DNA of 64,000 nt, from the NCBI RefSeq assembly GCF_000759775.1, contig NZ_BBMY01000009.1, positions 1-64,000 on the forward strand. Direction: 5' to 3'. A model generated the notes under the pieces. That model ran no database searches. It saw only the letters and a list, made by a program, of their open reading frames with translations, and was not told where the DNA came from. This document shows positions 1-64,000 of this stretch, piece by piece (position 1 is the first letter of the stretch; every line of letters starts with the position of its first letter). Made by a program: the position numbers and the translations under genes. Source of the stretch: Escherichia albertii NBRC 107761 = DSM 17582 (GTDB lineage Bacteria; Pseudomonadota; Gammaproteobacteria; Enterobacterales; Enterobacteriaceae).

Positions 1-4
1 GAGT

Positions 5-19
5 GCGCAACATTCAACC
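5..19 (-). promoter_or_regulatory. Probable Fis-binding site upstream of an rRNA operon promoter
   Basis: Read on the minus strand, bases 5-19 are GGTTGAATGTTGCGC, a 15-mer starting with G and ending with C as in the Fis consensus. It lies directly after the murI stop. In E. coli K-12 the rrnB P1 promoter with its upstream Fis sites follows murI, and this word resembles the rrnB Fis site I as I recall it. The promoter and rRNA genes would lie off the left edge, so this is inference from position plus motif. Confidence 0.5.
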
Positions 20-22
20 AAA

Positions 23-880
23 TCAGTCCGGGATTGCCAGTTTTTCGAGCGTTTTGAAGCCATAGCGCTGTAAAACAGGCAATAATTGTTCAGCTTCTGG
101 CGTCATTGCCATGCAAAAGGCAATGTTAGCGTCGGCAGATTTTGCCTCCGGGGCTTCATGCTCTAACAACCAGGCCGTTCGGCGAGCAATCGCTGCGCCA
201 GAGTCCACCAGTCTGGTTCCCTCTGGCAGCACTTGCAATAGCTCTTCTTGTAATAGAGGAAAGTGGGTACAGCCCAGAACAACGGTGTCTGGCGGTTCTT
301 TCATTCTTAACCACGGGCGCAAGATACGTTTTAGCGCATCCAGAGAAATGTCTTCGCCATGCAGCTTCGCTTCAGCTAATTCAACCATTTCCGCCGATCC
401 CAGCATTTCTATCTGGCATTCATTGGCGAAACGGGCGATCAGCTCGTGGGTATAAGAACGCTTCACCGTACCGCGGGTTGCCAGCAATCCAACAATGCCA
501 TTAGCAGTCAGACGCGCAGCGGGTTTAATTGCCGGCACAACACCGACAACCGGGAAAGCGAACTTTTCGCGTAATGCAGGAAGCGAAACGGTACTGGCTG
601 TATTGCAAGCCACCACCGCCAGCGCAAGGGGATAATGCTCTTGCACCGCAGTGACAATTTCCACCACGCGCTCAACAACAAACTCTTCGCTCTTTTCGCC
701 ATACGGGAAAGCGACGTTATCGAAAGCATAAATGTAATGGAGATCCGGTAAGAGGCGGCGGATCTCTTCATAGACCGACAACCCACCGACGCCGGAGTCA
801 AACACCAGCACGGTGGGACGTGGTTCAGAAGGTGTAGCTGCCAGACAAGGTGTATTCCCGTCCTGCAGTTTGGTAGCCAT
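23..880 (-). CDS. murI: Glutamate racemase MurI
   Basis: Cytoplasmic cofactor-independent racemase that converts L-glutamate to D-glutamate for peptidoglycan synthesis. The 285-residue length is that of the E. coli enzyme. The N-terminal motif [15 protein letters not shown] (about 26-40) and the two catalytic cysteines, C92 in VACNTAST and C204 in [10 protein letters not shown], are present. The start lies inside the 3' end of btuB (56-base overlap on the same strand), as in K-12, so the two are probably co-transcribed or translationally linked. Intact, nothing unusual. Confidence 0.97.
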
Positions 881-2669
881 AGACTGTCTCGTAATCTTTG
901 TCGAACAGGTTGGCTATTTTACCACGAACTGTCAGGTGAGAGGTGACCGGATACGCAACCGCAAGATCCCACAAGCTCACACCGCCCATTTTAACGGTTT
1001 GATAAGGATAAGATGAGTAATCCTTATCATAGCGAGTGCCTAAATACTGATAAGTAATCCCCCAGTCGAAGTCATACAACTGCCAGTCGAGCTGGTATTT
1101 CACCTGCTGTTTAGCACGGCGTAACAACGGCGTGTCAGTAATCGCATTGCGCGCATCAACATAATCATAACTCACAGTATGCGTCAGTGGTCCGGTATCA
1201 AAATTGGCAGTCGCCTCGACACCTTTAATCCGCGCTTTCCCTTCGTTGTAATATTTCAGGGTGTGATCGTCATAATCGATCAAATCACTGACATCGTTAC
1301 GATACCCAGAAATACGCCAGTTCACCCCAGCGGTTAAGCCTTCAAACGCACCTTCCCATTGTTTGCTTTTCTCAGGATTCAGATTCGGATTACCGTAGAA
1401 GCCATACAGTTGCCCAAGATTAGGAGCCTTGTAAGACGTGCCATAAGAGGCGATAAAACGATATCCTTCGATGAACTCCCAACCGGCGCTGGCTTGCCAG
1501 GTGCCATGACGACCAAACTGAGAGTTATCGTCGCTGCGTGCTGCGCCTTCAAACGTAAAATCGCCGACTTGTTGCAGCCCGGTCAGATAGATACCGGTAT
1601 TACGCTGATCATAACCCTCGTCAACATACCCCGTGCCCGGCGTCGTGGTCTGCTTCTGCCAGTCAACACCCGCACCAATATTACCGTGCCCAACGGTAAC
1701 GTTGTTTGCCCATTGGATGGTGTACTGCTTCATCTCATCCAGCGTCGCCGACGAATCATAACGACCATAATGAGGATCATAGTTGTAATCTTTGCTATGG
1801 CTGTAACTGGTAATCAGTTGTGATTTAATCAGTTCGCTGTTATAGCGCAGCCCGGCGTCCCAACTTTGGCTATAGAGTTTACGAGTATCGAGAAGCGGCG
1901 AGCCGAGAGAATAATACGCGTCATAATTGGTACGATTATCATAGCCATAGCCGCGCACAAAACCGCTCCAGACATCGGTAAAGTTATGTTCCAGCGCGCC
2001 GTAAAGCGTTTTGCTTAAGAAACCATCTTTATCTGGCTGCGCTTGCATTCCGGTATTGCCATAAGCAACAACATCAAAGCCATGGGTATAGGCGTAATCA
2101 CCCAACAGAGTTACCCGTGTTTTATCCCCCAGTTGTTGCTGTGTAGAGACATCGTAATTCTGATAACTATTACTTCCCCATCCCGCTGATATTTCCGTTC
2201 CCGGTTCATCGCGCGTCGTGATGATATTCACTACCCCGCCTATCGCATCAGAACCATAAACGGCGGATCGCGGCCCGCGGATATATTCGACACGTTGCAC
2301 CAGCGCAATAGGGAATTGGCTAAGATCAGCAGAACCACTCACCCCCGCCAAATTCAGGCGTACACCATCAATTAACACCAATACATGACTGGCATTAGTA
2401 CCACGAATAAAAATAGAAGAGAGTTGACCTGACCCGCCATTTTGAGTGATATCCACGCCCGGAAGACGACGCAGCACATCGTTGACCGAAGTCGATTGCC
2501 AGCGGTCAATATCCTGGCGCGTCACAACAGTCGTTGGCGCCAGCACAGTGCTACGAGGCTGTTCAAAACGGTTAGCAGTAACGACGAGAGTATCCGGGCT
2601 GGTGTCCTGTGCCCAAGCAGAAAATGCCGTGACGGAGAACGCCGTCAGCAGCGAAGCTTTTTTAATCAT
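825..2669 (-). CDS. btuB: Vitamin B12 outer-membrane TonB-dependent transporter BtuB
   Basis: Outer-membrane beta-barrel that imports cobalamin with energy from TonB and is also a receptor for E colicins and phage BF23. The reading frame stays open upstream to 2837, but the conserved start is the ATG at 2669, giving 614 residues as in K-12. The upstream extension is riboswitch leader. Residues 1-20 are a signal peptide ending in SAWA, followed by the TonB box DTLVVTA, the plug domain ([18 protein letters not shown]) and the barrel, which ends in the aromatic C-terminus GSYTF. Expression should be repressed by adenosylcobalamin through the leader. Confidence 0.97.
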
Positions 2670-2912
2670 TGTAAAGCATCCACAATAGAAGAAGGATGCC
2701 GCAGGTTTCACCGATAGTACGCGATGATGAGAACCAGATGCGACGTTGGCCGGCAGGTCTTCGGGCTTGGAGGGGTATCCACAGGATACAAAAGAGATGA
2801 TGACTTCCCACCGGATGGCAGTGTCAGCATTACGCAATCATCGCACCTTTCCTTACCGCTGCGCGTCAGCTCCAGATTTGCACTGGATTCCCTATTAACT
2901 CACAGGACCGGC
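2670..2912 (-). promoter_or_regulatory. Cobalamin riboswitch in the btuB leader
   Basis: The long leader between btuB and its presumed transcript start (GCCGGTCCTGTG read on the minus strand, near 2912) closely resembles the E. coli btuB leader. The B12-box region AAGCCCGAAGACCTGCCGGC lies at about 2750-2769. In E. coli this RNA binds adenosylcobalamin and hides the btuB ribosome-binding site. The translated but non-conserved 56-codon extension of the btuB frame through this region is explained by RNA structure rather than protein. The exact 5' end is inferred. Confidence 0.88.
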
Positions 2913-3040
2913 GAGTGGATGCTACAGGTTGTAACAAGTTGCTGTCCAGACGTAGCTCACAAATAGGAATTCATCAAGATCTGGACATCTGATGAGCAAT
3001 CCCTACAATCGTCGCGTACTTTAATTTTTCAGGATACATC

Positions 3041-4141
3041 ATGACCCCCGAACACCTTCCAACAGAACAGTATGAAGCGCAGTTAGCCGAAAAAGTGGTG
3101 CGTTTGCAAAGTATGATGGCACCGTTTTCTGACCTGGTTCCGGAAGTGTTCCGCTCGCCGGTCAGTCATTACCGGATGCGTGCAGAGTTCCGCATCTGGC
3201 ACGATGGCGATGACCTGTACCACATCATTTTCGATCAGCAAACCAAAAGCCGCATCCGCGTAGAGAGCTTTCCTGCCGCCAGTGAACTTATCAACCAGTT
3301 AATGACGGCAATGATTGCGGGCGTGCGTAATAATCCCGTTCTGCGCAACAAGCTGTTCCAGATTGATTACCTCACCACGCTAAGTAACCAGGCAGTGGTT
3401 TCCCTGCTGTATCATAAAAAGCTGGACGATGAGTGGCGTCAGCAGGCGGAAGCTCTGCGTGATGCGCTGCGCGCGCAGAATCTGAATGTACATCTGATTG
3501 GTCGGGCAACGAAAACCAAAATCGAGCTGGATCAAGATTACATCGACGAACGTCTGCCTGTAGCAGGCAAAGAGATGATCTACCGTCAGGTGGAGAATAG
3601 CTTCACCCAGCCGAACGCGGCGATGAATATTCAGATGCTGGAATGGGCGCTGGACGTCACCAAAGGATCAAAGGGCGATTTACTGGAGCTGTACTGCGGC
3701 AACGGTAACTTTTCGTTAGCGCTGGCGCGTAATTTTGATCGGGTACTCGCCACCGAAATCGCCAAGCCGTCAGTCGCCGCGGCGCAATACAACATTGCTG
3801 CTAACCATATTGATAACGTACAAATAATTCGTATGGCAGCGGAAGAGTTTACCCAGGCGATGAATGGCGTACGCGAATTTAACCGTTTACAGGGAATCGA
3901 CTTAAAGAGTTATCAGTGCGAAACCATTTTTGTCGACCCGCCGCGCAGCGGTCTGGACAGTGAAACCGAGAAAATGGTGCAGGCGTATCCGCGTATTCTG
4001 TATATCTCCTGCAACCCGGAAACACTATGTAAGAATCTGGAAACATTAAGCCAGACGCACAAAATTGAACGTCTGGCTCTGTTTGATCAGTTCCCTTATA
4101 CACACCATATGGAGTGCGGTGTGTTACTGACTGCGAAGTAA
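3041..4141 (+). CDS. trmA: tRNA (uracil-5-)-methyltransferase TrmA
   Basis: SAM-dependent enzyme that makes 5-methyluridine at position 54 of tRNAs. The 366-residue length matches E. coli TrmA. Visible motifs are the SAM-binding loop [16 protein letters not shown] (about 211-226), the [10 protein letters not shown] segment (about 297), the catalytic cysteine in [12 protein letters not shown] (C324 in the family numbering) and the general base in HHMECGVLL near the C-terminus. It is transcribed divergently from btuB across the riboswitch promoter region and converges with yijD through a REP element. Confidence 0.97.
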
Positions 4142-4148
4142 AACCCAG

Positions 4149-4180
4149 GCCGGATAAGATGCGCCAGCATCGCATCCGGC
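4149..4180. repeat. REP element (single palindromic unit)
   Basis: GCCGGATAAG...CATCCGGC forms an imperfect palindrome between the convergent genes trmA and yijD. It has the GCCGGATGCG-type core shared by E. coli REP/BIME sequences. Such units typically sit at transcript 3' ends and stabilise or terminate messages. Confidence 0.85.
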
Positions 4181-4190
4181 ATGATACCGA

Positions 4191-4550
4191 TTACTCAGCA
4201 ACGTCCTGTTTACGGTTACGCATCTTAGCGCCAATCCAGAACACCATAATGACGGACAGCACGGCCGGGAAGAAGTTAGAACCGATATCCGGGTATTCCG
4301 CTCGAACCACAGTGCTGTACAGCAGTACACCGAGAATAAAGCAGGCTGCGGCCAGTCCCGGTAAACCGACAGGCATAGTGCGATTAAGGTAACGTTGATG
4401 CAGGCAGTAAACTGTCAGTACCAGGGAAATAACAGGGAATACAGAAAATGGCACAATGGAGCTAAATAGCGCTGCAAAAGTACCATTAATCGATAAGCCA
4501 GCAATCAGTGCCAGCAGCAGCGTACCTCTGTCTTGATTTGCTTGTTTCAT
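4191..4550 (-). CDS. yijD: Inner-membrane protein YijD (DUF1422)
   Basis: Small 119-residue membrane protein of unknown function with four hydrophobic segments (about 10-30, 35-50, 62-80, 90-108) and a basic C-terminal tail ([11 protein letters not shown]). Its start overlaps the fabR stop by one base (TAATG), so the two form a translationally coupled operon. This is the K-12 arrangement. The lasting pairing with a regulator of membrane lipid synthesis hints at an envelope role, but no function is established. Confidence 0.95.
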
Positions 4551-5197
4551 TACTCGTCCTTCACATTTCCCGGAATAATTGCGGTTTTATCTTGTTCACG
4601 GCGATACCAGTAATAAGCCCCTTTCGAAATCATTCGCAGTTGCAGTACCAGTCGCTCTTCTAATTGCCGACGTTGTTCAATGCCGACATCCAACGCCTCG
4701 GCGCCTGCACTGAAGACAATCGTCACCATGGCTTCAGCCTGCGCTTCAGTAAACGCACGAGGCATATGGTTTTCGAGTTCCAGATAGTCCGCAAGTTCCG
4801 CAATGAAGTGCTGAATTTCACGCGCGACGGCGGCACGAAATGCAGCGGAGGTACCGGAGCGTTCCCGCAATAATAACCGGAAGGCATTCGGATTATTACC
4901 AATGAACTCCATAAATGTGGAGACCGAGGTACGGATCACACTCCCGCCTTTAGCAATACGCTGACGAGCCTGGCGCATTAGCTGACGCAGCATTAAGCCG
5001 CTTTCATCAACCATTGTCAGACCAAGTTCATCTACGTCGCGGAAATGCCGATAAAAAGAGGTGGGAGCGATGCCCGCTTCACGCGCCACTTCACGCAAAC
5101 TCAAACTGGCGAAACTACGTTCAGCGCTTAACTGGCTAAATGCGGCTTCCACCAGCGAACGTCGGGTTTTTTCTTTTTGTTGCGCTCTTACGCCCAT
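4550..5197 (-). CDS. fabR: Unsaturated fatty-acid synthesis repressor FabR (TetR family)
   Basis: TetR-family repressor of fabA and fabB that senses the ratio of unsaturated to saturated acyl thioesters. The chosen ATG at 5197 ([15 protein letters not shown]) gives 215 residues. The frame is open 23 codons further up, but that stretch contains a promoter-like TATAGT (minus strand, 5239-5234). The helix-turn-helix is [20 protein letters not shown] (about 32-51), followed by an all-helical ligand domain. In K-12 fabR faces sthA directly; here two foreign genes lie between them, and fabR is now downstream of the transporter on the same strand, so read-through is possible. Confidence 0.95.
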
Positions 5198-5304
5198 CAC
5201 GATGTCTGAATCCTTGCCAAAAGTACCGCTGGCACTATACCAGAAGAATGAACATACTGGATTCATCCCGTGTTGTGAATGAACAGTAACGCAACCAGAC
5301 AGAA

Positions 5305-6621
5305 TTATTGCAGCTCTTTAGCCGGTTCTTTCACGAACAACAACGCCAACATCGATAACAACGTTCCCCCGCCCAGATACCACGCCGGAGCCGTCAGGCT
5401 ATCCAGTAACACAATGGATTGTGTCGCAAAATATTGTGCAAAACCGCCGAAGATTGCCACACCTATGCTATAGACCAGGGCAAATCCCAGAGCGCGAATA
5501 CGTTTGGGCAACAGCTCAGAGATCAGCAGCATCACAGGTACGCCGCCCAACGTGGTAAAGCTGACCATCACGAAAACCACCGTCAACAACATGCCTGGGC
5601 TTGGGTAATTCACCAACAACCAGAACGAAGGCCAGCTACAGATCAACACCATCACACGCGAGATAAAAATCAGCTTTTTACGTCCGACTGAATCACACAG
5701 CATCCCCACCAGCAGCGCGCCCACAAACGTAACAACGCCCGCCAGTAACATCGCTGCATGAGAATAATGTTGAGGCATCGCCAGATACTTCGCCGCCCAG
5801 GTGCCGTAATAAAAGAGGGAGATATAGGTTGCGACCGTGCTACCAATAGCGAGTAAAACGCCGTTGGCAAGGGTTGCTTTATGTTGCATAAGTAAAGAGA
5901 AGGCGCTTTCGTTGGCAACGACTTTTTTATTGTGCGCAGGTGCAGGCCCATCGTTTTCCAGACTCAGGCGCAGCCAGCAAACGATGGGCGCTAATAGCAC
6001 ACCAATAAAAAACGGCACACGCCAGCCCCATTCCGCCATTACGGTTTCTGAACCTGTGACGAACGGCAACCATGCGCTTAAACCTAAAGCAACGACACCG
6101 CCAAAGGTTGTTGCCAGACCTTGAGTCGCCAGCGACCAACTACTGTAAAAACCACGACGATTTGCCGGAGCTGACTCTACCAGCAAAGACATTGAGGCTC
6201 CGACTTCACCACCCGCCGCAACCCCCTGAATCAGGCGCGCCAGCACCAGTGTCGCCGTTCCCCAATAGCCCGCCGTTGCATATGTCGGCGCGATACCAAT
6301 CATCAGCGTCCCCAGGCTCATCAGGGCAATGGTAAACACCATCGCGGGTTTGCGGCCGAATCGATCTGCCCATGCTCCGACAATAACTCCACCAAGCGGA
6401 CGCATAAAAAAGCTCACCCCGAAGGTGGCGAATGCCAGTAATAGTGCGACGTTTTTATCCGCGCTGGGAGGGAAAAACAGCGCGCTAATGTAGACCACAA
6501 AAAAGTTGTAAACGCCAAAATCAAAAAATTCGAGCGCATTGCCAAACGCCGAGGCAAAGATCACCCGCCTGCCGCTGGGCTTTTTCTTCACACTCACGGT
6601 TTCATTTACGATCGCCGTCAT
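5305..6621 (-). CDS. MFS transporter, metabolite:H+ symporter (ProP/ShiA-like) family
   Basis: Secondary transporter of 438 residues with about 12 membrane segments. The MHS-type signature is clear: a leading [10 protein letters not shown] (31-40), RPLGG (74-78) and the loop [10 protein letters not shown] (82-91), as in the family that includes ProP, KgtP and shikimate transporters. The start ATG follows an AAGGA box 7 bases upstream. It lies 51 bases downstream of an amidohydrolase gene on the same strand, so the pair probably takes up and hydrolyses an N-acylated or amide compound. This gene is absent from the K-12 locus between fabR and sthA. Substrate unknown. Confidence 0.9.
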
Positions 6622-6672
6622 TCCATGTTCCTTGCCAAAAAGTGTTGTTGTGTGTTGTTTTATTTATTGCAG

Positions 6673-7830
6673 CTAGGCTTCAACCAGTGCGCCCCAGTAG
6701 CTGCTTGCCGGGACCAGGCTTGCATCGTTAAAGTCGTAACCGGGGTTATGCACCATGCAGGAACCTTCCCCGACATCGCCATTACCGAACAGCAAAAAAG
6801 CGCCTTTGGGTTGGGCTTCCAGCATGAAAGAGAAATCTTCACTGCCCATCAGGGGCTTGATGCCAAACTCAGCCCGATCTTCACCAAATGTTTTGCACGC
6901 CACCTGCCAGGCGAAGCGCGCCATCTCCTCGTCATTTACTAATACCGGTGTACCGTTAACATGCGTAACCTCAGCCGTAGCGCCAAAGCTGACGGCCTGA
7001 GCTTGCGCCAGAGCAGGAATACGGGTCAGAAGAAGTTGTCGGGTATCGCGGCTAAGAGAGCGGACACTGATTTTCATCTCAGCACTGTCAGGAATGACGT
7101 TAGCCGCCTCACCCGCAACAATGCTGCCGACGGTAATTACCGCCGCTTCCAGCGGATCGACATTGCGCGACACAATGCTTTGTAATGCGGTGGTGATATG
7201 TGCGGCAACCAGCACTGGATCGATGGCTTTGTGCGGGATCGCACCGTGTCCGCCACAACCACGAACCGTAATATGGAACTGATCCATTGACGCCATCAGC
7301 GCCCCAGGCTGGAAGAAAAACTTGCCGACCGGCAAACCCGGCATGTTATGCATGCCGAAAATGACATCGCAGGGGAAACGGTCGAAAAGGCCCTCTTTAA
7401 CCATAATCTCACCGCCATTGATCATCTCTTCCGCTGGCTGGAAGATGAGACGCAACGTACCGTTAAAACGGCGAGTTTCAGCAAGATAACGCGCGGCTCC
7501 CAATAATATTGTGGTGTGACCGTCATGCCCGCAGGCATGCATTAAACCCGGCTGTTTACTGGCCCAGGGTTTGTCGCTATTTTCATAAATTGGCAACGCA
7601 TCCATATCAGCGCGCAGACCAATACTTTTCTCTCCGTTACCCACCTTTAATGTGGCCACCACGCCAGTCGTCGCCAGCCCTTGCACTACCTCATAGCCCC
7701 ACTGGCGTAGCTTTTCCGCTACCAACGTACTGGTTTTAAATTCTTGTAATCCCAGCTCCGGGTTTTCGTGGATCTGATGGCGGATCTCGCGAAGTTCTTC
7801 CTCAAACCCACGAATATAGTGTTCGATCAT
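6673..7830 (-). CDS. M20D-family amidohydrolase / N-acyl-amino-acid hydrolase (HipO-like)
   Basis: Cytoplasmic metallo-hydrolase of 385 residues in the aminoacylase/hippurate-hydrolase branch of peptidase M20. The metal site is visible: MHACGHDGH (96-104, with C99 and H101), the general-base motif QPAEE (130-134), GMHNMPG (H160) and the C-terminal GSEDFSFM. RADMDALP (72-79) is also typical. The ATG at 7830 has an AAAGGAA ribosome-binding site. It is the first gene of a two-gene unit with the MHS transporter downstream. Members cleave N-acyl amino acids, hippurate, auxin conjugates or related amides. The substrate here cannot be read from sequence. The pair is an accessory insertion relative to K-12. 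Confidence 0.9.
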   Translation of the reverse strand: MIEHYIRGFEEELREIRHQIHENPELGLQEFKTSTLVAEKLRQWGYEVVQGLATTGVVATLKVGNGEKSIGLRADMDALPIYENSDKPWASKQPGLMHACGHDGHTTILLGAARYLAETRRFNGTLRLIFQPAEEMINGGEIMVKEGLFDRFPCDVIFGMHNMPGLPVGKFFFQPGALMASMDQFHITVRGCGGHGAIPHKAIDPVLVAAHITTALQSIVSRNVDPLEAAVITVGSIVAGEAANVIPDSAEMKISVRSLSRDTRQLLLTRIPALAQAQAVSFGATAEVTHVNGTPVLVNDEEMARFAWQVACKTFGEDRAEFGIKPLMGSEDFSFMLEAQPKGAFLLFGNGDVGEGSCMVHNPGYDFNDASLVPASSYWGALVEA

Positions 7831-8159
7831 CGGCTATTCCTTTATTCACTTATAAACAGGCTAATTAACGGATTTTATTGATGGTATAAATACAAATAAC
7901 TCATCAATATAAAATATTTATATATTTGTTTTATAATGAGATTTCAAAAAGACAATAACAAAAAAGCACGCTTCGGCAAGATAAAACTATCAGCTATAAG
8001 AAAAAGCGATTAATAGTGAATAAATAAAATAAGAAGGGGGAAGACAAAGCCAGGGCAGCTCATGATATAGCCAGATAAATGACGGGGATCAATTGGCTTA
8101 CCCGCGATAAAATGTTACCATTCTGTTGCTTTTATGTATAAGAACAGGTAAGCCCTACC
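7831..8159. other. AT-rich intergenic region between the amidohydrolase and sthA
   Basis: About 330 bases between divergent genes. The half nearer the amidohydrolase (7855-8035) is very A/T rich, with runs such as TATAAAATATTTATATAT, and probably carries the promoter of the accessory pair. The half nearer sthA has TTGCTTTTATGTATAAG (8127-8143), a plausible sthA promoter segment. No open frame of note and no RNA gene was recognised. Confidence 0.5.
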
Positions 8160-9560
8160 ATGCCACATTCCTACGATTACGATGCCATAGTAATAGGTTC
8201 CGGCCCCGGCGGCGAAGGCGCTGCAATGGGTCTGGTTAAACAAGGAGCGCGCGTCGCGGTTATTGAACGTTATCAAAACGTTGGCGGCGGCTGTACCCAC
8301 TGGGGCACCATCCCATCAAAAGCCCTCCGCCACGCCGTCAGCCGTATCATTGAATTCAATCAAAACCCACTTTACAGCGACCATTCGCGACTACTCCGTT
8401 CTTCTTTTGCCGATATTCTCAATCATGCTGATAACGTGATTAATCAACAAACGCGCATGCGTCAGGGATTTTACGAACGTAATCACTGTGAAATATTGCA
8501 GGGGAGCGCCCGCTTTGTTGACGAACACACGCTGGCGCTGGACTGCCCGGACGGCACGGCCGAAACGCTGACCGCTGAAAAATTTGTTATTGCCTGCGGT
8601 TCACGTCCTTATCATCCAACGGATGTCGATTTCACTCACCCACGCATTTACGACAGCGACTCAATTCTTAGCATGCATCACGAACCGCGCCACGTGCTTA
8701 TCTATGGCGCTGGAGTAATCGGCTGCGAATATGCGTCGATCTTCCGTGGTATGGATGTGAAAGTGGATCTGATCAACACTCGCGATCGCCTGCTGGCATT
8801 CCTTGATCAAGAGATGTCTGATTCTCTCTCCTATCACTTCTGGAACAGTGGCGTAGTGATTCGTCACAACGAAGAGTATGAGAAGATTGAAGGCTGCGAT
8901 GACGGCGTGATCATGCACCTGAAGTCAGGTAAAAAACTGAAAGCAGACTGCCTGCTCTATGCCAACGGTCGCACCGGGAACACCGATTCGCTGGCATTGC
9001 AAAACATCGGTCTGCAAACTGACAGCCGTGGACAACTCAAAGTCAACAGCATGTATCAAACTGCACAGCCGCACGTTTACGCAGTAGGCGACGTGATTGG
9101 TTATCCAAGTCTGGCTTCAGCGGCCTACGACCAGGGACGCATCGCCGCACAGGCGTTGGTGAAAGGCGAAGCCACCGCGCACCTGATTGAAGATATCCCG
9201 ACGGGTATCTACACCATCCCGGAAATCAGCTCCGTGGGCAAAACCGAACAACAACTCACTGCGATGAAAGTGCCGTATGAAGTGGGGCGCGCCCAGTTTA
9301 AACATCTGGCACGTGCGCAAATCGTCGGAATGAACGTGGGTACGCTGAAAATTTTGTTCCATCGGGAAACGAAAGAAATTCTGGGTATCCACTGCTTTGG
9401 TGAGCGCGCAGCCGAAATTATTCATATCGGTCAAGCAATTATGGAACAGAAAGGTGGCGGCAACACCATTGAGTACTTCGTTAACACCACCTTTAACTAC
9501 CCGACGATGGCGGAAGCCTATCGGGTAGCCGCGTTAAATGGCTTAAACCGCCTCTTTTAA
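8160..9560 (+). CDS. sthA: Soluble pyridine nucleotide transhydrogenase SthA
   Basis: FAD-dependent cytoplasmic enzyme that transfers hydride between NADPH and NAD+, mainly draining excess NADPH. The 466-residue length matches E. coli. It belongs to the lipoamide dehydrogenase family: the FAD-binding motif is [14 protein letters not shown] (11-24), and the NAD(P)-binding motif is [13 protein letters not shown] (about 180). The redox-active disulfide position reads [13 protein letters not shown], with the second cysteine replaced by threonine (T50), a hallmark of SthA. It ends tail-to-tail with oxyR with an 18-base overlap. Confidence 0.97.
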
Positions 9561-10460
9561 CATTTTATCGCAGAGGCCATCCATCCTTGTGTGGATAGCC
9601 TCTGCCAGCTGCTCATAGCGGCTGCGTAGCGGCGAACCAGGACGATAAACCAGACCAATAGTACGACGGGGTTCCGGCTTAATGCATGGAAGATAGACAA
9701 CGCCATCGCGTTTACGCTCTGGCGGCACAGCCAGCGCCGGTAACAAAGTAATACCGCTACCCGCCGCCACCATGTTACGCAACGTCTCCAGGCTGGTGGC
9801 ACGAAAATGCGTATCTTCATCCGCCCCCGCTTCAAAACAAAAGCCCATCGCCTGATCACGCAAACAGTGACCATCTTCCAGCATTAACAGTTTTTCCCCT
9901 GCCAGATCGGCCATCGGCACACATTCGCGATTAGCCCACGGGTGATCTTCATAGACTGCCAGCAGCATGGGTTCATCAAACAACGGCACTTCAATAAAGG
10001 CTTCGCTCTCTTTCACCAACGCAAGGATCACGCAATCGAGTTTGCCACTGTCCAGTTGTGCCAGTAACTGGTGAGTCTGCGCTTCATGGAGATACATTTC
10101 CAGTTTCGGGAAGGTCTGGTGCAGCATCGGAATAATATGCGGCAACAAGTAAGGTCCAACTGTGGGGATCAAACCAATATGCAACGGGCCGGACATGGTC
10201 TCGCCCTGCTGACTTGCCATCTCTTTGAGGACTTTCACCTCGCGCAACACGGTGCGCGCCTGATCCACCAACAGCATTCCCGCCTGGGTGAACAACACTT
10301 TGCGGCTCGTCCGCTCCAGCAACATTACGCCCAGCTCATCTTCCAGCTTGCGAATTTGCCCACTCAGGGTTGGCTGGCTGACGTGGCAGGAATCTGCCGC
10401 ACGGCGAAAATGGCGGTGTTCGGCCAATGCCACCAGGTACTCAAGATCACGAATATTCAT
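9543..10460 (-). CDS. oxyR: Hydrogen peroxide-sensing LysR-type regulator OxyR
   Basis: Tetrameric transcription factor switched on when C199 and C208 form a disulfide; both are present in [12 protein letters not shown]. It activates katG, oxyS and other antioxidant genes and represses itself. The winged helix-turn-helix is at residues 1-60 ([22 protein letters not shown]). The start ATG at 10460 gives 305 residues as in K-12; the 15-codon upstream extension is not conserved. An additional cysteine, C297, appears in the C-terminal tail (MDGLCDKM), where I recall phenylalanine in K-12. Divergent from oxyS; its target katG is also in this window. Confidence 0.97.
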
Positions 10461-10555
10461 TATCCATCCTCCATCGCCACGATAGTTAGCGGCGATAGGA
10501 AGCATAGCAACGAACGATTATCCCTATCAAGCTTTCTGTCTAATAATAGAGCACA
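10461..10555. promoter_or_regulatory. oxyR/oxyS divergent promoter and OxyR operator region
   Basis: The 95 bases between the oxyR start and the OxyS 5' end contain spaced ATAG/CTAT elements (GATAGTTAG at about 10480, GCGATAGGAAG at about 10492, CCCTATCAAG at about 10522), the half-site type used by OxyR. TAATAATAG just before 10556 is a candidate -10 region for oxyS. In E. coli one OxyR tetramer here represses oxyR and, when oxidised, activates oxyS. Confidence 0.7.
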
Positions 10556-10670
10556 GAAACGGAGCGGCACCTTTTTTAACCCTTGAAGTCACTGCCCGTT
10601 TCGAGAGTTTCTCAACTCGAATAACTAAAGCCAACGTGAACTTTTGCGGATCCCAGGATCCGCATTTTTT
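10556..10670 (+). ncRNA. oxyS: OxyS small regulatory RNA
   Basis: Peroxide-induced, Hfq-dependent small RNA divergent from oxyR. The sequence starts GAAACGGAGCGGCACC and carries the conserved segments GAAGTCACTGCCCGTTTCGA and AACTAAAGCCAACGTGAAC. It ends in the terminator stem GCGGATC...GATCCGC (10646-10663) plus a T-run. Compared with the K-12 sequence as I remember it, the terminator loop is one base shorter (GATCCCAGGATC) and one base in the first single-stranded stretch differs (CCTTTTTTAACC). The terminator loop is one of the regions that pairs with fhlA mRNA in E. coli, so target affinity may differ. Confidence 0.93.
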
Positions 10671-10709
10671 TACTCAAAAAACAGCCCACGTTTGCATAAA
10701 GAAATGTGC

Positions 10710-12083
10710 TTACCCCAACCGCGCCTGCGCGAAAGCAATCGCCTGCGCCACCTGCTGCGGTGAGACGCCGCCTTTTGCTGCACGTTTATCGAGGCACGAT
10801 TGCAGCGACAGAATCGGATAGACATCTTCGCCAATCACCGGACTGAATTTCTGCAACTCGGCCAGCGACAGCTCTTCCAGTGGTTTACCCTGACGAATAG
10901 CTTCCACTACTGCCTCACCCACGATATGGTGCGCTTCGCGGAACGGCACGCCTTTTGCGACCAGATAATCAGCCAGCTCAGTGGCATTAGCGTAACCCTG
11001 TTGTGCGGCTTCCTGGCAACGCGGACGCTTCACCTGAATGCCGTCCAGCACCAGTGCCGCCATATGCAAGCAATCCAGCCAGGTATCGAGCGCATCGAAT
11101 AAACCCTCTTTGTCTTCCTGCATATCTTTGTTATAGGCCAGCGGTAAACCTTTCAGCGTCATCATCATGCCGGTTAACGCCCCCTGCACACGCCCGCATT
11201 TACCACGAATCAACTCCAGCGCATCCGGGTTTTTCTTCTGCGGCATTAATGACGAACCGGAAGTCACACGGTCAGAAAGCTCCACAAAACCGGCCTCACC
11301 GGTGTTAAAGAAAATCAGATCTTCAGCGAAACGCGACAGATGCACCATACCGATAGCGGCCGCAGAAAGCAGCTCCAGCACGTGGTCGCGGTCAGAAACG
11401 CTATCGAGACTGTTACGGGTCGCCGAGGCAAACCCCAGCCAACCTGCCAACTGTTCACGGTCGATTTCATAAGCCGTTCCCGCCAGCGCACCACAGCCTA
11501 ACGGGCTGACATCCAGACGCTTGAGCGCATCCTGCAAACGGCTTTCATCACGCGCCAGCATCTCAACATAAGCCAGGCACCAGTGCGCGAACGTCACCGG
11601 CTGAGCGCGTTGTAGATGCGTATAACCCGGCATTACCGCATCCTGATTGTTTTCCGCCGTTTCCACCAGCGCCAATTGCAACTGGCGGTTAGCCGTCAGC
11701 AATTCGCTAACGGTATCTTTGCACCACAGTTTCAGGTCAGTCGCCACCTGGTCATTACGGCTACGCCCGGTATGCAGCTTTTTGCCTAACTGACCCACTT
11801 TGTCGATTAGTTTGCCTTCCACCCAGCTATGAATATCTTCAGCATCGCTTTCGAGAATTTGTTGTGGCCTGGCACGAACTTCCTCCAGCAGCACGTTCAA
11901 TGCTTCTTCCAGCTGCGCTTGCTCTTCTGCGGTTAACACACCGACCGTTACCAACGCTTTGGACCAGGCCACAGAGCCAACAATATCCTGCTCCGCCAGA
12001 CGATAATCAAAACTCAGTGAGTCATTGAATTGTTTGAACCGTTGATCTGCTGCCTGGGTAAAACGTCCGCCCCAAAGTGCCAT
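10710..12083 (-). CDS. argH: Argininosuccinate lyase ArgH
   Basis: Final enzyme of arginine synthesis: splits argininosuccinate into arginine and fumarate. With the ATG at 12083 ([14 protein letters not shown]) it is 457 residues, the E. coli length; nine further in-frame upstream codons are not conserved. The fumarase/aspartase-superfamily signature [15 protein letters not shown] (the mobile loop with the catalytic serine) and the [13 protein letters not shown] segment are present. It is the last gene of argC-argB-argH, 59 bases after argB. Confidence 0.97.
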
Positions 12084-12142
12084 AACTCTGTTTCCTTCTT
12101 TTGAATGCAATACCGGATAGCAACGCCTCCGGCTAACAAAAC

Positions 12143-12916
12143 TTAAGCTAAAATCCGCGTGCCCATTGGCATACCGTTAAACAGTGCCGGAAGCTGATCC
12201 GCATGACGCCAGGAGGCGATATCCACCGGACGGCCCAGCGTACGCGCAGCATCCAGCGCCGCGTTCACTTTCACAATCATGCCATCCGTAATAATGCCCT
12301 GCTCAATCAGTTGCTCCGCTTTCTCTGCCGTCATTTCGGCAATGCGTTGCCCTTTGCCGTCGAGAATGCCGCTGACGTCAGAGAGCAAAATCAGATCCGC
12401 GCCCAGCGTTGCCGCCAGCGCCGTCGCCGCCTGGTCAGCATTGACGTTCATCAGTTGCCCTTCGTCTGTTACGCCAATGGAGCTGACCACCGGCAGATAA
12501 CCGTTTTCCAGCAATGTGTTGATGAGCTTAGGTGAACCTGGCTGCGCCAGTCCAACATGGCCTAACTCTTCATCAAGCTGGGTCACTTTTACGCTGTCAC
12601 CGTCACCGAGAAACAAGCCTACGGCAGCAATCTGGTGTTTCTTCGCCCACGCCAGCAGGGTTTTATTTGCCGTTCCCGCCAGCGCCCCGGTGATAATGTC
12701 TATCTGATCCGCAGGCGTCACCCGCAGGCCATTTTTCTTTTTCACCGGCAGATTCAACCCTTTCATCAGCTCATCCACCACGCAGCCGCCGCCGTGGACA
12801 ATGACCAGCGGACGCTGATGTGACTTACGATAATTCACCAGTGCACTAAACAGACGTTCCAGCGCTTCTTCGCTATCCAGCAGTACGCCGCCCAGTTTGA
12901 TAATTAATGGATTCAT
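12143..12916 (-). CDS. argB: Acetylglutamate kinase ArgB
   Basis: Second step of arginine synthesis: phosphorylates N-acetylglutamate with ATP. Amino-acid kinase fold with the N-terminal phosphate loop IKLGGVLLD (5-13), the substrate loop [13 protein letters not shown] (about 40) and the C-terminal segment [14 protein letters not shown]. The start is the ATG at 12916 ([10 protein letters not shown]; 257 residues). The frame is open 27 codons further into argC but that part is a shadow. Ten bases separate it from argC, consistent with one operon. Confidence 0.97.
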
Positions 12917-12926
12917 CTTTGTATCC

Positions 12927-13931
12927 TTAAATAAGAGACTGCGTTTCCGCATAGCCGAAACGAATGTTGGCGCACTGGATAGCCTGTGCCGCCGCACCTT
13001 TTAATAAATTATCTTCGGTCGCCACGATAATCAGATGCTCACCCTGAACGGCAAACCCGATATCGCAGAACGGCAGCCCGATGACGTTTTTCAGCGCCGG
13101 AACGCCTTTGTCATACAACCGTACCAACGGTTTATGGGCATACGCCTGCTGCAACGCTTGCGCCACTTGCGCCTGGTTTACGCCAGGCTTCAGGCGACAG
13201 GTAATGGTTTCGAGAATACCGCGCGGGAAATTGCCCAAATGTGGAGTGAAAATCACGTCGGCGCCGAGGTGTGTGGCAATCTCAGGCTGATGGCGATGGG
13301 TAAAGACACCGTAAGGTTGCAGGCTGACTTCACAAAAGCTGTTTGAAATCGACGCCTTACGTCCTGCCCCGCTCACACCGCTGGTGGCGTTGATGACCGG
13401 CCACTGAGTGAGGTCGAGGAGATCGGCGTCAATCAACGGTTTCAGCGCCAACTGTGCCGCTGTGGGATAACAACCCGGCACCGCGATCAAATTTGCGTCT
13501 TTTAATTTATTTCCGCACCACTCCGCCAGACCATAAGCTGCTTGTTCCAACAGTTCCGGGTATTGATGGGTAAAGCCGTAATATTTTTCGTAGAAGGCGA
13601 CATCGTTAACACGAAACGCGCCGGAAAGGTCGAACACCACACAGCCAGCTTCAAGAAATTGCGGTGCTAAATCGTGGCTAACTTCATGGGCGGTGGCGAG
13701 AAACACCACGTCCACCCCTGGACTAAACTCGCTGATATCCGACATCGGCTGCAACGGCAGATCAACGATGCCTTTGAGCTGCGGATGCAAATCGGAGATT
13801 AACTTTCCCGCATCATTGCTTTGCGCAGAAACCGTCAAAGCGGTTATGTTCATATGCGGATGGCGATTTACATAGGCCACTAACTCTGCGCCAGCGTAAC
13901 CGCTGGCACCCACAATCAGCGTATTCAACAT
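12927..13931 (-). CDS. argC: N-acetyl-gamma-glutamyl-phosphate reductase ArgC
   Basis: NADPH-dependent third step of arginine synthesis that forms N-acetylglutamate semialdehyde. It has 334 residues as in E. coli. The Rossmann motif [12 protein letters not shown] (7-18) and the active-site cysteine C154 in [13 protein letters not shown] are visible. First gene of argCBH, transcribed divergently from argE from a shared control region carrying ARG boxes. Confidence 0.97.
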
Positions 13932-14021
13932 CGGGGCTATTCACCTTCTTATGTCTGGTTGCCTGGTTAAACGTAAAACATTCACCTTACGGCTGGTGGG
14001 TTTTATTACGCTCAACGTTAG

Positions 14022-14060
14022 TGTATTTTTATTCATAATTACTGCATGAATATTGATACT
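14022..14060. promoter_or_regulatory. Paired ARG boxes (ArgR operator) between argC and argE
   Basis: Two 18-base AT-rich palindromes, about 14022-14039 (TGTATTTTTATTCATAAT) and 14043-14060 (TGCATGAATATTGATACT), are separated by three bases. They match the ArgR consensus of TGAAT/ATTCA half-sites and lie over the divergent argCBH and argE promoters. Arginine-bound ArgR hexamer should repress both directions from here. Confidence 0.88.
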
Positions 14061-14084
14061 ATCATGACCAGAGGTGTGTCAACA

Positions 14085-15236
14085 ATGAAAAACAAATTAC
14101 CGCCATTTATCGAGATTTACCGCGCCCTGATTGCCACACCTTCAATAAGCGCTACGGAAGAGGCGCTCGATCAAAGCAATGCAGATTTAATCACTCTGCT
14201 GGCGGGTTGGTTTAAAGATTTGGGCTTCAATGTGGAAGTCCAGCCCGTGCCAGAGACGCGCAATAAGTTTAATATGCTGGCCAGTTGCGGGCAGGGCGCT
14301 GGCGGCTTACTGTTGGCAGGCCATACCGATACCGTGCCGTTTGATGATGGGCGCTGGACGCGCGATCCGTTTACGCTGACAGAGCATGAGGGCAAACTTT
14401 ACGGCTTAGGCACCGCCGATATGAAAGGGTTCTTTGCGTTTATCCTTGATGCATTACGCGATGTCGACGTCACAAAACTGAAAAAACCGCTCTATATTCT
14501 GGCAACCGCCGATGAAGAAACCAGCATGGCTGGGGCGCGCTATTTTGCCGAAACCACCGCCCTGCGTCCTGACTGCGCCATCATTGGCGAACCAACATCG
14601 CTACAACCGGTACGCGCACATAAAGGTCACATCTCCAATGCCATCCGAATCATGGGCCAGTCTGGGCACTCCAGCGATCCGTCGCGCGGAGTTAATGCTA
14701 TCGAACTGATGCACGACGCCATCGGTCATATTTTGCAATTGCGCGATAATCTGAAAGAACGCTATCACTACGAAGCGTTTACCGTGCCATATCCCACACT
14801 CAACCTCGGGCATATTCATGGTGGCGACGCGTCTAACCGTATCTGTGCCTGCTGTGAGTTACATATGGATATTCGTCCGCTGCCGGGCATGACACTCAAT
14901 GAGCTGAATGGATTACTCAACGACGCGCTGGCGCCAGTGAGCGAACGCTGGCCGGGTCGTCTGACGGTCGAAGAGTTACATCCGCCAATCCCTGGCTATG
15001 AATGCCCGCCGAACCATCAACTGGTTGAAGTGGTTGAGAAATTGCTCGGCGCGCAGACCGAAGTGGTGAACTATTGTACCGAAGCGCCTTTTATTCAGAC
15101 GTTATGCCCGACGCTGGTATTAGGCCCCGGCTCAATCAATCAAGCTCATCAGCCTGATGAATATCTGGAAACACGTTTTATCAAGCCCACCCGTGAGCTG
15201 ATCACTCAGGTAATTCATCATTTCTGCTGGCATTAA
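14085..15236 (+). CDS. argE: Acetylornithine deacetylase ArgE
   Basis: Zinc-dependent M20 peptidase-family enzyme that removes the acetyl group from N-acetylornithine, giving ornithine for arginine synthesis. The conserved start is the ATG at 14085 ([15 protein letters not shown]; 383 residues). The in-frame ATG at 14046 lies inside the ARG-box promoter region. Metal-site motifs are [11 protein letters not shown] (H80, D82), [10 protein letters not shown] and the general-base motif TADEETS. It is followed by a duplicated REP region. Confidence 0.97.
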
Positions 15237-15244
15237 AACTCGGG

Positions 15245-15492
15245 CCGGATAAGGCGGTCACGCCGCATCCGGCACTGTTGCGAAGCTCCGGCGCTACAAA
15301 TCATGTCGGATGCGATGCTTGCGCATCTTATCCGACCTACAGTGACTCAAATGATGCCCGAACGCAGACCGGATAAGGCGGTCACGCCGCATCCGGCACT
15401 GTTGCGAAGCTCCGGTGCTACAAATCATGTCGGATGCGATGCTTGCGCATCTTATCCGGCCTACAGTGACTCAAATGATGCCCAAACTTATC
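15245..15492. repeat. Tandem duplication of a 124-bp REP/BIME unit
   Basis: Copy 1 (15245-15368) and copy 2 (15369-15492) both begin CCGGATAAGGCGGTCACGCC and share TTGCGAAGCTCCGG and GTGACTCAAATGATGCCC at a constant offset of 124 bases. They differ at only a few positions (GGCGCTAC/GGTGCTAC, TCCGACC/TCCGGCC, with divergence at the end). Each holds two inverted REP palindromes, making a BIME-type array of four. A partial third start (TTATCTGACCTACA) follows. Located after argE and before the ppc promoter. Confidence 0.9.
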
Positions 15493-15748
15493 TGACCTAC
15501 ACCTTTGGTGTTATGTATGGCGATTTTTTAACATTTCCATAAGTTACGCTTATTTTATTCGTTGTGAATTTAATGGCGTAAATTCCGGCTATTTATTCGT
15601 TTGCTGAAGCGATTTCGCAGCATTTGACGTCACCGCGTTTACGTGGCTTTATAAAAGACGACGAAAAGCAAAGCCCGAGCATATTCGCGCCAGTGCGACG
15701 TGAAGGATACAGGGCTATCAAACGATAAGATGGGGTGTCTGGGGTCAT
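15493..15748 (+). promoter_or_regulatory. ppc upstream region
   Basis: About 256 bases between the BIME array and ppc. The first half is A/T rich (TATGGCGATTTTTTAACATTTCCATAAGTTACGCTTATTTTATTCG) and is the likely promoter region. The remainder is leader. A translated frame on the minus strand here has no recognisable product. No finer assignment is supported. Confidence 0.45.
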
Positions 15749-18400
15749 ATGAACGAACAATATTCCGCATTGCGTAGTAATGTCAGTATGCTCGGCAAAG
15801 TGCTGGGAGAAACCATCAAGGATGCGTTGGGCGAACACATTCTTGAACGCGTAGAAACTATCCGTAAGTTGTCCAAATCTTCACGCGCTGGCAATGATGC
15901 TAACCGCCAGGAGTTACTCACCACCTTACAAAATTTGTCGAACGACGAGCTGCTGCCCGTTGCACGTGCGTTTAGTCAGTTTCTGAATCTGGCCAACACC
16001 GCTGAGCAATATCATAGCATTTCGCCGAAAGGCGAGGCTGCCAGCAACCCGGAAGTCATTGCCCGCACCCTGCGTAAACTGAAAAACCAGCCAGACCTTG
16101 ACGCTGCTACGATCAAAAAAGCGGTGGAATCGCTGTCGCTGGAACTGGTTCTGACCGCGCACCCGACCGAAATTACCCGTCGTACGCTGATCCACAAAAT
16201 GGTGGAAGTGAACACTTGTTTGAAACAGCTCGATAACAAAGACATCGCTGACTACGAGCGAAACCAACTGATGCGCCGCCTGCGTCAGTTGATCGCTCAG
16301 TCCTGGCATACCGATGAAATCCGTAAACAGCGCCCAAGCCCGGTAGATGAAGCCAAATGGGGCTTTGCCGTGGTGGAAAACAGCCTGTGGCAAGGCGTGC
16401 CGAATTATCTGCGCGAACTGAACGAACAACTGGAAGAGAATCTCGGCTACAAACTGCCAGTGGAATTTGTTCCGGTCCGTTTTACTTCGTGGATGGGCGG
16501 CGACCGTGACGGTAACCCGAACGTTACCGCGGATATCACCCGACACGTTTTGTTGCTCAGCCGCTGGAAAGCGACCGATCTGTTCCTGAAAGATATTCAG
16601 GTTCTGGTTTCTGAACTGTCGATGGTTGACGCGACGCCTGAACTGCTGGCGCTGGTCGGCGAAGAAGGCGCCGCAGAACCGTATCGCTATCTGATGAAAA
16701 ACCTGCGCTCCCGTCTGATGGCGACACAGGCCTGGCTGGAAGCACGTCTGAAAGGCGAAGAACTGCCGAAGCCAGAAGGTCTGCTGACGCAAAACGAAGA
16801 ACTTTGGGAGCCGCTCTACGCTTGTTATCAGTCACTTCAGGCATGTGGCATGGGAATTATCGCCAACGGCGATCTGCTCGATACCCTGCGTCGTGTGAAA
16901 TGTTTCGGCGTACCGCTGGTACGTATTGATATCCGCCAGGAGAGCACCCGTCATACCGAAGCATTGGGCGAGCTGACCCGCTACCTCGGCATTGGCGATT
17001 ACGAAAGCTGGTCAGAAGCCGACAAACAAGCATTCCTGATCCGTGAACTGAACTCTAAACGTCCATTGCTGCCGCGCAACTGGCAGCCAAGCGCCGAAAC
17101 ACGTGAAGTGCTTGATACCTGTCAGGTCATTGCCGAAGCGCCACAAGGTTCGATTGCCGCCTATGTGATCTCAATGGCGAAAACGCCGTCCGACGTACTG
17201 GCCGTCCACCTGTTACTGAAAGAAGCAGGTATTGGATTTGCGATGCCAGTCGCACCGCTTTTTGAAACCCTGGATGACCTGAACAACGCTAACGATGTCA
17301 TGACCCAGTTGCTGAATATCGACTGGTATCGCGGCCTGATTCAGGGCAAACAGATGGTGATGATTGGCTATTCCGACTCAGCAAAAGATGCGGGCGTGAT
17401 GGCGGCATCCTGGGCGCAATATCAGGCACAAGATGCGTTAATCAAAACCTGCGAAAAAGCGGGCATTGAACTGACGCTGTTCCACGGCCGCGGCGGTTCC
17501 ATTGGTCGCGGCGGCGCACCGGCCCATGCGGCACTGCTGTCGCAACCGCCGGGAAGCCTGAAAGGCGGCCTGCGTGTGACCGAACAGGGCGAGATGATCC
17601 GCTTCAAGTACGGTCTGCCAGAAATCACTGTTAGCAGCCTTTCGCTGTATACCGGGGCGATTCTGGAAGCCAACCTGCTGCCGCCACCGGAGCCGAAAGA
17701 GAGCTGGCGTCGCATTATGGATGAACTGTCTGTCATCTCTTGCGATGTCTACCGCGGCTACGTGCGTGAAAACAAAGATTTTGTACCTTACTTCCGCTCT
17801 GCCACGCCAGAGCAGGAACTCGGCAAACTGCCGTTGGGATCACGTCCGGCGAAACGTCGCCCGACCGGCGGTGTCGAATCATTGCGCGCCATTCCGTGGA
17901 TTTTTGCCTGGACGCAAAACCGCCTGATGCTGCCAGCCTGGCTGGGCGCAGGTACGGCGCTGCAAAAAGTGGTGGAAGATGGCAAACAGAACGAGCTGGA
18001 AACCATGTGTCGCGACTGGCCTTTCTTCTCAACGCGCCTTGGAATGCTGGAGATGGTTTTCGCCAAAGCGGATCTGTGGCTGGCGGAATACTACGATCAG
18101 CGGCTGGTCGCAAAAGAGCTTTGGTCGCTGGGTAAAGAGTTACGCAATCTACAAGAAGAAGACATCAAAGTCGTGCTGGCGATTGCCAATGACTCCCATC
18201 TGATGGCGGATCTACCGTGGATTGCCGAGTCTATTCAGCTACGAAATATTTACACCGACCCGCTAAACGTACTGCAAGCAGAATTGTTGCACCGTTCCCG
18301 TCAGGCGGAAAAAGAAGGCCACGAACCAGATCCTCGCGTTGAACAAGCGTTAATGGTCACTATTGCCGGGATCGCGGCAGGTATGCGTAATACCGGTTAA
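15749..18400 (+). CDS. ppc: Phosphoenolpyruvate carboxylase
   Basis: Anaplerotic enzyme that carboxylates phosphoenolpyruvate to oxaloacetate, allosterically activated by acetyl-CoA and inhibited by aspartate. It has 883 residues as in E. coli. The two family signatures are seen: the catalytic histidine in [13 protein letters not shown] (about 134-146) and the lysine in [18 protein letters not shown] (about 537-554), followed by the glycine-rich loop [14 protein letters not shown]. The C-terminal GMRNTG is canonical. A rho-independent terminator follows. Confidence 0.98.
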
Positions 18401-18413
18401 TCCTCCTCTCCTG

Positions 18414-18443
18414 AAAACCCTCGTGCTTTTGTGCGAGGGTTTT
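18414..18443 (+). terminator. Rho-independent terminator of ppc
   Basis: AAAACCCTCG pairs with CGAGGGTTTT around a TGCTTTTGTG loop, 14 bases after the ppc stop, ending in a short T-run. Confidence 0.9.
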
Positions 18444-18582
18444 CTGAAATACTGCTGTTCTAATACCCTCGTTTTCAATATATTTCTGTCTGCATTTTAT
18501 TCAAATCCCGGATATCCCTTCAGATATCTTTAAGGTTTTGTCGTTACATTCAGCGCTATTTTTTTCGAGACAGGTTTTTACT

Positions 18583-20316
18583 ATGCATTCCACAGAAGTC
18601 CAGGCTAAACCCCTTTTTAGCTGGAAAGCCCTGGGTTGGGCACTGCTCTATTTTTGGTTTTTCTCCACCCTGCTACAGGCCATTATTTACATCAGCGGCT
18701 ACAGCGGTACCAACGGCGTTCGCGACTCGCTGTTGTTTAGTTCGCTGTGGTTGATCCCGGTATTCCTCTTCCCAAGGAGGATTAAAATTATCGCGGCAGT
18801 AGTCGGCGTGGTGCTCTGGGCGGCCTCACTGGCCGCGTTGTGCTACTACGTCATATATGGTCAGGAGTTCTCGCAAAGCGTTCTGTTCGTGATGTTTGAA
18901 ACCAACACCAACGAAGCCAGTGAGTATTTAAGCCAGTATTTCAGCCTGAAGATTGTGCTTATCGCGCTGGCCTATACAGCGGTAGCTGTTCTTCTGTGGA
19001 CACGCCTGCGCCCGGTCTATATTCCATCTCCGTGGCGCTATCTGGTGTCGTTTGCACTGCTGTACGGTTTGATTTTGCATCCGATGGTGGTCAATTCCGT
19101 CATCAACCATAAACCTTTCGCGAAAACGCTAAATAACCTGGCTTCACGCATGGAACCTGCGGCTCCGTGGCAGTTTATTTCCGGCTATTATCAATATCGT
19201 CAGCAACTCTCTTCACTGACCCGGTTGCTTAACGAAAACGATGCATTACCGCCACTGGCAAACTTTAAAGATAATTCCGGCGATGCGCCGCGTACTTTAG
19301 TACTGGTGATTGGTGAATCTACCCAGCGTGGGCGTATGAGTCTGTACGGTTATCCGCGTGAAACCACGCCGGAACTGGATATGCTGCATAAAACCGATCC
19401 GAATCTGACTGTGTTTAATAACGTGGTCACTTCACGTCCGTACACCATTGAAATCCTGCAACAGGCGCTGACTTTCGCCAACGAAAAGAACCCGGATCTG
19501 TATCTGACACAACCGTCGCTGATGAACATGATGAAACAGGCAGGTTATAAAACCTTCTGGATCACCAACCAGCAAACGATGACCGCCCGCAACACCATGC
19601 TGACGGTATTTTCGCGCCAGACCGACAAGCAGTACTACATGAATCAACAACGCACGCAGAGTGCCCGTGAATACGACACCAACGTACTGAAGCCATTCCA
19701 GGAAGTGCTGAAGGACCCTGCGCCGAAGAAACTGATCATCGTTCATCTGCTGGGCACACATATCAAGTACAAGTACCGTTACCCGGAAGATCAGGGCAAG
19801 TTTGATGGCAATACCGATCATGTCCCGCCGGGATTGAACGCGGAAGAGCTGGAGTCGTATAACGATTACGACAACGCTAACCTGTACAACGATCACGTGG
19901 TTGCCAGCCTGATTAAAGACTTTAAAGCGACCGACCCGAACGGTTTCCTGGTTTATTTCTCTGACCACGGTGAAGAGGTTTACGACACGCCTCCGCACAA
20001 AACTCAGGGGCGCAACGAAGACAACCCGACACGCCACATGTACACCATTCCGTTCCTGCTGTGGACGTCGGACAAATGGCAGGCGACTCATCCGCGTGAT
20101 TTCTCGCAGGATGTTAATCGTAAATACAGCCTGGCAGAACTGATCCACACCTGGTCAGATTTGGCTGGTTTATCTTACGACGGTTACGACCCAACCCGTT
20201 CAGTGGTGAACCCGCAGTTCAAAGAAACCACTCGCTGGATTGGTAACCCGTATAAGAAAAATGCGCTGATCGATTACGATACTCTGCCGTATGGCGATCA
20301 GGTGGGTAATCAGTAA
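18583..20316 (+). CDS. eptC: Lipopolysaccharide heptose phosphoethanolamine transferase EptC
   Basis: Inner-membrane enzyme (formerly YijP/CptA) that adds phosphoethanolamine to the first heptose of the LPS core. The N-terminal half has about five membrane helices (residues 15-170). The C-terminal half is a periplasmic sulfatase-fold domain with the nucleophile segment VIGESTQRGRMSLYGYPRETTPEL and the zinc-binding YFSDHGEEVYD. The ATG at 18583 (MHSTEVQAKPLF) gives 577 residues as in K-12. The frame is open 15 codons further up but not conserved. Confidence 0.96.
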   Translation: MHSTEVQAKPLFSWKALGWALLYFWFFSTLLQAIIYISGYSGTNGVRDSLLFSSLWLIPVFLFPRRIKIIAAVVGVVLWAASLAALCYYVIYGQEFSQSVLFVMFETNTNEASEYLSQYFSLKIVLIALAYTAVAVLLWTRLRPVYIPSPWRYLVSFALLYGLILHPMVVNSVINHKPFAKTLNNLASRMEPAAPWQFISGYYQYRQQLSSLTRLLNENDALPPLANFKDNSGDAPRTLVLVIGESTQRGRMSLYGYPRETTPELDMLHKTDPNLTVFNNVVTSRPYTIEILQQALTFANEKNPDLYLTQPSLMNMMKQAGYKTFWITNQQTMTARNTMLTVFSRQTDKQYYMNQQRTQSAREYDTNVLKPFQEVLKDPAPKKLIIVHLLGTHIKYKYRYPEDQGKFDGNTDHVPPGLNAEELESYNDYDNANLYNDHVVASLIKDFKATDPNGFLVYFSDHGEEVYDTPPHKTQGRNEDNPTRHMYTIPFLLWTSDKWQATHPRDFSQDVNRKYSLAELIHTWSDLAGLSYDGYDPTRSVVNPQFKETTRWIGNPYKKNALIDYDTLPYGDQVGNQ

Positions 20317-20336
20317 TTATCAGCCAGGTGCTCTTT

Positions 20337-20419
20337 GCCGGATGCGACGCTTGACGCGTCTTACCCGGTCGACAGATCGCGGCGGTAAGCCGGATTAGGC
20401 GTTTACGCCGCATCCGGCA
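20337..20419. repeat. BIME of two REP units downstream of eptC
   Basis: Two opposed REP palindromes: GCCGGATGCGACGC...GCGTCTTACCCGG, and GCCGGATTAGGCGTTTACGCCGCATCCGGC at about 20389-20418. They have the usual E. coli core and lie between eptC and yijO. Confidence 0.85.
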
Positions 20420-20455
20420 ATACAACTGCCGCAATGTTTACATCGAACTCCCATC

Positions 20456-20482
20456 AGGCCACGCTTTTCAGGTGGCCTTTTT
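20456..20482 (+). terminator. Rho-independent terminator between eptC and yijO
   Basis: AGGCCAC and GTGGCCT form a 7-bp stem around GCTTTTCAG, followed by TTTTT. It insulates yijO from eptC. Confidence 0.85.
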
Positions 20483-20530
20483 TCCTAATGCCAGTTACTG
20501 TTTTCCCGTCTGCATATCGAAGGGAATAAC

Positions 20531-21382
20531 ATGTATCACGACGTCAGCTATTTGCTCTCCCGCCTGATAAACGGCCCGCTGCCGCTCCGTCAGATTTACT
20601 TTGCCAGCACTAATGGTCCGGTCCCCGATCTTGCGTATCAGGTTGATTTCCCACGACTGGAAATTGTGCTGGAGGGTGAATTTGTCGATACCGGCGCGGG
20701 TGCGGCGTTAGTTCCGGGCGATGTACTGTACGTCCCCGCTGGCGGCTGGAATTTCCCGCAATGGCAAACACCCACCACGACTTTTAGCGTGCTGTTTGGC
20801 AAACAGCAACTCGGCTTCAGCGTCGTGCAATGGAATGGCAAGCAATCTCAAAACCTGGCGAAACAGCACGTCGCCCGACGCGGCCCACGTATTGGTTCAT
20901 TCTTGCTGCAAACACTCAATGAAATGCAAATGCAGCCGCAGGAACAGCAAACGGCCAGACTTATCGTCACCAGTCTGCTTAGCCACTGCCGCGACTTACT
21001 CGGCAGCCAAATCCAGACCGCTTCGCGTAGCCAGGCGCTGTTCGAGGCTATCCGCGATTATATCGACGAACGTTATGCCTCCGCGCTGACTCGTGAATCT
21101 GTCGCGCAGGCGTTCTACATTTCACCAAACTATCTCTCTCACCTGTTTCAAAAAACAGGCGCTATTGGCTTTAACGAATATCTGAACCACACGCGGCTGG
21201 AACATGCAAAAACGTTATTGAAAGGCTATGACCTGAAGGTAAAAGAAGTGGCGCACGCCTGCGGGTTTGTCGACAGCAACTACTTTTGCCGTCTGTTTCG
21301 CAAAAATACCGAACGCTCACCGTCGGAGTATCGTCGGCAATACCACAGCCAACTGACAGAAAAACCAACTACTCCAGAATAA
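20531..21382 (+). CDS. yijO: AraC-family transcriptional regulator YijO
   Basis: DNA-binding protein of 283 residues. The N-terminal part (about 1-120) is a cupin-like sensor, with PGDVLYVPAGGWNFPQW typical of a sugar- or metabolite-binding jelly roll. The C-terminal 100 residues carry two helix-turn-helix motifs (SVAQAFYISPNYLSHLFQK and KEVAHACGFVDSNYFCRLFRK). It converges with and overlaps the 3' end of frwD by 14 bases. Adjacency suggests it controls the frw/pfl cluster; its regulon and inducer are not known to me. Confidence 0.93.
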   Translation: MYHDVSYLLSRLINGPLPLRQIYFASTNGPVPDLAYQVDFPRLEIVLEGEFVDTGAGAALVPGDVLYVPAGGWNFPQWQTPTTTFSVLFGKQQLGFSVVQWNGKQSQNLAKQHVARRGPRIGSFLLQTLNEMQMQPQEQQTARLIVTSLLSHCRDLLGSQIQTASRSQALFEAIRDYIDERYASALTRESVAQAFYISPNYLSHLFQKTGAIGFNEYLNHTRLEHAKTLLKGYDLKVKEVAHACGFVDSNYFCRLFRKNTERSPSEYRRQYHSQLTEKPTTPE

Positions 21383-21710
21383 GATGGGTTTGTTGCGGTG
21401 CAGAAAGCACTTTGCGCACTGCGCTCATTACTCGCTGTGGTTCCCGTAAAAACGCACTAATACCGCATTGCACATAGCGACAATGCTCGAATCGCTCCGC
21501 ACCAGAAAGCTCGATATCGGTAATCAGCAGCGCCACATCAGCCCGACGAATATCTTCTTCCGATAAACGATTTTCAGTTCCCAGCGCGCCCTGCGTTTCG
21601 ATGCTGACGCCCCACTTTTCTTGCTGGCACAACTTTTCCAGCCGTTCTGCCGCCATATAAGTATGCGCCACGCCGCTCACGCAGGCGGTTACTGCTACCA
21701 GGTATGCCAT
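21369..21710 (-). CDS. frwD: Fructose-like PTS EIIB component FrwD
   Basis: Small cytoplasmic EIIB domain of 113 residues that passes phosphate from EIIA to the sugar. The phosphorylatable cysteine C10 sits in VAVTACVSGVAHTYMAAERL, the fructose-family EIIB signature. It is the last gene of the minus-strand run frwC-frwB-pflD-pflC-frwD, two bases after pflC. It duplicates the role of frwB, and its more divergent body suggests a specialised or redundant copy. The sugar is unknown. Confidence 0.93.
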   Translation of the reverse strand: MAYLVAVTACVSGVAHTYMAAERLEKLCQQEKWGVSIETQGALGTENRLSEEDIRRADVALLITDIELSGAERFEHCRYVQCGISAFLREPQRVMSAVRKVLSAPQQTHLILE

Positions 21711-21712
21711 TT

Positions 21713-22591
21713 TTAACCTCCCACGGTAACCTGAAACCCGGCCCGTTCTGCCATTTCACGCATCGTTGCCACATCGGCTGACGACGGCGCAGCAACCTCT
21801 TTCATCGACCATGTTTTCCCCAGCAGGCGGTATTTCGGCTCGCCGTACTGGTGAAACGGCAACAGGTGGATCTGCCTGATATTCAGCGGAATCAACACAT
21901 CCAGCGCTTGCTGCATATTTTCTTTAGTGAGTGTGTAACCGGGAATCAGCGGCAAACGAGGAATTACGTTGACGCCTTCGCTCACCAGCAAACGCAGGTT
22001 CTCCAGCACGCGTGGCAGGTTCATCTTCACTACCTGCCGCGCCTGGTTTGGGTCCATAATCTTTAAATCAAATAACACTTCATCGCACAATTTCGCCAGC
22101 GGTAACAGCTTGCTGGCTGGCGCGTCTCCGGCAGTTTCGATGGCGCATGACACACCCCATAGCCGCAGTCGTTGCAAAAAACGGGTGGCAAACTCCGCCT
22201 GCATTAACACTTCGCCGCCAGAAAGCGTGACGCCGCCGCCGGAGGTGCGAAAGAAAATGTCATCTTTCATCACTTCCCTCTCCAGCGCATCAAGACTGAT
22301 ATCACGACCAATCCGCTCAAATGCTCCAGAAGGGCATTCATCCGCATCACGCAAACATTTCGCGCAATGCAGACATTTCGACTCTCTGCGCACCGTCTGG
22401 ATTTTGCCGGAGATCGATTCTGGGTTAGCACACCACGGACAAAGATGCGGGCAGCCTTTAAAAAAGACCACCGTGCGGATGCCTTCGCCGTCATTCAGCG
22501 AATAGCGCTGAATGTTGAAAATACGCGCCACGTCATCGCGGCGCGTTTCCACAACATTACAACTGATGCGCTGTCCGGCGGATGATGTCAT
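21713..22591 (-). CDS. pflC: Glycyl-radical enzyme activase PflC (radical SAM)
   Basis: Radical-SAM protein that would install the glycyl radical in PflD. The SAM cluster motif CxxxCxxC is C47, C51 and C54 in GCPHLCPWCANP. A ferredoxin-like 4Fe-4S insert with C73, C76, C79 and C86 follows, as in activases of the non-PFL glycyl-radical enzymes. The ATG at 22591 gives 292 residues (K-12 length); it overlaps the 3' end of pflD by 35 bases, pointing to translational coupling. Active only anaerobically. Confidence 0.94.
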   Translation of the reverse strand: MTSSAGQRISCNVVETRRDDVARIFNIQRYSLNDGEGIRTVVFFKGCPHLCPWCANPESISGKIQTVRRESKCLHCAKCLRDADECPSGAFERIGRDISLDALEREVMKDDIFFRTSGGGVTLSGGEVLMQAEFATRFLQRLRLWGVSCAIETAGDAPASKLLPLAKLCDEVLFDLKIMDPNQARQVVKMNLPRVLENLRLLVSEGVNVIPRLPLIPGYTLTKENMQQALDVLIPLNIRQIHLLPFHQYGEPKYRLLGKTWSMKEVAAPSSADVATMREMAERAGFQVTVGG

Positions 22592-24854
22592 CCTGGATCT
22601 CCTTTGACAATTCGACAAAGAAGGCGCTGTATCCGGCAACTCTCACCACCAGCCCGGCATAATCTTGCGGGCGTTGCTGCGCTTCCCGCAACGTGTCGGC
22701 ATTCACCACGTTAAATTGAATATGTTGCAACTTAAGCTGGGTAAATGCCCGTAAGAAGTCGGCCAGTTTGCGTAATCCCGCTTCACCTTCCAGGGTTGCC
22801 GGAGTGAATTTCACGTTCAGCAACGTCCCGTTAGAAAGCAGCGTGTTATCCAGTTTACTGACTGACTTCAGTACTGCCGTTGGCCCTTGTGCGTCCTGGC
22901 CCAGCATGGGTGACAAACCACCGTCTGCCAGTTGCTCCCCGGCAAAACGCCCGTCTGGTGTCGCGCCAACCACCGCTCCCAACGGGACGTGAGCAGAAAC
23001 GGTATACGACCCCGGCGTGAAGTAACCACCACGCGGGTTCTGATATTTTTCCACTTCTTTGCAGTAATGGCGCAACAGCTCGGCGCTGATGTTATCCACC
23101 TCATCGATATCGTTACCGTATTTCTCGAAGCGGTTAATTAAGCGAGCACGGATTTTTTCGCCCTCTGGCGTGGCGAAGTTGGCTTTTAATACCGACAACA
23201 ACTCGTCAAAACTTAAACGCTGTTGTTCAAAAACCATCCCTTTCAACGCATGGAGAGAATCACTCAGGTTAGCGATACCGATCCCCTGTACGCCGGAGAA
23301 GTTATAACGCGCGCCACCGTCGGTAATATCACGGCCTTTTTCCAGGCAATCGCTGATAAACGACGAGAGCAGCGGCACCGGCGCCCAGTCACTGTGACCG
23401 ATATCGCAAATATTGCTGCCCTCAACCATCAGGGTAATGTAGTGACTAATCTTGGTACGAATCTGCTCCAGCAAATCTTCATAAGTCAGCGCAGCATTGC
23501 CTTCATTTTCATGCAGGCAGATTTCCATCACTTTCAGCAAGTTAAACATCGCAATATCGTGCAAACCGTAGGTTCTGCCGGGAATAGATAATTCCACGCA
23601 ACCCACTACGGAATAGTCGCGCGCATCTTCCAGCGAAACGCCACGGTTGAGGAACGCGGGCACCACCACTTCATCGTTGAAGATTTGCGGAATACCGGTG
23701 CCGAGGCGAATGGTTTCTGCGGTTTTCATCAGGAACGGTGTGTCTATCAAAGCATTAGTGCGCACGCCGAGGTTCGGTTGCGGTAATTGCACGCTCTGAT
23801 AGGCATCGAGGCAAAGGAACGAAAGCACGTTCACCGCGCTACGTCCGTTCTCGGTTAAACCGCCGAGCAGTGCGGTATAGCCGGTCGGGAATCCTGCGAA
23901 ATAACGCGCGCTGCTGGTGGAGCGCAACAGCACGATGTCGTTGCATTTCACCCATAAAGATTCGAGCAGTTCTTTCAGGAACGCCGGATCTTCGCCCTGG
24001 GTTAATGATGCCTGATAGAACGGCAACATATACTGGTCGAAGCGCCCCAACGACAGCGAGCTGGCGTTAGATTCGTATTGCAAAATGATGTTCATGTACC
24101 AGAATAACTGGCACGCCTGCCAGAAGGTCTGCGGCTTATGTTCGGCGTTATGGCGGGAGATCTCCGCAATGGTCAGTAACTCTTCGCGACGCTGAGCATC
24201 CGGGCAGTTTGCCGCCAGCGTTTCCGCCAGCCCGGCGTAACGCAAAATGTGTTTCTGCGAGGCTTTGAGCAATAACAGCGCCGCCTGATAAAAGTGATTC
24301 TCCGGCTGTTGCTGGCAATGTTGCTGCATCTGTGCCACCAGCTCACCCAGCCCGTGATTCAGCAAGCGCGGGTAATCAATAATGATGTGCCCCTGGCCTT
24401 TATCCGTCTGGTTGATGCTGAAAATCTGCGTGCTGGTCGCGGCTTTTACTTCATCCGTCATCTGACCGTTGATGAAATCTTTCATCGAGCGTTTTTCCCA
24501 GTACGGGAACAACTCTTCGCGGTAGGTACGTTTATCTTCTTCGCTAATAGCGAAACGGTCCTGCGGGCGCGTCGGGAACTGGTCCAGCTCTTTGAGCAGC
24601 CAGTAAGGGTCCATTTCCGGCGACATAATCCCGGCGCGCGGTTTCACCGTGCGGTTACCGGCAATCAGTTCTTCATCACGAATCGAAATTTCAACGTGTT
24701 CAAGGATATACGCTGTTGCTTTCGCCCGGCGCAATATCACCGGTTCGCCTTCGGTTTGCCGATGGCTGGCAGTATAAAGCAGCGCCCGCTCCAGTGAGAT
24801 TTCACGGGTATTGGCAAACAGCGCAGTTTTAAGGCGAGAGATACGATTCGTCAT
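22557..24854 (-). CDS. pflD: Glycyl-radical enzyme PflD (formate acetyltransferase-like / putative dehydratase)
   Basis: Oxygen-sensitive enzyme of 765 residues. The radical glycine is G741 in RVAGYSAFFVEL near the C-terminus. The active-site loop is VVGCVELSIPG with one cysteine (C419) instead of the Cys-Cys pair of pyruvate formate-lyase. The single-cysteine GCVE form is typical of glycerol/diol dehydratases and related eliminases, so the name pyruvate formate-lyase 2 is probably misleading. It lies in an operon with its activase and PTS genes, which suggests that a PTS-imported polyol or sugar phosphate, or a derivative, is the substrate. Confidence 0.93.
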   Translation of the reverse strand: MTNRISRLKTALFANTREISLERALLYTASHRQTEGEPVILRRAKATAYILEHVEISIRDEELIAGNRTVKPRAGIMSPEMDPYWLLKELDQFPTRPQDRFAISEEDKRTYREELFPYWEKRSMKDFINGQMTDEVKAATSTQIFSINQTDKGQGHIIIDYPRLLNHGLGELVAQMQQHCQQQPENHFYQAALLLLKASQKHILRYAGLAETLAANCPDAQRREELLTIAEISRHNAEHKPQTFWQACQLFWYMNIILQYESNASSLSLGRFDQYMLPFYQASLTQGEDPAFLKELLESLWVKCNDIVLLRSTSSARYFAGFPTGYTALLGGLTENGRSAVNVLSFLCLDAYQSVQLPQPNLGVRTNALIDTPFLMKTAETIRLGTGIPQIFNDEVVVPAFLNRGVSLEDARDYSVVGCVELSIPGRTYGLHDIAMFNLLKVMEICLHENEGNAALTYEDLLEQIRTKISHYITLMVEGSNICDIGHSDWAPVPLLSSFISDCLEKGRDITDGGARYNFSGVQGIGIANLSDSLHALKGMVFEQQRLSFDELLSVLKANFATPEGEKIRARLINRFEKYGNDIDEVDNISAELLRHYCKEVEKYQNPRGGYFTPGSYTVSAHVPLGAVVGATPDGRFAGEQLADGGLSPMLGQDAQGPTAVLKSVSKLDNTLLSNGTLLNVKFTPATLEGEAGLRKLADFLRAFTQLKLQHIQFNVVNADTLREAQQRPQDYAGLVVRVAGYSAFFVELSKEIQDDIIRRTAHQL

Positions 24855-24904
24855 GAAGAACTCCTCCAGGAAAGCGAACCCGCCCTTACGGGCGGGATAA
24901 GAAC

Positions 24905-25225
24905 TTAAGCGGTTTGTGCCAGGTGAGCTTCAATTTTGCTCATGATGGCGTCAGCGCGTTTTACTGCGTCGCTGATGTTGACGCGCACGATGGTTTTTCC
25001 GGCAAAACGCTCTTCAAACTTAATGCCGATATCCTTAGTCAGAATCACCATATCGGCGCTCGCCACGTCTTCCGCAGTCAGCTCATTTTCCAGACCAATC
25101 GACCCCTGAGTTTCTACTTTCACTTCCCAGCCTTTGGCTTTCGCGGCGCTTTCCAGCGCTTCCGCCGCCATATAAGTATGGGCAACACCGGAAGGACACG
25201 CGGTTACTGCAATAATTTTCGTCAT
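24905..25225 (-). CDS. frwB: Fructose-like PTS EIIB component FrwB
   Basis: Cytoplasmic EIIB domain of 106 residues with the phosphocysteine C10 in IIAVTACPSGVAHTYMAAEAL. It sits between frwC and pflD on the same strand and should phosphorylate the sugar brought in by FrwC, taking phosphate from the EIIA domain at the C-terminus of PtsA. Confidence 0.94.
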   Translation of the reverse strand: MTKIIAVTACPSGVAHTYMAAEALESAAKAKGWEVKVETQGSIGLENELTAEDVASADMVILTKDIGIKFEERFAGKTIVRVNISDAVKRADAIMSKIEAHLAQTA

Positions 25226-25239
25226 GGCTCGTTCCTCAA

Positions 25240-26319
25240 TTAATTAATTTCAAAATCCAGATCCAGGTCGTCTTCTTTTTCATCAATTGAAGACCCATTT
25301 TTACGCGCCAGACTTTTCAGCACGTTTACGCAAACCGCGGTTACAACGGCGCCAACTGCGACAGCCGCGATGTAACCCAGCTTGCCTTCAACCACTGGCA
25401 ACACAATCAGGCCCCCCCAACCGGCATAACACTGCGCCCCCACCAGCGCTGCGGTAACCGCTCCACACACAGAACCGATCATGATGGAAGGAATAACACG
25501 CAACGGATCGGCAGCAGCAAAAGGTATCGCCCCTTCGGTGACGCCAACACAGCCCATCACCAGCGCCGCTTTACCTGCTTCACGCTCTTCAGAAGAGAAA
25601 TTTTTGCGCCCAATCAACGTCGCCAGCCCCATGCCCAGCGGCGGAACACAAATCCCTACAGCAGCAATGGCCACCACGGTATAAACACCCTGAGCGACGC
25701 AAATCAGCATGAACGCATAGGCCACTTTGTTGACCGGGCCGCCCATATCGAAGGCCAGCATCAGGCCCATGATCACCGCCAACATCACCACGCTGCCTTG
25801 CTGCATCCCCTGTAGCCACTGGGTCAGGCTGCTGGTCAATGCCCCTACCGGCTCGCCAAGCCCCCACATCATGACGCCTGCGGTAATCAGTGTGCCGACA
25901 ATGGGAATAATGAAGATGGGCATCACCGAGCGCAGAACTTTATGCACCGGAATTTTCTTCAGGTAATGCACGACGATGCCGCCGATAATCCCGGCAATTA
26001 GCGCACCGAAGAAGCCTGCGCCAAAGCTGTTACCCACCCAGGCGCCGATGGCGCACGGGGCCAGCGCAGAGCGCTCTGCAATGGAATAACCGATGTAAGC
26101 CGCAAGGAAAGGCACCATCAGCGTCAAACCAGCCACGCCAATATCAAACAATTTTTTCAGATTCGGATCGGCTACGGCATCCGGTACCGCGCCTTTGCCA
26201 TACAGCATGACGGAAACCGCCAGCAAAATACCGCCCGATACCACGAAAGGAATCATGTGTGAAACGCCCGTCATTAAGTGCTGACGGGTATTTTTCAGGA
26301 TCTGTACCAACTCATTCAT
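25240..26319 (-). CDS. frwC: Fructose-like PTS EIIC permease FrwC
   Basis: Integral membrane sugar channel of 359 residues with about nine or ten hydrophobic segments. Family-typical stretches are GVSHMIPFVVSGGILLA near the N-terminus and GVTEGAIPFAAADPLRVIPS in the C-terminal half, the latter forming the substrate site of fructose-type EIIC proteins. First gene of the frwCB-pflDC-frwD unit; divergent from ptsA. The sugar specificity is not established. Confidence 0.95.
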   Translation of the reverse strand: MNELVQILKNTRQHLMTGVSHMIPFVVSGGILLAVSVMLYGKGAVPDAVADPNLKKLFDIGVAGLTLMVPFLAAYIGYSIAERSALAPCAIGAWVGNSFGAGFFGALIAGIIGGIVVHYLKKIPVHKVLRSVMPIFIIPIVGTLITAGVMMWGLGEPVGALTSSLTQWLQGMQQGSVVMLAVIMGLMLAFDMGGPVNKVAYAFMLICVAQGVYTVVAIAAVGICVPPLGMGLATLIGRKNFSSEEREAGKAALVMGCVGVTEGAIPFAAADPLRVIPSIMIGSVCGAVTAALVGAQCYAGWGGLIVLPVVEGKLGYIAAVAVGAVVTAVCVNVLKSLARKNGSSIDEKEDDLDLDFEIN

Positions 26320-26627
26320 AAGCTGCTCCCGGGCTTGCGAAAGCCCATGTCCATATTTTTGATGGGAGAAACAATAGGCAATCGCAAGCAGGGCAAACAG
26401 TGGATAAAAAGGCCATTTACTGGACTTTTGTAATATCAGTACAAAAATGCGATCAGCCTCATAACTTGCGTTAACTCGGAATTCAAACGAGGCGTCGCGT
26501 CTTGTGAGGCGTGTCTCACTTTGACGGTTACATTACATTTGTCCAGTTTTTGGCAGATTTGTCACATGGCAGGCCGTCGCCGAGCGCTCTTATCCTGTAA
26601 GCAGAAAAGCGTAATGGGAGAGAGGCA
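26320..26627. promoter_or_regulatory. Divergent control region between frwC and ptsA
   Basis: 308 bases separating two divergent PTS units. TTTGACGGTTACATTACATTTGTC (26519-26542) and the TTGTCACATGGC stretch (26560-26571) lie upstream of ptsA. GTGAGGCGTGTCTCAC (26502-26517) is an imperfect palindrome that could be an operator. GAGAGAGG before the ptsA ATG is its ribosome-binding site. No gene is seen. Confidence 0.45.
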
Positions 26628-29129
26628 ATGGCCCTGATTGTGGAATTTACTTGTGAGCTGCCAAATGGCGTACATGCACGCCCGGCAAGCCACGTTGAAA
26701 CGCTGTGTAATACTTTTTCATCACAGATTGAGTGGCACAACCTACGCACTGACCGCAAGGGTAACGCCAAAAGCGCTCTGGCGCTGATTGGTACCGATAC
26801 TCTGATGGGCGATAGCTGTCAGTTACTGATTTCCGGGGCAGACGAACAAACAGCACACCAGCGTTTAAGCCAATGGTTGCGCGATGAATTTCCCCACTGC
26901 GATGCACCGCTGGCGGAAGTAAAATCTGACGAGCTGGAGCCGCTACCGATTTCACTGACTAACCTGAAGCCGCGAATTATTCGCGCTCGCTCCGTGTGCA
27001 GTGGCAGTGCAGGCGGCATTCTGACGCCGATCTCTTCTTTAGATCTCAACGCGCTGGGTAATCTTCCCGCTGCCGAAGGCGTTGACGCCGAGCAATCCGC
27101 GCTGGAAAACGGCCTGACACTGGTACTGAAAAATATTGAGTTCCGTCTGCTGGATAGCGACGGTGCTACCAGCGCGATTCTGGAAGCTCACCGATCATTA
27201 GCGAGCGATACCTCTTTACGTCAGCACTTACTGGCTGGCGTCAGCGCCGGATTAAGCTGTGCCGAAGCAATTATCGCCAGCGCGAATCACTTTTGTGACG
27301 AGTTTGCCCGTTCCAGCAGCAGCTACCTGCAAGAGCGTGCACTGGATGTACGCGACGTCTGCTTCCAGTTACTCCAGCAAATTTATGGCGAACAACGCTT
27401 CCCTGCCCCCGGAAAACTGACGCAACCCGCCATTTGTATGGCGGATGAGCTGACTCCCAGCCAGTTCCTCGAACTGGATAAAAATCATCTGAAAGGTCTG
27501 TTGCTGAAAAGCGGCGGCACTACCTCACACACAGTGATCCTTGCCCGTTCGTTCAATATTCCGACGCTGGTTGGCGTGGATATCGACACGCTTACTCCGT
27601 GGCAACATCAAACGATTTATATCGACGGCAACGCCGGGGCGATTGTAGTCGAACCGACAGACGCGGTAGCCCGTTATTATCAGCAAGAAGCCCGCGTGCA
27701 GGACGCCCTGCGTAAGCAACAGCGTGTCTGGCTAACCCAGCAAGCCCGTACCGCTGACGGTATCCGCATTGAAATTGCCGCGAACATCGCTCACTCCGTG
27801 GAAGCGCAGGCCGCATTCGGCAATGGTGCGGAAGGCGTCGGTTTGTTCCGTACTGAAATGCTCTATATGGATCGCGCCAGCGCTCCTGGCGAGAGCGAGC
27901 TGTACAACATTTTTTGTCAGGCGCTGGAATCCGCCAACGGTCGCAGCATTATTGTCCGCACTATGGACATTGGCGGTGACAAACCTGTTGATTATCTAAA
28001 TATTCCTGCGGAAGCGAACCCGTTCCTCGGTTATCGCGCAGTACGTATTTATGAAGAATATGCGTCGCTGTTCACCACACAATTACGGTCGATCCTGCGA
28101 GCATCTGCCCACGGCAGCTTAAAGATCATGATCCCGATGATCTCCTCAATGGAAGAGATCTTATGGGTGAAAGAGAAACTGGCGGAAGCCAAACAGCAGC
28201 TGCGCAATGAACACATTCCGTTTGATGAGAAGATCCCTCTTGGCATCATGCTGGAAGTGCCATCGGTAATGTTCATCATCGATCAGTGCTGTGAAGAGAT
28301 TGATTTCTTTAGTATCGGCAGTAACGACCTGACGCAATATCTGCTGGCAGTAGATCGCGATAATGCTAAGGTAACTCGTCACTACAACAGCCTGAATCCA
28401 GCATTCTTACGGGCGCTCGATTACGCCGTGCAGGCGGTGCATCGCCAGGGCAAATGGATTGGCCTGTGCGGTGAACTGGGAGCAAAGGGTTCCGTGCTGC
28501 CACTGCTGATTGGTTTAGGTCTGGATGAACTCAGCATGAGCGCGCCGTCGATTCCGGCGGCGAAAGCGCGGATGGCGCAACTTGATAGCAGCGAGTGCCG
28601 CCAGTTGCTCAACCAGGCGATGGCCTGCCGTACTTCACTGGAAGTGGAACACCTGCTGGCGCAGTTCCGCATGACACAACAGGACGCACCGCTGGTCACT
28701 GCCGAGTGCATCACGCTGGAAAGCGACTGGCGCAGCAAAGAAGAAGTGCTCAAAGGCATGACCGATAACCTGCTGCTGGCAGGGCGCTGCCGCTATCCGC
28801 GTAAACTGGAAGCCGACTTGTGGGCGCGCGAGGCCGTTTTCTCTACCGGACTGGGCTTTAGTTTTGCCATTCCACACAGCAAATCGGAACATATTGAGCA
28901 ATCCACCATCAGCGTAGCACGTCTGCAAGCGCCAGTGCGCTGGGGCGATGATGAAGCGCAATTCATCATTATGTTAACCCTGAACAAACACGCCGCTGGC
29001 GATCAACATATGCGCATTTTCTCGCGCCTCGCTCGTCGTATCATGCACGAAGAATTCCGTAACGCGCTGGTTAACGCCGCCTCTGCCGACGCTATCGCCA
29101 GCCTGCTGCAACATGAACTGGAACTGTAA
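26628..29129 (+). CDS. ptsA: Multiphosphoryl transfer protein PtsA (FrwA): HPr-EI-EIIA(Fru) fusion
   Basis: Cytoplasmic protein of 833 residues that combines three phosphoryl carriers. Residues about 1-90 are HPr-like with the phospho-histidine H16 in NGVHARPAS. Residues about 115-660 are enzyme I, with the phospho-histidine H301 in [15 protein letters not shown] and the PEP-site segments [14 protein letters not shown] and [19 protein letters not shown]. The C-terminal 150 residues are a fructose-type EIIA with H750 in [11 protein letters not shown]. It therefore can feed FrwB/FrwD/FrwC from PEP without the general PTS proteins. It heads ptsA-fsaB-gldA. Confidence 0.96.
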
Positions 29130-29140
29130 AAGGAAACATC

Positions 29141-29803
29141 ATGGAACTGTATCTGGACACCGCTAACGTCGCAGAAGTCGAACGTCTGGCACGTATATTC
29201 CCGATTGCCGGGATGACAACTAACCCGAGCATTATCGCTGCCAGCAAGGAGTCCATCTGGGAAGTGCTGCCGCGCCTGCAAAAAGCGATCGGTGATGAGG
29301 GCATTCTGTTTGCTCAGACCATGAGCCGCGACGCACAGGGCATGGTGGAAGAAGCGAAGCGCCTGCGCGACGCCATTCCGGGTATTGTGGTAAAAATCCC
29401 GGTGACTTCCGAAGGTCTGGCCGCCATTAAGATGCTGAAAAAAGAGGGTATTACTACACTTGGCACCGCTGTATATAGCGCCGCGCAGGGGTTACTGGCC
29501 GCGCTGGCAGGCGCCAAATACGTTGCTCCATATGTTAACCGCGTAGACGCTCAGGGCGGCGACGGCATTCGCACCGTGCAAGAACTGCAAGCATTACTGG
29601 AAATGCACGCGCCAGAAAGCATGGTACTGGCGGCTAGCTTTAAAACGCCGCGTCAGGCGCTGGATTGTTTGCTGGCTGGATGTGAATCCATCACCCTGCC
29701 TTTAGATGTAGCGCAACAAATGCTCAACCCCCCTGCGGTAGAGTCAGCGATAGAGAAGTTCGAGCACGACTGGAATGCCGCATTTGGCACAACTCATCTT
29801 TAA
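29141..29803 (+). CDS. fsaB: Fructose-6-phosphate aldolase 2 (FsaB/TalC)
   Basis: Class I aldolase of the transaldolase family, 220 residues, that cleaves fructose 6-phosphate to dihydroxyacetone and glyceraldehyde 3-phosphate. The Schiff-base lysine is K85 in [12 protein letters not shown]. Substrate-site motifs LDTANVAEV (5-13) and GMTTNPSII (24-32) are intact. It starts 11 bases after ptsA and precedes gldA, which handles dihydroxyacetone and glycerol, so the trio is consistent with a PTS-linked dihydroxyacetone/glycerol branch. Confidence 0.96.
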
Positions 29804-29813
29804 AGGAGCAATT

Positions 29814-30917
29814 ATGGACCGCATTATTCAATCCCCAGGTAAATATATCCAGGGCGCTGATGTGATTAATCGTCTGGGCGAATACCTGAAACCACTGGCA
29901 GAACGCTGGTTAGTGGTGGGTGACAAATTCGTGTTAGGTTTTGCTCAATTCACCGTTGAAAAAAGCTTTAAAGATGCCGGACTGGCGGTAGAAATCGCGC
30001 CGTTTGGCGGCGAATGTTCGCAAAATGAAATTGATCGTCTGCGCGGCATCGCGGAAACGGCTCAGTGTGGCGCCATTCTCGGTATCGGTGGCGGTAAAAC
30101 CCTCGATACCGCTAAAGCGCTGGCACACTTTATGGGCGTTCCGGTAGCCATTGCCCCGACCATTGCTTCAACCGACGCGCCTTGTAGCGCACTTTCCGTT
30201 ATCTACACTGATGAAGGCGAGTTTGACCGCTATCTGATGCTGCCAAACAACCCGAATATGGTTATTGTCGATACTAAAATCGTCGCGGGCGCGCCTGCAC
30301 GTCTGTTAGCAGCGGGTATTGGCGACGCGCTGGCAACCTGGTTTGAAGCGCGTGCCTGTTCCCGTAGCGGCGCAACCACCATGGCGGGCGGTAAATGTAC
30401 TCAGGCGGCGCTGGCACTGGCTGAACTATGCTACAACACTCTGCTGGAAGAGGCCGAAAAAGCGATGCTCGCCGCCGAACAGCATGTGGTAACCCCTGCA
30501 CTGGAACGCGTGATTGAAGCCAACACCTATTTGAGCGGCGTTGGCTTTGAAAGCGGTGGTCTGGCTGCGGCACACGCGGTGCACAATGGCCTGACTGCAA
30601 TTCCAGATGCACATCACTATTATCACGGTGAAAAAGTGGCGTTCGGTACGCTGACGCAACTGGTTCTGGAAAACGCGCCGGTTGAAGAAATTGAAACCGT
30701 CGCTGCACTTAGCCACGCTGTTGGCCTGCCTATTACGCTGGCACAACTGGATATTAAAGAAAACGTCCCGGCGAAAATGCGGATTGTGGCAGAAGCAGCA
30801 TGCGCAGAAGGTGAGACTATCCACAACATGCCTGGCGGCGCAACGCCAGATGAAGTGTATGCAGCATTGCTGGTGGCTGACCAGTACGGCCAACGTTTCC
30901 TGCAAGAGTGGGAATAA
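29814..30917 (+). CDS. gldA: Glycerol dehydrogenase GldA
   Basis: NAD-dependent, zinc-containing dehydrogenase (iron-type ADH family) that interconverts glycerol and dihydroxyacetone and also reduces methylglyoxal and other carbonyls. The ATG at 29814 ([14 protein letters not shown]) follows AAGGAG and gives 367 residues. The NAD loop is [14 protein letters not shown]. Zinc ligands fall in [21 protein letters not shown] and [10 protein letters not shown]. It is 10 bases after fsaB and ends before a terminator hairpin and a BIME. Confidence 0.97.
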
Positions 30918-30925
30918 CCTACGCC

Positions 30926-30950
30926 AAACTCCCGGCTTGTCCGGGAGTTT
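30926..30950 (+). terminator. Rho-independent terminator of gldA
   Basis: AAACTCCCGG and CCGGGAGTTT form a perfect 10-bp stem with a five-base loop, eight bases after the gldA stop. The T-run is short. Confidence 0.8.
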
Positions 30951-30962
30951 GAACGCAAAACT

Positions 30963-31060
30963 GCCTGATGCGCTACGCTTATCAGGCCTACGTAATCTCT
31001 GCAATATATTGAATTTGCATGCTTTTGTAGGCAAGATAAGGCGTTCACACCGCATTTGGC
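30963..31060. repeat. BIME downstream of gldA
   Basis: Two REP-like units, GCCTGATGCGCTACGCTTATCAGGC and GGCAAGATAAGGCGTTCACACCGCATTTGGCA, flank an AT-rich spacer containing TTGAATTTGCATG. The same layout recurs at 41883-41972, so the two are copies of one BIME family. The second unit has drifted (CATTTGGC rather than CATCCGGC). Confidence 0.8.
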
Positions 31061-31191
31061 ACCCTATCCAGGTAATCTGAAACGCCCACGTTGTTCGGGA
31101 GTTTTTTATCCGCTTCTGGACATTTTATCTACAGAACAATCGTTAGCCCGGAAGGTCGAATCTGTGAGTATTATTTTCACGGACGAAACAG

Positions 31192-31809
31192 ATGAAAGTT
31201 TCACTGGCGTTGGTCAGCCTTCTGATGGCATTTACCAGCCACTCCTTAAAATCCCCCGCTGTTCCACCAGCGGTGGTACAAATCCAGGCCAACACCAACC
31301 TTGCCATCGCAGACGGTGCCAGACAGCAAATTGGCAGCACGCTATTTTACGACCCCACATATGTGCAGCTTACCTATCCTGGCGGTGATGTCCCGCAGGA
31401 GCGCGGCGTATGTTCCGATGTGGTGATCCGCGCCCTACGCAACCAGAAGGTGGATTTGCAGAAACTGGTTCATGAAGATATGGCAAAGAATTTTGCCGAT
31501 TATCCGCACAAGTGGCAGTTAAAGCGCCCGGACAGCAACATCGATCACCGTCGGGTTCCTAACCTGGAAACCTGGTTTACCCGCCACAACAAAACACGCC
31601 CCATCAGTAAAAATGTCGGCGACTATCAACCAGGCGATATCGTCTCCTGGCGATTAGACAACGGACTGGCGCACATTGGCGTGATTTCAGATGGTTTTGC
31701 CCGTGACGGCACGCCGCTGGTGATACATAACATTGGTGCAGGCGCGCAAGAAGAAGACGTGCTGTTTAGCTGGCGAATTGTCGGGCACTATCGCTATTTT
31801 GCTCGCTAA
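31192..31809 (+). CDS. yijF: Exported protein YijF (DUF1287)
   Basis: 205-residue protein of unknown function. The N-terminus MKVSLALVSLLMAFTSHS is a signal peptide, so the product is periplasmic. The body resembles NlpC/P60-type papain-fold hydrolases: a possible catalytic cysteine in GVCSDVVIRALR and histidine in GLAHIGVISDGF are in the order expected for that fold. That reading is inference. It converges with yijE. The length matches K-12. Confidence 0.92.
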   Translation: MKVSLALVSLLMAFTSHSLKSPAVPPAVVQIQANTNLAIADGARQQIGSTLFYDPTYVQLTYPGGDVPQERGVCSDVVIRALRNQKVDLQKLVHEDMAKNFADYPHKWQLKRPDSNIDHRRVPNLETWFTRHNKTRPISKNVGDYQPGDIVSWRLDNGLAHIGVISDGFARDGTPLVIHNIGAGAQEEDVLFSWRIVGHYRYFAR

Positions 31810-31835
31810 GCAATAGCACCCAATGGATGGCCTCT

Positions 31836-32741
31836 TCAGATTCTTTTTACGTTGGTGGATTCTTTTCTCTTCCGACTCACCAGCGCCAGTGCCAACACAA
31901 TCAGCACAATACCGCTGCCTTCAACTGTGCCGGGATTCTCGCCGAGCAGCCACCAGGAAAAAAGCACGCCGCAAACGGGAACCGCCAGCGTACTTAAGCT
32001 GGCGATACTGGCAGGTAAGTTTTTCAAAACAAACAGCCATAAACTCCAGGCCAGCGCCGTCGCCAGAATCGCACTGTAAGCCAGCGCCCAGAATACGGTC
32101 GGTTGCCAGTCAATTTCACGTTGCGGCACCATCAATGCCACTACGCTCATCACCAGTGCCGCATAAAGCATCTGCCAGGCGGTTAAGGATAATAAATCCA
32201 CACGTGGATGGCGGGCGTAAAGGCGTTTCGCGACAATGGCGCTCGCGCCCCAACTGACGCCGGAGAGGATCGCCAGGATAGCGCTTTTCATCGAAGAGAA
32301 ATCAAGTTGCCACGGTTGTAACACCAGCAATAATCCAACAGCAGCAATCAAAATCGCCAAATATTGCCCACGTCGCAGTCGTTCACCGAGAAACAACGCC
32401 GCGAAAATCACTACCCAGAACGGCATGGTATAGCTAAGAATAGCCACCTTCCCCGCTCCGCCGCTCACCAGCGCCCATTGCGCCAGACCAACCATCCCAC
32501 AGGTTTGTAACAGAGCAATGGCTAAGGTGTATTTAAATGGTGTTGGGCGCATTCCGCGTCCACGTAACAAAAGAACGATGAATAGAACGAGAGCGCCGAA
32601 AATGCAGCGTAAGGCCGTAAAGTCAAAGGCACCGATATAGCTGGTGACTTGCTTCATGAAAATCCAGCTATAACTCCAGATAAGCGTGAGCACAACCAGG
32701 CCACTAATTGCCAGTGGGTTGCTCTTTCCTGCGGCAGACAT
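31836..32741 (-). CDS. yijE: EamA/DMT-family exporter YijE
   Basis: Inner-membrane transporter of 301 residues with ten predicted helices arranged as two EamA repeats (for example [18 protein letters not shown] and [21 protein letters not shown]). E. coli YijE has been reported to export cystine. The ATG at 32741 ([14 protein letters not shown]) is the K-12 start; eleven extra upstream codons are in frame but not conserved. It is followed by yijF tail-to-tail. Confidence 0.94.
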
Positions 32742-32833
32742 GAGAGATCCAGTGTGTAGTTTTCCTGCGGACACTATACGCTGGTAAAGAAACTTCAGCG
32801 ACTGCCATCAAGCAGTCGCTGAAGGAGATCAGA

Positions 32834-36248
<3,415 letters not shown>

Positions 36249-36286
36249 TTACCTCATCAATCGCTTGTCGTTATATGTTGTGTTGC

Positions 36287-36318
36287 GAACATCTATCCAT
36301 TTAGACGTCCAGATGTAA
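36287..36318. promoter_or_regulatory. MetJ operator (met boxes) upstream of metF
   Basis: Four tandem 8-mers, GAACATCT, ATCCATTT, AGACGTCC and AGATGTAA, match the AGACGTCT met-box consensus to different degrees, with the third nearly perfect. They sit in the metF promoter region. MetJ with S-adenosylmethionine binds such arrays cooperatively. Confidence 0.85.
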
Positions 36319-36596
36319 AGATGAAGGAAAAGCCGAGGAGCGTCAACCAAAAAATGGGCAATGATGGTGAGGAAAAATCAGAGAAGATGAGAAAAATTCA
36401 GGATGCAGGCCAAAATCCCTCGTAATAGAAACGCCAGGATATGTTCTTTTATTAAGATAATTATTTATCTAATTACTCCCCTATTCATAGGCACAACGTA
36501 TGTTAAACCGTGAGATTTTAAGATTATATCAATAGTCACTCTCATATGGATAATGATAGCTTGATAGCGTCAAACTATTTTCTGGAAGAATAACCC
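36319..36596 (+). promoter_or_regulatory. Upstream region of the FGE-like gene
   Basis: About 280 bases of increasingly A/T-rich DNA between the metF met boxes and the inserted gene. TATGTTAAACC, TTAAGATTATATCAATAG and GATAATGATAGC (36498-36563) offer possible promoter elements, and GGAAGAA before the ATG at 36597 is a ribosome-binding site. The left junction of the insertion probably falls near 36420, where the base composition changes. No operator was recognised. Confidence 0.4.
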
Positions 36597-37571
36597 ATGT
36601 ACCTTAATACTCAAACTCAGTACAATAAGTTAAATAAAGATGAAAAGAAAAATTTATTACTGCAAAAGCTGGCATCTCTAACAGACTTTACTTTTGACAG
36701 AATAGAGACATTCTCCGCATTTGGGCAATCTACTGAAACGGGTATTTTTAAGTATAAAGATGGCAGTGAGTTTGTTGTTGTCCCCGGAGATATAGCAATA
36801 TTAGGTTGGGACGCCAGCCTTAATGATATGGATGACCAAACAAAACAAGAATTTGAGGAGATGTTCGAACCAGAAAAATTAAATTTGAATAATTATCTCA
36901 CTGATTCTTGCACACCTGTCAGAAAAGTCATTATTTCTCCAATGCTCGTTGAAAGAAACGTGCACGCTAAACTAAGCTGGAAAGAGGTTTCTCTGACTGA
37001 CTCTCGCATCACAGAAAATCATATGTTACAAGAATTTCTATCTGATTACATGAAGAAAACTAACCCTGGGATTCACGAATTAAATGACACGTTGAAATTA
37101 CAATATAAAGATGAAAGATTATTGGTACATATCTATGAAATAATCAGTTATCAGGAGTTGATTCAAGAAATACAAAAATCAGGCTTTGATCTTCCTGGAG
37201 AAGATGAGTGGGAATATTTATGTGGAGGCGGCTCCAGAACACTCTGGCGTTGGGGAAATAGCTTCGATTATAAAATGAAAATCCCTTTTATAACATCAGA
37301 AGAACCTACAACCTGGGATATAGAATGGCCGAATCAATTTGGATTGAAGATCGCGTTCAACCCCTATATTCAGGAAATCATTAATGACAAAGATACTCTT
37401 TTGAAAGGTGGCGATGGTGGATGTAATCTCTGCGGGGGAGCCAATATTGCATTAGGTTTCTTACCGGTAGCGACGTATTATAAAGGATACAACAAACATA
37501 CAGATGAATTAGATTATATAAACGACATTGGCGGAAATTATACGTCTTATCGCCGGATAATTCGGTTGTAA
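36597..37571 (+). CDS. Divergent formylglycine-generating-enzyme-like (SUMF/FGE-fold) protein
   Basis: 324-residue cytoplasmic protein, no signal peptide or membrane segment. I recognise only remote FGE-domain signatures, in the right order: FVVVPGDIAILGWD (59-72) like the opening FVxIPGGxFxMG; RKVIISPMLVER (109-120) like the strand before the EVT motif; GFDLPGEDEWEYLCGGGSRTLWRWGN (196-221, given here as GFDLPGEDEWEY then WRWGN) like RLPTEAEWEYA...PWGN; NQFGLKIAF (246-254) like NxFGLYDM; LLKGGDGGCNLCGG (268-281) like RGGSW; and YRRIIRL at the end like GFRLVR. The GNVWEW motif and the usual copper-site cysteines are degraded, so classical formylglycine-generating activity is doubtful; a binding role is possible. 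A/T-rich codon use unlike its neighbours points to horizontal transfer. Confidence 0.8.
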   Translation: MYLNTQTQYNKLNKDEKKNLLLQKLASLTDFTFDRIETFSAFGQSTETGIFKYKDGSEFVVVPGDIAILGWDASLNDMDDQTKQEFEEMFEPEKLNLNNYLTDSCTPVRKVIISPMLVERNVHAKLSWKEVSLTDSRITENHMLQEFLSDYMKKTNPGIHELNDTLKLQYKDERLLVHIYEIISYQELIQEIQKSGFDLPGEDEWEYLCGGGSRTLWRWGNSFDYKMKIPFITSEEPTTWDIEWPNQFGLKIAFNPYIQEIINDKDTLLKGGDGGCNLCGGANIALGFLPVATYYKGYNKHTDELDYINDIGGNYTSYRRIIRL

Positions 37572-37633
37572 ATGGGAACATAATAAACAAATAAAATAAG
37601 GAGCTAACTTCCGCTAACTCCTTATTAAAGATT

Positions 37634-40066
37634 TTAAAGCAACTGCGCCAGACGATTAATATCCGACTGAATCGCCCCGGCGGTGACGTCGCGCCCTGCG
37701 CCAGGTCCGCGGATCACCAACGGATTATCGCGATACCAGCGGCTTTCGATGGCGAAGACGTTATCGCATGGCAGCAGTGATGCCAGCGGATGGTCTTCAC
37801 GCACGGCTTCCACACCAACACGCGCTTTGCCGTTGGCATCAAAACGCGCCACGTAGCGCAGCACCAGCCCCATTTCGCGGGCCGCTTCCAGTCGTTGCAC
37901 CATCTGCTCGTTCAGTTCATCGCCGTTCTCAAAGAAGTGATCGATGCTACCGCCTTCGCAATGGGCTGGCACAAGCGACTCCACGCGCACCTGGTCCGGT
38001 TCGATATCGTAACCTGCTTCACGCGCCAGAATCACCAGCTTGCGCATCACGTCTTTGCCGGAAAGGTCATCACGCGGGTCAGGCTCGGTTAAGCCCTGCT
38101 GCCATGCCTGATCCACCAGTTCGGTAAACGGTACGCTGCCGTCGAATTGCAGGAACAGCCAGGAGAGCGTGCCGGAGAAGATCCCGCTGATCGACAAAAT
38201 AGTATCGCCACTGTCGATCAGATCGCGCACGGTGTGGTTGATCGGTAAACCTGCACCGACGGTGGCGTTATACAACCAGTGACGCCCGGTTTTTTCGAAC
38301 GCGTCGTGGATCTGGCGATATTTGTTGCTGTCGCTCGCTCCCGCCAGCTTGTTGGCACTGATGACGTGGAAACCGTGGCTGGCGAAATCGAGGTATTGAT
38401 CTGCCAATTGCTGACTGGCAGTAACATCCAGCACCACTAAATCATCATACGGATGGGCACACATCCACAGGAACAGTGACTCTTCATCCTGCTCAACAGC
38501 CTCATCATTGAAGAAGGCTAACGCGCGGCTGGCGTCCAGTCCTTCATAGCTCAGCAGACTACGGCGGCTGTCCACCACACCTGCCAGCACAAATTCAAAT
38601 CCGGTACGCGCAGAGAGCGTGCTCTGTTCACGAGCGAACAGCTCCAGCCAGCGGGAACCGATATTGCCTTTGCCGAACAGCACCAGACCGATGCGTTTTT
38701 CCGCGCGGAAGACGGACTGATGTAGCCCCTGAATCAGACTTGCGGTCGGACCGGTGCGCAGTACCGCCACCAGACTGATACCGTCATCCGACTGCCAGGT
38801 AAATTCGACCGGCTGACCTTTCAGTTGCTGCCAGAAACGGTGGCAATGCAGCGGATTACGGGTGACCCCTGCCCCAACCATCGCCACCAACGCCAGCCCC
38901 TGACGCAAACGCAGTTCGCCAGGTAATCCTGCTTCGTCGAGGATTTTCAGTGCACTGTCGGCGACTTCTGAGGTGTAGCAAAATTGCAGCAACTGGCGGT
39001 CGTTGTGTACGCCCACTGCCAGTGGACGTACCTGCGCGCGTTTCAGGATCTGGTCGATTTCTTTATGCGCCAGTTTGAAATCCTGGCTGGCTGGCACCTG
39101 AAACTCAATCAAACAGACATCATCATGACTGGTAACAATACGCGCGCCAGTACCGGAGGCCAGCACACGTTCAATGCGCGTGGAGCCTTGATCCGGCGTG
39201 TAGCTACAGCGCAGTTGCAGATCGATTTCGCTGCCAGAAACGGGCTGTAAGGTACGGGCATGAAGAACGGGGGCCGCCAGACGCGCCAGTTCGCTGGCTT
39301 CATCAAGACGCAGCAACGGCAGCAGGCAAGCATCTTTCACTTTACGCGGGTCGGCACTATATACCCCGGCAACATCGCTCCAGATGGTTACGCGGGAAAC
39401 GCCCGCCAGCGCACCGATTTGCGTTGCCGAATAGTCGGAACCGTTGCGCCCCAGCAGCACCGTTTCCCCCGCATTGTTGCGGCTGATAAACCCGGTCACC
39501 ACCAGACGTTTGCCCGGATGTTGCACCAATAATTGTTGCAGCAACGGATAAGAAAGCCCTTCATCAACCTGTGGTTGCGCGGCGCGTTCAGCGCGTAAAA
39601 ATTCGCGGGCATCAAGCCAGGTCGCAGGCAGTCCTTGTTGGTTAAGTACCGCAGACATCAGGCGCGCCGACCACACTTCACCGTGCCCCACCACTTCTGC
39701 ATATACCGCGTCAGTGATACCGCTGTCGAGCAGCGCCGCCAGGCGCTCAAGATCGCTGACAAAGGCGCTAATGAGGCTATCGGCTTCTTCGGCGGGTAAC
39801 AGGCCGCTAATCAGATCGCACTGATAACGACGTAATGTTTGTTGAACCTGATGCGCAGAGAGACGATCGGTCTGGCTGAGTTTCAACCAGTTAATCAACT
39901 GGTTAGTGGTGCTACCGGCGGCAGAAACCACCATCATATCGTCGGGCTGAGAGTACTCCGCCATAATGCCCGCGACGCGTAAATAACACTTCACATCAGC
40001 CAGACTACTGCCACCAAATTTATGCAGTTGACGACCTTTCGCCCCTGCCTGCGCAATCACACTCAT
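37634..40066 (-). CDS. metL: Bifunctional aspartokinase/homoserine dehydrogenase II MetL
   Basis: 810-residue fusion. The N-terminal aspartokinase (about 1-290, KFGGSSLADV at 17-26) starts the aspartate pathway; a degenerate regulatory linker follows; the C-terminal homoserine dehydrogenase (from about 455, Rossmann loop VLFGKGNIGSRWLELF, and ISANKLAG, GIFSGTLSWLF) reduces aspartate semialdehyde. Unlike ThrA and LysC this isozyme is not feedback-inhibited but is repressed through MetJ. Two bases separate it from metB, making the metBL operon. It converges with the inserted FGE-like gene. Confidence 0.98.
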   Translation of the reverse strand: MSVIAQAGAKGRQLHKFGGSSLADVKCYLRVAGIMAEYSQPDDMMVVSAAGSTTNQLINWLKLSQTDRLSAHQVQQTLRRYQCDLISGLLPAEEADSLISAFVSDLERLAALLDSGITDAVYAEVVGHGEVWSARLMSAVLNQQGLPATWLDAREFLRAERAAQPQVDEGLSYPLLQQLLVQHPGKRLVVTGFISRNNAGETVLLGRNGSDYSATQIGALAGVSRVTIWSDVAGVYSADPRKVKDACLLPLLRLDEASELARLAAPVLHARTLQPVSGSEIDLQLRCSYTPDQGSTRIERVLASGTGARIVTSHDDVCLIEFQVPASQDFKLAHKEIDQILKRAQVRPLAVGVHNDRQLLQFCYTSEVADSALKILDEAGLPGELRLRQGLALVAMVGAGVTRNPLHCHRFWQQLKGQPVEFTWQSDDGISLVAVLRTGPTASLIQGLHQSVFRAEKRIGLVLFGKGNIGSRWLELFAREQSTLSARTGFEFVLAGVVDSRRSLLSYEGLDASRALAFFNDEAVEQDEESLFLWMCAHPYDDLVVLDVTASQQLADQYLDFASHGFHVISANKLAGASDSNKYRQIHDAFEKTGRHWLYNATVGAGLPINHTVRDLIDSGDTILSISGIFSGTLSWLFLQFDGSVPFTELVDQAWQQGLTEPDPRDDLSGKDVMRKLVILAREAGYDIEPDQVRVESLVPAHCEGGSIDHFFENGDELNEQMVQRLEAAREMGLVLRYVARFDANGKARVGVEAVREDHPLASLLPCDNVFAIESRWYRDNPLVIRGPGAGRDVTAGAIQSDINRLAQLL

Positions 40067-40068
40067 TT

Positions 40069-41229
40069 TTACCCCTTGTTTGCAGCCCGGAAGCCATTTT
40101 CCAGGTCGGCAATTAAATCTTCGCCATCTTCAATACCGGTGGAGATACGCAGTAGCGTCTCGGAGATCCCGGCGGCAGCACGCGCTTCTGGCGCCATGCC
40201 CGCATGTGTCATGGTTGCGGCGTGAGAGATTAAACTTTCCACTCCCCCTAATGATTCCGCCAGCGTAAATAACGACAGCCCGCTCAGGAAACGACGCAGC
40301 GTCTGCTCATCGCCATCCAGTTCAAAACTCAACATTGCGCCAAAGCCTTTTTGCTGGCGCACGGCAATTTCATGCCCCTGATTTTCCGGCAGCGACGGAT
40401 GATACAGTTTTTTCACCAGCGACTGGGTTTGCAGATAGTTCACAATCGCCTGCGCATTACGCTGGGCCAGTTCCATACGCGGCACCAGCGTTCGTAGACC
40501 ACGCAGCAGCAAATAGCTATCAAACGCGCCGCCCGTCACGCCAATATTGTTTGCCCACCAAGCCAGTTCGGCGACCACATCCGGCTCTTTGGCAATCACC
40601 ACGCCAGCCACTACATCAGAGTGACCGTTCAAATATTTAGTGCATGAATGCAACACCAGATCGGCGCCCAATGCCAGTGGATTTTGTAATGCCGGGCTTA
40701 AGAAGGTGTTATCCACCACGCTCACCGCCCCGACTTCCCTTGCCAGATGACAGATTTTCGCAATATCCACGACGCGTAACAACGGATTACTTGGGCTTTC
40801 TACCAGTACCAGTTTCGGTTTTTCCGCCAGTGCTGCCTGCAATGCCTGCTCATCACTTTGATCAACAAACAACACACGGTAACACCCGCGCTTCGCCAGG
40901 CTGTCAAACAGGCGATAGCTGCCGCCATAGCAGTCGTGCGGCGCAACCAGCAGATCGCCCGGCTTCAAAAAGACAGTGGTCACCAGGTGAATGGCTGACA
41001 TGCCGGTATTCGTCAGCACCGCGCCAGCTCCGCCTTCCAGTTCTGCCAGCGCACGCTGGACCACATCGCGCGTCGGGTTGCCGCGACGCGAGTAATCATG
41101 CACGCGCGGTTCATTAAATCCGGTAAAGTTATAGGTGCTGGAAAGATGGATTGGCGGGACAACACAACCATACTGCTCGTCGTCATTTAACCCACTACGC
41201 ACTGCAATGGTGGCCTGTTTACGCGTCAT
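40069..41229 (-). CDS. metB: Cystathionine gamma-synthase MetB
   Basis: PLP enzyme of 386 residues that joins O-succinylhomoserine and cysteine to cystathionine. The ATG at 41229 (MTRKQATIAVRSGLND) is the conserved start; the frame stays open to 41406 but crosses the MetJ operators. The PLP lysine is K198 in LHSCTKYLNGHSDV, and GAVLTNTGMSAI and VVDNTFLSP are family motifs. First gene of metBL, divergent from metJ. Confidence 0.98.
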   Translation of the reverse strand: MTRKQATIAVRSGLNDDEQYGCVVPPIHLSSTYNFTGFNEPRVHDYSRRGNPTRDVVQRALAELEGGAGAVLTNTGMSAIHLVTTVFLKPGDLLVAPHDCYGGSYRLFDSLAKRGCYRVLFVDQSDEQALQAALAEKPKLVLVESPSNPLLRVVDIAKICHLAREVGAVSVVDNTFLSPALQNPLALGADLVLHSCTKYLNGHSDVVAGVVIAKEPDVVAELAWWANNIGVTGGAFDSYLLLRGLRTLVPRMELAQRNAQAIVNYLQTQSLVKKLYHPSLPENQGHEIAVRQQKGFGAMLSFELDGDEQTLRRFLSGLSLFTLAESLGGVESLISHAATMTHAGMAPEARAAAGISETLLRISTGIEDGEDLIADLENGFRAANKG

Positions 41230-41292
41230 GTGATGAAGTTCCCTGGGCTTTGTCGGTGAAAAGTCAGCCACCAGAGTAAACACTGCGCAAAT

Positions 41293-41332
41293 AGACGTCA
41301 ACACATCTGGACATCTAAACTTCTTTGCGTAT
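41293..41332. promoter_or_regulatory. MetJ operator array between metB and metJ
   Basis: Five contiguous 8-mers, AGACGTCA, ACACATCT, GGACATCT, AAACTTCT and TTGCGTAT, with AGATTGAG following, align to the met-box consensus AGACGTCT. They cover the divergent metBL and metJ promoters and should mediate repression of both by MetJ with S-adenosylmethionine. Confidence 0.92.
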
Positions 41333-41505
41333 AGATTGAGCAAATCCCAAATAGCCGTTAAAATTATATGCATTATCACGCCGACAGGTGCATTACACGA
41401 TGTCACTGTGGCGCCTGTACGGTAAACTATGCGGGTTTATGGTCAGTACCCACATTAATTGTGTGGTCTGGTCTCAATTTATTGACGAAGAGGATTAAGT
41501 ATCTC

Positions 41506-41823
41506 ATGGCTGAATGGAGCGGCGAATATATCAGCCCATACGCTGAGCACGGCAAGAAGAGTGAACAAGTCAAAAAAATTACGGTTTCCATTCCTCTGAA
41601 GGTGTTAAAAATCCTCACCGATGAACGCACGCGTCGTCAGGTGAACAACCTGCGTCACGCGACCAACAGCGAGCTGCTGTGTGAAGCGTTTCTGCATGCC
41701 TTTACCGGGCAACCTCTGCCGGATGATGCCGACCTGCGTAAAGAGCGCAACGACGAAATCCCGGAAGCAGCAAAAGAGATCATGCGTGAGATGGGGATTA
41801 ACCCGGAGACGTGGGAATACTAA
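41506..41823 (+). CDS. metJ: Methionine regulon repressor MetJ
   Basis: Ribbon-helix-helix repressor of 105 residues that uses S-adenosylmethionine as corepressor. The ATG at 41506 ([16 protein letters not shown]) is the conserved start; the frame is open 46 codons upstream through non-coding promoter DNA. The DNA-binding strand is [16 protein letters not shown] (23-38), followed by [26 protein letters not shown]. Divergent from metB across the operator array. Confidence 0.97.
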
Positions 41824-41882
41824 AGCTGAAAAGAGCGGCGTGGGGTTAACCAGCCGCTGCATCTGCTGACAAAGGCAAAATC

Positions 41883-41972
41883 GCCTGATGCGCTACGCTT
41901 ATCAGGCCTACAAAACCTGTTGAATTTATTGATTTTGTATCCCGGATAAGGCGTTCACGCCGCATCCGGCAT
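41883..41972. repeat. BIME downstream of metJ
   Basis: GCCTGATGCGCTACGCTTATCAGGC followed, after an AT-rich spacer with TTGAATTTATTG, by CCGGATAAGGCGTTCACGCCGCATCCGG. It shares order and spacer words with the element at 30963-31060. It lies between metJ and yiiX. Confidence 0.88.
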
Positions 41973-42039
41973 AAACAACGAGCACGTTGTCAGCGGCTCT
42001 GCTCTAACCCACCGCTTTTTTATACATGGACGTTTAACT

Positions 42040-42648
42040 ATGAAATACAGGCTACTCATTCTCAGCCTGCTGGTTTCCGCACCAGCCCTTGCCTAGCAAC
42101 CGCAAACCGGCGACATCATCTTTCAAATTTCTCGCTCGTCGCAAAGTAAAGCGATCCAACTGGCTACCCATTCCGATTACAGCCACACCGGTATGCTGGT
42201 GATACGCAACAAACAGCCCTACGTCTTTGAAGCCGTCGGCCCGGTAAAATATACCCCGCTGAAACAGTGGATCGCCCACGGTGAAGATAGCAAGTACATC
42301 GTGCGTCGCGTTAAAGGCGGGCTAAATGCCGAACAACAGCAAAAACTAGCGCAAACGACAAAACGTTATCTCGGTAAACCTTATGATTTCAGTTTCTCGT
42401 GGAGCGACGATCGCCAGTACTGTTCGGAAGTGGTGTGGAAGGTTTATCAGAATGCACTGGGAATGCGTGTGGGCGAACAGCAAAAGCTGAAAGAGTTCAA
42501 CCTTAGCAACCCGCAGGTTCAGGCAAAACTCAAAGAACGCTACGGTAAAAATATTCCGCTTGAGGAAACGGTGGTCTCGCCACAGGCCGTTTTCGATGCG
42601 CCACAACTCACCACAGTCGCCAAAGAGTGGCCGCTGTTTTCCTGGTGA
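42040..42648 (+). pseudogene. yiiX: yiiX, papain-like (NlpC/P60-type, DUF830) periplasmic hydrolase interrupted by an in-frame amber codon
   Basis: From the ATG at 42040 the frame reads a normal signal peptide (MKYRLLILSLLVSAPALA), then TAG at 42094-42096, then QPQTGDIIFQISRSS and the rest of the 202-codon gene without further damage. K-12 has tryptophan (TGG) at this codon as I recall, so one G-to-A change explains it. The presumed catalytic pair, H49 in SDYSHTGM and C128 in QYCSEVVWKVY, is preserved downstream. The next in-frame ATG (42193, codon 52) lies after H49, so restart there would lose the signal peptide and the histidine. Likely a recent loss, a sequencing error, or a gene read only with amber suppression. 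Confidence 0.9.
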
Positions 42649-42668
42649 TATGACGAAATTTCAGGCAC

Positions 42669-42696
42669 AAAAAAAGCGCCATACGGCGCTTTTTTC
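42669..42696. terminator. Bidirectional terminator between yiiX and rpmE
   Basis: AAAAAAGCGCC-ATAC-GGCGCTTTTTT forms a 7-bp G/C-rich stem with an A-run on one side and a T-run on the other, serving the convergent genes yiiX and rpmE. Confidence 0.9.
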
Positions 42697-42708
42697 GGAA
42701 ATCCGGTC

Positions 42709-42960
<252 letters not shown>

Positions 42961-43000
42961 CTAACGCCAGACACCACGCGATGTTTAAAGTATAGTTTGA

Positions 43001-45322
<2,322 letters not shown>

Positions 45323-45477
45323 ATCGCTCACGATGCGAGGCGGATCGAAAAATTTAATATTCATCACACTTTTCATGAAAATTCTGTAACCGTTTTCACG
45401 CGCTATCTGCTAAAAATGTTGCCGATGTGAAAGCAACATGGAAGTACTGCGCCTGATATGCCAGGCGAGGAGTGAGA
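45323..45477 (+). promoter_or_regulatory. cytR promoter region
   Basis: 155 bases between priA and cytR. CGTTTTCACGCGC (45391-45403) and GATGTGAAAGCAACATG (45424-45440) resemble CRP/CytR-type half-sites. GGCGAGGAG just before the GTG at 45478 is a good ribosome-binding site. In E. coli cytR is CRP-activated and autoregulated; exact sites here are not proven. Confidence 0.45.
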
Positions 45478-46503
45478 GTGAAAGCGAAGAAGCAGGAAAC
45501 TGCAGCGACGATGAAAGATGTTGCTCTGAAGGCAAAAGTCTCAACGGCCACCGTCTCCCGAGCGTTAATGAACCCCGACAAAGTCTCTCAGGCCACCCGT
45601 AATCGGGTAGAAAAAGCGGCCCGGGAAGTGGGTTATTTTCCGCAGCCAATGGGGCGCAACATCAAACGTAATGAATCCCGAACCATTCTGGTGATTGTCC
45701 CGGATATCTGCGATCCCTTCTTTAGCGAAATTATTCGCGGTATCGAAGTCACAGCGGCAAGCCATGGATATCTGGTGCTGATTGGCGACTGCGCCCATCA
45801 GAATCAGCAGGAAAAAACCTTTATCGATTTGATCATCACCAAGCAAATTGATGGCATGTTGCTGCTGGGTTCAAGGCTACCGTTTGATGCCAGCATTGAG
45901 GAACAACGTAATCTGCCGCCGATGGTGATGGCGAACGAATTCGCACCGGAGCTGGAACTGCCTACGGTTCATATCGACAATCTGACCGCTGCTTTTAATG
46001 CAGTAAATTATCTGTATGAACAGGGACATAAACGGATTGGTTGTATTGCTGGTCCCGAAGAAATGCCGCTGTGTCATTACCGCCTGCAAGGCTACGTTCA
46101 GGCGCTGCGGCGTTGCGGCATTATGGTTGACCCGCATTATATTGCCCGGGGTGACTTCTCCTTCGAAGCCGGAAGCAAAGCTATGCAGCAATTACTCGAC
46201 CTTCCACAACCGCCTACCGCAGTCTTCTGTCATAGCGATGTAATGGCACTCGGCGCACTTTCGCAGGCCAAGCGTCAGGGGCTGAAAGTCCCCGAAGACC
46301 TTTCTATAATTGGTTTCGATAACATAGACCTGACGCAATTTAGCGATCCTCCGCTAACAACCATCGCGCAACCACGTTATGAAATTGGTCGGGAGGCTAT
46401 GCTGTTATTGCTTGATCAAATGCAAGGACAAATAGTCGGCAGTGGATCACGTTTAATGGACTGCGAACTTATTATCCGGGGATCAACACGCGCGTTAACT
46501 TAA
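45478..46503 (+). CDS. cytR: LacI-family nucleoside-catabolism repressor CytR
   Basis: Repressor/anti-activator that works together with CRP at deo, udp, tsx and nup genes and is released by cytidine. It has 341 residues starting at a GTG at 45478 (KAKKQETAATMKDVALKA); another GTG six bases upstream is possible but the conserved start has the better spacing to GAGGAG. The LacI-type helix-turn-helix is MKDVALKAKVSTATVSRALM (12-31), followed by the periplasmic-binding-protein-like sensor domain. Located immediately upstream of ftsN, as in K-12. Confidence 0.96.
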   Translation: MKAKKQETAATMKDVALKAKVSTATVSRALMNPDKVSQATRNRVEKAAREVGYFPQPMGRNIKRNESRTILVIVPDICDPFFSEIIRGIEVTAASHGYLVLIGDCAHQNQQEKTFIDLIITKQIDGMLLLGSRLPFDASIEEQRNLPPMVMANEFAPELELPTVHIDNLTAAFNAVNYLYEQGHKRIGCIAGPEEMPLCHYRLQGYVQALRRCGIMVDPHYIARGDFSFEAGSKAMQQLLDLPQPPTAVFCHSDVMALGALSQAKRQGLKVPEDLSIIGFDNIDLTQFSDPPLTTIAQPRYEIGREAMLLLLDQMQGQIVGSGSRLMDCELIIRGSTRALT

Positions 46504-46594
46504 AGTAAACCTTTAAGGCCTACGCGACTGGTCAAAGGCCCGCCGCTTAAGTAACATGGCGGGCTGACGAACGAATAAATACAGCGAAACGATA

Positions 46595-47557
46595 GTGGCA
46601 CAACGAGATTATGTACGCCGCAGCCAACAGGCACCTTCGCGGCGAAAAAAGAGCACCTCACGGAAAAAGCAACGAAACATGCCTGCGGTTTCTCCCGCAA
46701 TGGTCGCTATTGCTGCCGCCGTCCTTGTGACCTTTATCGGTGGTCTGTACTTCATTACGCATCACAAGAAAGAAGAGTCCGAGACGCTGCAAAGCCAGAA
46801 AGTGACCGGAAACGGGTTACCGCCGAAGCCGGAAGAGCGCTGGCGCTACATTAAAGAGCTGGAAAGTCGCCAGCCTGGTGTACGCGCGCCAACGGAACCT
46901 TCTGCAGGCGGAGAAGTAAAAAACCCGGAACAACTGACCCCGGAACAACGCCAGCTTCTTGAGCAAATGCAGGCAGATATGCGTCAGCAGCCGACTCAGT
47001 TGGTTGAGGTCCCGTGGAACGAACAAACGCCGGCACAGCGTCAGCAAACGCTGCAACGCCAGCGTCAGACGCAGCAGTTTGCGGAACAACAACGTCTGGC
47101 CCAACAGCCGCGTACGACAGAGCAAAGCTGGCAGCAGCAGACGCGTACATCGCAAACCGCGCAGGTACAGTCGCAACCGCGTCAATCTAAACCGGCTTCC
47201 ACTCAGCAGCCGTATCAAGATCTGCTGCAAACGCCTGCGCACACCACCGCCTCGCAGCCGAAACAACAGCAAGCTGCGCCTGTTGCCCGCGCCGCGGACG
47301 CGCCAAAACCAACGGCAGAGAAAAAAGACGAACGCCGCTGGATGGTACAGTGCGGTTCGTTCAGAGGCGCAGAACAGGCAGAGACGGTACGTGCTCAGCT
47401 AGCGTTTGAAGGCTTTGATTCAAAAATTACCACCAACAATGGCTGGAATCGTGTGGTCATTGGCCCGGTGAAAGGCAAAGAGAACGCAGATAGCACCCTC
47501 AACCGTTTGAAGATGGCGGGTCATACAAACTGCATTCGGCTCGCCGCCGGGGGTTGA
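46595..47557 (+). CDS. ftsN: Essential cell-division protein FtsN
   Basis: Bitopic inner-membrane protein that triggers septal peptidoglycan synthesis. GTG start; 320 residues. A basic cytoplasmic tail (1-33, RRKKSTSRKKQR) is followed by one transmembrane helix (about 34-54), a periplasmic segment with short helices around PPKPEERWRYIKELE, a long glutamine-rich linker (about 110-240) and the SPOR domain (about 243-319, RRWMVQCGSFRGAEQAETVRA) that binds denuded glycan. The linker differs in length by about one residue from K-12, as expected for a low-complexity region. Confidence 0.97.
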   Translation: MAQRDYVRRSQQAPSRRKKSTSRKKQRNMPAVSPAMVAIAAAVLVTFIGGLYFITHHKKEESETLQSQKVTGNGLPPKPEERWRYIKELESRQPGVRAPTEPSAGGEVKNPEQLTPEQRQLLEQMQADMRQQPTQLVEVPWNEQTPAQRQQTLQRQRQTQQFAEQQRLAQQPRTTEQSWQQQTRTSQTAQVQSQPRQSKPASTQQPYQDLLQTPAHTTASQPKQQQAAPVARAADAPKPTAEKKDERRWMVQCGSFRGAEQAETVRAQLAFEGFDSKITTNNGWNRVVIGPVKGKENADSTLNRLKMAGHTNCIRLAAGG

Positions 47558-47580
47558 AACCCTCAAAATCTCCCCCATCT
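47553..47580 (+). promoter_or_regulatory. Heat-shock (sigma-32) promoter of hslVU
   Basis: GTTGAAA (47553-47559) and CCCCATCT (47573-47580) with a 13-base spacer match the sigma-32 consensus CTTGAAA-N(11-16)-CCCCATNT. The -35 box overlaps the ftsN stop codon. Heat-shock control of hslVU is established in E. coli. Confidence 0.9.
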
Positions 47581-47594
47581 ATACTCTCATTATG

Positions 47595-47614
47595 CCCCGC
47601 ACTATTGTGCGGGG
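47595..47614 (+). promoter_or_regulatory. 5' UTR stem-loop of hslVU mRNA
   Basis: CCCCGCAC-TATT-GTGCGGGG is a perfect 8-bp hairpin between the sigma-32 promoter and the hslV start. It lacks a proper T-run (GGTTTGG follows), so it is not a terminator. A stabilising 5' stem-loop is known in E. coli hslVU mRNA, and this is its apparent equivalent. Confidence 0.85.
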
Positions 47615-47649
47615 TTTGGATTCTGTATTCCTAACCAAGGGGTCTGCTC

Positions 47650-48180
47650 GTGACAACTATAGTAAGCGTACGCCGTAATGGCCACGTGGTAATCGCCGGT
47701 GATGGTCAGGCCACACTGGGTAACACCGTAATGAAAGGCAACGTAAAAAAAGTTCGCCGCCTGTATAACGATAAAGTAATCGCAGGCTTTGCCGGCGGCA
47801 CGGCGGATGCCTTCACGTTGTTCGAACTGTTTGAACGTAAGCTGGAAATGCATCAGGGCCATCTGGTCAAAGCCGCCGTTGAGCTGGCGAAAGACTGGCG
47901 CACCGATCGCATGTTACGCAAACTTGAAGCATTACTGGCGGTCGCGGACGAAACCGCTTCGCTCATCATCACCGGTAACGGTGACGTAGTGCAGCCAGAA
48001 AACGATCTTATTGCTATCGGCTCCGGCGGTCCTTACGCCCAGGCTGCGGCGCGTGCGTTGTTAGAAAACACAGAACTTAGCGCTCGTGAAATTGCTGAAA
48101 AGGCGTTGGATATTGCAGGCGATATTTGCATCTATACCAACCATTTCCACACCATCGAAGAATTAAGCTACAAAGCGTAA
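47650..48180 (+). CDS. hslV: ATP-dependent protease proteolytic subunit HslV (ClpQ)
   Basis: Threonine peptidase, 176 residues from a GTG start, forming a double hexamer that is gated by HslU. After removal of the initiator the catalytic threonine ([19 protein letters not shown]) is the N-terminal residue. [15 protein letters not shown] and [17 protein letters not shown] are proteasome-beta-like motifs. hslU starts nine bases later in the same operon. Confidence 0.98.
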
Positions 48181-48189
48181 GGATCTCCC

Positions 48190-49521
48190 ATGTCTGAAAT
48201 GACCCCACGCGAAATCGTCAGCGAACTGGATAAGCACATCATCGGCCAGGACAACGCCAAGCGTTCTGTGGCGATTGCACTGCGTAACCGCTGGCGCCGC
48301 ATGCAGCTCAACGAAGAGTTGCGCCATGAAGTCACCCCGAAAAATATCCTGATGATCGGCCCGACCGGCGTCGGTAAAACCGAAATCGCCCGTCGTCTGG
48401 CGAAACTGGCTAATGCGCCATTCATCAAAGTCGAAGCAACCAAATTCACCGAAGTAGGTTATGTCGGTAAGGAAGTGGATTCTATTATCCGCGATCTGAC
48501 TGACGCCGCAGTGAAAATGGTGCGTGTACAAGCCATCGAGAAAAACCGCTATCGCGCTGAAGAACTGGCAGAAGAACGTATTCTCGACGTGCTGATCCCG
48601 CCAGCTAAAAATAACTGGGGGCAGACCGAACAGCAGCAGGAACCTTCCGCTGCCCGTCAGGCATTCCGCAAAAAACTGCGCGAAGGCCAGCTCGATGACA
48701 AAGAAATCGAAATCGATCTTGCCGCCGCACCGATGGGCGTTGAAATTATGGCGCCTCCGGGAATGGAAGAGATGACCAGCCAGTTACAGTCCATGTTCCA
48801 GAACCTGGGCGGTCAGAAGCAAAAAGCGCGTAAGCTAAAAATCAAAGACGCCATGAAGCTGCTGATTGAAGAAGAAGCAGCGAAACTGGTGAACCCGGAA
48901 GAGCTGAAACAAGATGCTATCGACGCTGTTGAGCAGCACGGGATCGTGTTTATCGACGAAATCGACAAAATCTGTAAGCGCGGCGAATCCTCCGGCCCGG
49001 ATGTTTCCCGTGAAGGCGTTCAGCGCGACCTGCTACCGCTGGTAGAAGGTTGTACCGTTTCCACCAAACACGGGATGGTCAAAACCGACCACATTCTGTT
49101 TATCGCTTCTGGCGCATTCCAGATTGCGAAGCCGTCTGACCTGATCCCGGAACTGCAAGGTCGTCTGCCGATCCGCGTTGAATTGCAGGCACTGACCACC
49201 AGCGACTTCGAACGTATTCTGACCGAGCCGAATGCGTCCATCACCGTGCAGTACAAAGCGCTGATGGCGACCGAAGGCGTGAACATCGAGTTCACTGAGT
49301 CGGGTATTAAGCGCATTGCCGAAGCCGCATGGCAGGTGAACGAATCCACCGAAAACATCGGTGCACGTCGTTTACATACCGTTCTGGAGCGTTTGATGGA
49401 AGAGATTTCCTACGACGCCAGTGATTTAAGCGGTCAAACCATCACTATTGACGCAGATTATGTGAGCAAACATCTGGATGCGTTGGTGGCAGATGAAGAT
49501 CTGAGCCGTTTTATCCTATAA
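48190..49521 (+). CDS. hslU: HslU ATPase subunit (ClpY)
   Basis: AAA+ unfoldase, 443 residues, feeding substrates such as SulA into HslV. Walker A is [15 protein letters not shown] (about 57-71), and the inserted I domain covers roughly 110-240. Walker B is [11 protein letters not shown] (about 253), with sensor 2 in [12 protein letters not shown] and the HslV-activating C-terminal tail DLSRFIL. Second gene of the sigma-32 operon; a hairpin terminator follows. Confidence 0.98.
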
Positions 49522-49550
49522 TCGCGTTCAATCATTTTCATCATTGTTTG

Positions 49551-49575
49551 ATGGGGCTGAAAGGCCCCATTTTTA
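49551..49575 (+). terminator. Rho-independent terminator of hslVU
   Basis: ATGGGGC-TGAAAG-GCCCCAT followed by TTTTTA, 30 bases after the hslU stop and just before the menA start. Confidence 0.9.
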
Positions 49576-49587
49576 TTGGCGCGTAAT

Positions 49588-50514
49588 ATGACTGAACAAC
49601 AAATTAGCCGAACTCAGGCGTGGCTGGAAAGTTTACGACCTAAAACCCTCCCTCTCGCCTTTGCTGCAATTATCGTCGGGACGACACTGGCATGGTGGCA
49701 AGGTCACTTCGATCCGCTGGTCGCTCTTCTGGCGTTAATCACCGCAGGATTGCTGCAAATTCTCTCTAACCTCGCCAATGATTACGGCGATGCCGTTAAA
49801 GGCAGCGACAAACCTGACCGTATTGGGCCGTTACGCGGCATGCAAAAAGGCGTCATTACTCAACAGCAAATGAAACGTGCGCTCATTATCACCGTGGCGC
49901 TGATCTGCCTCTCAGGGCTGGCGCTGGTGGTGGTGGCATGTCACACGTTAACCGATTTTGTCGGCTTCCTGATTCTGGGTGGACTGTCGATCATCGCCGC
50001 AATCACCTATACCGTAGGCAATCGTCCTTACGGATACATAGGTTTAGGTGATATTTCCGTACTGGTATTTTTTGGTTGGCTAAGTGTAATGGGTAGCTGG
50101 TACTTACAAGCCCATACTCTGATTCCGGCGCTTTTCCTTCCGGCAACGGCTTGTGGTCTGCTGGCCACGGCAGTACTGAACATTAACAACCTGCGCGACA
50201 TCAATAGTGACCGTGAAAACGGCAAAAACACGCTGGCAGTACGCTTAGGTGAAATTAACGCCCGACGTTACCATGCCTGCCTGTTGATGGGCTCTCTGGT
50301 TTGTCTGGCGCTGTTTAATCTCTTTTCTCTGCATAGCCTGTGGGGTTGGCTGTTCCTGCTGGCGGCGCCGTTGCTGGTGAAACAAACTCGCTATGTGATG
50401 CGTGAAATGAATCCGGTGGCAATGCGCCCAATGCTGGAACGCACTGTCAAAGGCGCGTTACTGACTAACTTGCTGTTTGTTTTGGGAATATTCTTAAGCC
50501 AGTGGGTAGCATAA
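49588..50514 (+). CDS. menA: 1,4-dihydroxy-2-naphthoate octaprenyltransferase MenA
   Basis: Integral membrane UbiA-family prenyltransferase that makes demethylmenaquinone, 308 residues, about nine helices. The two aspartate-rich motifs are present: NDYGDAVKGSDKPDR (about 60-75) and NNLRDINSDRENGKNTL (about 195-211). The ATG at 49588 (MTEQQISRTQAWLES) is the K-12 start; an in-frame TTG four codons earlier is inside the terminator tail. Confidence 0.96.
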   Translation: MTEQQISRTQAWLESLRPKTLPLAFAAIIVGTTLAWWQGHFDPLVALLALITAGLLQILSNLANDYGDAVKGSDKPDRIGPLRGMQKGVITQQQMKRALIITVALICLSGLALVVVACHTLTDFVGFLILGGLSIIAAITYTVGNRPYGYIGLGDISVLVFFGWLSVMGSWYLQAHTLIPALFLPATACGLLATAVLNINNLRDINSDRENGKNTLAVRLGEINARRYHACLLMGSLVCLALFNLFSLHSLWGWLFLLAAPLLVKQTRYVMREMNPVAMRPMLERTVKGALLTNLLFVLGIFLSQWVA

Positions 50515-50606
50515 CTGACAAATATCAATTAACAATTGATGATTTTGCCAACAACCCACATAGCGCGATATACTGAAAATTCTCGCAGCAACTGAATGTT
50601 AAGCCT

Positions 50607-51092
50607 ATGAAATACGATACTTCCGAGCTTTGTGACATCTATCAGGAAGATGTCAACGTCGTGGAACCGCTGTTCTCCAACTTTGGCGGACGGGCGTCGT
50701 TTGGCGGACAAATCATCACGGTAAAATGTTTCGAGGACAACGGGTTGCTGTACGATCTGCTCGAACAGAATGGCCGTGGTCATGTCCTCGTCGTCGATGG
50801 CGGTGGTTCTGTTCGTCGCGCACTGGTCGATGCTGAGCTGGCACGTCTGGCAGTACAAAATGAATGGGAAGGAATGGTCATCTACGGCGCGGTACGTCAG
50901 GTTGATGATCTGGAAGAGCTGGACATCGGCATCCAGGCGATGGCCGCAATTCCGGTCGGCGCCGCAGGTGAAGGCGTTGGCGAAAGCGATGTCCGCGTCA
51001 ACTTTGGCGGCGTCACTTTCTTCTCCGGCGACCATCTCTATGCCGACAATACCGGAATTATTCTTTCCGAAGATCTGCTGGATATTGAATAA
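50607..51092 (+). CDS. rraA: Ribonuclease E inhibitor RraA
   Basis: 161-residue trimeric protein that binds RNase E and damps mRNA decay; its fold is that of class II aldolase-like proteins. [20 protein letters not shown] and [20 protein letters not shown] are conserved segments. The length is that of the E. coli protein. It is followed by a strong terminator and then a foreign gene absent from K-12. Confidence 0.97.
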
Positions 51093-51108
51093 CTCTCTGC
51101 CATGCGTT

Positions 51109-51138
51109 AAAAGGGGGAATTAAATTCCCCCTTTTTTA
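51109..51138 (+). terminator. Rho-independent terminator of rraA
   Basis: AAAAGGGGGAATT pairs with AATTCCCCCTTTT in a nearly perfect hairpin with a T-run, 17 bases after the rraA stop. Confidence 0.92.
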
Positions 51139-51352
51139 TATACTAAATACTTATAACAACTATTATGTTCCTTTGTTCGATTCATTTTAAACATCAATGT
51201 TTCACATCTAACAATATAAATTAATTATCGACACCCAATCCCCAAAAAACAATATAACATCGGAAATTAAGTTATATGGTAAATTAACTATTCCGGGAAT
51301 ATCGATATGAATTATCGGTAGTAGAGAGCACATTATATAATAAGGGATTGAT
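51139..51352 (+). promoter_or_regulatory. AT-rich region upstream of the inserted membrane-protein gene
   Basis: About 210 bases of very A/T-rich DNA beginning right after the rraA terminator. TTATATGG and ATTATATAATAAGGG (51333-51347) hold TATAAT-like words; the latter overlaps the AAGGGA ribosome-binding site of the gene at 51353. CCGGGAATATCGATATGAATTATCGG (51294-51319) contains an imperfect inverted repeat. The abrupt change in composition suggests the left end of an insertion. Confidence 0.4.
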
Positions 51353-52069
51353 ATGAGATACGTTATCTTATTAATACTATGGATAATAACTGTTTTTCTT
51401 AGTCATCTTCAGCACAGCAACCTACTGTCTGGAGATCCTGGCATGGTTGGAGAGTATATCGGTTCAGTCGTTCTTGGGCCGCTATTACTCCCGGTGCTTG
51501 TATCTGGGATCCTGTGCGCATTCACTAAAAAAACGCGTAACTTCGCCAGTTTTACTCGCGGGTGCTGCTGGGTATTGGGAGTGCTGCTTTTATCCAATAT
51601 CGGCAATATGTTTCGTATGTTCACCCCGTGGCAATATACATTTCAGAATGCTGCAATTTCCGTGACTGTCCCGAACAGACACTGGAATACGGTTTCCATT
51701 AGTACTGATAAGACCATTGATATAAGAAGTGAAGATAATAGCGTCTTTATCTCTGCTTTCCGCCTGCCCGCAGGGCGTAGCGCCGATGACTCGCTGGAAG
51801 AGTTAAAGAATATGCAGAGAGACAATCTCAAGGATCAATACAATGAAAAAACCTTCCAGTTTCATGATTGTAATGCCAAACATTTCACCTGCAAATATCA
51901 GGATGTGCTAATAACTTTTGATGGTCAGCAGAAGAGAACTATCAGCATTTATCTTGAAGATACCCCCAGGGCTGTGGGGCTCATTGCATTAATGGAGCCA
52001 GACACGTCAGAGAAATATCGCCAGCAAGCAATGGAGATTATGCTGTCTGCCCAAAATACCCGGAAGTAA
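51353..52069 (+). CDS. Unrecognised inner-membrane protein with a C-terminal soluble domain
   Basis: 238-residue protein that I do not recognise. Three hydrophobic segments are visible (about 1-18, 35-58 and 69-88), followed by a soluble beta-rich domain of 150 residues (AISVTVPNRHWNTVSIS ... FHDCNAKHFTCKYQDVLITFDG ... TISIYLEDTPRAVGLIAL) containing two cysteines that could pair (C164, C170 by my count), which favours a periplasmic location. A good AAGGGA ribosome-binding site precedes the ATG. Its A/T-rich codon use and the rraA-zapB adjacency known from K-12 indicate an inserted, probably transferred gene. It converges with zapB. No function is proposed. Confidence 0.8.
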   Translation: MRYVILLILWIITVFLSHLQHSNLLSGDPGMVGEYIGSVVLGPLLLPVLVSGILCAFTKKTRNFASFTRGCCWVLGVLLLSNIGNMFRMFTPWQYTFQNAAISVTVPNRHWNTVSISTDKTIDIRSEDNSVFISAFRLPAGRSADDSLEELKNMQRDNLKDQYNEKTFQFHDCNAKHFTCKYQDVLITFDGQQKRTISIYLEDTPRAVGLIALMEPDTSEKYRQQAMEIMLSAQNTRK

Positions 52070-52075
52070 AAAATA

Positions 52076-52093
52076 AGGCGCCTTGCGGCGCCT
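52076..52093 (-). terminator. Terminator of zapB
   Basis: AGGCGCC-TTGC-GGCGCCT is a perfect 7-bp hairpin. Read on the minus strand it is followed by TTATTTTTT, a proper T-run for zapB, and it may also stop transcription from the convergent gene at 51353. Confidence 0.85.
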
Positions 52094-52107
52094 CAGTGTG
52101 AAAGAGA

Positions 52108-55154
<3,047 letters not shown>

Positions 55155-55187
55155 TGTCAGGCACCAGAGCTGATTGCCTGATGCAGA

Positions 55188-55231
55188 TCGCCTGATGCGA
55201 CGCTGACGCGTCTTACCTGGCCTACGAGGCG
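55188..55231. repeat. REP unit downstream of glpK
   Basis: GCCTGATGCGACGCTGACGCGTCTTACCTGGCC has REP-type symmetry, with a partial second unit (GGCGGATACATATCCGGC) just after it. It lies between glpK and glpX and may set relative message stability in the operon. Confidence 0.7.
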
Positions 55232-55351
55232 GATACATATCCGGCATCATGCAGGCGCTGAAACCGTGCGGGGGCAACCCCGCACACATCAATAATCCCT
55301 CCTTTCCCCTGTGCTACACTTCGCGCCATTCCTTACTGCTTAGAGTTTGCT

Positions 55352-56362
55352 ATGAGACGAGAACTTGCCATCGAATTTTCCCGCGTCACCGAATCTGCGG
55401 CGCTGGCCGGCTACAAATGGTTAGGACGCGGCGATAAAAACACCGCTGACGGCGCGGCGGTTAACGCCATGCGTATTATGCTCAACCAGGTCAACATTGA
55501 CGGTACTATCGTCATTGGCGAAGGTGAAATCGACGAAGCGCCAATGCTCTACATTGGTGAAAAGGTCGGGACAGGCCACGGCGATGCGGTAGATATTGCC
55601 GTTGATCCGATTGAAGGCACGCGCATGACGGCGATGGGCCAGGCAAATGCGCTGGCGGTGCTGGCGGTGGGGGATAAAGGCTGCTTCCTCAATGCGCCGG
55701 ATATGTATATGGAAAAGCTGATCGTCGGGCCAGGAGCGAAAGGCGCCATTGACCTGAATCTGCCGCTGGCAGATAACCTGCGCAACGTTGCGACAGCGCT
55801 CGGCAAACCATTAAGCGAACTGACGGTAACGATTCTGGCGAAACCACGTCATGACGCGGTAATCGCCCAAATGCAACAACTTGGCGTGCGTGTGTTTGCT
55901 ATTCCTGATGGTGACGTTGCCGCCTCAATTCTCACCTGTATGCCGGATAGTGAAGTAGATATGCTGTACGGTATTGGCGGCGCGCCGGAAGGCGTAGTTT
56001 CCGCGGCAGTGATCCGCGCGTTAGATGGCGATATGAATGGTCGTCTGCTGGCGCGTCATGACGTCAAAGGCGACAACGAAGAGAATCGCCGTATTGGCGA
56101 GGGAGAGCTGGCGCGTTGTACAGCAATGGGTATCGAAGCCGGTAAAGTGCTGCGTCTGGGTGATATGGCGCGCAGCGATAACGTTATTTTCTCCGCAACC
56201 GGCATCACCAAGGGTGATCTGCTGGAAGGTATTAGCCGTAAAGGCAATATCGCCACCACTGAGACGCTGCTGATTCGCGGTAAGTCACGCACTATTCGCC
56301 GCATTCAGTCGATTCACTATCTGGATCGCAAAGACCCGGAAATGCAGGTGCACATCCTCTGA
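55352..56362 (+). CDS. glpX: Fructose-1,6-bisphosphatase class II GlpX
   Basis: Mn-dependent phosphatase of gluconeogenesis, 336 residues. The lithium-sensitive phosphatase-family motifs are GEGEIDEAPMLYIG (about 57-70) and VDPIEGTRMTAMG (about 83-96), which hold the metal ligands. YGIGGAPEGVVSAAVIRAL is also typical. Third gene of the glp operon; it allows hexose phosphates to be made during growth on glycerol. A terminator follows. Confidence 0.98.
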   Translation: MRRELAIEFSRVTESAALAGYKWLGRGDKNTADGAAVNAMRIMLNQVNIDGTIVIGEGEIDEAPMLYIGEKVGTGHGDAVDIAVDPIEGTRMTAMGQANALAVLAVGDKGCFLNAPDMYMEKLIVGPGAKGAIDLNLPLADNLRNVATALGKPLSELTVTILAKPRHDAVIAQMQQLGVRVFAIPDGDVAASILTCMPDSEVDMLYGIGGAPEGVVSAAVIRALDGDMNGRLLARHDVKGDNEENRRIGEGELARCTAMGIEAGKVLRLGDMARSDNVIFSATGITKGDLLEGISRKGNIATTETLLIRGKSRTIRRIQSIHYLDRKDPEMQVHIL

Positions 56363-56382
56363 CCGATTTGATCGATTGAGCC

Positions 56383-56411
56383 TTCCAGTCCTTCGGGACT
56401 GGAATTTTTTT
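56383..56411 (+). terminator. Rho-independent terminator of glpFKX
   Basis: TTCCAGTCC-TTC-GGGACTGGAA with a following T-run, 20 bases after the glpX stop. Confidence 0.92.
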
Positions 56412-56458
56412 GTTCGGAGAACGAAGATAAGGTCAGTCAATCAAAACAGGAGAAAAAC

Positions 56459-57205
56459 ATGGCTGATTGGGTAACAGGCAAAGTTACTAAAGTGCAGAAC
56501 TGGACCGACGCCCTGTTTAGTCTCACCGTTCACGCCCCCGTGCATCCGTTTACTGCCGGGCAATTCACCAAACTTGGCCTTGATATTGACGGCGAGCGTA
56601 TTCAGCGCGCCTACTCCTATGTTAACTCGCCAGACAATCCCGATCTGGAGTTTTACCTGGTAACCGTTCCCGATGGCAAATTAAGTCCACGACTGGCGGC
56701 GCTAAAACCGGGTGACGAAGTACACGTTGTTAGCGAAGCGGCAGGATTCTTTGTACTGGATGAAGTGCCGAATAGTGAAACACTGTGGATGCTGGCGACG
56801 GGGACGGCGATTGGCCCCTATTTGTCTATTCTGCAACTGGGCAAAGATTTAGATCGCTTCAAAAATCTGGTACTGGTTCACGCTACGCGTTATGCCGCGG
56901 ACTTAAGCTATCTGCCGCTAATGCGGGAACTGGAAAAACGTTATGAAGGGAAACTACGTATTCAAACGGTAGTCAGTCGGGAAACCGCAGAAGGGTCGCT
57001 TACCGGGCGGATACCGACGTTGATTGAAAGCGGCGCACTGGAAAATGCCGTTGGCCTGCCGATGAACAAAGAGACCAGCCATGTAATGCTGTGCGGTAAT
57101 CCACAGATGGTGCGGGACACCCAGCAACTGCTGAAAGAGACCCGGCAGATGACGAAGCATTTACGTCGTCGACCGGGTCACATGACAGCGGAGCATTATT
57201 GGTAA
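56459..57205 (+). CDS. fpr: Ferredoxin/flavodoxin-NADP+ reductase Fpr
   Basis: FAD enzyme of 248 residues that reduces flavodoxin and ferredoxin with NADPH, supporting radical-SAM enzymes and Fe-S metabolism. The FAD-binding RAYSYVNSP (about 50-58) and the NADP-binding LWMLATGTAIGPYLSIL are visible, and the protein ends ...TAEHYW, with the C-terminal tryptophan stacking on FAD. It belongs to the SoxRS regulon in E. coli; the short upstream region (56412-56458) would hold the site. Tail-to-tail with uspD. Confidence 0.97.
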   Translation: MADWVTGKVTKVQNWTDALFSLTVHAPVHPFTAGQFTKLGLDIDGERIQRAYSYVNSPDNPDLEFYLVTVPDGKLSPRLAALKPGDEVHVVSEAAGFFVLDEVPNSETLWMLATGTAIGPYLSILQLGKDLDRFKNLVLVHATRYAADLSYLPLMRELEKRYEGKLRIQTVVSRETAEGSLTGRIPTLIESGALENAVGLPMNKETSHVMLCGNPQMVRDTQQLLKETRQMTKHLRRRPGHMTAEHYW

Positions 57206-57209
57206 GCAG

Positions 57210-57638
57210 TTACTTGTCGATAAACGGCACGATTAGCAAATCTGCCGTCGACTTGTTGATAACGCCGCGATAAGCAGGCATCAGGCGATTGATAAATGAG
57301 TGGTGATGACCACAAACAAGGAGGTCACACTGCTCTTTTTGCATGATATCCAGCAGTGTTTCCGGCATTTCCCCACGCTCAATACGCAGTTTCGTCTTCG
57401 GCCACTGAATATTCTTAGTCAGCTTATACAGTTTGTTATCAGACTTATCTTTCAACAGTTGAAGAATATCTTCTGTCGCAGGGAAATAGATGCCCGGATA
57501 AAACTCACTTAAGTCATCATCAATATGAATTAACGTCAGGTGAGCGTCATTATGTCTGGCGAGCTCCAGAGCTTTGTTCACCAGTAAGGCATCTTCTTCA
57601 TTCCCGGAAATTGCCACGCCAATATGTTTATAAGCCAT
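57210..57638 (-). CDS. uspD: Universal stress protein UspD
   Basis: 142-residue single-domain UspA-family protein ([20 protein letters not shown] ... [18 protein letters not shown] ... [10 protein letters not shown]). It is linked to stationary phase and oxidative or UV stress tolerance. The ATG at 57638 is chosen because it matches the conserved start; four extra codons upstream overlap the yiiS end. Eleven bases after yiiS, so probably an operon. Confidence 0.95.
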
Positions 57639-57649
57639 GTTTAACTCCA

Positions 57650-57949
57650 TTAACCAAGTGAACGCAGGGATAGCTCAAAAATAATCATCTCGGCCTGACA
57701 TGAGAAGGTGAAAGCCGCATCAAGCTCGACTTGCCCCTCCAGATCCTTAATCTTGTAGGCCACGCTGGCCCCTTCATCCGCAGAGGATGCAGTGGCGGCA
57801 AGCTCTTTCAGTTTCGTCATAAAGGATTCTGCTTCTTCGCGAGTGGCGAAAAAGCGCGACAGCTTGCTGGTACAGTTGTCGTTATCAATAACGGTACCGA
57901 TATCAATCGCACATCCTTTAGTACTGCATTTATCTACGACATCTTTCAT
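57650..57949 (-). CDS. yiiS: Conserved protein YiiS (YciN/YiiS family)
   Basis: Small acidic cytoplasmic protein of 99 residues and unknown function. Start chosen at 57949 ([18 protein letters not shown]), which follows an AGGTG box; upstream codons are not conserved. A cysteine-containing N-terminus (C8, C13, C26) precedes an alpha/beta body. First gene of yiiS-uspD, suggesting a stress role by association only. Confidence 0.93.
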
Positions 57950-58090
57950 AGGGCACCTCTGTATATTCGCCTCTCTGTCGATTGCCACTTAAGAATAATG
58001 CGCCGTTAACAGAAGAACAAACAAGTAATGATCTTATGGATTACCATTTTTTTTGATATTGCTTAAGGTGAGGATATGAGAAGGATTTTC

Positions 58091-58124
58091 CGGGATCGTT
58101 ATTTTCATAAAGGAATAACGATCC
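58091..58124. terminator. Inverted repeat between yiiS and yiiR
   Basis: GGGATCGTTATT (58091-58102... ) and AATAACGATCCC flank a short TTCATAAAGG loop, a 12-bp perfect stem. It sits in the gap upstream of yiiS and downstream of yiiR, both minus-strand genes, so it most likely terminates yiiR although a clear T-run is lacking. Confidence 0.6.
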
Positions 58125-58158
58125 CGGGGGAAAATAGCAATAATAGATATATTAAAAG

Positions 58159-58599
58159 TTAATCACTTGATTTATTATCCGTTCTATACTTCACATCCTG
58201 AGTATCTTTACCGTATTTATTTGCCTCTTGTGACCCGACAAAAGCCCCAAGATCAATAAGCATCATCACCAGAATCAGTGTTGGGATAAAACGCCCCACC
58301 GCCCATTGCCATACTCCCGGCAAAATTGCCCAGTTACCTGCCAGCAGCATCCATGCCACAATCATCAAAAGCGCCCAGGCGCCAGAACGCCCACGATCGT
58401 GCAGCCGTTTAACCGTCACCGCCGCTGTTGGCCATAACAGGCACACAAGGCAAAACGCTGCGGTCTGGATATCGAGTAAATTTTTACCTGCCAGTGAAAA
58501 CAGCGCCAGCATGCCAACAAACCAGAGGCCGATCCAAATCCAGAAATCACGGCGTCCAATACGCCCTTTAAACGAGAATAACCATTGCTGTATGGTCAT
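58159..58599 (-). CDS. yiiR: Inner-membrane protein YiiR (DUF805)
   Basis: 146-residue membrane protein with four hydrophobic segments and the DUF805 signatures FKGRIGRRDFWIW near the N-terminus and TVKRLHDRGRSGAW in the middle. Function unknown. Divergent from yiiQ. The AT-rich 58010-58158 gap downstream holds GGGATCGTTATT/AATAACGATCCC (58091-58124), a strong inverted repeat that could terminate both yiiR and yiiS-side transcripts. Confidence 0.94.
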   Translation of the reverse strand: MTIQQWLFSFKGRIGRRDFWIWIGLWFVGMLALFSLAGKNLLDIQTAAFCLVCLLWPTAAVTVKRLHDRGRSGAWALLMIVAWMLLAGNWAILPGVWQWAVGRFIPTLILVMMLIDLGAFVGSQEANKYGKDTQDVKYRTDNKSSD

Positions 58600-58699
58600 G
58601 TAAGTTCCTTGGTGGTTGTCTTCTCCAGGATTCTACCCTTTTGACAAGGACGACAGATATCGTTTTAATCGAAGCCAGTCATAACAAAAGGTACTGTCG

Positions 58700-59299
58700 A
58701 TGAAGTCAGGGTGTACGCTGTTTTTTCTCATATGTTCTGCATTAACCGTGACAACAACGGCGTATGCACAAACACAAAGTACGGCGACTACAGCGCCTTA
58801 CTTGCTGGCTGGCGCCCCTACCTTCGATCTCTCTATCAGCCAGTTTCGAGAAAACTTTAACAGCCAGAACCCCAGCCTGCCACTGAACGAGTTTCGCGCT
58901 ATCGACAGCAGCCCCGACAAAGCCAACCTGACTCGCGCCGCCAGTAAAATTAACGAGAACTTGTATGCCTCTACAGCGCTGGAGCGCGGCACTTTAAAAA
59001 TCAAAAGCATTCAAATTACCTGGTTGCCAATCCAGGGGCCAGAGCAAAAAGCCGCCAGGGCGAAAGCCCAGGAATATATGGCCGCAGTCATTCGCACGCT
59101 CACGCCTTTGATGACTAAAGCGCAAAGCCAGAAGAAGTTACAGTCATTACTCACTGCGGGTAAAAACAAACGTTATTACACCGAGACAGAAGGCGCTCTG
59201 CGCTATGTTGTCGCGGACAACGGCGAAAAGGGGCTGACCTTCGCTGTTGAACCGATTAAGCTGGCGCTATCTGAAACGCTGGAAGGGTTGAATCAATGA
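58700..59299 (+). CDS. yiiQ: Periplasmic protein YiiQ (DUF1454)
   Basis: 199-residue protein with a signal peptide (MKSGCTLFFLICSALTVTTT, cleavage after AYA, about residue 23). The mature part (TAPYLLAGAPTFDLSISQF ... ESLEGLNQ-like end) is conserved in enterobacteria, with no known activity. Immediately upstream of tpiA, 107 bases away, possibly with its own promoter for each. Confidence 0.94.
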   Translation: MKSGCTLFFLICSALTVTTTAYAQTQSTATTAPYLLAGAPTFDLSISQFRENFNSQNPSLPLNEFRAIDSSPDKANLTRAASKINENLYASTALERGTLKIKSIQITWLPIQGPEQKAARAKAQEYMAAVIRTLTPLMTKAQSQKKLQSLLTAGKNKRYYTETEGALRYVVADNGEKGLTFAVEPIKLALSETLEGLNQ

Positions 59300-59406
59300 C
59301 AAAAAGCAAAGCCTTTATGTCGATGAATCTCTATACTGTTTCACAGACCTGCTGCCCTGCGGGGCGGCCATCTTCCTTTATTCGCTTATAAGCGTGGAGA
59401 ATTAAA

Positions 59407-60174
59407 ATGCGACATCCTTTAGTGATGGGTAACTGGAAACTGAACGGCAGCCGCCACATGGTTCACGAGCTGGTTTCTAACCTGCGTAAAGAGCTGGCAG
59501 GCGTTGCTGGCTGTGCGGTTGCAATCGCGCCACCGGAAATGTACATCGATATGGCGAAGCGTGAAGCTGAAGGCAGCCACATCGTGCTGGGTGCTCAGAA
59601 CGTAGATCTGAACCTGTCCGGCGCATTCACTGGTGAAACCTCTGCCGCTATGCTGAAAGACATCGGCGCACAGTACATCATCATTGGTCACTCTGAACGT
59701 CGTACTTACCACAAAGAGTCTGACGAACTGATCGCGAAAAAATTCGCTGTACTGAAAGAACAGGGTCTGACTCCGGTTCTGTGCATCGGTGAAACTGAAG
59801 CTGAAAATGAAGCAGGCAAAACTGAAGAAGTTTGCGCACGCCAGATCGATGCGGTACTGAAAACTCAGGGCGCTGCTGCATTCGAAGGTGCAGTAATCGC
59901 TTACGAACCCGTATGGGCAATCGGTACTGGCAAGTCTGCAACTCCAGCGCAGGCACAGGCTGTTCACAAATTTATCCGTGACCACATCGCTAAAGTTGAC
60001 GCTAACATCGCTGAACAAGTGATCATTCAGTACGGCGGTTCTGTAAACGCGTCTAACGCTGCAGAACTGTTTGCTCAGCCGGACATCGACGGTGCGTTGG
60101 TTGGCGGTGCTTCTCTGAAAGCTGATGCTTTCGCAGTGATCGTCAAAGCTGCTGAAGCGGCTAAACAGGCTTAA
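59407..60174 (+). CDS. tpiA: Triose-phosphate isomerase
   Basis: TIM-barrel glycolytic enzyme, 255 residues, interconverting dihydroxyacetone phosphate and glyceraldehyde 3-phosphate. Catalytic residues K11 (GNWKLNGS), H95 (IIGHSERR) and E167 ([11 protein letters not shown]) are intact. Codon use is strongly biased, as expected for high expression. It converges with the accessory MFS gene through a hairpin, whereas K-12 has cdh on that side. Confidence 0.98.
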
Positions 60175-60183
60175 TGCTGATTT

Positions 60184-60207
60184 GCCCCCGTCCACGACGA
60201 TGGGGGC
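60184..60207. terminator. Hairpin between tpiA and the accessory MFS gene
   Basis: GCCCCC and GGGGGC form a short stem around GTCCACGACGAT, ten bases after the tpiA stop and just before the convergent MFS stop codon. T-runs are short on both sides, so efficiency is uncertain. Confidence 0.65.
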
Positions 60208-60208
60208 A

Positions 60209-61498
60209 TTACTCCAATGAATGCGCATTCCCCCTCAGCGCCCAATACCAGGTCGCCGCCAGGCCGATTAATAGCACTGCGCTCAGTAGTAGCAAACAGA
60301 CTTCCATTCCATAACCCTCTACAATGATCGGCAGCAAAAATGTCCCCAATGCAGCGCCAATGCGACTCATCGCAGTAGCAAACCCGACGCCGGAAGAACG
60401 TAAGGCTGTAGGAAAACACTCAGGAAGATAAACCCCTGTGAGATTGCTGATAGCGGAAATCAACAGCGTAAAAAGGGCAAAACTCAGCGAGATAACCAAA
60501 GCAGAATCCGCCACAACAAGCGTTATCAGACACAGACCTAACACGCCAAAACTCACCAGTGTAAATTGCCGTCGTGGGAACTGTCTTGTCAGCCACAAAC
60601 CAAACAACGCGCCAAAAAGCAGGAAAACCTCCATACTGATCCCGCGTTGCATAAAGGTCAGAACAGGCATTTTCTCGAGAAAAAATGGCAAAAAAGTGTA
60701 GATTGCGAAATAGGGCAACACAATACAAATAAAGAATAGCGAAGCGAATAATGTGCTGCGCCATATTTGTGCGCTAAATAATCCTGAAGAGGGATGCGTG
60801 TGTCTGATATTACCTTCAGACAGCACTATTTCTGTGCGGGGAAAGTACTGAGCTAACACTTTTCTTGCATCACTTATTCTCTCTCGAGAAAGTAACCAGA
60901 CCGGCGACTCCGGGATACCCAGACGAAAAAGCAAAATCAATAAAGCAGGACCGGCAGGAAATGCAAGCAACAGACGGACAGTACCAGGGTCTGGCGTGGT
61001 AACAAAATAACGTGCTGAAGCAATGGCAATCACATATCCCACCGTCCATACCGGACTAAACAGCCCCAGCAAAACTCCTCGTTGTTTTTTCGGTAAAAAT
61101 TCCGCCAGTAATGTTAAGCCCACTGCGTAATCGCCGCCAATTCCTACCCCAAGGATAAACCGCAACAGAATGATGCCCGGTATACTGTAAAAGAAAAACT
61201 GCAATAAACTGGCAATAAAAATAATCACAAAACTCACAATAAACAGTGTATTTCGGCCATATTTATCAGCCATTCGCCCCAAAATCATACTGCCTAAAAA
61301 TAGCCCTGGAAGCGCCGAACTTCCCAATAGTCCCTGAACTACCGGGGAGATATTCTGTTGTGTCTCATAATAATCGATAACGTAGCCGATTACGCCTAAT
61401 GCATAGCCGTCGATCATATGTGCGCTGAATACTAATAGCACCAGGCGAAGATGAAAAGGCGTCAATGGAGACGCATCCAGCGTCGTTTTATAGTTCAA
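60209..61498 (-). CDS. MFS transporter (YaaU/sugar-porter-like)
   Basis: Inner-membrane secondary transporter of 429 residues, about 12 helices. The first helix carries the acidic HMIDGYALGVIG (27-38), and the loop 2-3 motif is GRMADKYGRN (74-83), as in metabolite or organic-acid porters related to YaaU. The start is a TTG at 61498, preceded by AAGGA six bases upstream; the next in-frame ATG would cut off helix 1. It lies 21 bases after the sigma-54 regulator gene, same strand, so they are one operon. Probably imports the substrate of the enolase-superfamily enzyme. Absent from the K-12 tpiA-cdh junction. Confidence 0.88.
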   Translation of the reverse strand: MNYKTTLDASPLTPFHLRLVLLVFSAHMIDGYALGVIGYVIDYYETQQNISPVVQGLLGSSALPGLFLGSMILGRMADKYGRNTLFIVSFVIIFIASLLQFFFYSIPGIILLRFILGVGIGGDYAVGLTLLAEFLPKKQRGVLLGLFSPVWTVGYVIAIASARYFVTTPDPGTVRLLLAFPAGPALLILLFRLGIPESPVWLLSRERISDARKVLAQYFPRTEIVLSEGNIRHTHPSSGLFSAQIWRSTLFASLFFICIVLPYFAIYTFLPFFLEKMPVLTFMQRGISMEVFLLFGALFGLWLTRQFPRRQFTLVSFGVLGLCLITLVVADSALVISLSFALFTLLISAISNLTGVYLPECFPTALRSSGVGFATAMSRIGAALGTFLLPIIVEGYGMEVCLLLLSAVLLIGLAATWYWALRGNAHSLE

Positions 61499-61519
61499 AA
61501 GAGTTCCTTAATCATAACG

Positions 61520-62992
61520 TTATTCAGACGTTTCAAATTTACGAATACGATATTGCAACGCCTGTCGATGAATCCCCAGCATTCTGGCAGCCATTGAGAT
61601 ATTTCCTTCACACTTCGCCAGTGTATTTTTGATAATTTCACACTCAATATTTTCCATCATCATATGCAGACTTGTTGAACCTATTTCAGCCCGTTTGTTC
61701 GGTTGCAGTTCAGTCGTTGAAAATGATTCATTATTAACCGTGTATTTCTTATACAAATAGCCGGGTATATATTTACTTGATAAAAAAGATGAATTAGAAA
61801 GAAGAACACAAGAGTCAATATCATGTTTTAACTCGCGAACATTACCCGGCCAGCTATAAGATTTATAGATATTTATTAAAAGCGGCTCAATATCTATGAC
61901 ATGGGTATGATATCGTTGATTAGCTTCATCAATAAACATCGACACCAGACAATCAATATCCTCAATACGTTCACGCAATGATGGAATAGAAATAATTACC
62001 GTCGCTAAACGATAATAGAGGTCATGACGGACAGTTTTACTGGCAATTAACTCCTGCGGTTCAATATTGGTCGAGCAAATAAATCGGCAGTTAATTTTTA
62101 TATCAACTATTCCGCCGAGGCGGCGGCAGGAACGCATTTCAATTGCTCTTAATATCTTTGCCTGCAGGGATAATGGCATAGAATTGAGTTCATCAAGAAA
62201 AAATGTGCCGTTTTCCGCCTGCTCAAGCAATCCTTTTTGTAATACCGCACCAGAGAAACTACCCTTTTCTGCACCAAACAAAATACTTTCCAGCAGGGTA
62301 TCGGGTATTGCCGCACAGTTAATGGCGACAAACGGTCCCTTGGCGCATAGACTGGCATTATGGATACTTTGTGCAAAAAGCTCTTTTCCGCTCCCCGTTT
62401 CACCATACAGCATAATATTAGCATCTGTTGGCGCTACTTTTTTGGCGTAAGCTATACAGTCGGCCATTGCTTTACTGGTATGAATTATGTCATCAAATAT
62501 ATAATATTCAGGTGTTTTATTTTCATGGGCCGGCAACTCACTTTTTTCCTTTTGTTTTAAAAGTGTAATATCCTCAAGATAATTACGCGCTGGCGCGGCC
62601 TCTCGAAGGATGGAGAAAACCCCACTCAATTCCTCATCAATATCAAATGACCATGTTGAGGAAAAAACTTCAGTAAGTTTATTTTTCGTGTTGTATTGAT
62701 TATATGAGTTAAGCACGGGAACCTTTGTTCGCCTGACAACACGATGCAGAGTATTATCTTTTGTCAGATTTGTTTTGGAATATACTTCTTTCAGCGATTT
62801 GCCAAGACATTCGTCCCGCGAAATATTTTCAATTTTTTCACAAGCGGCATTATAATATAGCATTATTTCATCTGCAGATGAGACTTGCACGCCCTCACTG
62901 ACATGATCCAATATTATCCTGAATAATTTATTTTCATTTTTTAGCTTTATATTTTCAGTTTTTAATGCAGCTACTAATTCAAAATCTGACAT
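61520..62992 (-). CDS. Sigma-54-dependent transcriptional activator with N-terminal PAS domain
   Basis: About 490 residues. The order is PAS-type sensor (about 20-140, LDHVSEGVQVSSADEIMLYYN), AAA+ domain (Walker A GETGSGKE, Walker B FFLDELNSM, RHDLYYRL, WPGNVREL) and a Fis-type helix-turn-helix at the C-terminus (GNISMAARMLGIHRQALQYRIRKF). The sigma-54 contact loop, normally GAFTGA, reads GSFSGA (from EKGSFSGAVLQKG). I chose the ATG at 62992, which has GGAG nine bases upstream, over the in-frame GTG at 63007, which has no ribosome-binding site. The PAS domain suggests an intracellular ligand. Likely drives the neighbouring catabolic genes. Confidence 0.9.
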   Translation of the reverse strand: MSDFELVAALKTENIKLKNENKLFRIILDHVSEGVQVSSADEIMLYYNAACEKIENISRDECLGKSLKEVYSKTNLTKDNTLHRVVRRTKVPVLNSYNQYNTKNKLTEVFSSTWSFDIDEELSGVFSILREAAPARNYLEDITLLKQKEKSELPAHENKTPEYYIFDDIIHTSKAMADCIAYAKKVAPTDANIMLYGETGSGKELFAQSIHNASLCAKGPFVAINCAAIPDTLLESILFGAEKGSFSGAVLQKGLLEQAENGTFFLDELNSMPLSLQAKILRAIEMRSCRRLGGIVDIKINCRFICSTNIEPQELIASKTVRHDLYYRLATVIISIPSLRERIEDIDCLVSMFIDEANQRYHTHVIDIEPLLINIYKSYSWPGNVRELKHDIDSCVLLSNSSFLSSKYIPGYLYKKYTVNNESFSTTELQPNKRAEIGSTSLHMMMENIECEIIKNTLAKCEGNISMAARMLGIHRQALQYRIRKFETSE

Positions 62993-63083
62993 TCCATGTA
63001 TCTCCACACATTTAATTCACAGATTTTGCAAAAAAAACAACACACAAACAGTGATAATAATCATATTAATAAAATTACAATAG

Positions 63084-63112
63084 TCAGGAGAGTGTATTAA
63101 ATACACTCTCCT
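63084..63112. terminator. Perfect 12-bp hairpin downstream of the enolase-superfamily gene
   Basis: CAGGAGAGTGTA-TTAAA-TACACTCTCCTG lies between the end of the enolase-superfamily gene and the regulator gene. A weak T-tract follows on the minus strand (ACTATTGTAATTTT). Most simply a terminator or an mRNA 3'-end stabiliser; its exact symmetry could also serve as an operator. Confidence 0.7.
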
Positions 63113-63122
63113 GCTAATTAAA

Positions 63123-64000
63123 TTACCAAACTACGGTCTGTTTAATTTCGTATTTTTGAAGCGCCTGTTGATCAAGCTCGAAACCAAGACCCGGACGATC
63201 GCTAAGAACGAAATAACCATCTTTATCTACACGAGTCATGGTTTCCGGTGTTTGCAGGAAATCACGGCGTTCAATACTCCATGCTGGTGCATCATATGGA
63301 TATTCCAGGTAAGTGGCGCAATCCAACCCGGCAGCGACGTGCAAATTTGCCAGCAATGAGATTCCATTGCCCCAGGTATGAGGGCTGAAGACGCTGCCGC
63401 TAGCGCGAATGATCTCAGCATAATTACGCGCTTTGGTGATCCCGCCACAATAACAGACGTCCATCTGGAATACATCCAGACTCCCCTTCTCACACATATC
63501 GCGTACATCGTGCCAACGGCGATTCATCTCACCACCAGCAATGCGCAATGGCGTCATCTGGCGTAAACGTGCCATATTGTCATAATCGTAGTGCGGCAGA
63601 GGTTCTTCCAGCCAATATACATTCAGTTTTTCTAGTTCTTTGGCTACCTGCAACGCTTTTTTCAGATCCCACGGCTTTTCAATATCGTGTGGCATACGCC
63701 AGCCCTGGTTAGCGTCCACCATGATCTCAAGTTTATCACCAACCGCTGCACGTACCGCTTCAACCACTTTAATATCATCACGAACATCGGCATGGTGGAA
63801 ACGAATTTTTACCGCCTTAAACCCCTCTTCTACTGCCCGGATTGCCCTTTCCGCACGAACTTCCGGTGCAGCAACCTCTCCCCAGGAGAGATAAGCACGC
63901 ACTTTATCCGTTTTACCCCCCAGCAATTGGTATACTGGTTTGCCTGTCGCTTTACCCATCAGATCCCATAACGCCAGATCCAGTGGCCAGCAACGGCCAT
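63123..64000 (-). CDS. Enolase-superfamily (mandelate racemase/acid-sugar dehydratase-type) enzyme, 5' end off the window
   Basis: Partial gene; the frame continues to the right edge (GRCWPLDLALWDLMGKATG precedes the first internal Met at 63959), so the start lies outside. Numbering from that Met: the base KIR (K51, R53), metal ligands D82 (VDANQGW), E118 (YWLEEPL) and E144 (IAGGEMN), and the second base D167-H194 dyad (FQMDV, FSPHTWGNG) are all present. That set places it in the MR subgroup, members of which racemise or dehydrate sugar acids. The specific acid is not readable. A hairpin ends it. It is transcribed toward the regulator and MFS genes. Confidence 0.9.
   Translation of the reverse strand, partial: GRCWPLDLALWDLMGKATGKPVYQLLGGKTDKVRAYLSWGEVAAPEVRAERAIRAVEEGFKAVKIRFHHADVRDDIKVVEAVRAAVGDKLEIMVDANQGWRMPHDIEKPWDLKKALQVAKELEKLNVYWLEEPLPHYDYDNMARLRQMTPLRIAGGEMNRRWHDVRDMCEKGSLDVFQMDVCYCGGITKARNYAEIIRASGSVFSPHTWGNGISLLANLHVAAGLDCATYLEYPYDAPAWSIERRDFLQTPETMTRVDKDGYFVLSDRPGLGFELDQQALQKYEIKQTVVW

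Follow-up and report, generated by a model that had tools for sequence, protein, structure and literature searches.

A stand-alone FGE-fold gene between metF and metL of Escherichia albertii, predicted to encode an orphan immunity protein

The gene and the variable metF-metL gap

The window analysed here, a stretch of 64,000 nucleotides from Escherichia albertii NBRC 107761, carries at 36597..37571 of the forward strand an intact open reading frame (ORF) of 324 codons with an ATG start. Based on the ORF, family comparison, a structural model and fold matches, it is described as the gene for an FGE-fold protein of 324 aa, a predicted orphan immunity protein. The gene is flanked by metF on the left (35355..36245) and metL on the right (37634..40066), both delineated as ORFs, named from E. 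coli records and located on the opposite (minus) strand. As had been indicated in the initial annotation, the base composition of the gene is foreign and poor in G+C, with 36% versus 51% for the window, and the third codon positions reach 34%. When window positions 36000-37900 were compared by blastn with E. coli 1190, homology stopped at 36405 and restarted at 37634; the intervening stretch (36406..37633) is missing from the metF-metL gap of that genome, where ~190 bp of other sequence occupy its place. A terminator-like inverted repeat lies 3' of metL, between the convergent genes (37595..37626, minus strand), but the call is weak, with 1 found versus 0.8 expected from shuffled sequences, and the promoter scan returned 0 hits versus 5.2 expected from shuffles. 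No signal peptide was seen by eye in the window protein.

The gene had been described as an insertion inside the methionine regulon. It does lie between metF and metL, not only in the window but also in strains MOD1-EC7003 and 2013C-4282 and in Superficieibacter, and in one more genome (G009), metF is found to the left of the gene, with the fetched stretch ending short of metL. Nevertheless, the position in the gap is no evidence for regulon membership, and outside Enterobacteriaceae, no tie of the gene to metF or metL was seen. The gap itself (window 36246-37633; L073, L074, L075, L076, L004 and L014) varies in Escherichia and Superficieibacter, being nearly empty or filled with nucleotidase/tsx genes, a PTS-LacI set, or MocR-alanine racemase-SHMT genes. 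In E. coli 1190, for instance, it measures 350 bp and contains one short annotated ORF; nucleotidase genes fill it in other genomes. The gap of E. coli 2013C-4282 encompasses the FGE-like gene, a MocR-type regulator, alanine racemase and a broken serine hydroxymethyltransferase (SHMT) gene (the latter three at L076:13057-16845, near metF), followed by nucleotidases and tsx, whereas in G009, the same MocR-type regulator precedes unnamed ORFs of matching size. The MocR-alanine racemase-SHMT set by metF is possibly a one-carbon or amino-acid module.

Distribution and evolution of the family

A scan of genome contigs yielded 69 loci, or 68 after removal of L072, the protein of which (L088) was taken as an ordinary FGE; L003 and L004 are one and the same locus. 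The 68-locus set includes members from Chitinophaga, Paenibacillus, Brevibacillus, Cohnella, Lachnospiraceae, Oscillospiraceae, termite-gut and other MAGs, Listeria costaricensis, Superficieibacter, Micropruina and one Escherichia. The family is sporadic, single-gene and cross-phylum, and no general recurrent partner gene was found across its neighbourhoods, in agreement with the initial view of a stand-alone accessory gene. The gene is not unique to the window genome: three of 12 genomes of Escherichia species carry it, and outside those three, it was not found among the 147 relatives searched. The only carrier among 295 genomes drawn from the host's bacterial family is that of the window itself, and a distant-mode search of 5426 E. 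coli genomes recovered a single copy, in 2013C-4282, with 81.7% identity; a megablast search of E. coli genomes returned no match because the copies are too divergent.

In a tree of 56 sequences, group A (31 rows) includes the Escherichia gene and group B (25 rows) consists of gut Clostridia and a soil MAG; the position of Escherichia inside subfamily A comes without firm support, and L035, L063 and L036 form long branches. The alignments of 45 and 56 rows omit broken, short or redundant members. Of the 69 loci, L064 is short and at least three are split, namely, those of Superficieibacter electus (L014:5971-6977), L. costaricensis (L005:5968-6962) and an Oscillospiraceae MAG (L033:5959-6929), in which decay and sequencing error could not be told apart.

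All four Escherichia copies examined have open frames. The dN/dS of the window copy against the three others is 0.07-0.10, and among those three, 0.16-0.22. For the pair formed by the window and 2013C-4282 copies, dN/dS is 0.07 with a dS of 1.2, compared to a metF dS of 0.49, but the ratio is rough given that dS above 1 nears saturation. From these sequence comparisons, the Escherichia gene appears to be constrained and yet more diverged than its flank. The same values bear on whether the gene could be a passenger that currently does nothing for Escherichia and has persisted in the variable metF-metL gap by chance. Rare presence and the split copies in Superficieibacter, Listeria and the Oscillospiraceae MAG would fit such a passenger, but the four open copies and the low dN/dS, both of the window copy and among the other three, make it highly improbable, and we reject decaying junk, at least in Escherichia.

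We also considered more familiar classes of accessory genes. A phage gene was rejected, as the gene had no match in 50,697 phage records and none of 7 pattern matches in viral contigs was confirmed; a plasmid gene was rejected, with a match in only 1 of 72,556 plasmid records (Subdoligranulum); and a known defence protein was rejected, given that PADLOC assigned 0 families to the window protein.

Fold and conserved residues of the protein

The FGE motifs originally quoted are present in the translation of the ORF, and the relationship to FGE exceeds chance. The window protein matches the Pfam FGE-sulfatase family (PF03781) with E=0.0024 and 18 bits, under the 23.3-bit gathering cut-off, and 37 of the 56 family members produce such a match at E<=0.01; conversely, the family profile retrieved human FGE with E=7e-8 over ~50 residues. 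NCBIfam returned 0 families at its cut-off, and neither a Pfam nor an NCBIfam model names the window protein at its cut-off.

The AlphaFold2 model of the protein is confident (pLDDT 90.4, pTM 0.89). In a Foldseek search with this model, the first 48 rows were FGE-, EgtB-, ToxD- or CalU17-type proteins, with best E-values of ~1e-5. The TM-scores by query length were 0.27-0.41 and the rmsd was ~9-12, so that the overall superposition on FGE-fold structures is loose. By VIA-align, 160-195 residues of the model could be aligned with PvdO (Z 11.8, rmsd 3.7, 184 aligned), S. coelicolor FGE (Z 11.6, rmsd 3.2, 164 aligned), TvpA (Z 11.6) and CalU17 (Z 11.3). Z-scores of 11-12 combined with Foldseek TM-scores below 0.5 imply that the core is FGE-like, whereas the remainder of the protein departs from it. 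The model thus retains the FGE-like core anticipated in the initial annotation, and the window protein is assigned, on the strength of the predicted structure, to the FGE/C-type-lectin-like fold of the FGE-fold superfamily.

The alignment of 56 sequences contains 20 invariant columns, among them E202 to C209, N246, K270, D273 and R319. The hallmark of the FGE fold, aligned with human FGE, is found at codons 200-221 (PGEDEWEYLCGGGSRTLWRWGN; 37194..37259, plus strand), where E202 to C209 are invariant in 56/56 relatives. Codons 245-261 (PNQFGLKIAFNPYIQEI; 37329..37379, plus strand) correspond, on visual comparison with L084 and L088, to the N.FGL.D...GNVWEW site of classical FGE. As had been noticed originally, GNVWEW, which is kept in L084 and L088, is absent; throughout the family, FGLxIAxxPYxxE stands at the same place. 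Codons 270-282 (KGGDGGCNLCGGA; 37404..37442, plus strand), positioned visually via the RGG/KGG anchor, correspond to the RGGS...CxxxxC segment of classical FGE. The classical FGE of a Gemmataceae genome (L084) has GNVWEW as well as RGGS followed by two cysteines in CxxxxC spacing, whereas the family counterpart is KGGDGG with a CxxC at residues 276-279. The hhalign comparison with classical FGEs covered model columns 197-255 only (probability 96%, E=2e-9); farther towards the C-terminus, the comparison was made by eye, with CxxxxC read in one classical FGE, L084.

In classical FGE, the two-cysteine site is a copper centre. The C-terminal CxxC that the initial annotation had singled out does exist, and the protein may still bind copper, but C276 is present in only 40/56 relatives versus 54/56 for C279, and the two-cysteine site is therefore not conserved in the family. 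Pair loss is not peculiar to this family, as another FGE-sulfatase match, L087, also lacks the pair. Taken together, the disappearance of GNVWEW, the replacement of CxxxxC by CxxC and the loss of the first cysteine in 16/56 sequences make FGE chemistry unlikely, and the differences in motifs and cysteine spacing led us to reject identification of the protein as a classical FGE.

An alternative is an FGE-fold enzyme with a chemistry of its own, in which C209, C279, N246, K270, D273 and R319 would form an active site acting on a protein or small molecule, and which would spread as a stand-alone activity. It is favoured mainly by how strongly the sequence is conserved and by its fixed cysteines, with 20 invariant columns across phyla, C209 in 56/56 and C279 in 54/56 sequences, along with the low dN/dS of the window copy against the three Escherichia copies. 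The genes that follow the 2013C-4282 copy (MocR-type regulator, alanine racemase, SHMT), and the similar arrangement in G009, would fit too. However, most of the invariant residues map to motifs that are structural in this fold, C209 also occurs in human FGE, L087 and L088, the cysteine spacing is unlike that of a classical FGE, with the first cysteine lost in part of the family, and the MocR gene is found in just 1 of 12 Escherichia genomes. We accordingly regard such an enzyme as unlikely, albeit a serious alternative.

Gene neighbourhoods and a candidate immunity role

At 19 loci, a total of 20 neighbours were scanned individually. Three of them contain named immunity domains, namely, SUKH-1 with LRR (L057), Imm33 with DUF1266 (L055) and Imm51, along with Imm26 just below the cut-off (L038). 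Two others carry LRR with a weak DUF2262 match (L035) and DUF4253 (L010), whereas the remainder comprises 11 ordinary proteins and 4 without any match. In addition, Imm5 is encoded two genes upstream of the FGE-like gene in L048, and the second copy in G189 (L078) adjoins a SuFu gene, with transposase genes on the opposite side. Two one-strand arrays, one with the gene (L081) and the other with a gene remnant (L080), include 7 SUKH-1, 2 SUKH-4, 1 ankyrin and 1 LRR proteins among the 32 proteins scanned. In these long immunity-type arrays of gut Clostridia (L080:1-19900 and L081:1-19900), several of the genes may represent unnamed immunity families.

SUKH genes are located within 10 kb of the gene in at least 7 of 34 genomes versus 1.1 expected (P=5e-5), one of the seven (G178) being counted via a 40-residue gene remnant with stops. 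After related contexts were collapsed, the figure is at least 4 of 31 versus 0.88 expected (P=0.009). The 34 genomes are a subset of the 45 reached, with Chitinophaga, Listeria, Superficieibacter and some others omitted. The control family, ROK (230 copies versus 212 for SUKH), showed 0 occurrences within 10 kb among the rows listed, as judged by eye, and is a weak control because just 0.98 were expected. DUF1266 is near the gene in 1 of 34 genomes, G180, where it is the L055 neighbour mentioned above.

The association is confined to part of the family. The tally for subfamily A, that of the Escherichia gene, covered 81 of 102 listed candidate neighbours from 20 loci, and that for subfamily B, 83 of 95. 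Among the 25 of 127 families listed for A, there is one LRR_8 and one DUF4253 but no Imm or SUKH family, and no SUKH gene is listed within 10 kb in the Paenibacillaceae genomes. For B, SUKH was found in 2 neighbours and LRR in 2, among the 25 of 142 families listed. Membership of polyimmunity loci was seen for some of subfamily B, whereas the subfamily A tally is without it. Single Chitinophaga copies adjoin a beta-lactamase-family gene (L023:4859-5929) and a streptomycin adenylyltransferase gene (L026:5035-5892), neighbours which look like chance.

Orphan immunity genes, by definition, have no adjacent toxin. By eye, no toxin gene was recognized among the ORFs at metF-metL or in the annotation of E. 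coli 2013C-4282, and none beside any member among the neighbours scanned, with 25 families listed in each subfamily tally.

Part of the neighbourhoods point in another direction. In G172 and G174, the gene is sandwiched between DUF5682 and VWA_CoxE genes, the clusters spanning L048:496-8331 and L044:50-6993 of related gut Clostridia, and in L041, it is followed by an AAA gene and by another whose VWA_CoxE match stays below the cut-off. Such contexts would suit a C-type-lectin-like, ligand-binding module serving phage defence or some other conflict system. The match of the model to TvpA (Z 11.6) would suit it too, as would the precedent of FGS domains, which PMC7159879 presents as effectors of MoxR-vWA conflict systems. 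However, DUF5682 is encoded in 31 of the 34 genomes and adjoins the gene in G172 and G174 only, so that neither it nor VWA emerges as a general partner, and the placement may represent one event given that the L044 and L048 copies are sisters in the tree. With no PADLOC match, no phage record and no confirmed viral contig, this kind of module appears improbable.

The explanation we favour, while holding it as a tentative one, is that the gene product acts as an orphan immunity protein, that is, a cytoplasmic protein with a non-classical FGE fold which neutralizes a toxin of rivals. Competing bacteria would deliver the toxin into the cytoplasm of the Escherichia cell, where the FGE-fold protein would neutralize it, most likely through binding. 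Toxin binding is our inference, and a cytoplasmic site of toxin action is suggested by the lack of a signal peptide visible by eye. The Escherichia gene would have to keep, across 30-36% identity, the role that the neighbourhoods of its distant relatives suggest by analogy. This reading is consistent with the FGE-like fold, lost catalytic motifs, sporadic distribution, purifying selection and immunity arrays of subfamily B, and there is a precedent by analogy: according to its title, the report of Lopez et al. 2021 (J Bacteriol, doi 10.1128/JB.00281-21) presents FGE-like proteins as a widespread T6SS immunity family. Judging by that title, immunity proteins built on an FGE-like fold have already been reported and our reading is not new in kind; the initial annotation missed both this precedent and the immunity neighbourhoods of the relatives. 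On the opposite side, subfamily A neighbours are ordinary, no toxin was recognized in the scanned neighbours, the Escherichia gene adjoins metabolic genes, the FGE fold is also used by enzymes and ligand binders, and 20 invariant columns in 56 sequences are, in our judgement, unusual for an immunity protein.

The unusual conservation makes the family a candidate for immunity that works via a fixed pocket. The family could even be an undescribed cross-phylum, stand-alone group of FGE-fold proteins that protect enzymatically, with C209, C279 and the invariant pocket reversing or pre-empting the modification made by a toxin rather than merely binding the toxin itself. We consider this version quite improbable; if true, it would explain both the high conservation and lone-gene action in very different hosts, and the gene would be the more interesting should the conserved pocket prove enzymatic. 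If the orphan immunity reading is correct, a family whose window member is unnamed by Pfam and NCBIfam at their cut-offs would gain a testable role, and FGE-like immunity would reach beyond T6SS, taking in stand-alone genes of Bacillota, Bacteroidota and Escherichia.

Our literature search found nothing on the FGE-like family itself, but related settings have been described. In Stenotrophomonas rhizophila, an FGE-fold gene is placed within a cluster of T6SS immunity genes (PMC13340143), FGS domains are reported near bacterial gasdermins (PMC9612521), gut bacteria are described as having SUKH immunity proteins of the orphan type that protect through tight binding (PMC12247911), and polyimmunity loci are depicted as mostly lacking toxin genes (Zhang 2012, PMC3482391), the scanned portion of the last containing no FGE terms.

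With SUKH, SuFu, Imm5, Imm33, Imm51 and LRR proteins of polyimmunity loci, the family shares neighbourhoods in some gut-Clostridia relatives; however, these are unrelated families, and the association is found in subfamily B rather than in that of Escherichia. The FGE-like T6SS immunity proteins, going by the title of Lopez et al. 2021, share with the window protein an FGE-like fold, which in their case serves immunity, whereas no effector gene was recognized beside the window gene.

Compared with SUMF1/FGE (PF03781), the window protein has the same fold and the LPTE-EWEY..GG..WG hallmark but differs in the missing GNVWEW, the CxxC in place of CxxxxC, the non-conserved first cysteine and the sub-cut-off Pfam score. 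PvdO and CalU17 are among its structural matches (Z 11.8 and 11.3), although identity in the aligned part is 17-18%, and both belong to biosynthetic settings of a kind not seen around the FGE-like family. Finally, TvpA of Treponema denticola and the FGS domains of diversity-generating systems represent the same fold class (Z 11.6 for TvpA), but in contrast to these hypervariable proteins, the sequence of the window family is strongly conserved.
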